A stretch of 46,809 bases of DNA, taken from assembly GCA_900318115.1 (NCBI GenBank), contig ONJJ01000027.1, forward strand, positions 1-46,809, in the 5' to 3' direction. Below, one piece after another: positions 1 through 46,809 of this stretch. This DNA comes from an uncultured Prevotellaceae bacterium. GTDB taxonomy: Bacteria; Bacteroidota; Bacteroidia; Bacteroidales; Bacteroidaceae. The notes beneath the pieces are model-generated. The model had not been told where the DNA came from and did no database searches. It worked only from the letters and a program-made list of their open reading frames with translations. Both the position numbers and the translations under genes were made by a program. Numbering within the stretch: the first letter of the stretch is position 1; each line of letters starts with the position of its first letter.

Positions 1-199
1 GAAAAATGACTAATTTTGCATCGCCATTAGGATAAAAAGTCAGAAAAGTGAACGGATATCCCCGTTTTGGGTGGGTGGATATCATCCGTTTTCAGCATAC
101 ATTTACGACTAGAAGCCTTCAATTAGTCATTTTCTAGTCGTTATTAGTCTTTTTCTAGTCATTTATCCTTTTGCTAGTCATTCTTTAGTCATTTTCTAG
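1..199. repeat. Short TAGTCATT/CTAGTC repeats downstream of the AlbA_2 gene
   Basis: No gene is visible. From about position 107 to the stop codon at 200-202 the sequence is a run of near-repeats of TTTTCTAGTCATT at irregular 12-22 bp spacing. On the minus strand these read AATGACTAGAAA. An imperfect inverted repeat (about 52-63 and 87-98, built on GGATATC) lies further left. Proteins of the neighbouring family often end in an (MTSK)n-like linker before a winged helix, so the repeats could be a frameshifted remnant of such a linker. That is inference only. Confidence 0.45.
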
Positions 200-1867
200 T
201 CATTTACATGCAAACCATAACTTTCCTCTAAGAACGACAGAGCCTTCAGTATTCATTTCGCTAAGGATATTCCCTAGTAAACGAAGGTTTTGCTCTTGGC
301 TGTTTCTTTGGGGAAGTACATCTTTGAGATAATCTAATAAGGAGTTCTTCTTTGCGCCATCCTCTCCAGCATTCTGGATGAACTGTAAAGCCATCTGTTT
401 TAACTTGTCACGTTCAAGTCCTTTCACCTTGGTATATTCTGGCAATTGTTTCGTTTGCCTTGCAATGCTCAGGGATATGGTCAGGTCTGGATATTCACCC
501 TCGACCAAGCCACGCTCCAAAAGATTCTGAGCATCACTTTCATTCAGTCGGTGCCCTTTCTGCACAGCATCAAGCAAGATGCAATCCTCCAATGACAAGT
601 CTTTGTTCTCTTTCAGAAGTTTGGTGTACTTCTCATTGATGGCGTTACCATACAGACGGACGGCAACCTCCTTATTGGCTGCATCAATCTCATAGTCCGG
701 CATGGGGAAATGGCGTTTCCACTGCTCATTGAATATCTTGCGGATGCCACGGCCAACGATGTCAATCATATTGAAGTTCACCATCGCATTACAAAGACAC
801 TCGTTGCGGTAGTGGCGCTGTGGGCCATGTGTAGCCAAAGCCTTTTGCAGAGAGCCCGGAATAAAGCTACCACCATTGGCATAATACAGGAATCCAGGAT
901 TCTCCACAAGATTGATTCTCTCTTGCAGGGTATAGTCCTGATGTGCGATGCAGTTATGAAGCACTTCGCGCATGGAATAGTCATCGTATTGCTGCATCAC
1001 ATCAGGGAACATCGTGCCGCCTGGCATCTCACGCATCGTCAGGTTATGCACTTTGGCAAGTATCTGGTCAACTGTCAAGATGAACGGTGCAGTGAAGTGC
1101 TCATAGTCAATTACATCTTCGTGTTCATCACGTAGTGACCAAGTTACCCTCACCACGGCAGGGCGGAGTTTGAACACAGAGACAGGCTTGCCCAGCAGAA
1201 TGATGGCGGCGCGAGTGATTCCACCGTCAATCATTACTCCTGCATTACTCAGGAACTCTTCTACAGACCATGCATTCACCTCTGCTGCAGGAATACGGCT
1301 GTGTACCTTCTTGAACATCACCTTTGCTTTGGCGATGGCCACCTCATCCAAATCATCAATCGTGGCATTGGGCACGATTACGGCTGACCAGTCGGTATCT
1401 GTGAACAAAGGCTCATCCAAGATGGCATTCAACCGTTCTTGTGTCAGCTCCACCAAAGAGTCCTCTATCCGTTGCCAAGCCTTATCGTGAGCATAGACAG
1501 GACGCTTGGGCAGATGTTTAGGGATATGAATCACCCACACCACCTTATGGGTGTCTTCTGTGATATACTCCTCGATGTCCAGTCCCTCGCTCGACAGATT
1601 CGTGCAACGTTCCGTCAATCGGAGTATTGCCTTCTGGCGGCCATAGTTATAGGTGTCTGTGCCGACAATCTCCAGTGTCTTGTCATGCACACCCACCACA
1701 AGAAAACCACCCTCCATGTTAGCGATGGCCGACACATAGGAAATCATATCATCCTTCTCGTCCCCACAGAACGAGTTCTTCAAATTCTTAAATTCCTTCC
1801 ACTCACACCGAGCATTCTCCTGTGGGTACTCGCGGAGCAGGTATTGCTGTAGTTCGATTTCGGTCAT
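200..1867 (-). CDS. AlbA_2 (Schlafen-type) ATP-binding protein, COG2865-like
   Basis: Predicted regulator of the AlbA_2/HATPase_c_4 family, about 555 aa. The AlbA_2 part (about residues 15-140) has a conserved E-W-K-E-F start and the ANMEGGFLVVGVHD core. A GHKL-type ATPase helix follows at about 300-312 (REVLHNCIAHQDY), with the usual NPG and GRGIRKIF segments after it. The C-terminus looks like a winged helix and appears complete. The reading frame is open to 1903, but the Met at 1867 (MTEIELQQYL) fits family starts better; the longer form would overlap the transposase remnant upstream. Such proteins are usually solitary accessory genes of Bacteroidetes; their DNA or RNA target is generally unknown. 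The IS remnant immediately upstream has probably replaced the native promoter region. Confidence 0.8.
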   Translation of the reverse strand: MTEIELQQYLLREYPQENARCEWKEFKNLKNSFCGDEKDDMISYVSAIANMEGGFLVVGVHDKTLEIVGTDTYNYGRQKAILRLTERCTNLSSEGLDIEEYITEDTHKVVWVIHIPKHLPKRPVYAHDKAWQRIEDSLVELTQERLNAILDEPLFTDTDWSAVIVPNATIDDLDEVAIAKAKVMFKKVHSRIPAAEVNAWSVEEFLSNAGVMIDGGITRAAIILLGKPVSVFKLRPAVVRVTWSLRDEHEDVIDYEHFTAPFILTVDQILAKVHNLTMREMPGGTMFPDVMQQYDDYSMREVLHNCIAHQDYTLQERINLVENPGFLYYANGGSFIPGSLQKALATHGPQRHYRNECLCNAMVNFNMIDIVGRGIRKIFNEQWKRHFPMPDYEIDAANKEVAVRLYGNAINEKYTKLLKENKDLSLEDCILLDAVQKGHRLNESDAQNLLERGLVEGEYPDLTISLSIARQTKQLPEYTKVKGLERDKLKQMALQFIQNAGEDGAKKNSLLDYLKDVLPQRNSQEQNLRLLGNILSEMNTEGSVVLRGKLWFACK

Positions 1868-1881
1868 ATAATTAGGGTTCG

Positions 1882-2640
1882 CTAATTTATTGGCATGTGC
1901 CATTGTCTATGCCAGTCACAAACAGGTACGAGGCAGACCTCGTTGTTGTATAATTGCCCCATGAAGGGCTTCTGACCAAGGATTCCGAAAATGAGACGCA
2001 GAAGTCCCCTTAGGAACTTCATTACGTTCTTAGCGAAGAAGCAAGCTCCAATCCATGTGTCGGCGGTCTCGTCAAGTTTGGCCCTGATATTGTTTGCCCG
2101 ATATACTCTTTTCGAGGTTCCAAAGGTGGCCTCTACCTTATTGCGCTCCCCGATGGCCCTCTTCTTGTCCTCGAGATGTACATCGTTCTCTTCCTTCGGA
2201 GGCCTGCCCAGCGGATGGTAGAAGCAGTCCATGTGCTTTTCCCGGATATATTTCCGGTTGTCCTTTCCGAGATATATCTTGTCTGCCTGAACCTCTTTGG
2301 GAAGAATACCGAAGCGCTGCCTGTACAGTTCCGTCTGGAGGCTGAGGTCTGAACTCTCATTGTAGGCTTCCCAGCTGAGGTGATCAACGTAGGTGTAGCC
2401 ATTTACAATGCTTACTCCTGTCTTCGCGCCGAATTCGACTTTGGCCTTGGCCTTTCCGCGGACTATCGGATGCAGGTGAGGCTGATAGATGCTGATGATG
2501 CGGTCGGCACACGTGCGGACACCCTCCTCAAACATCATCTTCTGCTGCTCGGACATCTTGAAGGCAGCCTGCAGACACTTGTGGTCATGACGGCTGCCGT
2601 CTTCAAGCAGATTTGTGTCGGTCGGTGCCTTTAGGTACGC
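1882..2640 (-). pseudogene. IS1182-like transposase, N-terminally truncated
   Basis: C-terminal half of a DDE transposase. The recognisable part runs from PTDTNLLEDGSRHDHK through PHLHPIVRGKAKAKVEFG and ADKIYLGKDNRKYI to the distal GERNKVEATFG and IRAKLDETADTWIGACFF segments typical of the IS1182/IS5-related group. About 230 residues remain where intact enzymes have roughly 450-550. Upstream the frame stays open to 2748, but those 35-40 residues come from a hairpin repeat (2625-2673) and do not look like transposase. No terminal inverted repeats could be assigned. The copy is almost certainly inactive. It is a decayed insertion between the AlbA_2 gene and the repeat region. Confidence 0.8.
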
Positions 2641-2673
2641 GATAGGGAATTGATGTCGCGTACCTAAAGGCAC
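2625..2673. repeat. Perfect 18-bp inverted repeat (hairpin)
   Basis: Left arm 2625-2642 and right arm 2656-2673 are exact reverse complements, with a 13-nt loop. The arm contains TTTAGGTACGCGA. It sits exactly where the transposase homology ends, so it may mark the deletion or insertion junction or be a dispersed palindromic element of this genome. A second small hairpin (CCAGCCAT-TGAA-ATGGCTGG, 2696-2715) follows. Confidence 0.75.
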
Positions 2674-2759
2674 GCATATTCGTTGCCATTTGGTACCAGC
2701 CATTGAAATGGCTGGCCGCTCGGCTCGAAGAGACGCTTGACACTTCAAGAACCTCTATT

Positions 2760-2781
2760 AAGCCCCGCAGGGGCTTTCTCT
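2760..2781 (+). terminator. Hairpin AAGCCCC-GCA-GGGGCTT, terminator-like
   Basis: A 7-bp GC-rich stem (2760-2766 with 2770-2776) and 3-nt loop, followed by a short pyrimidine run. It could terminate transcription in either direction. No intact gene is obviously served by it. Confidence 0.5.
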
Positions 2782-2782
2782 T

Positions 2783-3361
2783 CGCGCGCGTGATAAAAAC
2801 ATGAAAAAATGAACTGAATCTACTGCAAATCTCCATAATACATTCTAAGTCAATAATATATATTGCAGTAGATTTTTCAAAACATATACAATTTGCAGTA
2901 GATTTTTTATAAGTAGGTGTTCAAAATTAGTTAAATAATTTTGTTCACCTACTTATGTATGTATTAACTCCGCCATAGCCGGAGAGGGAAATGATTTCTT
3001 AGAGACTTCGTCTCTTTGCGTTCGAATTATTTATAGCCGCGAAGTTGAGTTCCAGCAGTGGAACTGACGAGTTCCATCAGTGGAACTCACGACTTCCAGT
3101 AGTGGAACTCTGGAATTCCACCAGTGGAACTCGCGAGTTCCACCCTCGGATTTTTCTGGAACTCCACTCCCCTTCTTCCTCTTCGACACTACAAAATTGT
3201 CATCAAATGCATATAAATCCGAGTTTATAAGCAGATAAATCTACTGCAAAAAGCATCTATTACAAAAAATCTACTGCAATATAACATCCATATATACAAT
3301 AGATTGCGTCCATTTGCAGTAGATTCAGTTGATTTCTTCAAACTTTTATCACGCGCGCGCG
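2783..3361. repeat. Large imperfect inverted-repeat element with TGCAGTAGATT iterons
   Basis: Two arms of about 125 bp face each other (about 2783-2908 and 3238-3361). Each outer tip has a (CG)4-5 tract followed inward by TGATAAAA, then a TGAACTGAATCTACTGCAAAT-like stretch. Each arm carries three copies of the motif ATCTACTGCAA/TTGCAGTAGAT: at 2817-2830, 2863-2877 and 2893-2908 on the left, and 3238-3251, 3264-3279 and 3312-3325 on the right. Between the arms lie a smaller palindrome (2910-2955, arms TAAGTAGGTG/CACCTACTTA) and a tandem hairpin array. No convincing coding sequence is present. The layout fits a palindromic non-autonomous element or a protein-binding locus; neither is established. 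Confidence 0.7.
3047..3147. repeat. Tandem 22-bp hairpin repeats (GAGTTCCA..TGGAACTC), 4.5 copies
   Basis: Units start at 3047, 3069, 3091 and 3113, with a partial fifth at 3135. Each 22-bp unit contains an inverted repeat of the form GTTCCA-NNAG-TGGAAC, so each unit can fold by itself and the array can form alternative structures. Base changes fall mostly in the loop and at the unit joint while arms stay complementary, which suggests selection for pairing or recent spread. The open frame across it (3045-3230) is repeat-driven and not taken as a gene. Confidence 0.8.
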
Positions 3362-3400
3362 TATGTTTTCAAAATATTAGTTACTATCAGTGAAAAGCAA

Positions 3401-3471
3401 TACCTTTGCACCAACAAATCCCACCACGCTTCTCGTCGCAAGGCCAGCAGACCAGGGTGGGACATTTTTTT
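3401..3471 (+). ncRNA. Candidate small RNA: -7 box, hairpin, T-run
   Basis: A Bacteroidetes -7 box (TACCTTTG, 3401-3408) is followed within a dozen bases by a stem TCCCACC (3419-3425) pairing with GGTGGGA (3456-3462), and then by a T7 run (3465-3471). That describes a transcript of about 60 nt ending in an intrinsic terminator. No open frame follows. The start (TACCTTTGCACC-ACAA, then a CCACGC box) resembles the leader at 19910-19940 inside the integrative element, so this may be a leader left by a similar element. No clear -33 TTG is present. Confidence 0.4.
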
Positions 3472-3597
3472 GCATAATAACTTGACTATTATGAGCCGAA
3501 AATGAAGAAAAAAGTGGTAAAAGTGGATAAAATACTTCCATTTTAGGCTGTTTTTAGAAAATAGAAGGCACTTTATACTCTGTTTACAAATAAATTG

Positions 3598-3749
3598 ATT
3601 GAGTCCACTTTAAAAAGTATTTGTAAAGATTTTACCTTTCATTTTGTAATAAACGTTATATTGTAACGATTAAAATCAAAGAGCCATTGCTGACATTAAG
3701 CGCTTCTGAAAGCAGCTTCAAAAATGGCACTTTTTAAAGTGGACTCAAT
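3598..3749. mobile_element. 152-bp MITE with perfect 21-bp terminal inverted repeats
   Basis: Termini 3598-3618 and 3729-3749 are exact reverse complements over 21 bp (start ATTGAGTCCACTTTAAAAAG). The 110-bp interior is AT-rich and non-coding. The same tip (GAGTCCACTTTAAAAAGT) recurs at 11311-11328 beside another IS-like fragment, so a common transposase presumably mobilised both. No transposase for it is recognised in the window and no certain target duplication could be read. Confidence 0.75.
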
Positions 3750-3765
3750 ATATAACATTTTTGTG

Positions 3766-4560
3766 TTATCGCCCAGATTCTTTCTCAAACAACTTATACA
3801 CATAGTCATAAGCTGATTCGGCATCAAGTCCGGTCTCGTCCATATAGTATCTGCCTGCCTCATTGAATTTATCTTTAGCAATAAGGTTAATAATCACCTC
3901 ATCCATCGTGTTGCCTTTCAATGTATATGGCACTTCTGCCTCTTCAATGCCTTGAGCTGACATCATCCAGAGATTCTCACGTTTGGCTGAAATGACTTCC
4001 TGCATATAGGCTTCCTCTGCTGAGAGCGTAGCCCTGCGTTTACGTATTTCCTCCTGCAAGGCTTGTTCTTCTGCGATCTGTTCGGCCCATTTCCTTGCAT
4101 CGTTGGCAAGGAAGTTCTCGTTGTTCTTTTCTATCTCTTCTCTTTCGAAGTCGAATTGTTCCTGCGTCAGCAACCCATCCTTCAAGTAAGCATTGAGTTT
4201 ATGGAGCTTTTCGTATATTTCGTAGCGGTCGGGCTCGATTACAACAGCTGTTCCGATACAGGTTACCATGAACATGCTCTTTCCCTTACCAGACACTTCA
4301 TCGAAATCAATGCGGAAGCCTACCACGGCGTTGGCTCCAAGCTCACGGGCTTTGTCTGACAGTTGCTTCTTAACGTCCTTATACAGGTCATCAAGTCGTT
4401 CGCGGTAGGCTCCTGAACGGCCACCCACAATGTCTGTGAGACCAGCAAACATGTCTGCAAACAAGTTGGCTCCCACCACTTGATTCGCAGTCACCAGCCC
4501 GCAGTATTCCTTAATGATGTAGTGGGCGATTTGTTCGGTATTGACGATTATGACGTTCAT
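3766..4560 (-). CDS. YbjQ/UPF0145 family protein with SHOCT-like C-terminal segment
   Basis: 264 aa. Residues about 1-110 match the YbjQ (UPF0145) family: the start, the G-A-N-L-F-A-D central region, YKDVKKQLSDKARELGANAV and a final VTCIGTAVVI strand are characteristic. A SHOCT-like stretch follows (about 125-150, LHKLNAYLKDGLLTQEQFD), a short motif often attached to oligomerising or membrane-associated proteins. The remaining C-terminus is charged, helical and unassigned. No signal peptide or membrane segment is seen. A -7 box TATCTTTG (4608-4601 on the minus strand) lies about 40 bp before the ATG. The MITE ends just downstream of the stop. Molecular function of the family is unknown. Confidence 0.8.
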   Translation of the reverse strand: MNVIIVNTEQIAHYIIKEYCGLVTANQVVGANLFADMFAGLTDIVGGRSGAYRERLDDLYKDVKKQLSDKARELGANAVVGFRIDFDEVSGKGKSMFMVTCIGTAVVIEPDRYEIYEKLHKLNAYLKDGLLTQEQFDFEREEIEKNNENFLANDARKWAEQIAEEQALQEEIRKRRATLSAEEAYMQEVISAKRENLWMMSAQGIEEAEVPYTLKGNTMDEVIINLIAKDKFNEAGRYYMDETGLDAESAYDYVYKLFEKESGR

Positions 4561-4890
4561 TTTATCAGGGATAAAGATTCATTTTTAAAGAACAACGGCA
4601 CAAAGATACTATTTTTCTTTCATTTCTGGCTTCGGATTCTTTAAAAATAACAAAAGGTGACGTCAATAAACCGTTTTTCTCCATTTTGTAATTCAATTCG
4701 CTTGTTTTTCGTTGCCATATCTACTCTATTTCGCCCGCTTTTTGCATCTTTAACAGAGGAAAGAGACAACAAATGAAAAAGAATATGTATATTTGCACGC
4801 AAAAACATGCGAAAGGCTGTGGGTATGCGACTAATAGGTCGGAAATGACCGCAGCCTTGTACAAAAGATAATTCACAACTTAGCAGCAAT
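4561..4890. promoter_or_regulatory. Divergent intergenic region; -7 box for the DUF3791 operon at 4788-4795
   Basis: 330 bp without a gene, between divergently transcribed genes. On the plus strand TATATTTG (4788-4795) matches the -7 consensus and lies 96 bp before the ATG at 4891. No good -33 element is seen. Nothing else structured was noted. Confidence 0.4.
4601..4608 (-). promoter_or_regulatory. Bacteroidetes -7 box for the YbjQ-type gene
   Basis: Reads TATCTTTG on the minus strand, 41 bp upstream of the ATG at 4560. No convincing TTG is found at the expected -33 distance. Confidence 0.45.
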
Positions 4891-5106
4891 ATGAGCAAGT
4901 ACGAGATTCCCTATCTCACGGCCAGCATTCAGGCTTTCGCCCAGCGTTTCTCCATGACTCGGCAGGCGGCGTTCCGCTATCTGCAAAAGCACAAAGGGCT
5001 GGCATTCCTCATCGAATTCTTCGACGTGGAGCACCTGCAGTCGATGGACGAGACGATTGACGACCTGCTCATTGTCTGCCAAAAGAACGGAGGGACACTG
5101 GCATGA
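4891..5106 (+). CDS. DUF3791 family protein, first gene of a three-gene operon
   Basis: 71 aa, small helical protein. It starts SKYEIPYLTASIQAFAQRF and has the typical DUF3791 middle (AFLIEFFDVEHLQSMDETIDDL). The family is widespread in gut Bacteroidetes and Firmicutes and is regularly encoded directly before a DUF3990 protein. The stop codon overlaps the next start (ATGA at 5103-5106), which implies translational coupling. Biochemical role unknown; by gene size, order and coupling an antitoxin or accessory role is plausible, but that is inference. Confidence 0.75.
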   Translation: MSKYEIPYLTASIQAFAQRFSMTRQAAFRYLQKHKGLAFLIEFFDVEHLQSMDETIDDLLIVCQKNGGTLA

Positions 5107-5591
5107 CACTCTATCACGGCACCAACGCAGATTTCGACCGTATTAGTCTCACCATTGGCCTGCGATACAAGGACTTTGGCTGGGGCTTCTACCTGACGCC
5201 CGATTACAAGACTGCCGTCCGCATGGCACAGAAGAAGGCAAGGCTCTTTGGCGGCACGCCTACGCTTATCACCTATGAACTGGATGAGGCTTTCCTGCAG
5301 TCCGACCTGAAGATTAAGCGCTTCCCCGAAAAGGCATGTGTGGAGTGGTTTCTCTTTGTGGATGCAAACCGAGACCGCAAGAACACTGAGCCCATCCACG
5401 ACTACGACATTGTCATCGGCCCGATAGCTAATGATGGCGTCGTTCTACAACTGACAAACTACCGCGAGGGAATATATTCTCCCGAAGAGGCAGCCCGCCT
5501 GCTTCAGGATCGTTACCTCGACCAGCAGTATTACTTCGGAACTGAGCGCGCCGTGCGTTTCCTCCACAAAATCAATGTAGAAACCGTATGA
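5103..5591 (+). CDS. DUF3990 family protein, ADP-ribosyltransferase-like
   Basis: 162 aa. It opens with LYHGTNADFDRISL and then has DFGWGFYLTPDYKTAVRMA, the two signature segments of DUF3990. The Y-H-G at the start and the G-F-Y about 30 residues on correspond to the H and Y positions of the ADP-ribosyltransferase fold (PARP/RNA 2'-phosphotransferase-like), to which the family is thought to be related. A conserved-looking ACVEWFLFVDANR and DYDIVIGPIANDG follow. Soluble, with no signal peptide. It overlaps both neighbours by ATGA. I infer a toxin or modifier enzyme within a toxin-antitoxin-like cassette; a metabolic role cannot be excluded. Confidence 0.75.
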   Translation: MTLYHGTNADFDRISLTIGLRYKDFGWGFYLTPDYKTAVRMAQKKARLFGGTPTLITYELDEAFLQSDLKIKRFPEKACVEWFLFVDANRDRKNTEPIHDYDIVIGPIANDGVVLQLTNYREGIYSPEEAARLLQDRYLDQQYYFGTERAVRFLHKINVETV

Positions 5592-5803
5592 ACCAGCCCA
5601 CACATCATCAAATAGCGAACTATCTTACCGACTATGCCCTGAGCGAGTTGGTGAAATACGTGATGGAGGACACGGGCTGCAGCATCGAGGAGGCGATGGC
5701 GCGTGTATATAACTCATCACTGATGACAGCCCTGCAGGACGAAGAGGGCGAACTCTACGTTCAAAGTCCAGCGTATCTGTATGAACTGATGAAAAACACG
5801 TAG
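5588..5803 (+). CDS. Small DUF3791-associated protein, third gene of the operon
   Basis: 71 aa. It resembles the small proteins that follow DUF3990 genes: an N-terminal helix ALSELVKYVMEDTGCSIEEAM, a short middle, and a conserved end LYVQSPAYLYELMK. The start overlaps the DUF3990 stop (ATGA, 5588-5591), so all three genes are probably translated from one message and possibly in fixed ratios. No membrane segment or catalytic motif is visible. It may bind the DUF3990 protein; that is a guess from context. Confidence 0.65.
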   Translation: MNQPTHHQIANYLTDYALSELVKYVMEDTGCSIEEAMARVYNSSLMTALQDEEGELYVQSPAYLYELMKNT

Positions 5804-5920
5804 CCGAGGAATGCGAGGGGCGTTGGCGATTCTGCGGTGTTGAAACATAAAAACATCGAAAGAGGGGTTTTTCAGGTTTTTTTCTACAACCGAAACAAGA
5901 ATGAGATATTTATATACATA

Positions 5921-8524
5921 ATGAAGAAGCTAATCCTTTTACTGCTGACAATGCTGTCGGCTGCGCAGCTTTCTGCACAGGACGGCGACAACACCGAACG
6001 TCTCTGGTATGACAAGCCGGCCACCATCTGGCTTGAGGCTCTGCCCATTGGCAACGGCCGACTGGGCGGAATGGTCTATGGTGACCCAGAGACGGACGAG
6101 ATTCAGTTGAACGAAGACTCGTTCTGGAGCGGCGGGCCTCACAATAACAACAGCACCTCTGCAAAGTCGAATCTGGAGCAGGTGCGCAACCTGATATTTG
6201 AAGGCAAGGAGCAGGAGGCCGAGGACCTGATTAACCAGAAGTTCATCAAGGGTCCTCACGGCATGAAGTATCTGACGCTGGGCAGTCTGAAGATGACCCA
6301 CGCGGGCATCACCACGTCGAAGGTGACCAACTACGTGCGGGAACTGGATCTGCAGACGGCCTTGTCGCGAGTGACCTTTGAGCAGGACGGGCACCACTAC
6401 CAGCGCACCGCCTTCGCCTCAATGCCCGATAGCGTGATAGTCATCCGTCTGGAGGCCGACACCCTTTCTACCGTGACGCTGAAACATTCCGCCCCCTACT
6501 CCACATCCTACAGCAAGAATGCTGACGGCTGCATAGCCACCATTCAGGGCGTTGGCCACGAAGGCATAGATGCCAAGTTAAAAGCCGCCCTGCGCTACTT
6601 CGTTGTGAGTGATGGCGAGGTGACTTATCAGGCGGGTGGCGTGGTAAAGGTGACGGACTACACGACAGCCACCGTCTTTATCTCTGCCGCCACCAACTAC
6701 GTGAATTACAAGGACGTGACAGGCAAGCAGGCGGCGAAGAGCCTGAACTGGCTGAAGGCTGCCCGCGAGAAAGACTATGCCACGCTCTTGGCCCGTCACT
6801 TGGAGGCCTATCAACAGCAGTACCAGCGCGTACGCCTTACCCTGCCTTCGGTGGCCGCCAACGCCAAGCTGACCACCGAGAAGCGCCTGCAGAAGTTTTC
6901 GGGCAGCAGCGACTGGGGCATGGTGGCATTGCTGTTCAACTATGGCCGCTATCTGCTTATATCGTCGTCGCAGGCTGGCGGACAGCCCGCCAATCTGCAA
7001 GGACTGTGGAACGACAAGCAGGATGCACCCTGGGATTCGAAGTACACCATCAACATCAATGCCGAGATGAACTACTGGCCCTCGGAGGTGTGTAACCTCA
7101 CAGAGACCAACGTGCCCTTCTTCCAGATGATTCGCGATTTGAGCGTTACGGGTGCCACGACAGCCAAAACCATGTATGGCTGCGGTGGCTGGGTGGCTCA
7201 CCACAACACCGACCTCTGGCGCATTGCCGGTCCTGTTGACGGCGCCTTCTGGGGCATGTATCCCAACGGTGGTGCCTGGCTGGCCACCCATCTGTGGCAG
7301 CACTATCTTTATACGGGCGACAAGGAGTTCCTGCGCGAGTGGTATCCGGTCATCAAGGGTACGGCCGACTTCTACCTCGACTTCATGGTGCCGCATCCCA
7401 ACTACAACAACTGGCTCGTCGTGGCGCCCTCCGTGAGTCCTGAGCAGGGTCCCGCCGGCAAGTCGACGTCCGTCACGGCTGGCTGTACGATGGATAACCA
7501 GATTGTGTTCGATGCTCTTTCGAACACGCTGAGAGCGGCAGAGATTTTGGATGAGGACGCAGCATACATCAGCCGTCTCACCTCAGCCCTGGAGCAGATT
7601 CCTCCCATGCAGATAGGAAGTAGGAAGCAGTTGCAGGAGTGGCTCGTTGACGCCGACGGCAGCGACATGCACCACCGCCATATCTCACATCTCTACGGCC
7701 TGTTTCCCTCGAACCAGATTTCGCCTTACAGCCACAACGAACTCTTTGCCGCTGCCAAGCAGACACTCACCGACCGCGGCGACGAAGCTACCGGCTGGAG
7801 TCTCGGCTGGAAGATCTGTTTCTGGGCACGAATGCTCGACGGCGCCCACGCCCTCACCATTCTGAAGAATATGCTGAAGCTGCTACCGTCGGATGATGTC
7901 ACATCACAATATCCCAACGGCCGCACCTATCCTAATTTGTTCGACGCCCACCCGCCCTTCCAGATTGACGGTAACTTCGGCGCTACGGCTGGCATCGCAG
8001 AAATGTTGTTGCAGAGTCACGACGGCGCCGTACATCTGTTGCCCGCCCTGCCTGCTTCGTGGAAGACCGGAGCCATCACCGGCCTGCGCGCCCGTGGAGG
8101 CTTTGAGGTCGATGAGGAGTGGAGTGGCGGCAAACTCCAAACGGCACATGTGCGCTCTACTATCGGCGGCACACTGCGAGTGCGCTCTTACGTAGAACTC
8201 GAAGGCGAGGGCCTGCAGCCAGCCGAGGGCGAATGTCCGAATGCGCTCTTTGCGCCTGCGCAGATTAAGGAGCCGCTGTTGGCCAAGTCGCTCACCTCGA
8301 AGCCCAAGTTTTCGGTGAAAAAGGTGTATGAATACGACCTGCAGACTGTGCCTGGCGGCGAGTACCACCTTTACAGACAGGGAACGACGGGCGTCGGCGC
8401 TGTGCGACTGAATAATGAAAAATTAAAAATGAACAATGAGGTGTATGACTTGCAGGGGCGCCGAGTGGCGAATCCGCAACACGGAATATATATCAAGAAC
8501 GGACAAAAGATTTTTGTGAAATGA
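5921..8524 (+). CDS. GH95 alpha-L-fucosidase (secreted)
   Basis: 867 aa. A signal peptide ([20 protein letters not shown]) decides the start at 5921 over the longer open frame. The N-terminal domain begins [22 protein letters not shown], typical of family 95. In the (alpha/alpha)6 barrel the [11 protein letters not shown] motif (about residue 378) carries the Asn residues of the asparagine-assisted mechanism, SPE at about 505 fits the general acid, and [11 protein letters not shown] (about 680) the Asp base. Family 95 inverting enzymes release alpha-1,2-linked fucose (some act on L-galactose) from host glycans or plant xyloglucan. The C-terminus has a VYDLQGRRV...GIYIKNGQK secretion or anchoring tail. 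An AT-rich repeat (8411-8440) is spliced in frame just before this tail. The stop overlaps the next start (ATGA). Confidence 0.93.
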
Positions 8525-8880
8525 AACGAATCCTATTTGGCTTTTGGCTATTAGCTGTTGGCTATTGGCTGACAGTCAGCACACAGTTCCAAAACCCGAT
8601 GTTGTTCGCCGACGTACCCGACCACGACATCATCCTCGTGGGCGACACATATTATATGGTCTCGACCACGATGCACTTTGCGCCAGGCTGCGCGAAGTAC
8701 TCCTCGATTACTCACAGATGAAAGACGGCGACGTGGCAGGCCTCTTCTGTTTCCAGAACCGCTACGGTTTCGTAGGCGTGAAACGCGAGAACGGACAGTT
8801 CTTCGTTGTCATGCAGAAGGCGATGGACAAGGGAGATGGAGTTGGGAAGGAGATTGCCAAATTCAAAATTGAAATTTATT
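8521..8880 (+). pseudogene. GH43 glycosidase remnant (internal deletion and frameshift)
   Basis: The start encodes a hydrophobic leader and the family 43 N-terminal strand: NPMLFADVPDHDIILVGDTY then MVSTTMHFAPGC. Normally 400-500 residues follow. Here the frame reaches a stop at 8719-8721, while in another frame the C-terminal beta-sandwich appears at once (LLDYSQMKDGDVAGLFCFQN..YGFVGVKRENGQFFVVMQ, about 8695-8850). The gene has therefore lost most of the propeller and is out of frame. Its ATG overlaps the GH95 stop, so the intact ancestor was co-transcribed with the fucosidase and probably removed arabinosyl or xylosyl groups. Confidence 0.85.
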
Positions 8881-8916
8881 GCTGTCCGCTAAAAGTTGAA
8901 AAGCGAAAAAACATGT

Positions 8917-8957
8917 GTCCGCAGTGCCGATAAACAGGCATTGCGGACTTGTTTTTG
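8917..8957 (+). terminator. Intrinsic terminator after the GH95/GH43 unit
   Basis: Stem GTCCGCAGTGCC (8917-8928) pairs with GGCATTGCGGAC (8937-8948) with one G-T wobble and an 8-nt loop, followed by CTTGTTTTTG. Confidence 0.7.
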
Positions 8958-8985
8958 AAAAAGTAAGCCCCCTCAATCAAATAAC

Positions 8986-9081
8986 GTCGGCTCAGGAGGT
9001 GATACTTCCGTCTCTACTCCGCCGACGAGGAAGGGAGTGTATATTAGGGATGGGAAGAAGGTGGTGGTGAAGTGTGAATAG
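8986..9081 (+). pseudogene. Orphan secretion-tail fragment (GVYIRDGRKVVVK)
   Basis: In frame from 8986 the sequence encodes a Ser/Gly/Thr-rich linker, then RKGVYIRDGRKVVVKCE and a stop at 9079-9081. This is the same kind of C-terminal tail as on the GH95 and PL11 proteins here (GIYI..GQK). There is no start or domain in front. It is probably the far end of the decayed GH43 gene or of another lost secreted enzyme. Confidence 0.6.
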
Positions 9082-9090
9082 GGTTGCGAT

Positions 9091-11049
9091 TCAGAGGGGA
9101 TCGACATCGAAATAGATTTGTGCAGAGCTATAGGGCTTCATGGCCAATAGCTCTGTCTTCATCTGAAGCAGATACTCACGGGCTTTGCCAATGGGCAGAG
9201 TGGGTTCCAGTTTCAGCATTGCGCGCCGGATATAGAGGCTCTGGATGCGGGCCACGGGCGGCTCGTCGGGTCCGAGTGCTCGCACTCCGAAGATACTCTT
9301 GAGGCGCAGCATGGCTTCGCGTGCAAGATGTTCGACGGTGTCGGAGGATTTATGTTTCATGTAGATGAAGATGAGGCGGCAGAAGGGAGGATACGAGAAT
9401 TGACGGCGGTCGAGCATCTGCTCCTGGTACATGGCATCGTAGTCGGCATCGACGATCTGGCGGACGAGGGGTAGGGCGGCATCCATGGTCTGAAGAATGA
9501 CGCGTCCGCGCTGCTGGCGGCGACCGGCACGTCCTGCTACCTGCGACATCATCTGGAAGGAACGCTCGTAGGCACGGAAGTCGGGCTGGTTCAACATGGT
9601 GTCGGCAGAGAGGATGCCAACGACGCTGACGTGCTCGAAGTCCAGTCCCTTGGTGACCATCTGTGTGCCGACAAGGATATCTGTCTTTCCAGCAGCGAAG
9701 TCTTCGAGGATTTGTTCATAGGCTGCGCGGGTGCGAGTGGTGTCGAGGTCCATGCGCGCCACACGAGCCTCGGGGAATTCGTGTTGTATGTCTTCCTCGA
9801 TGCGTTCTGTGCCGAAGCCGTGTTGGTGTAGCTCAGGATTCTCGCAGTTGGGGCACCGGGGAGGAATGTCTGTGGTGAAGCCGCAATAGTGGCAGGTCAT
9901 GCGACCTGTGCGGGCATGAAGTGTCAGCGAGACGTCGCAATGCGGACAGCGAGGCACCCAGCCGCAGACGCGGCATTCGATGTGCGGGGCGTAGCCGCGG
10001 CGGTTTTGGAAGAGGATGACTTGCTCGTGGGCGCTGAGGGCTTGGCGCATCTTCTCCAGAAGCTGGGGCGAGAAGGTGCCGCTGACCAGACGTTTGCGCC
10101 GCAGTTCTTTCATATCTACAATCTCCACTTCCGGCAACTGCACCTGGCCGTAGCGCTCTGTGAGGCGGACGTAGCCGTACTTGCTGAGCCGGGCGTTGTA
10201 GTAGCTGTCGAGCGAGGGAGTAGCCGTGCCGAGGAGCACGTGAGCTTTGGCACGAGTGGCCATGAGGATTGCGACATTGCGTGCGTTGTAGCGGGGCGCC
10301 GGGTCTTGCTGCTTGAAGTTCACTTCATGTTCCTCATCGACAATGACGAGTCCCAGCTTATTGAAGGGTAAGAAGATACTGGAACGCACGCCTACAATGA
10401 TGTCATAGTGCTGTTCGGAGAGCTGGCGCTGCCATACTTCGGCTCGTTGGGTGTCGTTGAACTTGCTGTGATAGACTCCGAGGCGGTTGCCAAAGACTGC
10501 CTTCAGCCGGTCGGTCAGCTGACTCGTCAGCACGATTTCTGGCAGCAGGTACAGCACCTGTTCCCCACGTTCGATAGCTTGTGCGATAAGATGGATGTAG
10601 ATCTCAGTCTTGCCGCTGGAGGTGACGCCATGAAGAAGGCAGACAGCGTGGTGCTCCCATTGCTGTTTCACGGCCTCCAAGGCGGTGGATTGGGCCGTGG
10701 AGAGGGTGGGAAGATTATCAGATAGAGATGAAGAGAGTTGAGGGAGAAGACTCGATTGCACAAGGCTCTCTTTTTCTTTCCCTTGTTTCTTTTTTATCTG
10801 CTTCATCTTTGCTGGCAGCGCGGCCTTGAAGACTTCGCCAATGGAGCAGAGGTAATAATCAGACATCCATTGCCAGAGGCTGAGCTGACGGGGAAGTACA
10901 ACGGGTTGCTCGTCAAGCCACATATTATAGAAGCCATTCTTGAAGAAATAGATAGTGTCGGACGGACTAATAGTGGTTGTTTTTATTTGAAAGAGATTCA
11001 CAGACCAAAGAATAAGATTTAAGAAAAACCAAGAGCTATTCACAACCAT
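9091..11049 (-). CDS. priA: Primosomal helicase PriA, N-terminal domain lost
   Basis: Replication restart helicase. The helicase core is intact: Walker A GVTSSGKTE (about 141-149), a VDEEHE box (about 238-243), GTATPSLDSY, the zinc-binding cysteine pairs (CRVCGWVPRCPHC, CHYCGF, CPNC), VGTQMVTKG and QVAGRAGR, and the C-terminal domain to YFDVDPL. PriA homology begins only at about residue 45 (LDEQPVVLPRQLSLWQW, near 10917). The roughly 170-200 residues that normally precede it, holding the 3'-DNA-binding domain, are missing. The first 44 codons come from an AT-rich foreign segment and are probably fortuitous. Total 652 aa versus about 730-830 in the family. Either function is impaired, another copy exists, or the break is an assembly artefact. 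Confidence 0.88.
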   Translation of the reverse strand: MVVNSSWFFLNLILWSVNLFQIKTTTISPSDTIYFFKNGFYNMWLDEQPVVLPRQLSLWQWMSDYYLCSIGEVFKAALPAKMKQIKKKQGKEKESLVQSSLLPQLSSSLSDNLPTLSTAQSTALEAVKQQWEHHAVCLLHGVTSSGKTEIYIHLIAQAIERGEQVLYLLPEIVLTSQLTDRLKAVFGNRLGVYHSKFNDTQRAEVWQRQLSEQHYDIIVGVRSSIFLPFNKLGLVIVDEEHEVNFKQQDPAPRYNARNVAILMATRAKAHVLLGTATPSLDSYYNARLSKYGYVRLTERYGQVQLPEVEIVDMKELRRKRLVSGTFSPQLLEKMRQALSAHEQVILFQNRRGYAPHIECRVCGWVPRCPHCDVSLTLHARTGRMTCHYCGFTTDIPPRCPNCENPELHQHGFGTERIEEDIQHEFPEARVARMDLDTTRTRAAYEQILEDFAAGKTDILVGTQMVTKGLDFEHVSVVGILSADTMLNQPDFRAYERSFQMMSQVAGRAGRRQQRGRVILQTMDAALPLVRQIVDADYDAMYQEQMLDRRQFSYPPFCRLIFIYMKHKSSDTVEHLAREAMLRLKSIFGVRALGPDEPPVARIQSLYIRRAMLKLEPTLPIGKAREYLLQMKTELLAMKPYSSAQIYFDVDPL

Positions 11050-11310
11050 GGCTCTTTGGCACGCGCAAATAAGAAACTAATACCAGAAAATCATATAAAT
11101 ACCAAGGATGTCTTGACAAACGATATTCTTTTAAGAAACCTTATGTTGAAGACCTTAGCTAAGTACAAAAGGGGACTTACAGTTGTCGCCATCGCAAATA
11201 TTATTAGTAGAGATTTCAATATAGAAATTCCTCCTGCAAATTCATTGGTTTATTTGCTCAATGCAATGACAGAGGTGGCGTGTGTGGGTAAAGGCAAATA
11301 TATATTAACT
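10921..11310. other. AT-rich foreign island breaking priA, with ORF fragments
   Basis: Base composition changes sharply at about 10920 from GC-rich priA to AT-rich sequence, and the island ends at the IS tip at 11311. On the plus strand one frame reads HIIEAILEEIDSVGRTNSGC..EIHRPKNKI, a stop at 11020-11022, and then, in the same frame from a TTG at 11056, about 85 residues (ARANKKLIPENHINTKDV... to GKGKYILTE) before the IS tip. The second part looks like real protein, possibly a winged-helix-like C-terminus (LTVVAIANIISRDFNI), but I do not recognise it. It may be a broken piece of a gene carried in with the rearrangement. Confidence 0.5.
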
Positions 11311-11403
11311 GAGTCCACTTTAAAAAGTCGGGCGTTTTATTGTGGCGAAAACGGAGCATGTCCACCCAGTCGGAGCGGTTCAATCCAGCCACTTTTGAGT
11401 CGA
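11311..11403. mobile_element. IS end fragment with the same terminal repeat as the MITE
   Basis: GAGTCCACTTTAAAAAGT (11311-11328) equals 18 bp of the terminal repeats of the 152-bp MITE. Just inside it the minus strand stays open and reads DSKVAGLNRSDWVDMLRFRHN then KTPDFLKWTQ, which may be the C-terminus of the cognate transposase running into its terminal repeat. No second terminus was found. Short GGATGGGTC and GATTGACG repeats follow at about 11447-11500. Confidence 0.5.
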
Positions 11404-11678
11404 TAATCTGAGAGTGCCCGCTCGGATTTCCAGGCCTTGTATGATTTGGATGGGTCGGATGGGTCGGATTGACGTCGATTGACGCATAGATTGACGTTGA
11501 TTCTTGAAGGGTCAAGCGTCGCAAGCGCCGAGCGGACGACTAAATAAACTTTTTAGGACACGGAGACACAGAGGCACAGAGGAAATATATTTTTATATTT
11601 TTTCATTTTTATATTTTTATATTTTTTAAACCAATGGTGTTCATCTACGTATAAAAAGCAAAATGAAAGGGGGAAGAT

Positions 11679-11819
11679 GGTAACAGTAACAGTAAGGAAC
11701 AGTAGATTTCGGAAGTTTACTTATACAGGAATGTAAAATGTAATTTGAAAAATTAAAAGTTCCTGCGCGTGCGCGCGTGAAAAGTTGAAAAGTTACTGTT
11801 ACTTACTGTTACTGTTACC
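11679..11819. repeat. Inverted GTAACAGTAACAG repeat with a CGCG-rich centre
   Basis: Seventeen bases at 11679-11695 (GGTAACAGTAACAGTAA) are exactly complementary to 11803-11819, and similarity continues inward for about ten more bases. The spacer holds GCGCGTGCGCGCG at 11765-11777. CG-alternating tracts also sit at the tips of the 2783-3361 element and before the 21892 promoter, so this may belong to a class of palindromic elements in the genome. Confidence 0.65.
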
Positions 11820-12149
11820 GTCAGATTAATGCCGCCAGGTGTCTGCGCTGTTGCATGGCAAAGGAAATGTGAAGGAGATAAGGAGATTCACGGAAGTATG
11901 CAGCAAGAAATGACTGAAAAATTTGGCCGTCCAGAAAACCATGACTCCCTTTGCGGCAGAAAAGCAGACCATGGTCTTCCCTTTGACGCCCCTTGGGTCG
12001 TCAAGCAAAAGATGCAGATGTAACGGCCGAAAGATCCTGATGTTTCCTTTGACGCCCCTTGGGTCGACAAAGGATACGACTTGATTCTAAGTGCCATGCA
12101 CCGTGGTGGCAAAGCGTTCGAAAGGCAAGATGTGTCACATCTTATCAAT

Positions 12150-12180
12150 CGTCCCCAGCAAAACTTCTATGCTGGGGACG
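12150..12180. terminator. Hairpin CGTCCCCAGCA/TGCTGGGGACG
   Basis: Perfect 11-bp stem with a 9-nt loop, about 70 bp beyond the stop of the PL11 gene, which runs on the minus strand. No T-run on either side, so a role as terminator is uncertain. Confidence 0.4.
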
Positions 12181-12252
12181 GTGACGGACGGAATGGCTGA
12201 TAAAGGAAACTATAGTTGGTAGGGGAGTAACTATAGTTGGTCGGGCAAGCCG

Positions 12253-15200
12253 CTATTTCTTGGAAATCTTCTGACCTCCGACGATGTAGATGCCGCGGCG
12301 CAGGCCGTCGAGGGCTCGGCGGAAGGGGACTGCGCTGCGGAGCTTGGCGCCATCGGCGTCGAAGACATCTACCAGGGTCTCGGGAGTCGGGGTGGGGGAG
12401 ATGCCGGAGGCTACGCTGGCGACGCGCAGCTTGCCGTCGGTGAGCAGGGTGGAGCTGTCAAACTCATAGACGCTGCCGTCCTCGGCCTCGCACTTCACGA
12501 GGAAAGTGCCGGTGGCGGAGGTGAATCCGGAGGCGAACACGGTCAGCTCATCGCCCACACTGAGGGTGCGCCCTGCGGGAATACACACGAGGATGGTGTC
12601 GTTGTTGTGGCGGATGGTGGCCTTGGCGGCGATGGTCGTGTTGCCGGAACTCTGTCCCAGACGCACCTTGACCGTGGAGCCGGCCTGCAGGGTCAGCGCT
12701 CCGTTCACACGCAGGGAACCGGAGGAGGAGGCCTCGAGACCGCCGGTGATGATGCCGCCACGCTGCACGGTGACTGCGCTCGCCATGGCTGTTCCCAAGA
12801 GCTGACCGCCGTTCTGCACGGTGATGGCACCCGTCGTCATGGCCGTGGAGGCAGAGCCCTGCAGCTCCAAGGTGCCTTCGGCGACGTAGATGGGAGCCGT
12901 GTGGCCTGCGGTCTTCAGCGTCAGCTTGCCCGTACCTACCTTGTTGATACGGCTGGCGGTGAGCAGTCCGCTGAAGACGGAGTTCTCGTTCAGGTGGCCT
13001 ATCGACCAGGTGCTCTGCGAGCCGCCCAGGGTGGCGTCGGTGGCTGTGGCCGAGAGGGAACCGATCTTCGTTGTGGCAGCCACCTCACCGCTGCCTCCGC
13101 TGGTGTTGTGGGCGACGTAGGTGCCGGCATCGATGACGAGGCGGGTCTTGGACATGTCGGTGACGTTCGACATCAGACGGAAGTTACCGCCTTCGCCCTT
13201 CACGGTCAGCCGGCCTTCGAACTTCGAGAAGTCGGCGCCGACGTCGCAGCGCACATATTTCGTGCGGATGGTGAGGTTGCCGTTGCCGCGGAACGAGCCG
13301 TTGATCTTGCCTCGCGAGGTGCCGACGATGGTGTTGGTGGTGCCCTCTTGAACGGTGATGATATGGTTCAGCGTGGGCATGGTGGAACTGCTGTTCACGT
13401 CGAGGAGGCGCACCTCGCCGCCTGCCAGCAGCATGGGGCTGCCGGCGCGTCCGAAGGTGGAGTTCCATGCTCCTTGTGCCACGATGCCTTGCTTGACGAT
13501 GATGCCGGCAAAGTTATTGGTGCCGCCGTAGGTGAAGTTCAGCTGTCCGGGGCCGTCCTTCACCAGATAGCCGGTGCCCTTGACCTGTCCCTTCAGCGAG
13601 AGCGCGCTGTTCTGCTTGCTGATGCTGATGGTGGCGGTGTCGGTGAGGGTGATGATGCGGTCGGTGCCCATGTTGTCCTGGGCGAGGATGAGTGTGCCGC
13701 CGTTCAGTTGGAGGTTGCCTTCCTGTGCCGTGGCTGCTCCGAGGGCGCTCTTCTGGCCACCGTCGTAGAAGTTGGGCACGGTCAGCCGGCCTCCATTGAC
13801 GATGGTCTTGCCGGTGTAGTCGCTGTATTTCATGTTCAACGTCACGTCGGCATCCTTCTGCACCACGACATCGCCTGTGCCGCTGATGCCTCCGTCGCCC
13901 GTCAGCGTGTATTTGCCGCTTTGGAAGGTGACGCCGTTGGTGGGCAGCAGCTCGTTGAGGGTGATGCTCTTCTGCTGACCTTCGTCGGTGAACACCACAG
14001 CATCGCCGGGCACGAAGGCGGTGGCGTCATCGGTGATGAAATTCTGTGCCTTGTAGTCCCAGACGCCGCTCTCGGCTCCGGTCCATACCACTCCGTCGGC
14101 CGCCTGACGCGTCTCGTTGATGACGAGCAGCAGCCGCTTGCCGTCCACCTTCAGGTCGTAGTTGATGCCCTCGAGTCCGCGTGTCTTCAGCTTCGCGGGG
14201 TCGCAGGTGAGTGTGCCGGTGCATTCGGCGATGACATACTCGGCTGCCTGCCCTTCGGCAAGGAGGTTCACGGTGATGTAGTTGGTGCCCTTGAAGGTGA
14301 GGTCGCCCTCCACCCGGATGGTGCTGCATACGGGCCATACGCCGTCGGAGTTGCCGATGAAGCCAGCCGAAATCTGGATATAGACATTCCCCGGCAGGGT
14401 CATGCTTTTCTTGAAGGTTATCTGTCCCATCGGCTCATCACCATTACCGGGCATGAGGCGGCAGCCCTCGTAGTTCAGTGCACCTTCGAAGGTGATGGTG
14501 TCGCGGAGCGTGCAGCCACCGCTCAGGGTGCCTTTTGCTCGCAGTTCCACGGGCCCAGCTATCTCGCCGTTCACCTCCAGCGTCCCTTCGCTGATGATGG
14601 TCTTTCCCGTGTGGCGCAGATTTCCCGCAATCAGCGCCTTGCCCTGCATCGACTTGATGAGCTGGCCCGAGCCCGTGGTGATGATGGCGTTGGCGGCTCC
14701 GATGTGCTTGCTCAGGAAGACGTAGTCATGCGCGCGCGGATTCATTATATAAACAGCACTGGCGTTCCAGGGCTGATCCACCTCGATGTACTTGGAGTTG
14801 TCGCCTGCGATGTCGAACATCAGGCTCTTGCCGTCGGCGTAGGCGGCAGGGGCGGTCATGTCGAACGTCGTCCACTGTCCGTCTCCCTGCCAGCGCAGGT
14901 CGCTGACGAACACCGGAGGCAGTGGCGGCAACGGCATATCGCCTCCGAGGTAGAAGCCCGTGTTGGGATGCTGGTAGTAGCCGCGTGTGGTGCAGTCGCC
15001 GCGGTAGTGGGGATCCTGCTGCAGGCAGTAGATGCTGTAGTTGGTGGGCATCGCCGTGGTGTAGCCCACGAGGCCGGTGCTGTGGTCGGCGCTCTGCTTG
15101 GCCAGGATAATCTCCTCGCGCCAGTCGCCGGTGATGTCGCCCATGAACGCCGGGCGCGTGCCGGTGCCGCCCTCGGCCGCCCATCCGCTCTCCTGCGAGA

Positions 15201-16908
15201 ACTCCACGAGGCGGTCGCCCAGCACCTTGGTAATCATCATGTTGGTGCCCCAGCCGGAGCCGCCGGGCGAGTTGAGCCATTCGCGCTGCAGGGTGCCGTC
15301 CCACCACACGCCCTCGAACATCGAGCCGGAGCGTGTCTGTCCTGTCTTCTCGCCCTTGCAGTCATAGACGAATTCATCGGCATAGCTCAGGATCTCGTAG
15401 CCCTTGCGGGAAGCGTCGAAGTCGAGGCATGCACCGCGACCCACGTCGTAGACCGATGGCAGGTACCACTCCTTGATGCGCTCGGCCGTGGCGGCGTCGT
15501 AGAGGCACTGTCCCAGCAGTGACGACTGCTGAATGGCAAAGCCTTCCAGGCCGGGACGGTCGGGGTCGATGTCGCTGATGATGAAGCGGTCGCCGTGCCC
15601 CAGACCGGTCGAGGTGAAGCGGTTCTGTGCGGGATTCACGCCGTAGCCGCCCGCCCACATCTCGTCGCAGCCGTCGCCGTCGCTGTCGAGGATGCGGATC
15701 TGGTGGAACTCTGCGCACCAGGGGCGCTTGGGGTTGCGCACCCACGTGTGGCTGTGGTGCCAGTTCGTGGCTTTGCCGCCCTGCCAGTCGAAGTCCCACG
15801 AGAGGACGTAGCCGTGGTGGGCTCCGCCCGTGTCGCGGTCCTCACATTCCATGACGAGCGAAGGGTGCAGGCCGTCGAGGTAGGCGATGCCATAGTGTCC
15901 TTCCATGGCGCCGTAGCCGAAGTTCATGTAGTCCGAGCGGTTGTTGCGGCTGTAATTGTCGCCTCCGTTGCCTTCCGACAGCTCGGCGTATTTCAGTTCG
16001 TTCCATGCCAGTTCGGCACCCGTCTCTCCATCGATGACCGAGATGTAGAACGGCGGGTTGCGCCGGTTCTGGGTGCGATAGTCCGTGATGCCGTCGGCGT
16101 CGGTGTCGGCCGTAGCCTTGCCGCCGACGTAGCTTCCCCAGGTGTTGCCGGCCTTGTTCCAGAAGCGGGTGCCGTCGCTCGAACGGATGATGACCTCGCA
16201 GCGGCCGTCGCAGTTGATGTCGTAGGCCAGCACCATGTCGTTCTGTCCGGCGCAGATGTTCACGTTTGGTCCCATGTCCACCGTCCAGAGCAGCTCGCCT
16301 GTCAGGCGGTAGGCCTGTATCTTGTGGGTCGTCGTGGCGGTGTTGTCGCCCTGGTCTTCGGCATCGTCGCCGCCCGTGGCTCCGGCAAACAGACGATCGC
16401 AGACCACGGCGTCGAACTCGCCGTCGCCATCGAGGTCCATGGGCCACACGTACTTCGTGCGGTAGTCGTTGCGCCGGATGACCTTGTCGTCGAAGTCGAA
16501 GTTGAACCACACGTTCGGCCACGGCTGTGACTTATAGAGGAAAGGTGCCGACAGCGGGCCTTCCACGCCGTCGGGTGTGATGGCCGTCACCGCATATTCG
16601 GTGTTGTTCGTGAGCGACGATGGCTTGTAGTTGGTCACCTTCAGCGGTGTGGAGTTCATCTTCGTGTAGTCTGTGGCACCAGCCGCGCGGCGGTACACGT
16701 TGTACGTCGTGCCCTCGGGTTCCTCTGCCAGCTTGCGCCAAGTGATGAGGCTGCCCTGACCACCCGATGAGGTCACGGAGCGACCGCCCGTACGATTCAC
16801 TGCCACCACACTGCGCCCCGTCTTCTGCTGCAGGCGCTGGGCCGTGGAGGTTACCGGCACCGCCAACAGCAATACCAGTGCAATTATACTTATGATACTT
16901 TTCTTCAT
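12253..16908 (-). CDS. PL11 rhamnogalacturonan lyase with beta-strand-repeat C-terminal region (secreted)
   Basis: 1551 aa. The signal peptide MKKSIISIIALVLLLAVPVT fixes the start at 16908. Residues about 25-620 match polysaccharide lyase family 11: an N-terminal beta domain (GRSVVAVNRTGGRSV, ITWRKLAEEPEGTTYNVYRR) and a propeller with calcium-loop repeats (DLDGDGEFD at about 158, DINCDGRCE, DTDADGITD, DSDGDGCDE, DITGDWREE). The enzyme cleaves the rhamnose-galacturonate backbone of pectin (RG-I) by beta-elimination. Family members are usually about 600 aa. Here about 900 extra residues form Gly/Thr-rich repeats like autotransporter-associated beta strands (GKTIVNGGRLTV, GTGKLTLKTAGHT, VAEGTLELQGS), ending in LRRGIYIVGGQKISKK, a secretion tail. 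The repeats may hold it on the cell surface or bind substrate. No SusC/D genes adjoin it. Confidence 0.9.
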   Translation of the reverse strand: MKKSIISIIALVLLLAVPVTSTAQRLQQKTGRSVVAVNRTGGRSVTSSGGQGSLITWRKLAEEPEGTTYNVYRRAAGATDYTKMNSTPLKVTNYKPSSLTNNTEYAVTAITPDGVEGPLSAPFLYKSQPWPNVWFNFDFDDKVIRRNDYRTKYVWPMDLDGDGEFDAVVCDRLFAGATGGDDAEDQGDNTATTTHKIQAYRLTGELLWTVDMGPNVNICAGQNDMVLAYDINCDGRCEVIIRSSDGTRFWNKAGNTWGSYVGGKATADTDADGITDYRTQNRRNPPFYISVIDGETGAELAWNELKYAELSEGNGGDNYSRNNRSDYMNFGYGAMEGHYGIAYLDGLHPSLVMECEDRDTGGAHHGYVLSWDFDWQGGKATNWHHSHTWVRNPKRPWCAEFHQIRILDSDGDGCDEMWAGGYGVNPAQNRFTSTGLGHGDRFIISDIDPDRPGLEGFAIQQSSLLGQCLYDAATAERIKEWYLPSVYDVGRGACLDFDASRKGYEILSYADEFVYDCKGEKTGQTRSGSMFEGVWWDGTLQREWLNSPGGSGWGTNMMITKVLGDRLVEFSQESGWAAEGGTGTRPAFMGDITGDWREEIILAKQSADHSTGLVGYTTAMPTNYSIYCLQQDPHYRGDCTTRGYYQHPNTGFYLGGDMPLPPLPPVFVSDLRWQGDGQWTTFDMTAPAAYADGKSLMFDIAGDNSKYIEVDQPWNASAVYIMNPRAHDYVFLSKHIGAANAIITTGSGQLIKSMQGKALIAGNLRHTGKTIISEGTLEVNGEIAGPVELRAKGTLSGGCTLRDTITFEGALNYEGCRLMPGNGDEPMGQITFKKSMTLPGNVYIQISAGFIGNSDGVWPVCSTIRVEGDLTFKGTNYITVNLLAEGQAAEYVIAECTGTLTCDPAKLKTRGLEGINYDLKVDGKRLLLVINETRQAADGVVWTGAESGVWDYKAQNFITDDATAFVPGDAVVFTDEGQQKSITLNELLPTNGVTFQSGKYTLTGDGGISGTGDVVVQKDADVTLNMKYSDYTGKTIVNGGRLTVPNFYDGGQKSALGAATAQEGNLQLNGGTLILAQDNMGTDRIITLTDTATISISKQNSALSLKGQVKGTGYLVKDGPGQLNFTYGGTNNFAGIIVKQGIVAQGAWNSTFGRAGSPMLLAGGEVRLLDVNSSSTMPTLNHIITVQEGTTNTIVGTSRGKINGSFRGNGNLTIRTKYVRCDVGADFSKFEGRLTVKGEGGNFRLMSNVTDMSKTRLVIDAGTYVAHNTSGGSGEVAATTKIGSLSATATDATLGGSQSTWSIGHLNENSVFSGLLTASRINKVGTGKLTLKTAGHTAPIYVAEGTLELQGSASTAMTTGAITVQNGGQLLGTAMASAVTVQRGGIITGGLEASSSGSLRVNGALTLQAGSTVKVRLGQSSGNTTIAAKATIRHNNDTILVCIPAGRTLSVGDELTVFASGFTSATGTFLVKCEAEDGSVYEFDSSTLLTDGKLRVASVASGISPTPTPETLVDVFDADGAKLRSAVPFRRALDGLRRGIYIVGGQKISKK

Positions 16909-17008
16909 AGAGGGTAGATTTAGTATATTTAGTTTCTTTATTTCTTTCATCGGTAATTCCATAGTCTCTGCCCAATCCGGAGTCAAGTCGTTCTGGAGAA
17001 TTACGCTG

Positions 17009-17016
17009 CAAATTTA
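17009..17016 (-). promoter_or_regulatory. Possible -7 box for the PL11 gene
   Basis: Reads TAAATTTG on the minus strand, about 100 bp before the ATG at 16908. No clear -33 TTG. The rest of 16909-17306 shows no gene or strong structure. Confidence 0.3.
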
Positions 17017-17306
17017 CATAAAGTTTTCCAGTATTGATGCGCTTTGCCGTTAAAATTATGTAAGTAGTGCAAAATCTGCCTCGAACCAAACAGATTTCGA
17101 CCGGGATTTGCATATTTCGTGCCCTGCAAGGCCAATGGTTTGTCCCACATAGGGAATCGCTGCTTTCTTTTCGCTCTGGATTAAATCGAAATTCGGTCAT
17201 TAGCCCGACGCCTTCGATATTGAAGCAACCTAACTGCTTAAAACAAATACTTATCTGACATAAATCCTAATGACGGATTTGGGTTAAACAGACAATGGAG
17301 CAGCAA

Positions 17307-17341
17307 CGAAAAAGCCCTGACTGACGTTCGTCAATCAGGGC
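17307..17341 (-). terminator. Intrinsic terminator, originally of tRNA-Phe
   Basis: Stem GCCCTGACTGAC/GTCAATCAGGGC (17314-17325 with 17330-17341) with one mismatch and loop GTTC. On the minus strand it is followed by TTTTTCG. It lies 8 bp beyond attL, in the orientation of tRNA-Phe, so before integration it would have ended the tRNA-Phe transcript. The element now separates the two by 6.9 kb. Confidence 0.75.
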
Positions 17342-17349
17342 CTTTCTTC

Positions 17350-17377
17350 TTGCGGAGTGGTGTCACCAGGAATCGAA
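17350..17377. other. attL: 28-bp direct repeat of the tRNA-Phe 3' end
   Basis: Identical to 24265-24292. It contains GGTGTCACCAGGAATCGAA, i.e. the acceptor strand and part of the T-arm of tRNA-Phe without the rest of the gene. The flank toward the element continues AAACTTGATTTTT, which recurs near the other end (24202-24214). Confidence 0.9.
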
Positions 17378-17474
17378 AACTTGATTTTTTCGCATTTTCG
17401 CAGAAAAGTCAAAAATGGCAAATGGTTGATTATTAGGCGTTTCTTAATTTTGATAGTTAAATAAGATTAAAAAA

Positions 17475-17504
17475 GGTGGTAGAAAGGTGGTAGAAAGGTG
17501 GTAG
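17475..17504 (+). repeat. Three GGTGGTAG direct repeats, candidate integrase arm sites (left)
   Basis: Copies at 17475-17482, 17486-17493 and 17497-17504, exactly 11 bp apart (one helical turn). Two more copies in the same orientation and with the same 11-bp period lie at the other end (24182-24200). Position, spacing and presence at both ends fit arm-type binding sites for the integrase or its accessory factor. The block also covers the -33 region of the integrase promoter, so binding could repress int. Confidence 0.6.
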
Positions 17505-17520
17505 ATAAAAATCTATTCAG

Positions 17521-17528
17521 TACCTTTG
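17521..17528 (+). promoter_or_regulatory. -7 box of the integrase promoter
   Basis: TACCTTTG, 28 bp before the integrase ATG. The expected -33 position falls in the third GGTGGTAG copy rather than on a TTG, so the promoter may need an activator or be blocked by occupied arm sites. Confidence 0.6.
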
Positions 17529-17556
17529 CCGCGAAATCAAAATTAAGACCTCCAAA

Positions 17557-18972
17557 ATGCGAAAATTCTTCATCAAAACAACCCAAAGCGGGGGAGAGGC
17601 TCCGCTGTACACCCGAATAAGAAAGAAGTCCCCGTATGTAGACTTTTGGATAAATACGCATATAAGCGTAAACGTCACGGCGTGGCGGAAGGCTTACGAA
17701 GATTTGCAGCTGTACGCCAAGACCACCAGATGCAAGGACGTGGAACACCTGGCACAAGATATTGACCGCGCGATTGATGATGCGCTGACCCGCGACTTCA
17801 CGCGCGAGAGTGTTCAGGAGGTGGTGGACGATATTGTTTTCCGAGAAGAGAGGGAACTGCGACGGCAGCGGGAAGAGGAAGCGCTGAGGCAGCTGCAAGA
17901 AGAGCAAGAGGCGGCGAGAATAGCCAAGGCCAAGGCAGACGCTGACGTGCGCGCTTACCTCGCCAACCTTATCCGGGGAATGAAGGACGGCTCCGCGCGA
18001 ATAGAGGGCAGGGGACGGAACCAGGGCGAGCGCTACACCCCGAACACGATTAAAATGTGGAACACCCTCGCGGGCATAATAGAGCGCTTCTATCAGGTGC
18101 GCCCCTTCACATGGGAGGATATAGACAAGCGTTTCGCCGTCCGCTTCCGCGTATGGCTGGAGAAGGAGGGCTATATGAAGAAGAGCGCAAATAAGTACAT
18201 GAGCCAATTTGTCGCGCTGATAAACCGCGCCCTCCGGGACGGGAAGCACGGGAATAGGGAGGCCGTGAACTTCTTCGCACGTCCAGCCGTGGAGGAAGAC
18301 GAAAAAGCCACCGAAATTTATCTCACAGCGGACGAACTGAATGCCCTCTACCAAATGCCCCTGAAGGGAGAGAAAGCACTTGTGAGGGACATTTTCATTG
18401 TAGGCTGCTGCACTTGCCAGCGGGTCAGCGACTACACCCGTATAGGAAAAGAGAACTTTGTGACCACCGCTAGGGGCACGCGTGTGGTAAAGATACGGCA
18501 GCAGAAGACGCGGAACTTTGTTACTATCCCGATCCTCGACGATAAGCTGACATCTATCATGGAGCGCTACGACTACCGCCTGCCAAAGCTGCCCACGAAC
18601 TTCGATGTTGTCCTGAATCGTTATATAAAGGAGATTTGCAAGGAACTCTCTGAGACAGTCCCCAGCCTGGCGGAAGAGCTGCCCACCATCCTCACCATGA
18701 AGGAGAGGGAGATGGAGAAACGTGGGGAGGCCTGCTGGCCGCGCGATGAATATAACCGCCCCTTGAAACATCGCTACGAATTAGTCACCTCGCACACAGC
18801 TCGACGCACGGGAATCACCCACCTCTATCTCTCCGGGAAGTTTGATGTTTTCCAGATGATGCACGTCAGCGGGCACAAGGAAGCCAAGACCTTCCGCGAC
18901 TATATCAAGTTAAGCGGCGATGAGATGGCGGAAGAGATAGCGGAGAAGATGGGCAGTAATAACCTATTTTGA
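17557..18972 (+). CDS. int: Tyrosine recombinase (site-specific integrase)
   Basis: 471 aa. It catalyses integration and excision at the tRNA-Phe attachment site. N-terminal arm-binding region (about 1-60), a charged coiled coil (about 95-130, rich in R/E/Q), a SAM-like core-binding domain (about 155-235) and the catalytic domain (about 253-455). Catalytic residues are visible: Arg289 (CTCQRVSDYTR), Lys317 (QQKTRN), His413 and Arg416 (SHTARRTG), His440 (SGHKEAKTF) and the nucleophile Tyr449 (RDYI). Length and the coiled-coil insert are typical of Bacteroidetes phage-type integrases. It lies 180 bp inside attL. The next gene starts 17 bp after its stop. Confidence 0.93.
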   Translation: MRKFFIKTTQSGGEAPLYTRIRKKSPYVDFWINTHISVNVTAWRKAYEDLQLYAKTTRCKDVEHLAQDIDRAIDDALTRDFTRESVQEVVDDIVFREERELRRQREEEALRQLQEEQEAARIAKAKADADVRAYLANLIRGMKDGSARIEGRGRNQGERYTPNTIKMWNTLAGIIERFYQVRPFTWEDIDKRFAVRFRVWLEKEGYMKKSANKYMSQFVALINRALRDGKHGNREAVNFFARPAVEEDEKATEIYLTADELNALYQMPLKGEKALVRDIFIVGCCTCQRVSDYTRIGKENFVTTARGTRVVKIRQQKTRNFVTIPILDDKLTSIMERYDYRLPKLPTNFDVVLNRYIKEICKELSETVPSLAEELPTILTMKEREMEKRGEACWPRDEYNRPLKHRYELVTSHTARRTGITHLYLSGKFDVFQMMHVSGHKEAKTFRDYIKLSGDEMAEEIAEKMGSNNLF

Positions 18973-18989
18973 GAAGAAAGGAGGCAACA

Positions 18990-19751
18990 ATGAAAGAGTC
19001 TGAAGTGATAAGGGCTATGGCCAAAGTAGAGGCTTTCCTGGGTGTAGTGAAGCTCGTTTTGGGAGAGGACGGAGATGCACGCGAAACCGCGAAGGCGCTC
19101 AAACGCCCATGTGAGCAAGGTGAGCACGCGGTGGTGTGTGCAAAGGCGCTGTGCGAGTATGTGGCGGACACGAAAGACACCAAGCGGCTTCAGCGACTTC
19201 GTGAGCTGGGAGAAATGGCAGAGAAGATCATGATGGGAGAGCATGGCACCTGGCCTTTGTCATCACCTCTGCACGGCTGGCAGTCTCGCTTTAATCTGCT
19301 AAATATGTATGTAGAGGAAATACAGCAGAACATCGCATTTTGGGTGCAGAATATGAGGGAAGACACGCAAGGCGGGGAAGCCTCAGCAGCAGACGCACAA
19401 GGCGGGGAAGCCTCAACTGCAGACGCACAAGGCGGGGAAGCCTCAGCACCTCAGAGCGTGCGCGTAATAAAAGGCGAGGAAATAAAAGCGATGTTCATGC
19501 CTGATCGCGAGAGCCAGAAGAAGGCGGAGGCTTTCGTGGCAAACCTCGAGAAGCTGGCGAACAACGGCGAGAAGGACAGGGCTCTCGCCATGTGCGCTGC
19601 GACGATGCACGTCCGTCTCTCACTCAAGAGCCTCCTCCCCAAATACCAAGCATGGGCGCGGCTGTGGCGTGACCTCATGCCCTTGATAGGAGCGAAGGTG
19701 AAGGGATACGTGAACAAGCGGGAGAAGCTGTTTAAGGAGGCGCAGAAATAG
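18990..19751 (+). CDS. Unknown element protein with 10-residue Gly/Ala repeats
   Basis: 253 aa, not recognised. A clear Shine-Dalgarno (AAAGGAGG, about 18976-18983) six bases before the ATG sets the start and is unlike host genes. The N-terminal half is helical. The middle has three copies of a 10-residue repeat (DAQGGEASxA, about 19364-19449 in DNA) forming a flexible linker. The C-terminal half is again helical and basic (KAEAFVANLEKL..., ending KREKLFKEAQK). It is cotranscribed with int. A directionality or DNA-packing role is possible but unsupported. Confidence 0.7.
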   Translation: MKESEVIRAMAKVEAFLGVVKLVLGEDGDARETAKALKRPCEQGEHAVVCAKALCEYVADTKDTKRLQRLRELGEMAEKIMMGEHGTWPLSSPLHGWQSRFNLLNMYVEEIQQNIAFWVQNMREDTQGGEASAADAQGGEASTADAQGGEASAPQSVRVIKGEEIKAMFMPDRESQKKAEAFVANLEKLANNGEKDRALAMCAATMHVRLSLKSLLPKYQAWARLWRDLMPLIGAKVKGYVNKREKLFKEAQK

Positions 19752-19819
19752 CAAAAAAGGAACTTCCCAGGGATAAACGAAAATGTGTCCCGTACTCTTT
19801 TCTTAACATATTAAAATCC

Positions 19820-19853
19820 AAAGGGATAGCTTGCGAGGACTTGTCCCTTTTTT
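19820..19853 (+). terminator. Terminator after the int-orf2 unit
   Basis: AAAGGGA (19820-19826) pairs with TCCCTTT (19844-19850), followed by TTT, with a 17-nt loop. It lies 70 bp beyond the preceding stop. Confidence 0.55.
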
Positions 19854-19909
19854 AATTCCGTTTGATGATTTGTTGCAAGGGAGCGATGGCGGGGAGTAAA
19901 AAAAAGTAG

Positions 19910-20038
19910 TACCTTTGCACCGACAACACCGCCACGCCCCGCTCATGGCCGAAGCGGCAGAGTCCCGCCAGCACGCAGGCTGCAAGGTAGGCAATTTCGC
20001 CAAATGAGCACAGCCCTAGCGTGCTAGCCACGCAAGAC
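19910..20038 (+). promoter_or_regulatory. Promoter and structured GC-rich leader of the second element operon
   Basis: TACCTTTG (19910-19917) is a good -7 box. The following 120 nt before the ATG are GC-rich with many short inverted repeats (e.g. GCGTG-CTAGC-CACGC near 20020-20035), so a folded 5' leader is likely. The first part (GCACCGACAACACCGCCACGC) resembles the candidate small RNA at 3409-3427. It could be a conserved leader of this type of element. Confidence 0.5.
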
Positions 20039-20368
20039 ATGAGAACGACAACGTTCACACTTACCGACGGCCAACTGGCCTCACTTATGAACCTCTTTTC
20101 GCCGTTGATGGACGCTTTCGTGCAGAAAGTCGCCGACCGCGTGCGTCAGCTCCAAGAAGAGGCAAAACCGCGTTATTACTCACGGCAGGAAGTGGCCGAG
20201 CTGCTACACGTCAGCCTCCCCACAATCCACGCGATGATGAACGCTGGAGCACTGACGCCTCAGCGTTTAGGAGGCCGCGTGCTTTTCTCTGCTGCTGCTG
20301 TGGAAGAGGGAATCGCCGCAGGCACACTCAAGAAGGGAACATGGACGAAGAAAGGAGGTATAAAATGA
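20039..20368 (+). CDS. HTH_17 (excisionase/MerR-like) DNA-binding protein
   Basis: 109 aa. The C-terminal half is a classical winged-helix excisionase-type domain: RYYSRQEVAELLHVSLPTIHAMMNAGALTPQRLGGRVLFSAAAVEEGI (about 46-95). The first 45 residues form an amphipathic helix (LASLMNLFSPLMDAFVQKVADRVRQLQEE) that may dimerise. In Bacteroidetes integrative elements such proteins act as excisionase or as regulator of replication genes. The ATG at 20039 is preferred over the upstream GTG at 20021. The stop overlaps the next start (ATGA). Confidence 0.8.
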   Translation: MRTTTFTLTDGQLASLMNLFSPLMDAFVQKVADRVRQLQEEAKPRYYSRQEVAELLHVSLPTIHAMMNAGALTPQRLGGRVLFSAAAVEEGIAAGTLKKGTWTKKGGIK

Positions 20369-20586
20369 GACGCGCCACCGACATCACCGACACTGACCTC
20401 CGCGACTTCGTGGAGTGGTTCCGGCAACGATTTAAGGTGAGGCAGACCCGCCGCGAGTGGTTCACCACCTCTTTGGAGGGGCGCACAAGCGTGCCCGCGC
20501 GCGACCTGAAAGACCTCGTTAAGAGGCTGGAAGGCTTAGGTCTTGTGAGAGTGCAAAAAGATTTCGTTGAGCTGCTTAAGGTGTAG
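20365..20586 (+). CDS. Small element protein, winged-helix-like
   Basis: 73 aa. The start at 20365 is supported by AAAGGAGG at 20351-20358 and by ATGA overlap with the preceding stop; a longer in-frame ATG at 20341 is less likely. Sequence RDLKDLVKRLEGLGLVRVQKD near the end looks like the recognition helix and wing of a small winged-helix domain (VKRLEGLGLV). Probably a regulator or replication accessory factor. No known family is recognised. Confidence 0.65.
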   Translation: MRRATDITDTDLRDFVEWFRQRFKVRQTRREWFTTSLEGRTSVPARDLKDLVKRLEGLGLVRVQKDFVELLKV

Positions 20587-20589
20587 GTT

Positions 20590-21825
20590 ATGAGCAAAGA
20601 AGAAGAAATCCGCCAACAGCTGGACGACGAGCGCGAGAACGTACTAAAGTACTCACTCTTCCCGGGGGTGGGGAACGTCGCCCTTGATCCCTGCGAGATA
20701 CTAGATTTCACCAAGCCTTTCACGCCTGCCCCGTATATATTGAATATTAACGGCGCGCGCTGCCTTCAGCTGGGGAGCCTCAACGTGGTCACGGGTCAAG
20801 CGGGGCACGGGAAAACAATGTTTCTTTCGATGTGCTCTGCCGCCGTGCTATCGGGGGAGTATGGGAATATGCGTTTTGCCCTCCCGGGAGGCGAAGACAG
20901 CGGCAGCGTCCTCTACATCGATACCGAGCAAAGCGAGCCCGACACTATCGCTTTCAAGAATCGGGTGCAGACCATGAACGGCTGGCCGCTTGACGATGAT
21001 AAGCGTGCGTTCCATATTGTGCGCCTACGGGAAGAAGATGATGCAAAACAGCGCGAACTTAAAGCGTTCAAGGCTGTTATCGACTACCAGCCCACACTTG
21101 CTATAATAGACGGAGTCCTTGACCTGACCCCCGATTACAACGACCTCGCCGAAGCCACCTCTCTTGTGTTCCGACTAATGAAGCTTGCGTCTGCTTATAA
21201 TGTTTGCATTATCGACGTAAATCATCAGAACCCTCTCGCAATCAGAAACGCAAACGAAAAGATGGCCGGGCACCTCGGAAGCCTGCATGAACGAAAAGCA
21301 AACGACATCTTTGCAGTAAAACGCGTGAAGGATCCCGCAGGTGTCTTTTCATATGAGGTGTCAGACTTGAAAGGCCGTGGCCGGGCGCCTATGGAAAATT
21401 GGTCTTTCGTTATGCAGCAGCGCACGCCTGAGATTTGGGTGCCCGCGCCCGTCTTCGCGCCAACTATCGCCGAAAATGGACACGGCGACCGCTACACGCC
21501 CGAAAAGATTTCAGCGTGGCTGAAAGAATATGGCGGCACGCTGACGTGGCCAGCCACCTTCCGGGACGTCCGTGCCCTTTTCGCGAAAGCTGGCGTTGCA
21601 GAAGATGGCGACCAAAAGGAATGTGTGGATAAGGCGATAAATCGAGGCTTCTTGCTGCGTCAGACGCCTGCTGAAATGCCAGCGAAGCAAAAGAGTGCGC
21701 GACTTTACTTAAATCCTGCCCACTTTCCGGCGTCCTCGCTCGCTGATGAGGCTACCCCCGGCACGGCACCAGCAGATCCCTCGCTCCCCTTCCCGCCTCC
21801 GATTGACCGCGCCCCGCCCTTCTAA
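20590..21825 (+). CDS. RecA-fold ATPase (AAA_25/RepA-like helicase)
   Basis: 411 aa. Walker A GQAGHGKT (69-76) and Walker B LAIIDGVLD (about 172-180), with DTEQ between and a DVNHQN sensor-like loop, fit the AAA_25/RepA hexameric helicase group used for replication of plasmids and integrative elements. The C-terminal 120 residues include a short winged-helix-like segment (EKISAWLKEYGGTLTWP..). The last 30 residues (DEATPGTAPADPSLP) come from a 47-bp repeat that recurs downstream (22109-22155), so the natural end has been extended by repeat DNA. It starts 3 bp after the previous stop. It probably allows autonomous replication after excision. Confidence 0.8.
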   Translation: MSKEEEIRQQLDDERENVLKYSLFPGVGNVALDPCEILDFTKPFTPAPYILNINGARCLQLGSLNVVTGQAGHGKTMFLSMCSAAVLSGEYGNMRFALPGGEDSGSVLYIDTEQSEPDTIAFKNRVQTMNGWPLDDDKRAFHIVRLREEDDAKQRELKAFKAVIDYQPTLAIIDGVLDLTPDYNDLAEATSLVFRLMKLASAYNVCIIDVNHQNPLAIRNANEKMAGHLGSLHERKANDIFAVKRVKDPAGVFSYEVSDLKGRGRAPMENWSFVMQQRTPEIWVPAPVFAPTIAENGHGDRYTPEKISAWLKEYGGTLTWPATFRDVRALFAKAGVAEDGDQKECVDKAINRGFLLRQTPAEMPAKQKSARLYLNPAHFPASSLADEATPGTAPADPSLPFPPPIDRAPPF

Positions 21826-22250
21826 GAGCTCTATTTTTTCTCGCGTGCGCGCGTGCGTGCGCGTGTAGATATATATAAATATATATCTTCATATCTTTGC
21901 CACAGCAGGCAGTTTTCGGCATTCAGAGGCTGGCGCCTGAGGGCTTCAACTATCCCTCCCGCAAGGTCACTGGGCGCGCGACGGCGACCCTGCCTGGCTC
22001 TCCCTGCTGCGAGGCGCGAGGGGCGACCACTGCCTGCCTCTTCCTGCGAGATACCAGACGCTCTCGACGTGGAGCAACACCGCTCCGGCAACCCGCCAAT
22101 CCTTCTCTCTGATGAGGCTACCCCCGGCACGGCACCAGCAGATCCCTCGCTCCCCCTTCCCTGCTGCGAGGCGCGACGGCAACCCTGCCTGCCTCTCCCT
22201 GCTGAGAGGAGCGAGGGGCGACCACTGCCTGCCTCTCCCTGCGAGATACC
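21743..22250. repeat. GC-rich repeat block: two 47-bp and two 79-bp repeats
   Basis: A 47-bp sequence at 21743-21789 (inside the ATPase gene 3' end) is repeated exactly at 22109-22155. A 79-bp sequence at 21977-22055 is repeated with about six differences at 22172-22250. The order is 47-79-47-79, and within the 79-mer CTGCCTGCCTCTCCCTGC-like pieces repeat again. Open frames on both strands here are repeat-driven. Next to a RepA-like gene the block might act as a replication origin or as a recombination hotspot. Confidence 0.7.
21841..21899 (+). promoter_or_regulatory. CG-alternating tract, AT palindrome and -7 box
   Basis: A GCGTGCGCGCGTGCGTGCGC tract (from about 21844) runs into an AT palindrome (AGATATATA..TATATATCT, about 21867-21888) and TATCTTTG (21892-21899). 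This is the promoter-like signal for the repeat block and possibly for the gene at 22433. The abrupt GC/AT junction may melt easily, as at an origin. Confidence 0.45.
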
Positions 22251-22432
22251 CCCGCGGACGAGTTTTTTTCGCCCGTACCCTCTTCTTCCCAAATCCACTT
22301 CGACTGATGCGCGTTAAGAGTCCTAAATTTCAAATTCTCGTTTTTCTTACGCCCGCTGCGGAGGCTTCCACGGATGAAACGCCTATCTTTTAAGACAATC
22401 CCCCACGATAAACATTTATAAATTTTTGAAAA
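22251..22432. other. Leader before the Cys-rich gene; nothing recognised
   Basis: With 21900-22250 this makes about 530 bp without a gene. The last 50 bp before the ATG at 22433 are AT-rich, as is usual for Bacteroidetes translation starts. Confidence 0.4.
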
Positions 22433-22786
22433 ATGCCAAAAAGAAAATTTGTTCAAATCCAGCTGCCGGCCATGAAGCCTGACTGCTGCAATGAGTGCCC
22501 CCTGCTGGGGCTAGTACCCAAACACCTTCGCCAACCAGGCTCTAAAGAGACGCACGTCTGCTGCGGCACGTTGGATGCTCTCAATGCCCGTATCGCGCGC
22601 GTGAGAGCCAGCGAACGAGACAAACGCCACCCCCTCCGCCGCCCCTGCGACTCGCGCTGGGACGCCTGGCAGACCCTCCCTCTTCGTCGTTTAGGAATAA
22701 GCACCGAAGTCTTCACTGAGTGCCGCGTGCCCTTGGAGATGCAGAGTCAGCTCCAAATCAAGTTCCACAATCGCGGAAGGAAATAG
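22433..22786 (+). CDS. Small Cys-rich element protein (CCNEC..VCCG)
   Basis: 117 aa, unknown. The N-terminal half has Cys pairs (DCCNECPLLG and HVCCG) that could bind zinc or an iron-sulfur cluster. The second half has HPLRRPCDSRWDAWQ and ends in a basic segment. Similar-looking proteins occur in other Bacteroidetes integrative elements; I know no assigned function. An upstream TTATAAATTTTTGAAAA stretch suits host-type initiation. A strong hairpin terminator follows (22908-22950). Confidence 0.65.
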   Translation: MPKRKFVQIQLPAMKPDCCNECPLLGLVPKHLRQPGSKETHVCCGTLDALNARIARVRASERDKRHPLRRPCDSRWDAWQTLPLRRLGISTEVFTECRVPLEMQSQLQIKFHNRGRK

Positions 22787-22907
22787 TTTTTGCTTATTTG
22801 TACTGACCCGTGCCTGCTTTTATGCTGAATTATGCCTAAATTATACTGGATTGTCTTAATTTTCTTAATTTCGGTTAAATAGAGAGGCCTCGCCAAGTCA
22901 AGTTAGT

Positions 22908-22950
22908 CTGGGAGAGAGTATATAAATACACTCTCCCAGCTTCCTTTTTT
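22908..22950 (+). terminator. Strong intrinsic terminator
   Basis: CTGGGAGAG.. (22908-22921) pairs with ATACACTCTCCCAG (22926-22939), one mismatch, loop ATAA, then CTTCCTTTTTT. It ends the transcript of the Cys-rich gene. Confidence 0.8.
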
Positions 22951-23048
22951 CGCTTATGCCTGCCAGCCCTCGCTTTCGGCAACCTTTCCGCGGGTAATAC
23001 TCCCTTCCCTTTGTCTTCGGATAGTGTAACCACCCCCTTCTTTCAGTT

Positions 23049-23438
23049 ATGGCAAGACAAAAAACTTCTCATGCTTATGAGCTGGAAATTATCAAAATGA
23101 TTAAAGCTAGAAACGGCAACTTTGACGAATGGCTGAGACCTCAGCTGGAAGCCACCGCCGCAAATCGCGTTATGCTCGCGAAGATCCAAGCGGAGCTGGA
23201 GGCCGAAGCCTCCCTGCTGCTGACCCTTCCCGGCTCGATGGGGCAGCAAAAGCGTGATGCACACCCCTTGCTCACGCACTACGACAAGCTCCAGCGCACG
23301 CTCATCCTCCAATATGCAGCCCTCGGACTGAACTACAACACCACACCCGCCAAGGTCACGGAGTCCACGAGGAAAGACGCAGAGAGCGACCCCCTCATGA
23401 AGTTCTATAATGCGATACACACCACCCCTGAGTTATGA
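23049..23438 (+). CDS. Small protein resembling P27-type phage small terminase subunits
   Basis: 129 aa. A basic helical start (MARQKTSHAYELEIIKMIKARN) is followed by HPLLTHYDKLQRTLILQYAALGLNYNTTPAKVTE, which resembles the C-terminal helix region of P27-like terminase small subunits and related proteins found in Bacteroidetes elements. The similarity is recognised by eye and is weak. If real, it would suggest packaging by a helper phage. The stop overlaps the next start (ATGA, 23435-23438), so the two proteins may work together. Confidence 0.5.
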   Translation: MARQKTSHAYELEIIKMIKARNGNFDEWLRPQLEATAANRVMLAKIQAELEAEASLLLTLPGSMGQQKRDAHPLLTHYDKLQRTLILQYAALGLNYNTTPAKVTESTRKDAESDPLMKFYNAIHTTPEL

Positions 23439-24103
23439 ACCAGCAGACCTCAAAAGTTCAGGTGGTCACCACTAAAGTAACCGCCGACACAAAAGAGAAA
23501 CTGAACCGCCTCGCGGCTCGATTTGGCATATCCAGGTACCAGCTCTTCCAACTCTTCGCCCTTGTGTGCGTCCGCTTGTGGGACGCACCCAGCTCCCTCA
23601 CCGATGAACACCGCGTTATGCTGGAGGAGTTTCTGCACACTCTCGCCGCTACGCAGGGCGAGAGCTTCAACCCCCTCACCATCCTCACTCGCCAGCAGCA
23701 CCAGGTGGCCAGCGCCATCCTTTTCGTCCGAACGCCTGCGGCGGGGGAACCTCAATTGCTGGCAATCTCCCCAGACGGGAAAGGAGGATGGCGGGAAGAC
23801 TACAACTTAGACACCATGCTCACTCATTTCCTCGCCTCCGCCGACCCACGCCTGCTTCATACCCTGCAGGCCGAAATGAAGAACCGCCAGCAGATCTCCA
23901 TCGTCGGAACCCTCCGCGAAATCGTCCAGCAGCAGCAGCCCTCCGCCGAAGAAGTGATGCAGGCCGACATCGCGGAGCTCTTTTCTGATATATGCACCCG
24001 CTTCGGCGAGCGCCCAGCGGAGGACGTCTTCTATAAACGAAAGCTAAATAGCGGCGACTACACCACCCACACCCAGCCGCGAAAGAAGCACGTCCGGGCT
24101 TAA
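23435..24103 (+). CDS. Element protein with ribbon-helix-helix-like N-terminus
   Basis: 222 aa. The N-terminal VVTTKVTADTKEKLNRLAARFGISRYQLFQLF fits a ribbon-helix-helix DNA-binding fold (strand, then two helices with the I-S-R-Y-Q turn). The rest is helical and unassigned (ILFVRTPAAGEPQLLAI is a beta hairpin-like part), with a basic C-terminal tail (RKLNSGDYTTHTQPRKKHVR). In mobilisable elements such proteins stand next to a relaxase as MobC, but no relaxase is here. It may be a remnant of a mobilisation module, a regulator, or the partner of the terminase-like protein. Confidence 0.6.
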   Translation: MNQQTSKVQVVTTKVTADTKEKLNRLAARFGISRYQLFQLFALVCVRLWDAPSSLTDEHRVMLEEFLHTLAATQGESFNPLTILTRQQHQVASAILFVRTPAAGEPQLLAISPDGKGGWREDYNLDTMLTHFLASADPRLLHTLQAEMKNRQQISIVGTLREIVQQQQPSAEEVMQADIAELFSDICTRFGERPAEDVFYKRKLNSGDYTTHTQPRKKHVRA

Positions 24104-24181
24104 TCATAATAATGAGCCCCTTCTTCATGGTTACGAACCACGCTCCACCGACCTCCAAGGTAGGGCGTTTTGTTTTGGTGA

Positions 24182-24200
24182 GGTGGTAGAAAGGTGGTAG
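24182..24200 (+). repeat. Two GGTGGTAG direct repeats, candidate arm sites (right)
   Basis: Copies at 24182-24189 and 24193-24200, with the same orientation and 11-bp period as the three copies near attL. AAACTTGATTTTT follows directly (24202-24214) as it does beside attL. Confidence 0.6.
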
Positions 24201-24216
24201 AAAAACTTGATTTTTG

Positions 24217-24265
24217 CAAAAAGAAGAAATCCCTAAACGCTTGACTTTGTAGCGCTTAGGGATTT
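24217..24265 (-). terminator. Element-encoded replacement terminator for tRNA-Phe
   Basis: AAATCCCTAAACGCT (24227-24241) pairs with AGCGCTTAGGGATTT (24251-24265) with one G-T wobble. On the minus strand a CTTCTTTTT run follows. It abuts attR on the element side and points with tRNA-Phe, so the element restores transcription termination that its insertion displaced. Confidence 0.75.
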
Positions 24266-24292
24266 TGCGGAGTGGTGTCACCAGGAATCGAA
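24265..24292. other. attR: 28-bp direct repeat inside tRNA-Phe
   Basis: Identical to attL (17350-17377). It covers the 3' acceptor strand and most of the T loop of tRNA-Phe plus 8 bp downstream. Confidence 0.9.
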
Positions 24293-24345
24293 CCGGGGAC
24301 ACAAGGATTTTCAGTCCTTTGCTCTACCAACTGAGCTATGACACC
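24273..24345 (-). tRNA. tRNA-Phe (GAA)
   Basis: 73 nt on the minus strand, CCA not encoded. Acceptor GGTGTCA/TGACACC, D-arm GCTCAGTTGGTAGAGC, anticodon stem AAGGA/TCCTT with loop CTGAAAA (anticodon GAA), T-loop TTCGATT. The T-stem CCCGG/CCTGG contains one C-T mismatch (51-63). The 3' part lies in the attachment core of the integrative element. The promoter is at 24439-24409. Confidence 0.95.
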
Positions 24346-24408
24346 ATCGCGGTGGCGAAAGGGGCATCTGCAAGTGCGGCAGGAGGCGTTCCTTTCGTTT
24401 TGCGGGTG

Positions 24409-24439
24409 CAAAGGTACGTGTTTTATTTGAATCTTGCAA
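24409..24439 (-). promoter_or_regulatory. tRNA-Phe promoter
   Basis: TTG (24439-24437), a 20-bp spacer and TACCTTTG (24416-24409) on the minus strand, a full match to the Bacteroidetes primary sigma consensus. It lies 64 bp before the tRNA. Confidence 0.8.
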
Positions 24440-24510
24440 CATTTTTGCAGAAAATCTTCACTTTGGACGAAAAAAAGTGCATTTTCTTTCGTCGTTTGCC
24501 CAGAAAGTTG

Positions 24511-24518
24511 TACCTTTG
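24511..24518 (+). promoter_or_regulatory. -7 box for tRNA-Pro
   Basis: TACCTTTG on the plus strand, 77 bp before the tRNA. No clean TTG at -33 (TTC at the expected place). Confidence 0.55.
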
Positions 24519-24594
24519 CACCCGCAAATGAGAGATTCTTGCACTTCGGGCAGTTTTCTTCTACTGCCGAATAAGATGTCCTCTCGCTTGCTTT

Positions 24595-24667
24595 CGGAAA
24601 GTAGCGCAGTTGGTAGCGCACTACGTTCGGGACGTAGGGGTCGGGCGTTCGAGTCGCCTCTTTCCGA
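24595..24667 (+). tRNA. tRNA-Pro (CGG)
   Basis: 73 nt, CCA not encoded. Acceptor CGGAAAG/CTTTCCG, D-arm GCGCAGTTGGTAGCGC, anticodon stem CTACG/CGTAG with loop TTCGGGA (anticodon CGG), T-loop TTCGAGT. A terminator follows at 24688-24719. Confidence 0.95.
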
Positions 24668-24687
24668 CGAAATATGAATCGGAGAAG

Positions 24688-24719
24688 GATGTGTCCCCTG
24701 TTTGGGGGCGCATCTTTTT
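24688..24719 (+). terminator. Terminator of tRNA-Pro
   Basis: GATGTGTCCCC pairs with GGGGGCGCATC (with wobbles) around a short TGTTT loop, followed by TTTTTC. Confidence 0.75.
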
Positions 24720-24759
24720 CTTTTTGGTTATTAGGTTGTGCGGGGAAGGACAAAAAACT

Positions 24760-24809
24760 ATTCGGATTCCCGAGCCCGAATAGCGTGTCTGGGGCTGGGG
24801 AATCCGAAT
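24760..24809. terminator. Inverted repeat between tRNA-Pro and the BlaI gene
   Basis: ATTCGGATTCCC (24760-24771) is exactly complementary to 24798-24809, with GCCC/GGGC continuing inside. A strong hairpin likely serving as terminator of the minus-strand BlaI-type gene, though the T-run is poor. Confidence 0.6.
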
Positions 24810-24854
24810 AATTCGGTTGATTCGTTGTCTGAAGAGGTGGAAGGAGGGGGGCGA

Positions 24855-25235
24855 TCAGCGCTTCTGGCTCTCGTGGATGATGTCGATGATGTCGCGTACT
24901 TCACCCTCGGAGAGGTGTTCGCGATTGAAAAGGAAGCGAATCATCTCCTGGAAGGAGTCGTGGAAGAAAGTGCTCTTGACAGGTGCGAAGTAAACCTCGG
25001 CATAATCTTTCTGACTGACGGTGGGAGTGTAGTAGAGCTTGTTGCCTTTTTTACGGCAGCGGATGAAGCCTTTGCCCGTAAGAATTTTCAGGAATGTTGC
25101 CAAGGTCGTGTAGGCGGGCTTGGGGTCTTCGTATTCAGCCAGTATGTCGCCTGTGAACCCACCTTGGCCGGGGAGGTTCCAGAGGATTTGCATCACCTGG
25201 AACTCTGCTTTTGTTAGTTGCTTAATTTCCCTCAT
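24855..25235 (-). CDS. BlaI/MecI/CopY family transcriptional repressor
   Basis: 126 aa. Winged helix LTKAEFQVMQILWNLP...AYTTLATFLKILTGKGFIRCRKKGNKLYYTP is the BlaI-type DNA-binding domain; the C-terminal helices (FHDSFQEMIRFLFNREHLSEGEVRDIIDIIHE) form the dimer part. The ATG at 25235 is chosen because homology begins there. BlaI genes usually sit upstream of a BlaR1/M56-type membrane protease that inactivates them. No such partner lies on either side here, so the signal and targets are unknown. It may regulate genes elsewhere or respond to a remote BlaR1. Confidence 0.88.
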   Translation of the reverse strand: MREIKQLTKAEFQVMQILWNLPGQGGFTGDILAEYEDPKPAYTTLATFLKILTGKGFIRCRKKGNKLYYTPTVSQKDYAEVYFAPVKSTFFHDSFQEMIRFLFNREHLSEGEVRDIIDIIHESQKR

Positions 25236-25414
25236 TTTTTGTTTTTTTGTAGTAGTAAGAAAATAATTGTGCTTTTTTCTGCCCACAAAATTAGCTTTTT
25301 TGGTCGAGAGGGTCGCCAGAGGATTATGTTTATTTTGGTGGCGGAGCGCAGCGTTAAACTTTTTTTACTGTTTATGGGGAAAATATGTTACTAATAAATG
25401 CGTTTCTTAACAAA

Positions 25415-26293
25415 CTACTGGATGATGGAGGTCTGCGGATTGCGAAGGTTCTCAGCCCGGCGGAGGAAGGCTTTGGCGGTGCCGAAGCGGAGGAAGAGGT
25501 CTAGGCGGACGGGCATGTGGTTCTGGTCGTCCGTGATGTAGAAGGTGACGACCTCGTGCTCCTTCTTGCCCTCGTACTCTACGAAGGAAAAGACAAGACA
25601 GCGATACTCGATGCCCGTCTCTTCCATCTTGAAGCGCTTACGCCCGCGGTAGATGAGGGTCTCGAGTTTGACCTTGCGTCCGTCCGCCATATAGAACTGC
25701 AGGTGCTGTCCCTCGCGGAACTGCGTGGGGTCGAAGGAGCGGGCGCGCAGGAGCATGGACATCATGTCGTAGATGCACTCGCCCGAGGCGTAGGCTGTGT
25801 CGAGGACTTCGCCGCGGGGATTGAGGTAGCGTTGGCGCAGGGTGGTGCGGCCGTGGGGGTATGAGTACCAGACCTCATCGACGTTGTAGCGCTTGCCCTC
25901 GAAGGCTCCCTTGCGGTAGTAGAGGGGGACGAGGTCGGGGCGGATGTATGAGATGAGCGTGTCGCGCATCATGAAGAAGCGGTCTGTGCGGCGTGAGCCG
26001 GTGGTGATGAGGTGGCAGCGCAGGGCGTCCTGACCGCCATACTTGCGCTGTGAAATATTGAGGTTGGCAGTGCCTGCCTTGATCCAGATGAATTTCCAGT
26101 TGAAGTAGAGTTGGTACTCAAGATTCTCGCCTGCCTGGAAGGCGGTGTTCTCCAGGGGGCACTGAGCATGCAGAGCGATGCTGCCGAAGCACAGAGCCAT
26201 CAGCAGTGTGCTGCGCACCAGCAAATGGGCGACAGCGGAGGTGGTCAGCCTGGCGGTGCAGGAGGTGAGAAGCCGGATGGGTATCGTTTTCAT
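25415..26293 (-). CDS. DUF3108 domain protein (exported)
   Basis: 292 aa. An N-terminal hydrophobic segment (about 19-43, ending LHAQ) looks like a signal peptide. The rest is the beta-rich DUF3108 domain: GENLEYQLYFNWKFIWIKAGTA, then LPLYYRKGAFEGKRY, YDMMSMLLRARS, ITDDQNHMPVRLDL. The family is periplasmic or outer-membrane associated, of unknown function, and is related in fold to lipoprotein-handling barrels. It starts 64 bp after the Big_5 lipoprotein gene and is probably the last gene of that transcript. Confidence 0.85.
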   Translation of the reverse strand: MKTIPIRLLTSCTARLTTSAVAHLLVRSTLLMALCFGSIALHAQCPLENTAFQAGENLEYQLYFNWKFIWIKAGTANLNISQRKYGGQDALRCHLITTGSRRTDRFFMMRDTLISYIRPDLVPLYYRKGAFEGKRYNVDEVWYSYPHGRTTLRQRYLNPRGEVLDTAYASGECIYDMMSMLLRARSFDPTQFREGQHLQFYMADGRKVKLETLIYRGRKRFKMEETGIEYRCLVFSFVEYEGKKEHEVVTFYITDDQNHMPVRLDLFLRFGTAKAFLRRAENLRNPQTSIIQ

Positions 26294-26357
26294 AGTAGTT
26301 GCGCAGTTGGTTGTGGGATTGATTCTTGGTTATAGGACAGGTGTGAAGGCTCTGGGT

Positions 26358-28391
26358 TTAACGCTTCTTGCTCGAACGTTTGCGCATCTCGGCCTCGCGC
26401 TGTTTGTTGCGCTCCTTGACCTTGCGATCCTTGTCGGGCTTCTGCTTCGTGATCTTGGCCGGTTTCTGGCGCATGGGCGCTATCCCCCTGAGTTCCCAGT
26501 CCTGTTCGAGTTCCCATTGTGCCTTCACGCTGATAGCCTTGGGGAAATAGTAGGTGGGTTCGGGGTGGAGACCGGAGTCGAAGTGTCCGGTAGTCCACTC
26601 GCCGTCGCCATTGCGGTCGACGAAGCAGCGGACGTAGTATTCGCCGGGGCGAAGGTAGAAAAAGTCGGCGCGACCATCAGCGCTGGCGCGCTCGGTCCTG
26701 ATGGGGGCGTCGGCGCCCGAGAGCAGCTGTACGACGACGCCAGTGTCGGGTGTGATGACGTGCATGAAGAGTGCTCCATACTCCTCTTCCTTGCGCACCC
26801 GTAAGTCTTGCTTGATCTCCCGGTTCCAATGGCCGAGGGCTCCGTGGACGGCGGCGCTGTCGATGATGAGTCGATACTGCTGTCCCAATTCCCAATCGAC
26901 GTAGAGCTGGAAGCGGCGTGGCGAGAGTTCAGAGCGCAGGAGCTCGAAGGGAGCATCCTGCCAGATGGTATCGACTTTCAGCTGGAAGTGTATGCCGGAG
27001 GAGTCAATGTCGAGGATGGGTTCGGGAAAGGTCAGTAGGGGTGCCTGGTTGGGATCTACGGAGCCTGCCGGCTTGATGTCGGGTGCAATGTAAGTGACGA
27101 GGAACGGGTTCTCCTCTGGTGGCAGGTTCTTGTTGCGTTTCTGTTTCTTTTTCTGTTCCTTCTCCCATTTTTCGGTCTGCTCCTGGATCTCCTTGAGTTG
27201 CTGGGCTCGGGTGACCTTGGGCGCCAGTTCCACGGTGTCTGTGGTCCAGATGAGCTGTCCGAGTGTGTCTGTCTCGAGGTATGAGAATTCGAACTGCAGG
27301 CTGTCGCAGTAGGCTATGGTGGTGTCCGTAATCCAGTAGTCCACGGTGTCGCCCTGTAGCGATGGTTCTACGATGAATCCTCCGTCGCCTTCGAAGCTGA
27401 TGCCTCGTATGCGAGGAAGCGTGTCTGCGGGTGCTGTGAAGTAGAAGGTGAAGTGCTCCGGCACCAGTCGTTCTTCCTTCAGGCGGTGGCGGTCCTGCCC
27501 GGCTTCGAGGAAAGCGAAGAGAACGATGTCGTCGGGGAAGAAGTGGGTGTAGCGCATGGGCTGGATGCTGTCATAGTGGGTGCTGTCGCGCCAGACGGTG
27601 TCCAGGCGGATGTCAGGTCGGCAAGTGGAGGCGAAGAGGGCGGTGTCGAAGGCCACGAGTTCACTCTTCTGGCTGAAGCGGAAGTCGTTGTCCATATCCT
27701 GCAGGGCGAAGGCGCGATAGCGGCGGTTGCGTGCTATGCCCTTGATGACGAAGCGCCCGCTGCCATTGGTGCGGCTGACGCGGTCGAAGGAGCGTGTGCG
27801 CAGGAAACTGTCGGGAACCAGCGAGTCGCCTGTGAGGCTGTCTGCCTGCACCTCGTAAAGTCCCACGAGTATTCCCTTGATGGGTTCGAGGTCGGCGGCG
27901 TTGAGTACGTAGCCGGAAACTTCCATGGTGTCGATTTCGTCGCCAGTGGAGAAGGAGTATGTGAAGTTGCCCATCGGGTTGCTCTCGTTGTTGTCCACGA
28001 TGGCGTCGGCGAAGTCGATGGTGTAGGTAGTGTTGGGCCGGAGGGTGTCGAAGAGCTCGATCTTGATGCGCTTGCCGTCGGCGCGAACGTTGGCCATTTC
28101 GGTCTGTGGCGGCGACACGATGACTTTCTCGCTGGCATTCTCAATCTTGATGTACTCGTCGAAGAGGATGCTGATTTTCTTGCGGTTGACGTTGGTGGCT
28201 TGGTTCTCGGGCTGTGCCTGCACCACTCGAGGCGGTGTTTCGTCGTAGGGGCCTCCGTCGGGTGTTCCCAGGCTGGCGCAGGCCGACACGAGTACGATGC
28301 TGAGTAGGAAATACAAGATGGCATGCAGCCCTCGGCCGCGCTGTTGCTGCTTGCCGATGAACTCTGTATGTCCCTTTCTTGCGCTGCTCAT
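26358..28391 (-). CDS. Big_5 (bacterial Ig-like) lipoprotein
   Basis: 677 aa. A lipobox (LVSAC, Cys about 38) follows a hydrophobic stretch, so the mature protein should be lipid-anchored in the outer membrane. The first Ig-like Big_5 domain begins DETPPRVVQAQPENQATNV and spans about 50-155. Further beta-rich domains follow, with RYRAFALQDMDNDFRF and a late YVRCFVDRNGDGEW motif typical of these Bacteroidetes proteins. The C-terminus is strongly basic (K/R-rich from about 640). Conserved in the order but without known function. It lies between the GH3-type and DUF3108 genes, all minus strand. Confidence 0.85.
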   Translation of the reverse strand: MSSARKGHTEFIGKQQQRGRGLHAILYFLLSIVLVSACASLGTPDGGPYDETPPRVVQAQPENQATNVNRKKISILFDEYIKIENASEKVIVSPPQTEMANVRADGKRIKIELFDTLRPNTTYTIDFADAIVDNNESNPMGNFTYSFSTGDEIDTMEVSGYVLNAADLEPIKGILVGLYEVQADSLTGDSLVPDSFLRTRSFDRVSRTNGSGRFVIKGIARNRRYRAFALQDMDNDFRFSQKSELVAFDTALFASTCRPDIRLDTVWRDSTHYDSIQPMRYTHFFPDDIVLFAFLEAGQDRHRLKEERLVPEHFTFYFTAPADTLPRIRGISFEGDGGFIVEPSLQGDTVDYWITDTTIAYCDSLQFEFSYLETDTLGQLIWTTDTVELAPKVTRAQQLKEIQEQTEKWEKEQKKKQKRNKNLPPEENPFLVTYIAPDIKPAGSVDPNQAPLLTFPEPILDIDSSGIHFQLKVDTIWQDAPFELLRSELSPRRFQLYVDWELGQQYRLIIDSAAVHGALGHWNREIKQDLRVRKEEEYGALFMHVITPDTGVVVQLLSGADAPIRTERASADGRADFFYLRPGEYYVRCFVDRNGDGEWTTGHFDSGLHPEPTYYFPKAISVKAQWELEQDWELRGIAPMRQKPAKITKQKPDKDRKVKERNKQREAEMRKRSSKKR

Positions 28392-28448
28392 AATGCGTAC
28401 CTTAATTATTCCGGGTCCACTTTTTATCTTTCCCCTTATTTCCTCTCT

Positions 28449-29969
28449 TTACTCTTTACCTTCTCTGCTATTCATCTTCAGCAGTTGCTCGATGTTGTCG
28501 CGGCTGTTGCTCAGTCTGGGGACTTTGTTCTGTCCTCCGAGTTTGCCTCGCTGACGCATCCAGTCGTTGAAGAGTCCCTGGCGGGCGCTGACGAGTTCCA
28601 ACTGCTGGAGGGTAATGTCCTTGTGTCGCTTGGCCTCGTAGTCGGAATTGATGGCTTGAAGGGCCGTGTCCAACTCGGCGGCAAAGTGCTGCAGGTCGTC
28701 TGGCTGCCGCGAGAACTCGATGAGCCATTGGTGGCGGCAGTGTCCTTCCTGGTCCATAAAGATCGGTGCAGCGGTGTACTCCAGCACCTCGGCTCCAGTG
28801 GCTCGGCAGGCGGCCTGCAACCCCTTCTCGGCATTGTCCACGATGAGTTCCTCGCCGAAGGCGTTGATGAAGAACTTGGTGCGCCCGGTGATGACGAACT
28901 TGTAGGGGGCGGTGGAGGTGAAACGCACGGTGTCGCCGATGAGGTATCGCCAGAGTCCGCTGCTGGTGGAGATAACCATGGCGTAGTTCCGGCCAGGCTG
29001 CACGCCCCAGAGGGGCACTACGCTGGGGTGCTCGCTCTCAAACTCGTCCATGGGGATGAATTCGTAGAAGACACCGTAGTCCAGCATGAGCAACATGGCG
29101 GGGTCGGCGGGGTCGCTCTGTACTCCGAAGAATCCTTCGGAGGCGTTGTACGTCTCGAGGTAGTGCATGCGTGGGCTCTGGATGAGGCGGCGGTACTGTT
29201 CGCGGTAGGGCGTGAAGGCCACTCCTCCGTGGAAGAACACCTCGAGGTCGGGCCAGACCTGGTCTATGCGTTCGCATCCGGAGATTTCCAGCACGCGTGT
29301 GAGCACGGAGAGCATCCACGAGGGCACGCCGCTGATGCTCGTGACGTGGCGGTTCATAGCCTCGCGTGCTATGCGTTCGCGCTTCTGTTCGAAGTCGCTG
29401 AGCAGGGCGGTCTTCTTGCTGGGCACTCGGATAAAGTTCACCAACGGATTGATGTTCTCTATGAGTATGGCGCTGAGGTCGCCCACGAGTGAGCTGTGGA
29501 CGTTGTAGTTGGGGGCGTGGGATCCTCCGAGGATGAGAGCCCGCCCGTCGAAGAGGCGGCTGTCGGGATGATGATGGAGGTAGCAGGTGACAGAGTCTTG
29601 TCCTCCGGCGTAGTGGGTGTCCTTCAGGGCTTGGCTGGAGACGGGGATGAACTTGCTCTTGTCGTTGGTGGTGCCGCTGGACTTGGCGTACCAGCGCACC
29701 AGCCCCGGCCAGAGCACGTCGCGTTCGCCGTGGCGCATGCGGTCGATGGCACCCTTCAGTGCCTCGTAGTCATTGACCTCGGATTGTGCGAACTGCTCAT
29801 AAGTGTTCGTGTTTCCGAAGTCGTGGGTGCGTCCCCATTCGGTGTCTCTGGCCTCATGCAGCAGACGGCGAAGCACCTTCATCTGCAGGGCTTCAGCCTC
29901 TGTGGCAAACGTCTCTATCTTCCGATAGCGAGGCGCAAAGAGGGGGCGTATGATGTTTGTTATACTCAT
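28449..29969 (-). CDS. GH3 auxin-responsive promoter family protein (acyl-adenylating)
   Basis: 506 aa, the standard length for bacterial GH3-type proteins. Start TNIIRPLFAPRYRKIE, ATP-binding motif WYAKSSGTTNDKSKFIP, then TSISGVPSWMLSVL, YNASEGFFGVQ and a C-terminal GRTKFFINAFGEELIVDNAE domain. Plant relatives conjugate amino acids to auxin or jasmonate by adenylation. The bacterial substrate is unknown. It starts 18 bp after rnc, which suggests cotranscription with the fatty-acid genes, and an acyl substrate would fit this setting, but that is inference. Confidence 0.92.
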   Translation of the reverse strand: MSITNIIRPLFAPRYRKIETFATEAEALQMKVLRRLLHEARDTEWGRTHDFGNTNTYEQFAQSEVNDYEALKGAIDRMRHGERDVLWPGLVRWYAKSSGTTNDKSKFIPVSSQALKDTHYAGGQDSVTCYLHHHPDSRLFDGRALILGGSHAPNYNVHSSLVGDLSAILIENINPLVNFIRVPSKKTALLSDFEQKRERIAREAMNRHVTSISGVPSWMLSVLTRVLEISGCERIDQVWPDLEVFFHGGVAFTPYREQYRRLIQSPRMHYLETYNASEGFFGVQSDPADPAMLLMLDYGVFYEFIPMDEFESEHPSVVPLWGVQPGRNYAMVISTSSGLWRYLIGDTVRFTSTAPYKFVITGRTKFFINAFGEELIVDNAEKGLQAACRATGAEVLEYTAAPIFMDQEGHCRHQWLIEFSRQPDDLQHFAAELDTALQAINSDYEAKRHKDITLQQLELVSARQGLFNDWMRQRGKLGGQNKVPRLSNSRDNIEQLLKMNSREGKE

Positions 29970-29987
29970 GCTAAGTATGTGTAAGTA

Positions 29988-30809
29988 TCAGTTTTCGGGC
30001 ACCAACGCCACGGGCTCTTCCTCCTGGGCGGTTCGCCTGGACTTGGCCTCGAAGATGGCGCGCGTGAGTTCCTTGTCGCTCTTGAGCAGCTTCAGGGTCT
30101 CGCGTGCTGCCTGCTGGTGGCTCTCCTTCTTGGAGTAGCCTCGTCCGGTCTCGCAGTCGAGGCCTTCGAGCACCACACGCGTGATGAACACGGGCGATGC
30201 TCCGTTCTCGCGACGTTCCTCCAGCAACCGGAACTCCAGCTCCACGCGGTTCTTCTGGGACCACTCGATGAGTCGTGACTTGAAGTTCACCTCCTTCTTT
30301 GCCATCTTCTCGATGTTCACCAGCTGTCCCAGTATGCGCTTTCGCATAAAGTACATGCAGGCGTCGTAGCCACGGTCCAGATAGATGGCTCCCACCAGTG
30401 CCTCGAAAGCGTTGCCGCCCATGTAGCTGTTGTGGGTCGTGGAGTGACTGTTGCTGTGTATCAGTTGCTCCAGTCCAATCTCGCGGGCGAGGTTGTTGAG
30501 GGTGTCGCGCTGCACGAGCTTGCTGCGTGTGTTGGTGAGGAATCCCTCGCGCTGTCCCTTGAATTGTTGGTAGAGGATGTCGCTGGAGATAGCTTCAAGG
30601 ATGGCGTCTCCCAGAAATTCCAGCCGTTCGTTGTGCTCCTCGGTTCCCTTTCGTCCGCGGCTGGCCACGGACTTGTGCTGCAAGGCTTGCTTGTAGAACT
30701 TGATGCGGTGGGGAAAGAACCCGAGGATTTCAAAGAGAGCCGCATAAAGTTCCTTGTCCTTGCGGAAAGGGAGCCTTATGCGGTCGATGAAGTTCAGTTT
30801 CAGGAACAC
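29988..30809 (-). CDS. rnc: Ribonuclease III
   Basis: 273 aa. Cleaves double-stranded RNA in rRNA and mRNA maturation. The signature ERLEFLGDAILE (61-72) carries the metal-binding acidic residues, and GNAFEALVGAIYLDRG (about 133-148) the second set. The C-terminal double-stranded-RNA-binding domain runs from about 180 (FKSRLIEWSQKNRV...GRGYSKKESHQQAARETLKLL). A 25-residue C-terminal tail is basic, then acidic. It lies 47 bp after fabF, as usual in Bacteroidetes. Confidence 0.95.
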   Translation of the reverse strand: MFLKLNFIDRIRLPFRKDKELYAALFEILGFFPHRIKFYKQALQHKSVASRGRKGTEEHNERLEFLGDAILEAISSDILYQQFKGQREGFLTNTRSKLVQRDTLNNLAREIGLEQLIHSNSHSTTHNSYMGGNAFEALVGAIYLDRGYDACMYFMRKRILGQLVNIEKMAKKEVNFKSRLIEWSQKNRVELEFRLLEERRENGASPVFITRVVLEGLDCETGRGYSKKESHQQAARETLKLLKSDKELTRAIFEAKSRRTAQEEEPVALVPEN

Positions 30810-30855
30810 GGGGTCGTGTGCGTTTTTAGGTCGTTAGACGTGTGTGTGCTGGCGC

Positions 30856-32124
30856 TCAGCCCTCGTACTTCTTGAAAATCACGCAGGCGTTGTGGCCTCC
30901 GAATCCGAACGTGTTGCTCAGTGCGGCACGCACGGTGCGCTGCTGGGCCTTGTTGAATGTGAAATTCATGTCGTAGTCGATTTCGGGGTCGCGGTCGTCG
31001 TCCTCGTGGTTGATCGTCGGGGGAACGATGTCGTTCTTCACGGCAAGCACGCTGGCCATGGCTTCTACGGCGCCGGCAGCTCCGAGCAGGTGACCAGTCA
31101 TGGACTTGGTGGAGGAGATATTGAGCTTGTAGGCCCAGTCTCCGAAGACGTCCTTGATGGCCTTGGCCTCGGAGATGTCACCCACGTGTGTGGACGTGCC
31201 GTGGACGTTGATGTAGTCGATGTCCTCGGGCTGGAGACCAGCGTCGTCCAGTGCGTTCTGCATCACCAGCTTGGCTCCCAGTCCTTCGGGGTGGGAGGCG
31301 GTGATGTGGTAGGCATCGGCACTCATGCCCTCGCCGGCGAACTCTGCGTAGATCTTGGCTCCGCGAGCCTTGGCGTGCTCCAGTTCCTCGAGCACGAGGC
31401 ATCCGGCACCTTCGCCCATGATGAATCCGTCGCGACTGGCGCTGAAGGGGCGGCTGGCCTTCTCCGGCTCATCGTTGCGGGTGCTCAGGGCCTTCATGGC
31501 GGAGAATCCGCCCACGGCACCTTCCGTGATGGCTGCTTCGGCGCCACCACTGACAATGACGTCGGCCTTGCCCAGACGGATAAGGTTGAAGGCGTCGGCC
31601 AGCGCATTCGTGCTGGAGGCACAGGCGGAGGTCGTCACGTAGTTGGGGCCATGGAAGCCGTAGAGGATGCTGATGTGGCCGGCGGCGATGTCGGCAATCA
31701 TCTTGGTGATGAAGAAGGGACTGAACTTAGGACCCAGCAGCTCGCCGTTCTTCTCATAGTTGCGGATCTCCTCCTCAAAGCTCTTGATGCCTCCGATGCC
31801 CACGCCGTAGACCACGCCCACGCGGTTCTTGTCCACGCGCTCGAGGTCCATGCCGGTGTCCTCGATGGCCATTTTGGCGGCGGCGATGGCGAACTGGCAG
31901 TAGCGGTCCATCTTGCGGGCTTCCTTGCGGTCTATGCCGAAGTCCTCGGGGTTGAAGCCTTTCACCTCGCAGGCGAACTGAACCTTGAACTTCTCGGTAT
32001 TGAACAGGGTGATGGGGGCGGCTCCACTGACTCCTGCCAGCAGATTCTTCCAGGTTTCCTCGGCCGAGAGGCCCAGAGGCGTCACGGCACCGAGGCCTGT
32101 TACGACAACTCTTTTAAGTTCCAT
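30856..32124 (-). CDS. fabF: 3-oxoacyl-ACP synthase II (KAS II)
   Basis: 422 aa. Condenses acyl-ACP with malonyl-ACP in fatty acid elongation. Catalytic Cys168 (TTSACASSTNA), His308 (INVHGTSTHVGD) and His345 (SMTGHLLGAAG) are all present. The ATG at 32124 is chosen over a longer frame reaching 32211 because homology starts MELKRVVVTGLGAVTP. Its substrate carrier gene acpP lies just upstream and rnc just downstream; the three are probably one transcript from the promoter at 32571-32541. Confidence 0.96.
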   Translation of the reverse strand: MELKRVVVTGLGAVTPLGLSAEETWKNLLAGVSGAAPITLFNTEKFKVQFACEVKGFNPEDFGIDRKEARKMDRYCQFAIAAAKMAIEDTGMDLERVDKNRVGVVYGVGIGGIKSFEEEIRNYEKNGELLGPKFSPFFITKMIADIAAGHISILYGFHGPNYVTTSACASSTNALADAFNLIRLGKADVIVSGGAEAAITEGAVGGFSAMKALSTRNDEPEKASRPFSASRDGFIMGEGAGCLVLEELEHAKARGAKIYAEFAGEGMSADAYHITASHPEGLGAKLVMQNALDDAGLQPEDIDYINVHGTSTHVGDISEAKAIKDVFGDWAYKLNISSTKSMTGHLLGAAGAVEAMASVLAVKNDIVPPTINHEDDDRDPEIDYDMNFTFNKAQQRTVRAALSNTFGFGGHNACVIFKKYEG

Positions 32125-32142
32125 AGAGATATAAAAAGAAAG

Positions 32143-32236
32143 TTGACGAATTGACGAGTAAACGAGTGGACAAGTATCTGCCCCCGCGGAGGAGGAAACT
32201 ATACGTGCCACCTTGTCAACTCGTCAACTCGTCAAC
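32143..32236. repeat. Inverted TTGACGAG-type repeats between acpP and fabF
   Basis: The segment 32143-32177 (AGTTGACGAATTGACGAG..) is imperfectly complementary to 32212-32236 (CTTGTCAACTCGTCAACTCG), and each arm is itself built of 8-9 bp TTGACGAG repeats. It lies within the acpP-fabF transcript and could form an mRNA hairpin that sets the high acpP to fabF expression ratio. It may equally be a passive intergenic repeat. Confidence 0.6.
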
Positions 32237-32251
32237 AGGGATTTGTGATGA

Positions 32252-32485
32252 TTACTGGTGTTGTTCGATGTAGGCAACAGCGTCGCCGACGGTAGCGATC
32301 TTCTCAGCGTCGTCGTCGGGGATAGCGATTCCGAATTCGTTCTCCAGCTCCATGATGAGCTCCACGGTGTCGAGGCTATCAGCACCGAGGTCGCCGGTGA
32401 AACTCTTTTCTGCGCTAACTTCTGCTGCATCAACGCCGAGCTTGTCGACGATGATATCTCTTACTTTGCTTTCAATTTCAGACAT
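32252..32485 (-). CDS. acpP: Acyl carrier protein
   Basis: 77 aa. Acidic four-helix carrier of fatty acid synthesis. The DSL motif ([10 protein letters not shown]) has Ser37 as the 4'-phosphopantetheine site. Length and sequence are fully typical. First gene of the acpP-fabF-rnc cluster, with a strong promoter 56 bp upstream. Confidence 0.97.
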
Positions 32486-32540
32486 AATTCTAATTGTGTT
32501 AAAATGATGATAAATATTTCAAAACCTTTTTTTCGGGGGG

Positions 32541-32571
32541 CAAAGGTAAGGCAAATTTTTCAATATGCCAA
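32541..32571 (-). promoter_or_regulatory. acpP promoter
   Basis: TTG (32571-32569), a 20-bp spacer and TACCTTTG (32548-32541) on the minus strand: an exact match to the Bacteroidetes -33/-7 consensus. Confidence 0.8.
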
Positions 32572-32633
32572 AGAAAAAACTAAAAAAGTGCACAAAAGTG
32601 CACATATAAATGCCTATTGTGCAAAAATGACAC

Positions 32634-33689
32634 TCATTTGGCCATTTCTGCATACTCTCTGCGCAGTGGATAGTCTCCCCTGAGTCGTTCGAAGTCGTCC
32701 GGCGAGGTGCGCAACCGCTGGGTGTCTGCCAGCGGGTCGTAGAGTTGCAGTGCCAGTTCCTCGGGGTCGGCGCTGGGGTGGAAGTCGGCGGGCAGGCTCG
32801 GAGCGTGCACCTCGAAGGTCATCGGGCGTAGCAGCATCCGGCAGACATGGCGCAGCGTCTGGCGCGTGGCGTTGGCCTTGCCGTCGGCGCTGTAGCCGGC
32901 AATGTGTGGTGTGGCGATGAAGGCGCGCTGCAGCAATTCGCGGCGGATGGCAGGTTCGCCCTCCCAGGTGTCAATGACGGCTTCGCGCACCACACCTTCG
33001 TCCATGGCCCGGAGCAGTGCCGCCTCATCGACCACACCTCCGCGGGCTGCGTTGATGATCACCCTGCCAGGTCGCTGGCCCAGGGCTTGGAAGAAACGCT
33101 CGTCTGCCAGATGCAGGGTGGGGTAGGGGCCTTCGCTGGTCAGTGGCGTGTGGAAGGTGATGATGTCTGCCTCTTGTTCCAGTCGCTGCATCGTGCTCCA
33201 TTCCATCCCCTCGGGTGCCGCCTCGCCTGCTGCCTGGCGGGGTGGGTCACAGAGCAGGATTCTTTTCAGTCCCATCCTCGCTGCGGTCTCGAGCACGGCA
33301 CTTCCCACGTGGCCCACTCCGACGATGCCCAGCACACTCTGGGCGAGGTCCACGCCCCGTTGGCGCTTCAGCTGCAGCAGGCTGCACTGCACGTACTGCG
33401 CCACGCTGTGAGCGTTGCAGCCCGGGCAGTTCGCCCAGGCGATACCATGCGACTCCAGCCAGTGGGTGTCCAGGTGGTCGTAGCCGATGGTGGCTGTCAC
33501 CACGAGGAACACCTTCGAGCCACCGAGCAGCCGTTCGTCGCATCGCGTGCGCGTGCGTACCAATAATATATGTGCGTCGCGTACGTCGTCGGGTGTGATG
33601 TCCCGTCCGGGCTTCACCACCACCTCGTCGGCCAGCTCGTGCAGGGCCGCTTGGATGTACGGTATCTTGTCGTCGCAGACTATCTTCAT
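32634..33689 (-). CDS. pdxB: Erythronate-4-phosphate dehydrogenase
   Basis: 351 aa. NAD-dependent step of pyridoxal phosphate synthesis by the DXP-dependent route. D-2-hydroxyacid dehydrogenase fold: start MKIVCDDKIPYIQ, the diagnostic ANCPGCNAHSVAQYV, nucleotide loop GIVGVGHVGSAV (about 121-132), catalytic Arg in INAARGGVVDE, and ATPHIAGYSADGKANAT with the catalytic His. The C-terminal dimerisation part is present. The ATG overlaps the murF stop (ATGA, 33689-33686), so the two are translationally coupled although their pathways differ. Confidence 0.93.
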   Translation of the reverse strand: MKIVCDDKIPYIQAALHELADEVVVKPGRDITPDDVRDAHILLVRTRTRCDERLLGGSKVFLVVTATIGYDHLDTHWLESHGIAWANCPGCNAHSVAQYVQCSLLQLKRQRGVDLAQSVLGIVGVGHVGSAVLETAARMGLKRILLCDPPRQAAGEAAPEGMEWSTMQRLEQEADIITFHTPLTSEGPYPTLHLADERFFQALGQRPGRVIINAARGGVVDEAALLRAMDEGVVREAVIDTWEGEPAIRRELLQRAFIATPHIAGYSADGKANATRQTLRHVCRMLLRPMTFEVHAPSLPADFHPSADPEELALQLYDPLADTQRLRTSPDDFERLRGDYPLRREYAEMAK

Positions 33690-35089
33690 AGCAATTCCGG
33701 CAGTTGGTGGAGGCGCGTGCTGTTGGAACCCTTGATGAGGATGAGGCGACCTTTAGGCGGCTCCTGGATGATGGCGGACTTCACGGCTTCCACGTCGTCG
33801 AAGTTCCTGATTTCTATGTTCTTGCTGTCTTGCCCGGTAACAGCTTTCTTGAATTCTTCACCCACGAGCCAGATAACCTCTGCCCCGCATGCCAGAGCCT
33901 TTTGCAGCACCGTCCTGTGAGCCTCGGCGCTGGCCTCTCCCAGCTCCTTCATGTCGCCAAGGATTACCATCTTGTGTGCTTGCTGAATGTGCTCGAAGTT
34001 GTCCAAGGCGGCTGTCATCGAGGTGAGGTTGGCGTTGTAGGCATCCACGATGAGTTCATTGTGCTCCGTCTGCCGGTACTCCGAGCGCCCCAGGCTGGGT
34101 TTGTACTCTTCCAGTGCGGCACAGATTTCCTCGGGCTTCACTCCGAAGTGCAGTCCTGCAGCCACGGCAGCCAGCACATTGTCCGCGTTGTAGGCTCCGA
34201 TCAGTTGTGTCTGCACGACGTGTTGTGCCTCGTACTTCGGACGCCACCACAGTCGCAACATCGGGTCGCACTCCAGCACGTCGCCCTCGCACACCCAGGT
34301 CATCGTCAGCGCCTGTTCGCGGGCGTAGGTGATGCACTCCTGCGTGTCGATGTCAATGTCGCGCTCCACCAGCATGTCCTGCAGGTCGTAGTTGCTCTCG
34401 TTGACGAAGATGCGTCCTCCAGGTTTGGCATGCAGGTAGTCGTAGAGTTCACCCTTCGTGCGCTTCACGCCCTCGAAACTGCCGAAGCCCTCCAGGTGCG
34501 CGCGTCCCACGTTGGTGATCAGTCCGTAGTCTGGGTCCACGATGTCGGCCAGGAAGGCAATCTCGCCGGGGTGGTTCGCTCCCGTCTCGATGATGGCCAG
34601 CTCATGGGCAGGGTCACCCCCGGTGGCCGCCATCGCCTCCGTGCGCAGGCGCAGCAGCGTCAGGGGCACTCCGATGTGGTTGTTCAGGTTGCCCTGCGTG
34701 TACAGCACCTGATACTTCCGTCCGAGCACGGCTGCCAACAACTCCTTGGTTGTCGTCTTGCCGTTGGTGCCTGTCACCTCCAGCACGGGGCCGTGGAACT
34801 GCTGCCGATGGTAGGCCGCCAGTTGCTGCAGAGTCCGCAGCACATCCGGCACCACCACGTAGCGTCCCTCGCCTTGCGGTGTCTTGCGCAGGTCGCCTTC
34901 CGGCACCACGGTGGCATCATCCACCACGGCCACGGCAGCTCCCAGTTCCAGAGCTTTGGCGGCAAAGCGGTTGCCGTCGAACGACTCGCCCTTTAGGGCG
35001 AAGAACATACTTCCTGCGGGGCAGCGGCGGCTGTCCGTCGTCACTTCCGGGTGGGCCAGGAATACCTTATAGATTTCTTCTATTGTCAT
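33686..35089 (-). CDS. murF: UDP-N-acetylmuramoyl-tripeptide--D-Ala-D-Ala ligase
   Basis: 467 aa. Adds D-Ala-D-Ala to the UDP-MurNAc-tripeptide in peptidoglycan synthesis. N-terminal substrate domain (TTDSRRCPAGSMFFALKGESFDGN), ATP loop VTGTNGKTTTKE (106-117), ETGANHPGEI, NADNVLAAVAAG and the C-terminal VDAYNANLTSMTAAL/LGDMKELGE region. The ATG at 35089 is preferred; the longer frame runs through the promoter and into folP on the other strand. The gene is separate from the dcw cluster here. Confidence 0.95.
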   Translation of the reverse strand: MTIEEIYKVFLAHPEVTTDSRRCPAGSMFFALKGESFDGNRFAAKALELGAAVAVVDDATVVPEGDLRKTPQGEGRYVVVPDVLRTLQQLAAYHRQQFHGPVLEVTGTNGKTTTKELLAAVLGRKYQVLYTQGNLNNHIGVPLTLLRLRTEAMAATGGDPAHELAIIETGANHPGEIAFLADIVDPDYGLITNVGRAHLEGFGSFEGVKRTKGELYDYLHAKPGGRIFVNESNYDLQDMLVERDIDIDTQECITYAREQALTMTWVCEGDVLECDPMLRLWWRPKYEAQHVVQTQLIGAYNADNVLAAVAAGLHFGVKPEEICAALEEYKPSLGRSEYRQTEHNELIVDAYNANLTSMTAALDNFEHIQQAHKMVILGDMKELGEASAEAHRTVLQKALACGAEVIWLVGEEFKKAVTGQDSKNIEIRNFDDVEAVKSAIIQEPPKGRLILIKGSNSTRLHQLPELL

Positions 35090-35119
35090 ACGTGTGTATC
35101 GCTTTCTGCATTTTGCCTG

Positions 35120-35127
35120 CAAAGGTA
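35120..35127 (-). promoter_or_regulatory. -7 box of murF
   Basis: TACCTTTG on the minus strand, 31 bp before the murF ATG. The -33 region is A/T-rich without a clear TTG. Confidence 0.5.
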
Positions 35128-35168
35128 AACCTTTTCTTTCGAAGCGCCATATTTTTTTTGCCTTTTTC

Positions 35169-35199
35169 TTGGAGTGGAAGCCTTTTTGCACTATCTTTG
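35169..35199 (+). promoter_or_regulatory. folP promoter
   Basis: TTG (35169-35171), a 20-bp spacer and TATCTTTG (35192-35199), about 40 bp before the folP ATG and divergent from murF. Confidence 0.7.
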
Positions 35200-35240
35200 C
35201 GGCCGAAAGGCCTGTGTGCACCCTGCTCCAAGGCTCCGGA

Positions 35241-36110
35241 ATGAACTCTATGGAAACGAATTTGACTCTGAACCTCCGCGGACGCCTCCTCGACCTCTCG
35301 CGGCCGCGCGTGATGGGCATCCTCAACGTCACCCCCGACTCCTTCTTCCCTGGTAGCCGCGCTGCCACACCGGAGGACGTGGTTCAGCGAGCCCGGCAGC
35401 TCGTCGGCGAGGGAGCCGACATCCTCGATGTGGGCGCCTGCAGCACCCGCCCCGGCTCCGAACCCGTCGGTGAGCAGCAGGAGTGGCAGCGCCTGGAGCC
35501 CGCTCTCGAGGCTATCCGCAGAGCTCTGCCCGACGTGCCCCTCAGCATCGACACCTTCCGTGCCTCCATAGCCCTGCGCAGCGTGCGTGACTACGGCGCC
35601 GACATCATCAACGACATCTCCGGCGGCGAGCCCGACCCGCAGATGTTCGCCACGGTGGCCCGCTTGGGCGTCCCCTACGTGCTCATGCACGGCGGAGCCC
35701 CTGCCTCCCAGTTGCCCGAGGACCTCACGTCGGCTCCCACTCTTCTCGCCTCTGTTGCCCGCTACCTGGCCCAGCGCCTGCAGTTCCTCTACGCCGAGGG
35801 AGTGGCGGACGTTATCCTCGACCCGGGCTTCGGCTTCGGCAAGACCCTGCGGCAGAACTACATCCTCTTCGGTCACCTCCGCGAGCTCATGACCGCCTTC
35901 CCCGCCACGCCCCTGCTTGTGGGCATTTCCCGCAAGAGCATGATTCATCGTCTGCTCCAGATCACACCCGCCGAGGCCCTCAACGGCACCACCGTCCTCA
36001 ACACCCTCGCCCTGCAGGCCGGCACCCACATCCTCCGCGTCCACGATGTCCGCGAGGCCGTGCAGGCCGTCCGCATCATGGAAAATGTTAAGAGTGATAC
36101 GTTAAAGTGA
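35241..36110 (+). CDS. folP: Dihydropteroate synthase
   Basis: 289 aa. Joins p-aminobenzoate and hydroxymethyl-dihydropterin diphosphate in folate synthesis; the sulfonamide target. TIM barrel with RVMGILNVTPDSFFPGSR (23-40), DILDVGACSTRPGSEPV, SIDTFRA, INDISGGEPD, LDPGFGFGKT and GISRKS, all the pterin and phosphate contacts. The ATG at 35241 follows the promoter. The upstream open frame to 35094 has no homology. The C-terminal end runs up to a short ATTCGTAAA repeat. Confidence 0.95.
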   Translation: MNSMETNLTLNLRGRLLDLSRPRVMGILNVTPDSFFPGSRAATPEDVVQRARQLVGEGADILDVGACSTRPGSEPVGEQQEWQRLEPALEAIRRALPDVPLSIDTFRASIALRSVRDYGADIINDISGGEPDPQMFATVARLGVPYVLMHGGAPASQLPEDLTSAPTLLASVARYLAQRLQFLYAEGVADVILDPGFGFGKTLRQNYILFGHLRELMTAFPATPLLVGISRKSMIHRLLQITPAEALNGTTVLNTLALQAGTHILRVHDVREAVQAVRIMENVKSDTLK

Positions 36111-36155
36111 AATTCGTAAATTCGTAGATTCGTAAATCTGTAAATCCTCTCCTCC
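36111..36155. repeat. Short ATTCGTAAAT/ATTCGTAGAT repeats between folP and cdaA
   Basis: About four 9-bp copies (AATTCGTAA, ATTCGTAGA, ATTCGTAAA, ATCTGTAAA) fill most of the 45-bp gap. They act as a spacer; no structure is evident. Confidence 0.5.
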
Positions 36156-36923
36156 GTGTTCCTCTCCTTCGGCATCAAAGACCTGATAGATATCCTTCTG
36201 GTGGCCACGCTGCTGTACTACGCCTACCGCCTTATGAAGGAATCGCGCTCGCTGAACATCTTCTTCGGCGTGCTTATCTTCATTGTATTCTGGCTCTTCG
36301 TCTCCCAGATCCTTGAGATGCGTCTGCTCGGCACCCTGCTCGACCGCATCGTCAGCGTAGGCGCCATCGCCCTTCTCATCCTCTTTCAGGATGAAATCCG
36401 CAAGTTCTTCTCCACCATAGGTACCCACGAGCGCGTGCGCGCAGCTGTCCGTTTCTTCAGTGGTGAGCAGAAGCAGACCCATACCCGCGAGGACATCATG
36501 CCCATCGTTATGGCCTGTCTGTCGATGTCGAAGCAGAAGGTCGGAGCCCTCATCGTCATGCAGCGCTCCCTGCCCCTCACCGACTTCGTACGCTCCGGCG
36601 AACTCATTGATGCCCGCATCAGCCAGCGCCTCATCGAGAACATCTTTTTCAAGAACTCACCTCTCCACGACGGCGGTATGATTATCTCCCACAAACGCAT
36701 CACCGCTGCCGGTTGCATCCTCCCCGTCAGTCACGACCTCAGCCTCCCCAAAGAACTCGGACTGCGCCATCGCGCTGCTATGGGCATCAGTCAGGAGACC
36801 GACGCCTTGGCCATCGTCGTCAGCGAGGAGACCGGCAACATCAGCATCGCGTTCCGCGGCAGTTTCCAGCTGCACGTCACGGCAGAGGACCTCGAGCGTA
36901 TCCTCACGGAAGACGCCTTCTGA
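36156..36923 (+). CDS. cdaA: Diadenylate cyclase CdaA (c-di-AMP synthase)
   Basis: 255 aa. Makes the second messenger c-di-AMP from two ATP at the membrane. Three membrane helices (about 10-75), then the DAC domain. The RHR motif (LGLRHRAAMG, 204-206) is intact. The DGA motif reads HDGG (172-174: D-G-G), an Ala-to-Gly change at a normally conserved spot, probably tolerated. The start codon is GTG at 36156; no nearby ATG fits the first helix. It follows folP by 45 bp, so it is probably in the same transcript, a pairing common in Bacteroidetes. Confidence 0.92.
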   Translation: MFLSFGIKDLIDILLVATLLYYAYRLMKESRSLNIFFGVLIFIVFWLFVSQILEMRLLGTLLDRIVSVGAIALLILFQDEIRKFFSTIGTHERVRAAVRFFSGEQKQTHTREDIMPIVMACLSMSKQKVGALIVMQRSLPLTDFVRSGELIDARISQRLIENIFFKNSPLHDGGMIISHKRITAAGCILPVSHDLSLPKELGLRHRAAMGISQETDALAIVVSEETGNISIAFRGSFQLHVTAEDLERILTEDAF

Positions 36924-37031
36924 CCGCTCCCACTCCCCCCGCACACTTCGCCGAATCCGCTTCTGTCCCGGACTCCTGATTGCTGCACTGCCACTTGTGC
37001 GGGATAGTGGAGCCGGGGGAGAGGGTGTGGC

Positions 37032-38486
37032 CTATAGCGCGAAGAAGAGGCCTGCGGCAGAGAGGCAGATGGGACCACGGGACTCGAGGAAGCGTACACG
37101 CAGGGAGCGGGTCCGGACGGTGGGGAAACGGAGGAGGCGTTTGTAGCCGATGGTGGTGGTCTCCTCCCGGGGGTCCACGGGTAGCCATTGCCTGCCCGAC
37201 TGGTACTCCACCACAAACTGTGCCACGCGCTGTCCCAGCGGAATGTATTCCTGCAGGAGCAGGCGGTTGACGGACTGTGTACGGCGGAAGGTGAAGGTCA
37301 GCGTTGCGGAGGTGACGCCGTCGGGCGTGGCCCAGTAGGTGTCGTAGTCATCGTCGGCGAGGGCACTGACGGGGAACGCCTTGCCGCGCTGGTGGCTGGC
37401 ATGGATGGTGGCTCTCGTCAGCAGGTTGTCGCCGAGCTCGCGGGCGATGCGCTGGTGGAAGGCTGCGGCGTTGGCGGAGTCGGTGGGATGGATGAGGCCG
37501 TTGCGGTCCACGGGGAAGTTCAGGAGCAGGGTGGCGTTGCGTCCCACGCTTTGGTAGTACAGATCCACGAGGTTGTCGGGCGTGCGCACCTGCTGGTCTT
37601 CCTGCTGGTGGTAGAACCATCCCGGGCGGATGGAAACATCGCATTCGGCGGGCACCCATGCGTTTCCGTCGGTGTGGCCCGTTGTGAGTTCCTGGTGTTG
37701 CTCGTAGCCGGGATAGACTTCCTGTTGCCGGAGGAAGGACCAGTTGGTGGCCGCGGCGTGGCCTTGTTCGTTGCCCACCCACCTGCAGCCGGGCCCTCCG
37801 TCGCTGAAGATGATGATCTGGGGTTGAAGGGCGAAGGCGAGTTTGTGGGCTCGCGGGAAGTCGTAGTAGGTGCGCTTGTCGATGTGGCGTGTCTCGCGGG
37901 CACCGCCGTAGTATCCGTCGCCGCCGTTGGCTCCGTCGAACCATATCTCGAAGAGGGGACCGTAGCCCGTGAGCAGTTCCTGGAGCTGGGCGTGGTAGTA
38001 CTCGACGTAGAGCGGGGTGGCGTAGGAAGCCTGATGGCGATCCCAGGGTGAGAGGTAGAGGCCCAGCTTCAGCCCATGCTTGCGGCAGGCTGCGGCGAGT
38101 TCGGCCACGACATCTCCCTGGCCATCGCGGAAGGGGCTGTTGCGAACGCTGTAGTCGGTGTACTTCGATGGCCATAGGCAGAAGCCGTCGTGGTGCTTGG
38201 CGGTGAGTATGACGCCTTTCATGCCTGCGGCCTTGAGGGTGCGTGCCCACTGCTCGCAGTCCAGGTGCGTGGGGTTGAAGCAGGAGGCGGGAGCGTCGCC
38301 GTAGCCCCACTCGCGGTCGGTGAAGGTGTTGGGGCCGAAGTGGATGAAGGCATAGGTCTCCATCTGTTGCCAGGCCACTTGATGGGGCGTGGGCAGGGGA
38401 GGAAGGGGTGCGGGCGCGTCCTGTGCGGAGCTGGCGAGGGCGAGCAGGGTGAGCAGGCCGAGGAGGGCAGGGCGGAGGATGTTCAT
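37032..38486 (-). CDS. GH29 alpha-L-fucosidase with C-terminal carbohydrate-binding-like domain
   Basis: 484 aa. The signal peptide MNILRPALLGLLTLLALASSA fixes the start at 38486. TIM barrel with YAFIHFGPNTFTDREWG, AKHHDGFCLWPSKYTDYSV, LYLSPWDRH and FEIWFDGANG (nucleophile Asp184), typical of family 29, probably subfamily B, which cleaves alpha-1,3/1,4 fucosyl branches. The last 130 residues (ASHQRGKAFPVSALADDDYDTYW...) look like an F5/8-type discoidin domain. No secretion tail is present, so it is likely periplasmic. Together with the GH95 enzyme (alpha-1,2) the strain can remove several fucose linkages. Confidence 0.93.
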   Translation of the reverse strand: MNILRPALLGLLTLLALASSAQDAPAPLPPLPTPHQVAWQQMETYAFIHFGPNTFTDREWGYGDAPASCFNPTHLDCEQWARTLKAAGMKGVILTAKHHDGFCLWPSKYTDYSVRNSPFRDGQGDVVAELAAACRKHGLKLGLYLSPWDRHQASYATPLYVEYYHAQLQELLTGYGPLFEIWFDGANGGDGYYGGARETRHIDKRTYYDFPRAHKLAFALQPQIIIFSDGGPGCRWVGNEQGHAAATNWSFLRQQEVYPGYEQHQELTTGHTDGNAWVPAECDVSIRPGWFYHQQEDQQVRTPDNLVDLYYQSVGRNATLLLNFPVDRNGLIHPTDSANAAAFHQRIARELGDNLLTRATIHASHQRGKAFPVSALADDDYDTYWATPDGVTSATLTFTFRRTQSVNRLLLQEYIPLGQRVAQFVVEYQSGRQWLPVDPREETTTIGYKRLLRFPTVRTRSLRVRFLESRGPICLSAAGLFFAL

Positions 38487-38516
38487 GCAGATTAGGATTT
38501 TTATAGGTTTGCGCTG

Positions 38517-38524
38517 CAAAGGTA
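38517..38524 (-). promoter_or_regulatory. -7 box of the GH29 gene
   Basis: TACCTTTG on the minus strand, 31 bp before the ATG; a TTG at 38548-38546 gives a 21-bp spacer. Confidence 0.6.
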
Positions 38525-38585
38525 GTCATTTTTGTGCAACGCGCCCAATAATTTGCACCAAACTTTTCTGAAACAGGGCTTCAGA

Positions 38586-39836
38586 CTATCGGATTTCCAG
38601 CCGTTCGTTGTCGCCGAAGACTTCGTAGCCGCTGGTGATGACGCGCTCGCCAGCCTCCAGCCCCTCAAGAACCTCGTAGTACTGCGGGTTTTGTCGGCCA
38701 ATGCGGATAGAGCGGCGGTAGGCGGTGTGGCCGTCGGCTGAGAGGACGTAGATCCAGCTGCCGCCCGTGGTCTGGAAGAAGGTGCCGCGAGGGATGAGCA
38801 CCGCCTCCTCCGGCTGACCGAGCTCGAGGTTGAGGTAGTAGGTCTGACCGCTGCGGATGTTTTCGGGACGTTGGCCGTGGAATACGAAGTCCACGCGGAA
38901 CTTGCCCTGCCGCACTTCGGGATAGACCTTGCGCAGGGCCATGGTGTAGGTCTCCTCGCTGCGGGCAAAGGAGGCCATGAGCCCCGTCTTCACGCGGTCG
39001 ATGTAGTGCTCGTCCACCTGGGCTTCAATCTTGTAGTCGCTGAGGTCATTGATTTGTCCGATTTTCTGCCCGGCGGCCACGCTCTGCCCCAACTCCACGT
39101 CCAGCAGCCCGAGTTCGCCGTCGATGGTCGCGCGTACCTCTAATTTATTCTTGCGCTCGCGCACGAGGACCACGTTGTTGCGCATGTTTGCCAGGTTGTC
39201 TTCCATCTGGTCCATCTGCACGCTGCGGTAGATGCTGTCCTGCCGCAGTCGTTGGCTGATGAGTCCCTGCTTGCGTTGTGCCAGTTGGTAGTCCTCTTCG
39301 GCCTGCAGGTAGGCCTCGCGGCTGACGAGTTTCTCGTTGTAGAGCCTTTCTTGCTGTCGGTAGCTGCGGAGTTTGCGCTCAGTGTCCATGGCCAGTTGTG
39401 CCTGCTCTAGCTGGTTGTTGAGGCGGTCCTGCTGCATGGCCACCTGTGTGTTGCGCAGCAGGTTCTGTTTCTCGGCCAGTTCCGCCTCGGCATTCAGGAT
39501 CTGTAGGTCGAGGTTGCTGTTGCGCAGGCGAATGATGACGTCGCCTTTCTTGACCATGGCTCCTTCCTCCGCCACGCGCTCCGTGACGATGCCGCCTTCT
39601 TCGGGCGAGAGTTGTACGACCTGGATGGGCACCACCTGCCCCGAGAGTCGCACGTAGTCCTTGAACTCTGCTTGCTGTACCTGGCTGATGGTGAGGCCGT
39701 CGGCCGCGACGCGCATGGTGGAGCTGTGGTTGCCGAAGAGGATCCATCCGAGGATGACGAGGATGATGCCGGTGAGGGCGATGTAGGGCAGGTGCTTTCG
39801 CTGCAAGCCCCGTTTCTGTTCTATGATTCTGTCCAT
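38586..39836 (-). CDS. HlyD/RND-type periplasmic adaptor protein
   Basis: 416 aa. One N-terminal membrane helix (about 18-35), then barrel-sandwich halves (VVPIQVVQLSPEEGGIVTERVAEEGAMVKKGD; later KLEVRATIDGELGLLDVELGQSVAAGQ) flanking a long alpha-hairpin coiled coil (about 105-225, Q/L/R-rich), and a C-terminal beta-barrel domain. It should bridge an inner-membrane transporter to the TolC-type channel. The channel gene lies 78 bp upstream on the same strand; the MacB-type ATPase and permeases of this locus are its likely partners. Confidence 0.9.
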   Translation of the reverse strand: MDRIIEQKRGLQRKHLPYIALTGIILVILGWILFGNHSSTMRVAADGLTISQVQQAEFKDYVRLSGQVVPIQVVQLSPEEGGIVTERVAEEGAMVKKGDVIIRLRNSNLDLQILNAEAELAEKQNLLRNTQVAMQQDRLNNQLEQAQLAMDTERKLRSYRQQERLYNEKLVSREAYLQAEEDYQLAQRKQGLISQRLRQDSIYRSVQMDQMEDNLANMRNNVVLVRERKNKLEVRATIDGELGLLDVELGQSVAAGQKIGQINDLSDYKIEAQVDEHYIDRVKTGLMASFARSEETYTMALRKVYPEVRQGKFRVDFVFHGQRPENIRSGQTYYLNLELGQPEEAVLIPRGTFFQTTGGSWIYVLSADGHTAYRRSIRIGRQNPQYYEVLEGLEAGERVITSGYEVFGDNERLEIR

Positions 39837-39914
39837 ATTAGAAAGTTATTTCTTTGGAATGTTATTTTGATATTTCGAGATTCCGGCCTGTCGTTAGTCT
39901 TGATCGATACTTCT

Positions 39915-41300
39915 TTAATAGGTTAATTCGTTTTCGTAGTATCGCACCATCATCTCTTTCACGCCCACCATGAGCTGGCTTTGCAGTAGTGCGGCTCTAC
40001 TCTGGAGGAGAGTGGTGGCGGAGGTCTGGAGGTCGATGGGCGATGCCAGGCCCTCGGTGAACTGCTGTCGCACGAGTTCGTAGGCGATGCTGTCGGCTGC
40101 CACCTTGGCTGCACCTTGGTTGCATTCCTGCCGGTAGGCACTGACGTCGAGTCGAGCCTGTGTGCGTAGGATGTCCAGTTCTGTCCGCCTGGCGGCATAT
40201 TGTTCCTGGGCGATGCGTACGTTGTTTTTGGCACGACGCAGGGTGGTGATGTTGCTCAGCCGGTTGAAGAGCGGGATGCTCAGGCTGATCGACACGTATT
40301 CACCCAGGTTGTTCTTCAGCTGTCGCCCGTAGGCTGTGGTGCTGCTGGCGCTGAGGTTGCGGAAGTAGGAAGTGTTGACGCCTGCATTCAGGTAGATGGA
40401 GGGGTAGAAGTTGGAGCGGGCTATGCCTAAGGCGTGGCGGGCCGACTCCATATTAAAATAGGATTGAAGCAGAAGAGCGGTCGTGCCCCCCGTGGCAACC
40501 CCTCTCCTTGTGCCTCCCGTGGGTGGGAGGGCTTTAAAGCCAATGATGCTGTCGCCACAAGAGGATGAGAAACTCTCTCCCCCAAGTGGGGAGATGTAGA
40601 GGGGACCTTCCTCCCAGTTCATCACCTCCTTCAGCTTCAGCATCCCGCTCTCCTGCTGGTTCTCCTGCCGTGTCAGCGTAAGTTTGTCTGCCTCCACTTG
40701 TGCGCGCATCTGTGCCACGTCGGCAGGACTCTTCAGGCCTTCCTCCTCCATCACTTGTGTCTGCCTGAGCAGCAGCTCGCTTTCTTGCAGCTTCTCTGTG
40801 GCCAGACGCACGGTCTGCTGATAGTAAACGACGTTGGTGAAGGCCTGGTAGGTGTCCAGCGCCACCTGGTCCCGGTCGGCTTGCAAGGCGTTCTTCTGCA
40901 TGAGCACGTCGGCCCGTGCGGCTCGCAGGGCGTGCAGACGTGCAAAGCCATCGAATACGGGAAGGGAGGTGGAGAGTCCATAGCCGTTATTGAAGGTACT
41001 CACGCTCGTGTAGGTGTTTGTCTCCGGGTCGATGGCTCGGCCGAAGTTCCATTGCACGCTGGAACTGGCACTGAGGCTGGGCAGGAAAGCTCCTGCCGCC
41101 TGCAGACGGCTGGCTTCGGCATTGTCCAGCGAGAGCTCGCGCTGGCGCAGGCCGTGGCTGTGTGCGATGGCGTAGTGGATGCAGTCCCAGACGCCCATAG
41201 CCTGCGCCAAGGCCGACGAGCCCGTGGCGAGGAGGAGTCCGCAGCAAAGGACGATGCGTCCAAGCGGGTGTTGCAGATGTGAGAGTTGTAGGTGTGACAT
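39915..41300 (-). CDS. TolC-family outer membrane efflux protein with an in-frame repeat insertion
   Basis: 461 aa. A signal peptide (RIVLCCGLLLATGSSALAQ) is present; the ATG at 41300 is the best start. Two TolC-type repeats: the first from WDCIHYAIAHSHGLRQRELSLDNAEASR, the second from SYFNMESARHALGIARSNFYPSIYL, each with long helices. Between them, residues about 233-277 (PLYISPLGGESFSSSC...TGGTRRGVATGG) do not resemble the family and are encoded by two C/G hairpins (40513-40594). This looks like an intergenic repeat inserted in frame, lengthening a loop. It forms the exit channel for the adaptor encoded downstream. Confidence 0.88.
   Translation of the reverse strand: MSHLQLSHLQHPLGRIVLCCGLLLATGSSALAQAMGVWDCIHYAIAHSHGLRQRELSLDNAEASRLQAAGAFLPSLSASSSVQWNFGRAIDPETNTYTSVSTFNNGYGLSTSLPVFDGFARLHALRAARADVLMQKNALQADRDQVALDTYQAFTNVVYYQQTVRLATEKLQESELLLRQTQVMEEEGLKSPADVAQMRAQVEADKLTLTRQENQQESGMLKLKEVMNWEEGPLYISPLGGESFSSSCGDSIIGFKALPPTGGTRRGVATGGTTALLLQSYFNMESARHALGIARSNFYPSIYLNAGVNTSYFRNLSASSTTAYGRQLKNNLGEYVSISLSIPLFNRLSNITTLRRAKNNVRIAQEQYAARRTELDILRTQARLDVSAYRQECNQGAAKVAADSIAYELVRQQFTEGLASPIDLQTSATTLLQSRAALLQSQLMVGVKEMMVRYYENELTY
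40513..40594. repeat. Two C/G hairpins inserted in the TolC-type gene
   Basis: CCTCCC-GTGGGT-GGGAGG at 40513-40530 and TCTCCCC-CAAGT-GGGGAGA at 40576-40594. They resemble the CCCTCCC..GGGAGGG family found four or five more times between 42031 and 46430. Confidence 0.65.
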
Positions 41301-41472
41301 GACGTAAATAGATTTTCTCGGCCACAAAAGTACTACTTTCTGACCATTCCCGCCAACGGTTCAACCGCGTAAACTGCACCTCCAAGATGAAAAACGTCTA
41401 ATTCTTTTACGTTTTCGTACCAGGCAAGAGTTAAAATGCCAGATTGCAAGGTGCCAAATCGTAAAATATCTG

Positions 41473-41480
41473 TATCTTTG
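41473..41480 (+). promoter_or_regulatory. -7 box of the response regulator gene
   Basis: TATCTTTG, 28 bp before the ATG at 41508. No TTG at 19-20 bp spacing (nearest 26 bp). It is divergent from the TolC-type gene. Confidence 0.5.
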
Positions 41481-41507
41481 CAGCAACAAAAGAAAAAAGC
41501 ATAGCCA

Positions 41508-42029
41508 ATGAAACGAACCATCCTCGTCTGCGATGATAACGCCGGCATTCTGACCGCCATGCAGTATGCCCTGGCAGATACCTTCCAGCGCATACTGACG
41601 CTGACACAGCCCGAAGAGCTCTTGCGCACGATGGCTGCTGAGCGCGTGGACATCGTGCTGCTGGACATGAACTTCTCCCTCGGCACCAACAGCGGTCGCG
41701 AGGGGATGCACTGGCTGCAAGTGCTACGTCAGGCTCACCCCGACGTGCCCGTGGTCATGCTCACAGCCTATGGCGACGTGCCGCTGGCTGTGCGCACCCT
41801 GAAGAGTGGTGCTGCCGACTTCATCACCAAGCCATGGGACAACGACGAACTCATTGCCAAACTGCTCAACGTGCTGGAAGCTCAGCAGCAACTGGCACCA
41901 CTGGATGAGGTGGAGATGGAGCACATACGCCGTGCCGTGGATCGTGCCGACGGCAACCTCACTGCGGCGGCAAAGATGTTGGGCCTGACCCGGCAGACGT
42001 TGTACAACAAGTTGAAAGCCCATCCCTAA
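41508..42029 (+). CDS. Response regulator: receiver plus Fis-type HTH, no AAA+ domain
   Basis: 173 aa. The receiver domain (about 3-118) has the acidic pair DD (9-10), phosphoacceptor Asp53 (IVLLDMNF), Thr in VVMLTAYG and Lys in ITKPWDND. The LLDMNF/KPWDN variants are those of Bacteroidetes NtrC-type regulators. After a short linker a Fis-type HTH follows (about 130-172, IRRAVDRADGNLTAAAKMLGLTRQTLYNKLKAH). The sigma-54 AAA+ domain normally between them is absent, giving an ActR/PrrA-like layout that should not contact sigma-54. The kinase gene starts 43 bp on. It probably controls the adjacent exporter. Confidence 0.9.
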   Translation: MKRTILVCDDNAGILTAMQYALADTFQRILTLTQPEELLRTMAAERVDIVLLDMNFSLGTNSGREGMHWLQVLRQAHPDVPVVMLTAYGDVPLAVRTLKSGAADFITKPWDNDELIAKLLNVLEAQQQLAPLDEVEMEHIRRAVDRADGNLTAAAKMLGLTRQTLYNKLKAHP

Positions 42030-42030
42030 C

Positions 42031-42046
42031 CCCTCCCAAGGGAGGG
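42031..42046. repeat. CCCTCCC-AA-GGGAGGG hairpin between regulator and kinase genes
   Basis: Perfect 7-bp stem just after the regulator stop. Member of the C/G hairpin family of this region. Confidence 0.7.
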
Positions 42047-42071
42047 AAATTCAAATCCTCAAGAAGTGATT

Positions 42072-42968
42072 ATGTTAGTAATAGACTTGTTAGCCTCCTC
42101 TTTCAGCCTGTTTAATCTCCCATCCCTTTGGGAGGGGCTGGGGGTGGGCTTTTCTGTTTTCTTTGTTCTTCTCTTTCTTTTCTTTGTTCGCCACCAGCGC
42201 TCGCTTCGTCAGCGTGCCTACCTGATGCGTGAAGCCATCCGCAACCGCGACTGGTCGTTCCGGCTCAACACTAAGGGACTGACCAGCGGCGAGCGGGCGA
42301 TGCAGGAGGTGATGAACGACTTGGGTGAGATCATTCATCAGCAGGTGAACCAGCGCGAGGTGGAGTCGTGGGAACGCCTTACGCGTGTGCTGACCCATGA
42401 GATTATGAACTCCACAGCTCCCATCGCCAGCATCAGTCAGAGCCTGCTCCGTCGTGATGACGTCGTAGGTACGCCTCTCGAGGCAGGCATACGCAGCATC
42501 AACACCACCGCCACGCGCCTGATCACGTTCGTAGAGAGCTATCGCAAGCTCGCCCAACTGCAACAGCCGAAGCCCGAGGACGTCCGCCTCGAAACGTTCT
42601 TCGCCGAAGTGCAACGCCTCTATCCGCAGCTGACGTGGGATGTAGTAGGCATGGACGAGGTAATCGTACACACCGACCCCGTGCTCCTTCAGCAGGTGGT
42701 GGTGAACCTGGTGAAGAATGCTGTGGAGGCAGGAGCGAGGAGGATAAAGGCGGGAGGAGAGTCTCTGCTTATCTCCAACGACGGCGCTCCCATCCCCGCC
42801 GCCGACCGCGACAGCATCTTTATCCCCTTCTTCACCACCAAGCACAGAGGTACCGGCATCGGCCTCGCCCTCTCCCGCCAGATCATGGTGCGGCAGGGTG
42901 GCGACCTCGAACTCATGGACCAACCCGAGACAGGCTACACCGTGACGTTTAGGCTGTCGTTCGCCTGA
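42072..42968 (+). CDS. Membrane sensor histidine kinase
   Basis: 298 aa. Two hydrophobic segments (about 1-14 and 27-40) with a very short loop, then a coiled linker, DHp domain with phospho-His109 (VLTHEIMNSTAPI), and ATPase domain with N box (LVKNAVEAG), ISNDGAPI, and FFTTKHRGTGIGLALSRQIM. The loop between the helices (NLPSLWEGLGVG) is encoded by a C/G hairpin repeat (42117-42134), apparently an insertion. Almost no periplasmic sensor part, so signals are probably sensed within the membrane or from the exporter. The ATG at 42072 is preferred over a GTG at 42066. Confidence 0.88.
   Translation: MLVIDLLASSFSLFNLPSLWEGLGVGFSVFFVLLFLFFVRHQRSLRQRAYLMREAIRNRDWSFRLNTKGLTSGERAMQEVMNDLGEIIHQQVNQREVESWERLTRVLTHEIMNSTAPIASISQSLLRRDDVVGTPLEAGIRSINTTATRLITFVESYRKLAQLQQPKPEDVRLETFFAEVQRLYPQLTWDVVGMDEVIVHTDPVLLQQVVVNLVKNAVEAGARRIKAGGESLLISNDGAPIPAADRDSIFIPFFTTKHRGTGIGLALSRQIMVRQGGDLELMDQPETGYTVTFRLSFA
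42117..42134. repeat. C/G hairpin repeat inside the kinase gene
   Basis: CTCCCA-TCCCTT-TGGGAG, followed by GGGCTGGGGGTGGGC. Same family as 42031, 43804, 43928 and 46418. Translated in frame it gives LPSLWEGLGVG between the two membrane helices. Confidence 0.65.
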
Positions 42969-42983
42969 ACACCATTATTAAAT

Positions 42984-43015
42984 CTGGGCGGCTATCCTCA
43001 CGGACGGCCGCCCAG
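42984..43015. terminator. Hairpin CTGGGCGGC/GCCGCCCAG after the kinase gene
   Basis: Nine-bp stem with 14-nt loop, 16 bp beyond the kinase stop and between convergent genes. No T-run. Confidence 0.5.
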
Positions 43016-43107
43016 CGTCTTCATCAAAGCATGATGAAGCAGGTAATATCGTTGTGCTGCGATAGAATCGCAGTGGAAGAGACGGGACAGGGGAATGACT
43101 GACAGCA

Positions 43108-43782
43108 CTATAATAGCGTCTTCTCCACTACCATACCGTCGAGCAGGTTGATGGTGCGTGAGGCGAAGGAGGCGTCGTGCTGCGAGTGGGTGACCATGAC
43201 GACGGTGGTGCCTTCGGCGTTGAGCTGTGTGAGCAGGTCCATAACCTCCTTGCCGTTCTTGGTGTCGAGGTTACCTGTGGGCTCGTCGGCGAGGACCAGC
43301 TTGGGTTTGACCACAACGGCACGGGCGATGGCCACGCGTTGCTGCTGTCCGCCGGAGAGTTGCTGTGGATAGTGCTGGGCGCGGTGGCTGATGGCCATGC
43401 GACGCATGATTTCCTCTACGCGCTCTTTGCGTTCCTTGGCAGGCACGCCGAGGTACTTCAGCGGCAGCTCGATGTTTGCCTCCACGGTGAGTTCGTCGAT
43501 GAGGTTGAAGCTCTGGAAGACGAAACCGATCTCGCCGCGGCGCGTGAAGGTGCGCTGGCGCTCCTTCAGGTGGCCAACTTCCTTGCCGTCGAGCCAGTAC
43601 TCTCCCTCTGTGGGATTGTCCAGCAGACCGAGGATGTTCAGCAGCGTCGATTTGCCGCAACCCGAAGGACCCATGATGGCGACGAACTCGCCGTCCTTCA
43701 CTTCCAGTGTGATGCCCCCGAGGGCCGTGGTCTCCACAACGTCTGTGCGGAAGACCTTCTTGATGTTCTGTAGTTTAATCAT
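43108..43782 (-). CDS. ABC transporter ATP-binding protein, MacB/LolD type
   Basis: 224 aa. Walker A MGPSGCGKST (37-46), Q-loop FVFQSFNLIDELTV, signature LSGGQQQRVAIARA (about 140-153), Walker B LVLADEPTGNLDT and VTHSQHD. This is the MacB/LolD class that works by mechanotransmission with FtsX-like permeases rather than by alternating access. The ATG at 43782 is the family start. Upstream in-frame codons come from a hairpin repeat (LPSLREGQGGG). The cognate permeases are encoded just upstream on the same strand. Confidence 0.94.
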   Translation of the reverse strand: MIKLQNIKKVFRTDVVETTALGGITLEVKDGEFVAIMGPSGCGKSTLLNILGLLDNPTEGEYWLDGKEVGHLKERQRTFTRRGEIGFVFQSFNLIDELTVEANIELPLKYLGVPAKERKERVEEIMRRMAISHRAQHYPQQLSGGQQQRVAIARAVVVKPKLVLADEPTGNLDTKNGKEVMDLLTQLNAEGTTVVMVTHSQHDASFASRTINLLDGMVVEKTLL

Positions 43783-43803
43783 AATAGCGGACCCACCCCC
43801 CTG

Positions 43804-43822
43804 CCCCTCCCTTAGGGAGGGG
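43804..43822. repeat. CCCCTCCCT-TA-GGGAGGGG hairpin upstream of the ABC ATPase gene
   Basis: Eight-bp stem 22 bp before the ATPase ATG, between the permease and ATPase genes. It may affect translation of the ATPase. Confidence 0.65.
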
Positions 43823-43927
43823 AGTAGAATGTATTTGTCTTCAGAGAGGCACAAGGGTCATTGTTTATGGGTTAAAGATTAATTAAATTCTATTGAATCT
43901 GAACTATTCTTGAAAAGTAACCTCACT

Positions 43928-43966
43928 CCCCTCCCTCCAGGGAGGGGGAGGGGGTGGGTCTTTTTT
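43928..43966. repeat. CCCCTCCCT/AGGGAGGGG repeat with GGTGGGTCTTTTTTACTC tail
   Basis: It directly follows the stop of the large permease gene (minus strand). The tail GGTGGGTCTTTTTTACTC recurs behind the paralogous permease at 46432-46448, so gene and 3' flank were probably duplicated together. Confidence 0.65.
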
Positions 43967-46319
43967 ACTCCTTCTTCAAATACTCCACCGGGTTATCGTT
44001 GGCCACGCGCCTTGTCTGGATGAACACGACGGCGGCGATGATGAGGATGATGAAGAGGGCGTCGATGGCGAAGACCGTCCACGGGAGCGCCACCTTGTAG
44101 GCGAACTGCTGCATGAGCAGCGTGCTCAGATACCACCCCAAGGCTACGCCGACGGCAATGGAGGGCAGGGCGATGACGGCGATGCTGCGAGCAAACAGCA
44201 GCTGGACCTCGCTCATGGTTGCACCGATGACTTTGCGGATGGCCAGCTCGCGCGAGCGGCGCTGCACCTCGTCGCGGACATAACCTATCAGTCCGATGAG
44301 GGTGATGAGCAGCGAGGCGATGCAACCAATCATGACGAGGTCACGTGTGCGCTGCGTCTCCTGATACTGGTCGGCCATCTCGTTGGAATAGAGCTTCACA
44401 GTGAGCTCGGCATCGGGGTAAAGACGGTCGCAGAGTTGCTGCACGGTTGTGATGTTTTCGGGTGTGACGCACTGAAGCTTCATCATGATATAGTGCGTGA
44501 AGACATTGCCGTTGACGACCATGATGGGTCGCTCCTCGCGTGACACTAACGAGCCTAACGTGAAGTCCTTCACCACGCCCACGACGGTCAACGGGTATTG
44601 GTTTCCTAACGAGGAATTGATGAACTGCCGCCCCACGACGTCGTCGATGCCCGCCACCTCTTTCATCTTCTGGGCAAAGTGCTCGTCCACCAGCATCTCC
44701 GGCTGCCAGCCTTGATGGTTCAGGCGTTCGAAGTCGCGGCCGCGCACAATCTGCAGGCCCATCGTTTCCACCAGTCCACCCTCTGCAAAGAACATGTTGG
44801 CACAGTTGAACAGCTCCTGCGGATTGCCGGGCACGAGCACGTTGTCTCCGCTCTGCAGATTGCAGAAGAGCGAGTAGGCAGCAGCGGTCCTCTCGACGCA
44901 CGGCAGGTTCTCTATTTCGCGGGCCAACGAATAGATGGAGTCGCCATGGAGGGCAGACACGTTGACGTAAGCCACCTTGTCATACTGATAGCCCATGTCC
45001 GTATGGAGCATGAAGCTGTATTGCCGATAGATGGTGGTGAGCACGCAGAGCAGCATCGTGGAGAGCACGAACTGGAAGGCCAGCAGCGACAGCTTCCAAA
45101 CGCGTTTGCTCTCGCTGTACAGGCGGTAGGCGTAGGTGAGCGGGATGCGCGAGTAGATGAAGCCTGGCAGGATGCCGCAGCAGAGCAGCACGATGAGGCA
45201 GACTGTGAGCAGCACCGCGAATGTCTGCCGCGAGAAGAGTGCCTGGACGCTGACGCCCAGCAGGTCGCGCGTCAGGTCCTGCCCGGCATAGAGCAGCAGC
45301 GTCATCAAGATGAGGGCAGCCAGCAAGTGAAGGGCTGCTTCGCCGATGGAGCCGAGGAAGAACTCCCGATTGGGGGCGCCGAGCACCTTGCGCACAGCCA
45401 CCTGACGGGCACGCCCCACCAGCGAACTGATGACGACGAGGATGTAGTTCATCACCGCCGTGAAGAGCATCACCAGCGCCACCACGGCGAGGATGATGCA
45501 GGTGGTGCGCACGGTGGTGTCCTTCATGCGCTGCCCCGTGACGCTCACCATCTCAATGCCTGCGTCGGTGTAGCCTACTTGCTTCAGGTCATTCCACGGG
45601 AGAATGCGCTGCAGCAGCTCTTTGACCTCGCCGCGCACCATGTCCATGTCGGCATCGGGACGCAAGCGTACATACGAATGGTAGCGGTCGTTGCCGATGA
45701 GGTTCGCGGTGCCGTCCCAGGCGTAGGTGCCGACGGAGGGCATCGACATGAGGATATCGAAGCGCGCGAAGGTGGAGTTCTCGGGATAGTCCTCATAGAC
45801 GCCGCAGATGGTCATCGGCTTCTGCGGTGCCGAGGCGAAGCAGAACGTCTGGCCGACGACCTCGCCGCCTATCTTCTCGCTCAGCCGACGGCTGATCATG
45901 CACTGCCCGGCTGTGGAGAGAATCTGCTTGGCATCGCCCAGTAGCGTCCTTGTGGCGAAGATGTTGAAGAAGCAGGAATCGGCAAACACCGCCTCTTCAA
46001 AGGAGTGCCGACTGCCGTCCTCCAGCGTCAGCTTCTCGTCGCCGAACTGTGCGGTGTAGCGCGTGGCCGTCACCACCTCGGGAATCTCCTGCGCCAGCAC
46101 AGGTGCGATGCCGCCCGACGTGGCGCTGTGTTGCTGCAGTTCTTCGCCCGCACGCTGGAACGTTTCTTGCAACTCATACACATGCTCCTTGTCCACGATG
46201 CAGCGGTCGTAACTGCGTTCCAACTGCACCTTGGCCAGCAACACGAGGCCCACGGTGAGACCTACGGTGAGCGAGGTAATCTTGATGAAGGCGCCTTGGC
46301 CCTTGGCAAATGGATGCAT
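43965..46319 (-). CDS. FtsX/MacB-type ABC permease
   Basis: 784 aa, with the layout of Bacteroidetes tandem permeases: N-terminal membrane helix (about 12-28), a large periplasmic MacB_PCD domain (about 40-260), three helices (about 275-385) with the ARQVAVRKVLGAPNREFF coupling loop, a second helix near 415, a second periplasmic domain, and three C-terminal helices with RSRELAIRKVIGATMSEVQ and ending NPVEYLKKE. It works with the MacB-type ATPase, adaptor and TolC-type channel in export of peptides, lipids or drugs; the substrate is not readable. The first residues (MHPFAKGQ) resemble a repeat-derived segment, so the start is uncertain. Confidence 0.88.
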   Translation of the reverse strand: MHPFAKGQGAFIKITSLTVGLTVGLVLLAKVQLERSYDRCIVDKEHVYELQETFQRAGEELQQHSATSGGIAPVLAQEIPEVVTATRYTAQFGDEKLTLEDGSRHSFEEAVFADSCFFNIFATRTLLGDAKQILSTAGQCMISRRLSEKIGGEVVGQTFCFASAPQKPMTICGVYEDYPENSTFARFDILMSMPSVGTYAWDGTANLIGNDRYHSYVRLRPDADMDMVRGEVKELLQRILPWNDLKQVGYTDAGIEMVSVTGQRMKDTTVRTTCIILAVVALVMLFTAVMNYILVVISSLVGRARQVAVRKVLGAPNREFFLGSIGEAALHLLAALILMTLLLYAGQDLTRDLLGVSVQALFSRQTFAVLLTVCLIVLLCCGILPGFIYSRIPLTYAYRLYSESKRVWKLSLLAFQFVLSTMLLCVLTTIYRQYSFMLHTDMGYQYDKVAYVNVSALHGDSIYSLAREIENLPCVERTAAAYSLFCNLQSGDNVLVPGNPQELFNCANMFFAEGGLVETMGLQIVRGRDFERLNHQGWQPEMLVDEHFAQKMKEVAGIDDVVGRQFINSSLGNQYPLTVVGVVKDFTLGSLVSREERPIMVVNGNVFTHYIMMKLQCVTPENITTVQQLCDRLYPDAELTVKLYSNEMADQYQETQRTRDLVMIGCIASLLITLIGLIGYVRDEVQRRSRELAIRKVIGATMSEVQLLFARSIAVIALPSIAVGVALGWYLSTLLMQQFAYKVALPWTVFAIDALFIILIIAAVVFIQTRRVANDNPVEYLKKE

Positions 46320-46442
46320 TTTATGAATGAAAAATGAAAGAGTGAATAATGAAAAATAAAAGTTACTATAAGGAGAGCGTCTCGTTCAGCATGAAAGTTA
46401 CGCGCCAGCCTTCTCCTCTCCCTTGGGAGGGGTGGGTCTTTT
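46320..46442. repeat. Spacer between paralogous permease genes: AATGAAAAAT repeats and C/G hairpin
   Basis: AATGAAAAATGAAA-type repeats (about 46324-46360), similar to the stretch inside the GH95 gene, and a hairpin CTCCC-TT-GGGAG (46418-46429) with the GGTGGGTCTTTTTTACTC tail. No gene. Confidence 0.6.
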
Positions 46443-46809
46443 TTACTCCGTCTTAATACTGTTCACCGGATTCTCCGTGGCGGCGCGCCAGCCTTGGATG
46501 CCGACGGTGGCGAGGGTGATGACCGAGACGGCGAGGAGGGCCAACGGGAAGAGCCACCAGTAGATGGGAGTGCGCTCGGCGAAGCTCATCAGCCACTGGT
46601 GCCCGATGTACCAGGCGAGAGGTGCGGCGAGGACGAAGGCGACGAGGATAAGTAGGACGTAGCGGCGGCTGAGCATCAGCAGGATGGCTTCCTCGGTGCT
46701 GCCGAAGACTTTGCGGATGCCAATCTCCTTGCGGCGGTACTCCGTCTCGAAGAGCGTCAGGCAGAAGACACCGATGAGGGTGATGACGAGGCAAATGATG
46801 CTGAAGAGC
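46443..46809 (-). CDS. FtsX/MacB-type ABC permease, C-terminal part (cut by window end)
   Basis: Only the last 121 residues are in the window. The frame is open to the right edge. It contains FSIICLVITLIGVFCLTLFE (membrane helix), YRRKEIGIRKVFGSTEEAIL (coupling loop), two more helices and the end NPVNSIKTE. Clearly a paralogue of the permease at 43965-46319, lying upstream in the same operon. An internal ATG at 46676 is not the true start. Confidence 0.85.
   Translation of the reverse strand, partial: LFSIICLVITLIGVFCLTLFETEYRRKEIGIRKVFGSTEEAILLMLSRRYVLLILVAFVLAAPLAWYIGHQWLMSFAERTPIYWWLFPLALLAVSVITLATVGIQGWRAATENPVNSIKTE

Follow-up and report, generated by a model that had tools for sequence, protein, structure and literature searches.

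A compact tRNA-Phe element of Bacteroidales with the sequence features of a cos-type phage satellite

Introduction

How might a small integrated element spread if it carries neither a relaxase nor capsid genes? The question is raised by an element in a 46,809-nt stretch of DNA (the window) from an uncultured Prevotellaceae bacterium. An earlier note, made from the window's letters, had suggested that it may be a phage satellite of Bacteroidetes or a new class of helper-dependent integrative element. Judging from its genes and sites, we consider a miniature phage satellite of the cos type very likely.

Results

The element is 6.9 kb long and is bounded by perfect 28-bp direct repeats at tRNA-Phe, as the earlier note had claimed. 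Its ends are laid out as follows:

17350..17377, no strand: left copy of the att repeat, perfect over 28 bp; its left flank runs into tRNA-Phe in contig L177
17474..17509, no strand: paired short repeats of the GGTGGTAGAAA type, candidate Int arm sites (repeat analysis)
24181..24205, no strand: paired short repeats at the right end (repeat analysis)
24265..24292, no strand: right copy of the att repeat, overlapping the tRNA-Phe 3' end
24272..24345, minus strand: tRNA-Phe, the target gene

A relative of the same genus (G304, contig L177) continues from the left flank through att into tRNA-Phe (window 17301-17377, 88% over 77 positions), and the window's right flank matches the same contig at 83%. 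By these alignments L177 is an unoccupied att site, the kind of empty tRNA-Phe gene that the earlier note had suggested looking for, and a chance origin of the 28-bp repeats is therefore ruled out. A further lead in G336, where GGTGGTAGAAAG adjoins tRNA-Phe, proved to hold no element. The earlier note had missed the paired short repeats that lie a short way in from either end; comparable end repeats are found in the related elements L148, L246 and L172, and they may serve as Int arm sites.

Within these borders, the left part of the element carries the following features:

17557..18972, plus strand: tyrosine integrase (Int), 471 aa (profile matches)
18990..19751, plus strand: orf2, 253 aa, no assigned function
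20039..20368, plus strand: excisionase-like HTH_17 protein, 109 aa (profile matches)
20341..20586, plus strand: orf81, no assigned function
20590..21825, plus strand: AAA_25 RepA/DnaB-like ATPase (profile matches)
21739..22250, no strand: direct repeats that partly copy the 3' end of the ATPase gene, candidate origin region

The integrase, excisionase-like HTH and RepA-like ATPase named in the earlier note all found profile matches. Int matches Phage_int_SAM_5 (E=1.4e-11) and, below that model's cut-off of 27.1, Phage_integrase (E=3.4e-5, 24.1 bits); the HTH protein matches HTH_17 (E=1.4e-9) and TIGR01764 excise (32.8 bits, above cut-off). The ATPase matches AAA_25 (E=3.5e-9) and is probably a replication protein, and the repeats at its end may form the origin region. 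At the position of orf2 other elements carry an unrelated gene of 283-316 aa.

Scans of nine proteins in Pfam, PHROGs and NCBIfam gave no match to a relaxase, capsid, portal or TerL model, in agreement with the earlier note, and none to structural or lytic models; the element also gave no primase match and no recognisable HNH. Since no relaxase matched among the nine, a reading as an integrative mobilizable element was rejected, and the TerL, portal and capsid genes expected of a prophage are likewise missing from the matches. The host assembly, which is 87% complete, has no phrog_9 TerL, hence no helper was seen.

The right part of the element is organized as follows:

22286..22353, plus strand: cos-like site (phage-only profile, 30.6 bits); the predicted cut lies near 22304-22307 (from phage contig ends) and the right half is a putative cosB
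22433..22786, plus strand: orf117, conserved Cys-containing phage protein adjoining cos (61-65% identity to phage copies)
23049..23438, plus strand: small terminase subunit (TerS), 129 aa (relatives, identity, predicted fold)
23435..24103, plus strand: "RHH" protein (a provisional label), 222 aa (homologues, tree)

The earlier note had called the 129-aa protein terminase-like. On its own it matches phrog_361 weakly (E=0.0085), though its relatives sit upstream of TerL and adjoin it, and it shares 75% identity by tblastn (73% in an alignment) with TerS from phage contig L128. In a BFVD fold search all seven matches at E<=0.001 were named terminase small subunit. No PDB match reached 0.001; among the 50 matches listed, HK97 TerS had the top probability (0.95, TM 0.52/0.55, E=1.1). 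Relatives and predicted fold thus identify the protein as a phage small terminase. A tblastn search with it against named phages gave no match, and its dN/dS against L128 (0.20/3.1) is saturated and carries no weight in our conclusions. TerS found no match in three of the four complete elements.

The noncoding cos-like site had also escaped the earlier note. Of 75 phage loci, 54 carry a member of this site's family upstream of their terminase genes. A profile built from these 54 phage sites, with no compact element included, matched once in each complete element (30.6 bits in the window, 45.4 in L246, 38.9 in L148 and 28.6 in L172); the next-best score among the eight sequences searched was 5.7 bits, and Markov resampling of the four elements (500 each) reached 13.3 bits at best. 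Phage contigs start or stop within this family: 27 begin at most 1 kb upstream of orf117, and of the 15 that could be scored, 10 begin at profile position 20-22 and five elsewhere; a 39,086-bp contig stops at position 19, after HNH. Among 28 pattern loci only two end 7 nt or less from the motif and five 36 nt or less, and a left-half match at the far end was found in none of 12 phage records. In 33 phages, variation in the site's right half follows TerS once orf117 is controlled for (partial r=0.57, p=0.001), but does not follow orf117 once TerS is controlled for (0.08, p=0.15); the window's own site tracks its TerS (rho 0.65), not orf117 (0.17). Since phage contig ends fall inside the family and its members co-vary with TerS, the site is very probably a phage cos site.

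The same layout recurs in three further genomes, each time with one cos-like site and no detected TerL; one of the three was found by searching with the cos-like site itself. The complete relatives are L148, L172 and L246. In a fifth genome the copy (L145) is partial, and the 405 bp that precede its orf117 gave no cos-profile match. The family spans 6.1-7.0 kb and extends to other genera, other tRNA genes and different integrases. The cos cassette includes TerS in the window and probably in G315, and lacks it in G399, G154 and G020; each complete element's cos site is closer to particular phage sites than to those of the other elements. The RHH gene overlaps the TerS stop, which is the position of TerL in phage L039. 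Its product has no Pfam match, and in a tree that contains long branches the elements' terminal RHH proteins fall on one side of a branch and 39 phage homologues on the other (100/98).

Wider searches added little. Scanning genome contigs with the AAA protein gave no new relatives, and scanning them with A9 recovered only G020 and G154. Int relatives in G273, G338, G003, G014, G253 and G282 had no cos match where searched (L036, L037, L010). The earlier note had also suggested looking for copies in virion DNA; three viral-contig scans (Int, RHH and A9 queries), which detect close relatives only, gave none.

Discussion

The element encodes an integrase, occupies a specific att site, shares a packaging gene and signal with phages, and gave no structural or lytic match. 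The satellite inference of the earlier note is supported by the identity of TerS, the cos-like site and the empty att, and it fits the recurrence of compact relatives without detected TerL and the lack of a relaxase match. The element holds what looks like a phage packaging signal together with one protein for packaging, and no genes for particles, so its DNA probably travels in the particles of another virus.

Might it instead be what deletions have left of a prophage from this phage group, with int, AAA, cos, orf117 and TerS retained by chance? AAA, orf117 and TerS are phage genes, cos is a phage site, and many related prophage pieces lie scattered in the host. We nevertheless regard a remnant as improbable: Int, Xis, AAA and the late genes are intact between perfect att repeats, and it is disfavoured by the recurrence of the layout across genera, tRNA genes and integrases and by an RHH protein that occupies the TerL position of phages on a branch of its own. 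NBU-type mobilizable elements of Bacteroides are likewise small and integrated and carry Int, and the set of Int, HTH_17 and AAA_25 resembles theirs; weak RHH-only matches in other genera would also suit an element of this type (NBU1 is named in PMC11389934) with an unrecognised oriT and RHH as oriT-binding protein. We give this hardly any credence, as no relaxase was matched, conjugation has no use for the TerS and phage cos site found in its place, and the RHH relatives are phage genes. A resident anti-phage decoy, rarely mobile, whose TerS and cos disturb phage packaging, is very unlikely too. A TerS that comes without TerL could titrate the helper's packaging, and SaPIs, known to interfere with phage, offer a precedent (PMC5052747); however, the sole defence family match is a weak one of mad8 to the ATPase (E=0.0065), and elements without TerS retain cos, as expected for packaged cargo.

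These sequences are best read as a Bacteroidales family of cos-type phage satellites, 6.1-7.0 kb in length. The helper, a cos phage with the orf117-TerS-TerL arrangement, would infect the cell or be induced there, Int and Xis would cut the element out, and the AAA protein would assist its replication. The element's own TerS, or the helper's in TerS-less relatives, would bind cosB; helper TerL and HNH (HK97 uses HNH) would then cleave at cos and load helper heads with element DNA, and in the recipient Int would integrate the circle at tRNA-Phe. The monomer is much shorter than a related 39.1-kb phage contig that has a cos end. Element DNA would accordingly fill full-size heads as tandem multimers, or else be carried in small heads. 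Packaging as a hexamer, calculated from phage length, was dropped, since related contigs reach 59.9 kb and none is shown complete. More tentatively, and with somewhat less than even confidence, we suggest a 6-7-kb satellite lineage that switches helpers by exchanging cos cassettes, its DNA packaged in one of these two forms.

The elements would work like cos-SaPIs and PICMIs, yet are filed as members of neither. The cos-SaPIs SaPIbov4 and SaPIbov5 are described as helper-packaged chromosomal islands with the helper's cos and no structural genes (PMC5052747). The window element, too, is an island with a phage-like cos and no recognisable structural genes, and would be packaged by its helper; the likeness is one of description, as cos-SaPIs measure about 14 kb (6.9 kb here) and belong to another phylum, and of terS SaPIbov5 retains no more than the 3' part (PMC5052747), where the window element has a full TerS. 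PICMI115 (6,110 bp) is likewise very small, with few excision and replication genes and no capsid-remodelling genes, which are absent here as well. PICMIs, however, adjoin fis rather than tRNA-Phe, encode alpA and a primase in an int-alpA-primase core for which we found no primase match, enter heads as 8-mers through a headful-like mechanism, and are reported without terS, cos or pac, as against TerS and a cos-like site here (PMC10803314). The pac SaPIs and PICIs with terS share an element-borne TerS that would partner helper TerL, but are typically ~15 kb and use pac (PMC6092414), whereas the window's TerS has a cos-like site for a neighbour. PICIs carry a primase and a replication initiator with ori behind them; here AAA_25 and the repeats were found, and no primase match. 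The tailed phages with orf117-TerS-TerL, from IMG/VR and host genomes (L038-L042, L062-L141), share AAA, RHH, cos, orf117 and TerS with the elements, but have their own primase, HNH and TerL and lie opposite them on the RHH branch.

The literature surveyed, which includes PMC12324425 and PMC10879173 and few subscription journals or preprints, holds no described Bacteroidales satellite family. If our reading is true, cos-type phage satellites exist in Bacteroidales, a dominant gut bacterial order, and these would be among the smallest phage satellites known. The cos profile together with RHH would give a sequence signature for finding further elements, and those with and without their own TerS would form a natural experiment on TerS-cosB specificity. 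The elements would then be a route of phage-borne gene transfer in Bacteroidales.

Integration site and gene content

The element (17350-24292) is bounded by direct repeats that, as the earlier note had claimed, form a perfect 28-bp pair, the right copy overlapping tRNA-Phe. The empty tRNA-Phe site which that note proposed seeking in relatives was found in the closest relative locus, L177 in genome G304, where left flank, att and tRNA-Phe are unbroken (88% over 77 positions); the right flank of the element is also matched on the same contig. This continuity indicates that insertion of the element split a site that had earlier been uninterrupted. At another locus, L207 (G014), the end of a recombinase-like gene adjoins tRNA-Phe, and other elements may use the same tRNA.

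All genes lie on the plus strand, in the order Int, orf2, an HTH_17 protein, orf81, an AAA_25 ATPase, a repeat region, orf117, a 129-aa protein (TerS) and a 222-aa protein that we provisionally label RHH. The integrase, excisionase-like HTH and RepA-like ATPase read earlier from the DNA are thus all present. A scan of nine proteins with Pfam, PHROGs and NCBIfam gave no match to a relaxase, capsid, portal or large terminase (TerL), in agreement with the earlier view that no transfer or particle genes are visible. Five of the nine (orf2, orf117, TerS, RHH and orf154) had no Pfam match at E<=1, and orf81 had a weak one only.

17350-17377: left att repeat
21739-22250: direct repeats (56 and 80 bp), one duplicating the ATPase gene's 3' end
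22286-22353: noncoding, cos-like site
22433-22786, plus strand: orf117, conserved protein beside the cos-like site, cysteines at 19, 22, 43 and 72
23049-23438, plus strand: TerS
23435-24103, plus strand: RHH
24265-24292: right att repeat

A small terminase and a cos-like site shared with phages

Taken alone, the 129-aa protein gave a weak match to phrog_361 'terminase small subunit' (E=0.0085) and no other. In prophages from the same genus its homologues immediately precede TerL, and viral contigs (e.g. L084, L094, L097 and L119) repeat the order AAA, primase, RHH, HNH, orf117, TerS, TerL, with the HNH, TerL and primase labels verified by Pfam on examples. The best match, phage contig IMGVR_UViG_3300028832_000859 (L128), is 75% identical by tblastn and 73% by alignment. 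An AlphaFold model built from 46 sequences (mean pLDDT 81.9) had seven BFVD matches at E<=0.001, every one of which bears the name terminase small subunit. In the PDB nothing reached 0.001; among the 50 matches listed there, the HK97 small terminase had the highest probability (0.95) and stood seventh by E-value (1.1). The neighbouring homologues, the phage match and the fold together uphold the description of a terminase-like small protein.

In L128 the large-terminase reading falls in two pieces ~5 kb apart (970-1977 and 7142-8119), and the intervening DNA carries methylase-like, ParB-like and MetK-like genes (labels by eye). The orf117-TerS spacing is 1.7-3.5 kb in some phages (L066, L073, L074, L090, L097, L105 and L110). 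In L087 and L091 the AAA gene is preceded by a TerS-like gene.

Similarity to phages at the DNA level extends past orf117 into the upstream noncoding DNA. A site profile, started from six phage seed sites and iterated on 75 phage loci, finally held 54 sites, one per locus, including some near-duplicates and no compact element. It matched once each in L246 (45.4 bits), L148 (38.9), the whole window (30.6) and L172 (28.6); the next best score in the eight sequences searched was 5.7 bits, and the maximum in Markov resamplings (500 for each of four elements) was 13.3 bits.

In 27 of 66 loci the contig starts no more than 1 kb upstream of orf117. Fifteen of the 27 have a scorable site, and the first contig base is profile position 20-22 in 10 and elsewhere in five; the other 12 have no profile match, though several are alike by eye. 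L098 and L102 share the same kind of start and could represent a single virus. Among 28 loci found with a left-half pattern, L228 (a 39,086-bp contig) ends exactly at the motif end and L230 seven bases past it, in each case after an HNH gene. Another three stop no more than 36 bases from the motif, and most others run on. The left half was sought at the far ends of 12 records and found at none. Variation in the right half goes with variation in TerS across 33 phages (Mantel r=0.60, p=0.001; 0.57 with orf117 held) and with orf117 only through TerS (0.24; 0.08, p=0.15 with TerS held), although orf117 sits between site and TerS. The window's own site likewise tracks its TerS (rho 0.65, p=5e-5) and not orf117 (rho 0.17, p=0.33). 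We read the site as cos, its right half being putatively TerS-binding.

A family of compact elements

Relatives of the window element (genome; integration site and size; genes in order)
L148 (G399); tRNA-Leu, 15-bp att, 6.4 kb; Int, orf2, Xis, AAA, cos, broken orf117, RHH
L172 (G154, uncultured Bacteroidales); ~6.9 kb, ends tentative (13-bp repeat, no tRNA); Int, orf2, Xis, AAA, two more genes, cos, RHH
L246 (G020, uncultured Prevotellaceae); tRNA-Leu, 18-bp att, 6.1 kb; Int, orf2, Xis, AAA, orf145, cos, RHH
L145 (G315); partial, at contig start; orf117, TerS, RHH, then other genes

These comparisons show, at the level of sequence, that the window element belongs to a family, which disfavours the reading as a single remnant. 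Integrases and ATPases differ among the elements, but paired short repeats occur just inside the two ends of every complete one. Neither the window TerS nor phage TerL found a match in L148, L172 or L246; L145 has no cos match in the 405 bases upstream of its orf117. TGAAACA-type repeats, possibly iterons, follow the AAA gene in L172 (7569-7642, 8967-9066) and L246 (5038-5097). Another small integrated element, L036:7900-12148 (G273), has an integrase 40% and an Xis 46% identical, and no cos match.

A site-model search of 139 genomes of the genus, by which L246 was discovered, gave seven matches, four at loci from which the model had been made (G000, G005, G324, G232) and three new (G020, G258, G299); among 251 genomes of the family there were four, of which G000, G232 and G154 had contributed to the model and G126 was new, G399 being absent because it was either unsampled or filtered out. 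The nine distinct places comprise six phage loci (G005, G324, G232, G299, G258, G126), three compact elements and nothing else. The RHH tree, subject to the caveat that the window and L145 have long branches, separates the RHH proteins of five elements from 39 phage rows by one branch (support 100/98 after removal of two duplicate phage rows; 98/98 with these and without L246; 100/100 without L145).

Cos-SaPIs (PMC5052747) and PICMIs (PMC10803314) are the nearest described systems but differ from the window element in size, site, gene set and host. The literature searches showed no described satellite family of Bacteroidetes.

Proposed mechanism

Integration, genes, site and family are the established part of the mechanism. 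A TerL search of the host assembly (87% complete) found no helper; 4 of 14 control genomes matched. The cos-like sites of the elements have phage sites as their closest matches: L118/L114 for L148, L071/L042 for L172, L108/L096 for L246 and L096/L097 for the window. In the window the start of RHH overlaps the stop codon of TerS, the placement that TerL has in phage L039, and joint production of the two proteins is therefore probable.

In the cycle that we propose, Int and Xis would excise the element and the AAA protein would replicate it from the repeat region. TerS would then recognise cos, and TerL and HNH of a helper phage would cut the DNA and fill heads, leading to injection into a recipient and integration there. 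Relatives without TerS would need that of the helper.
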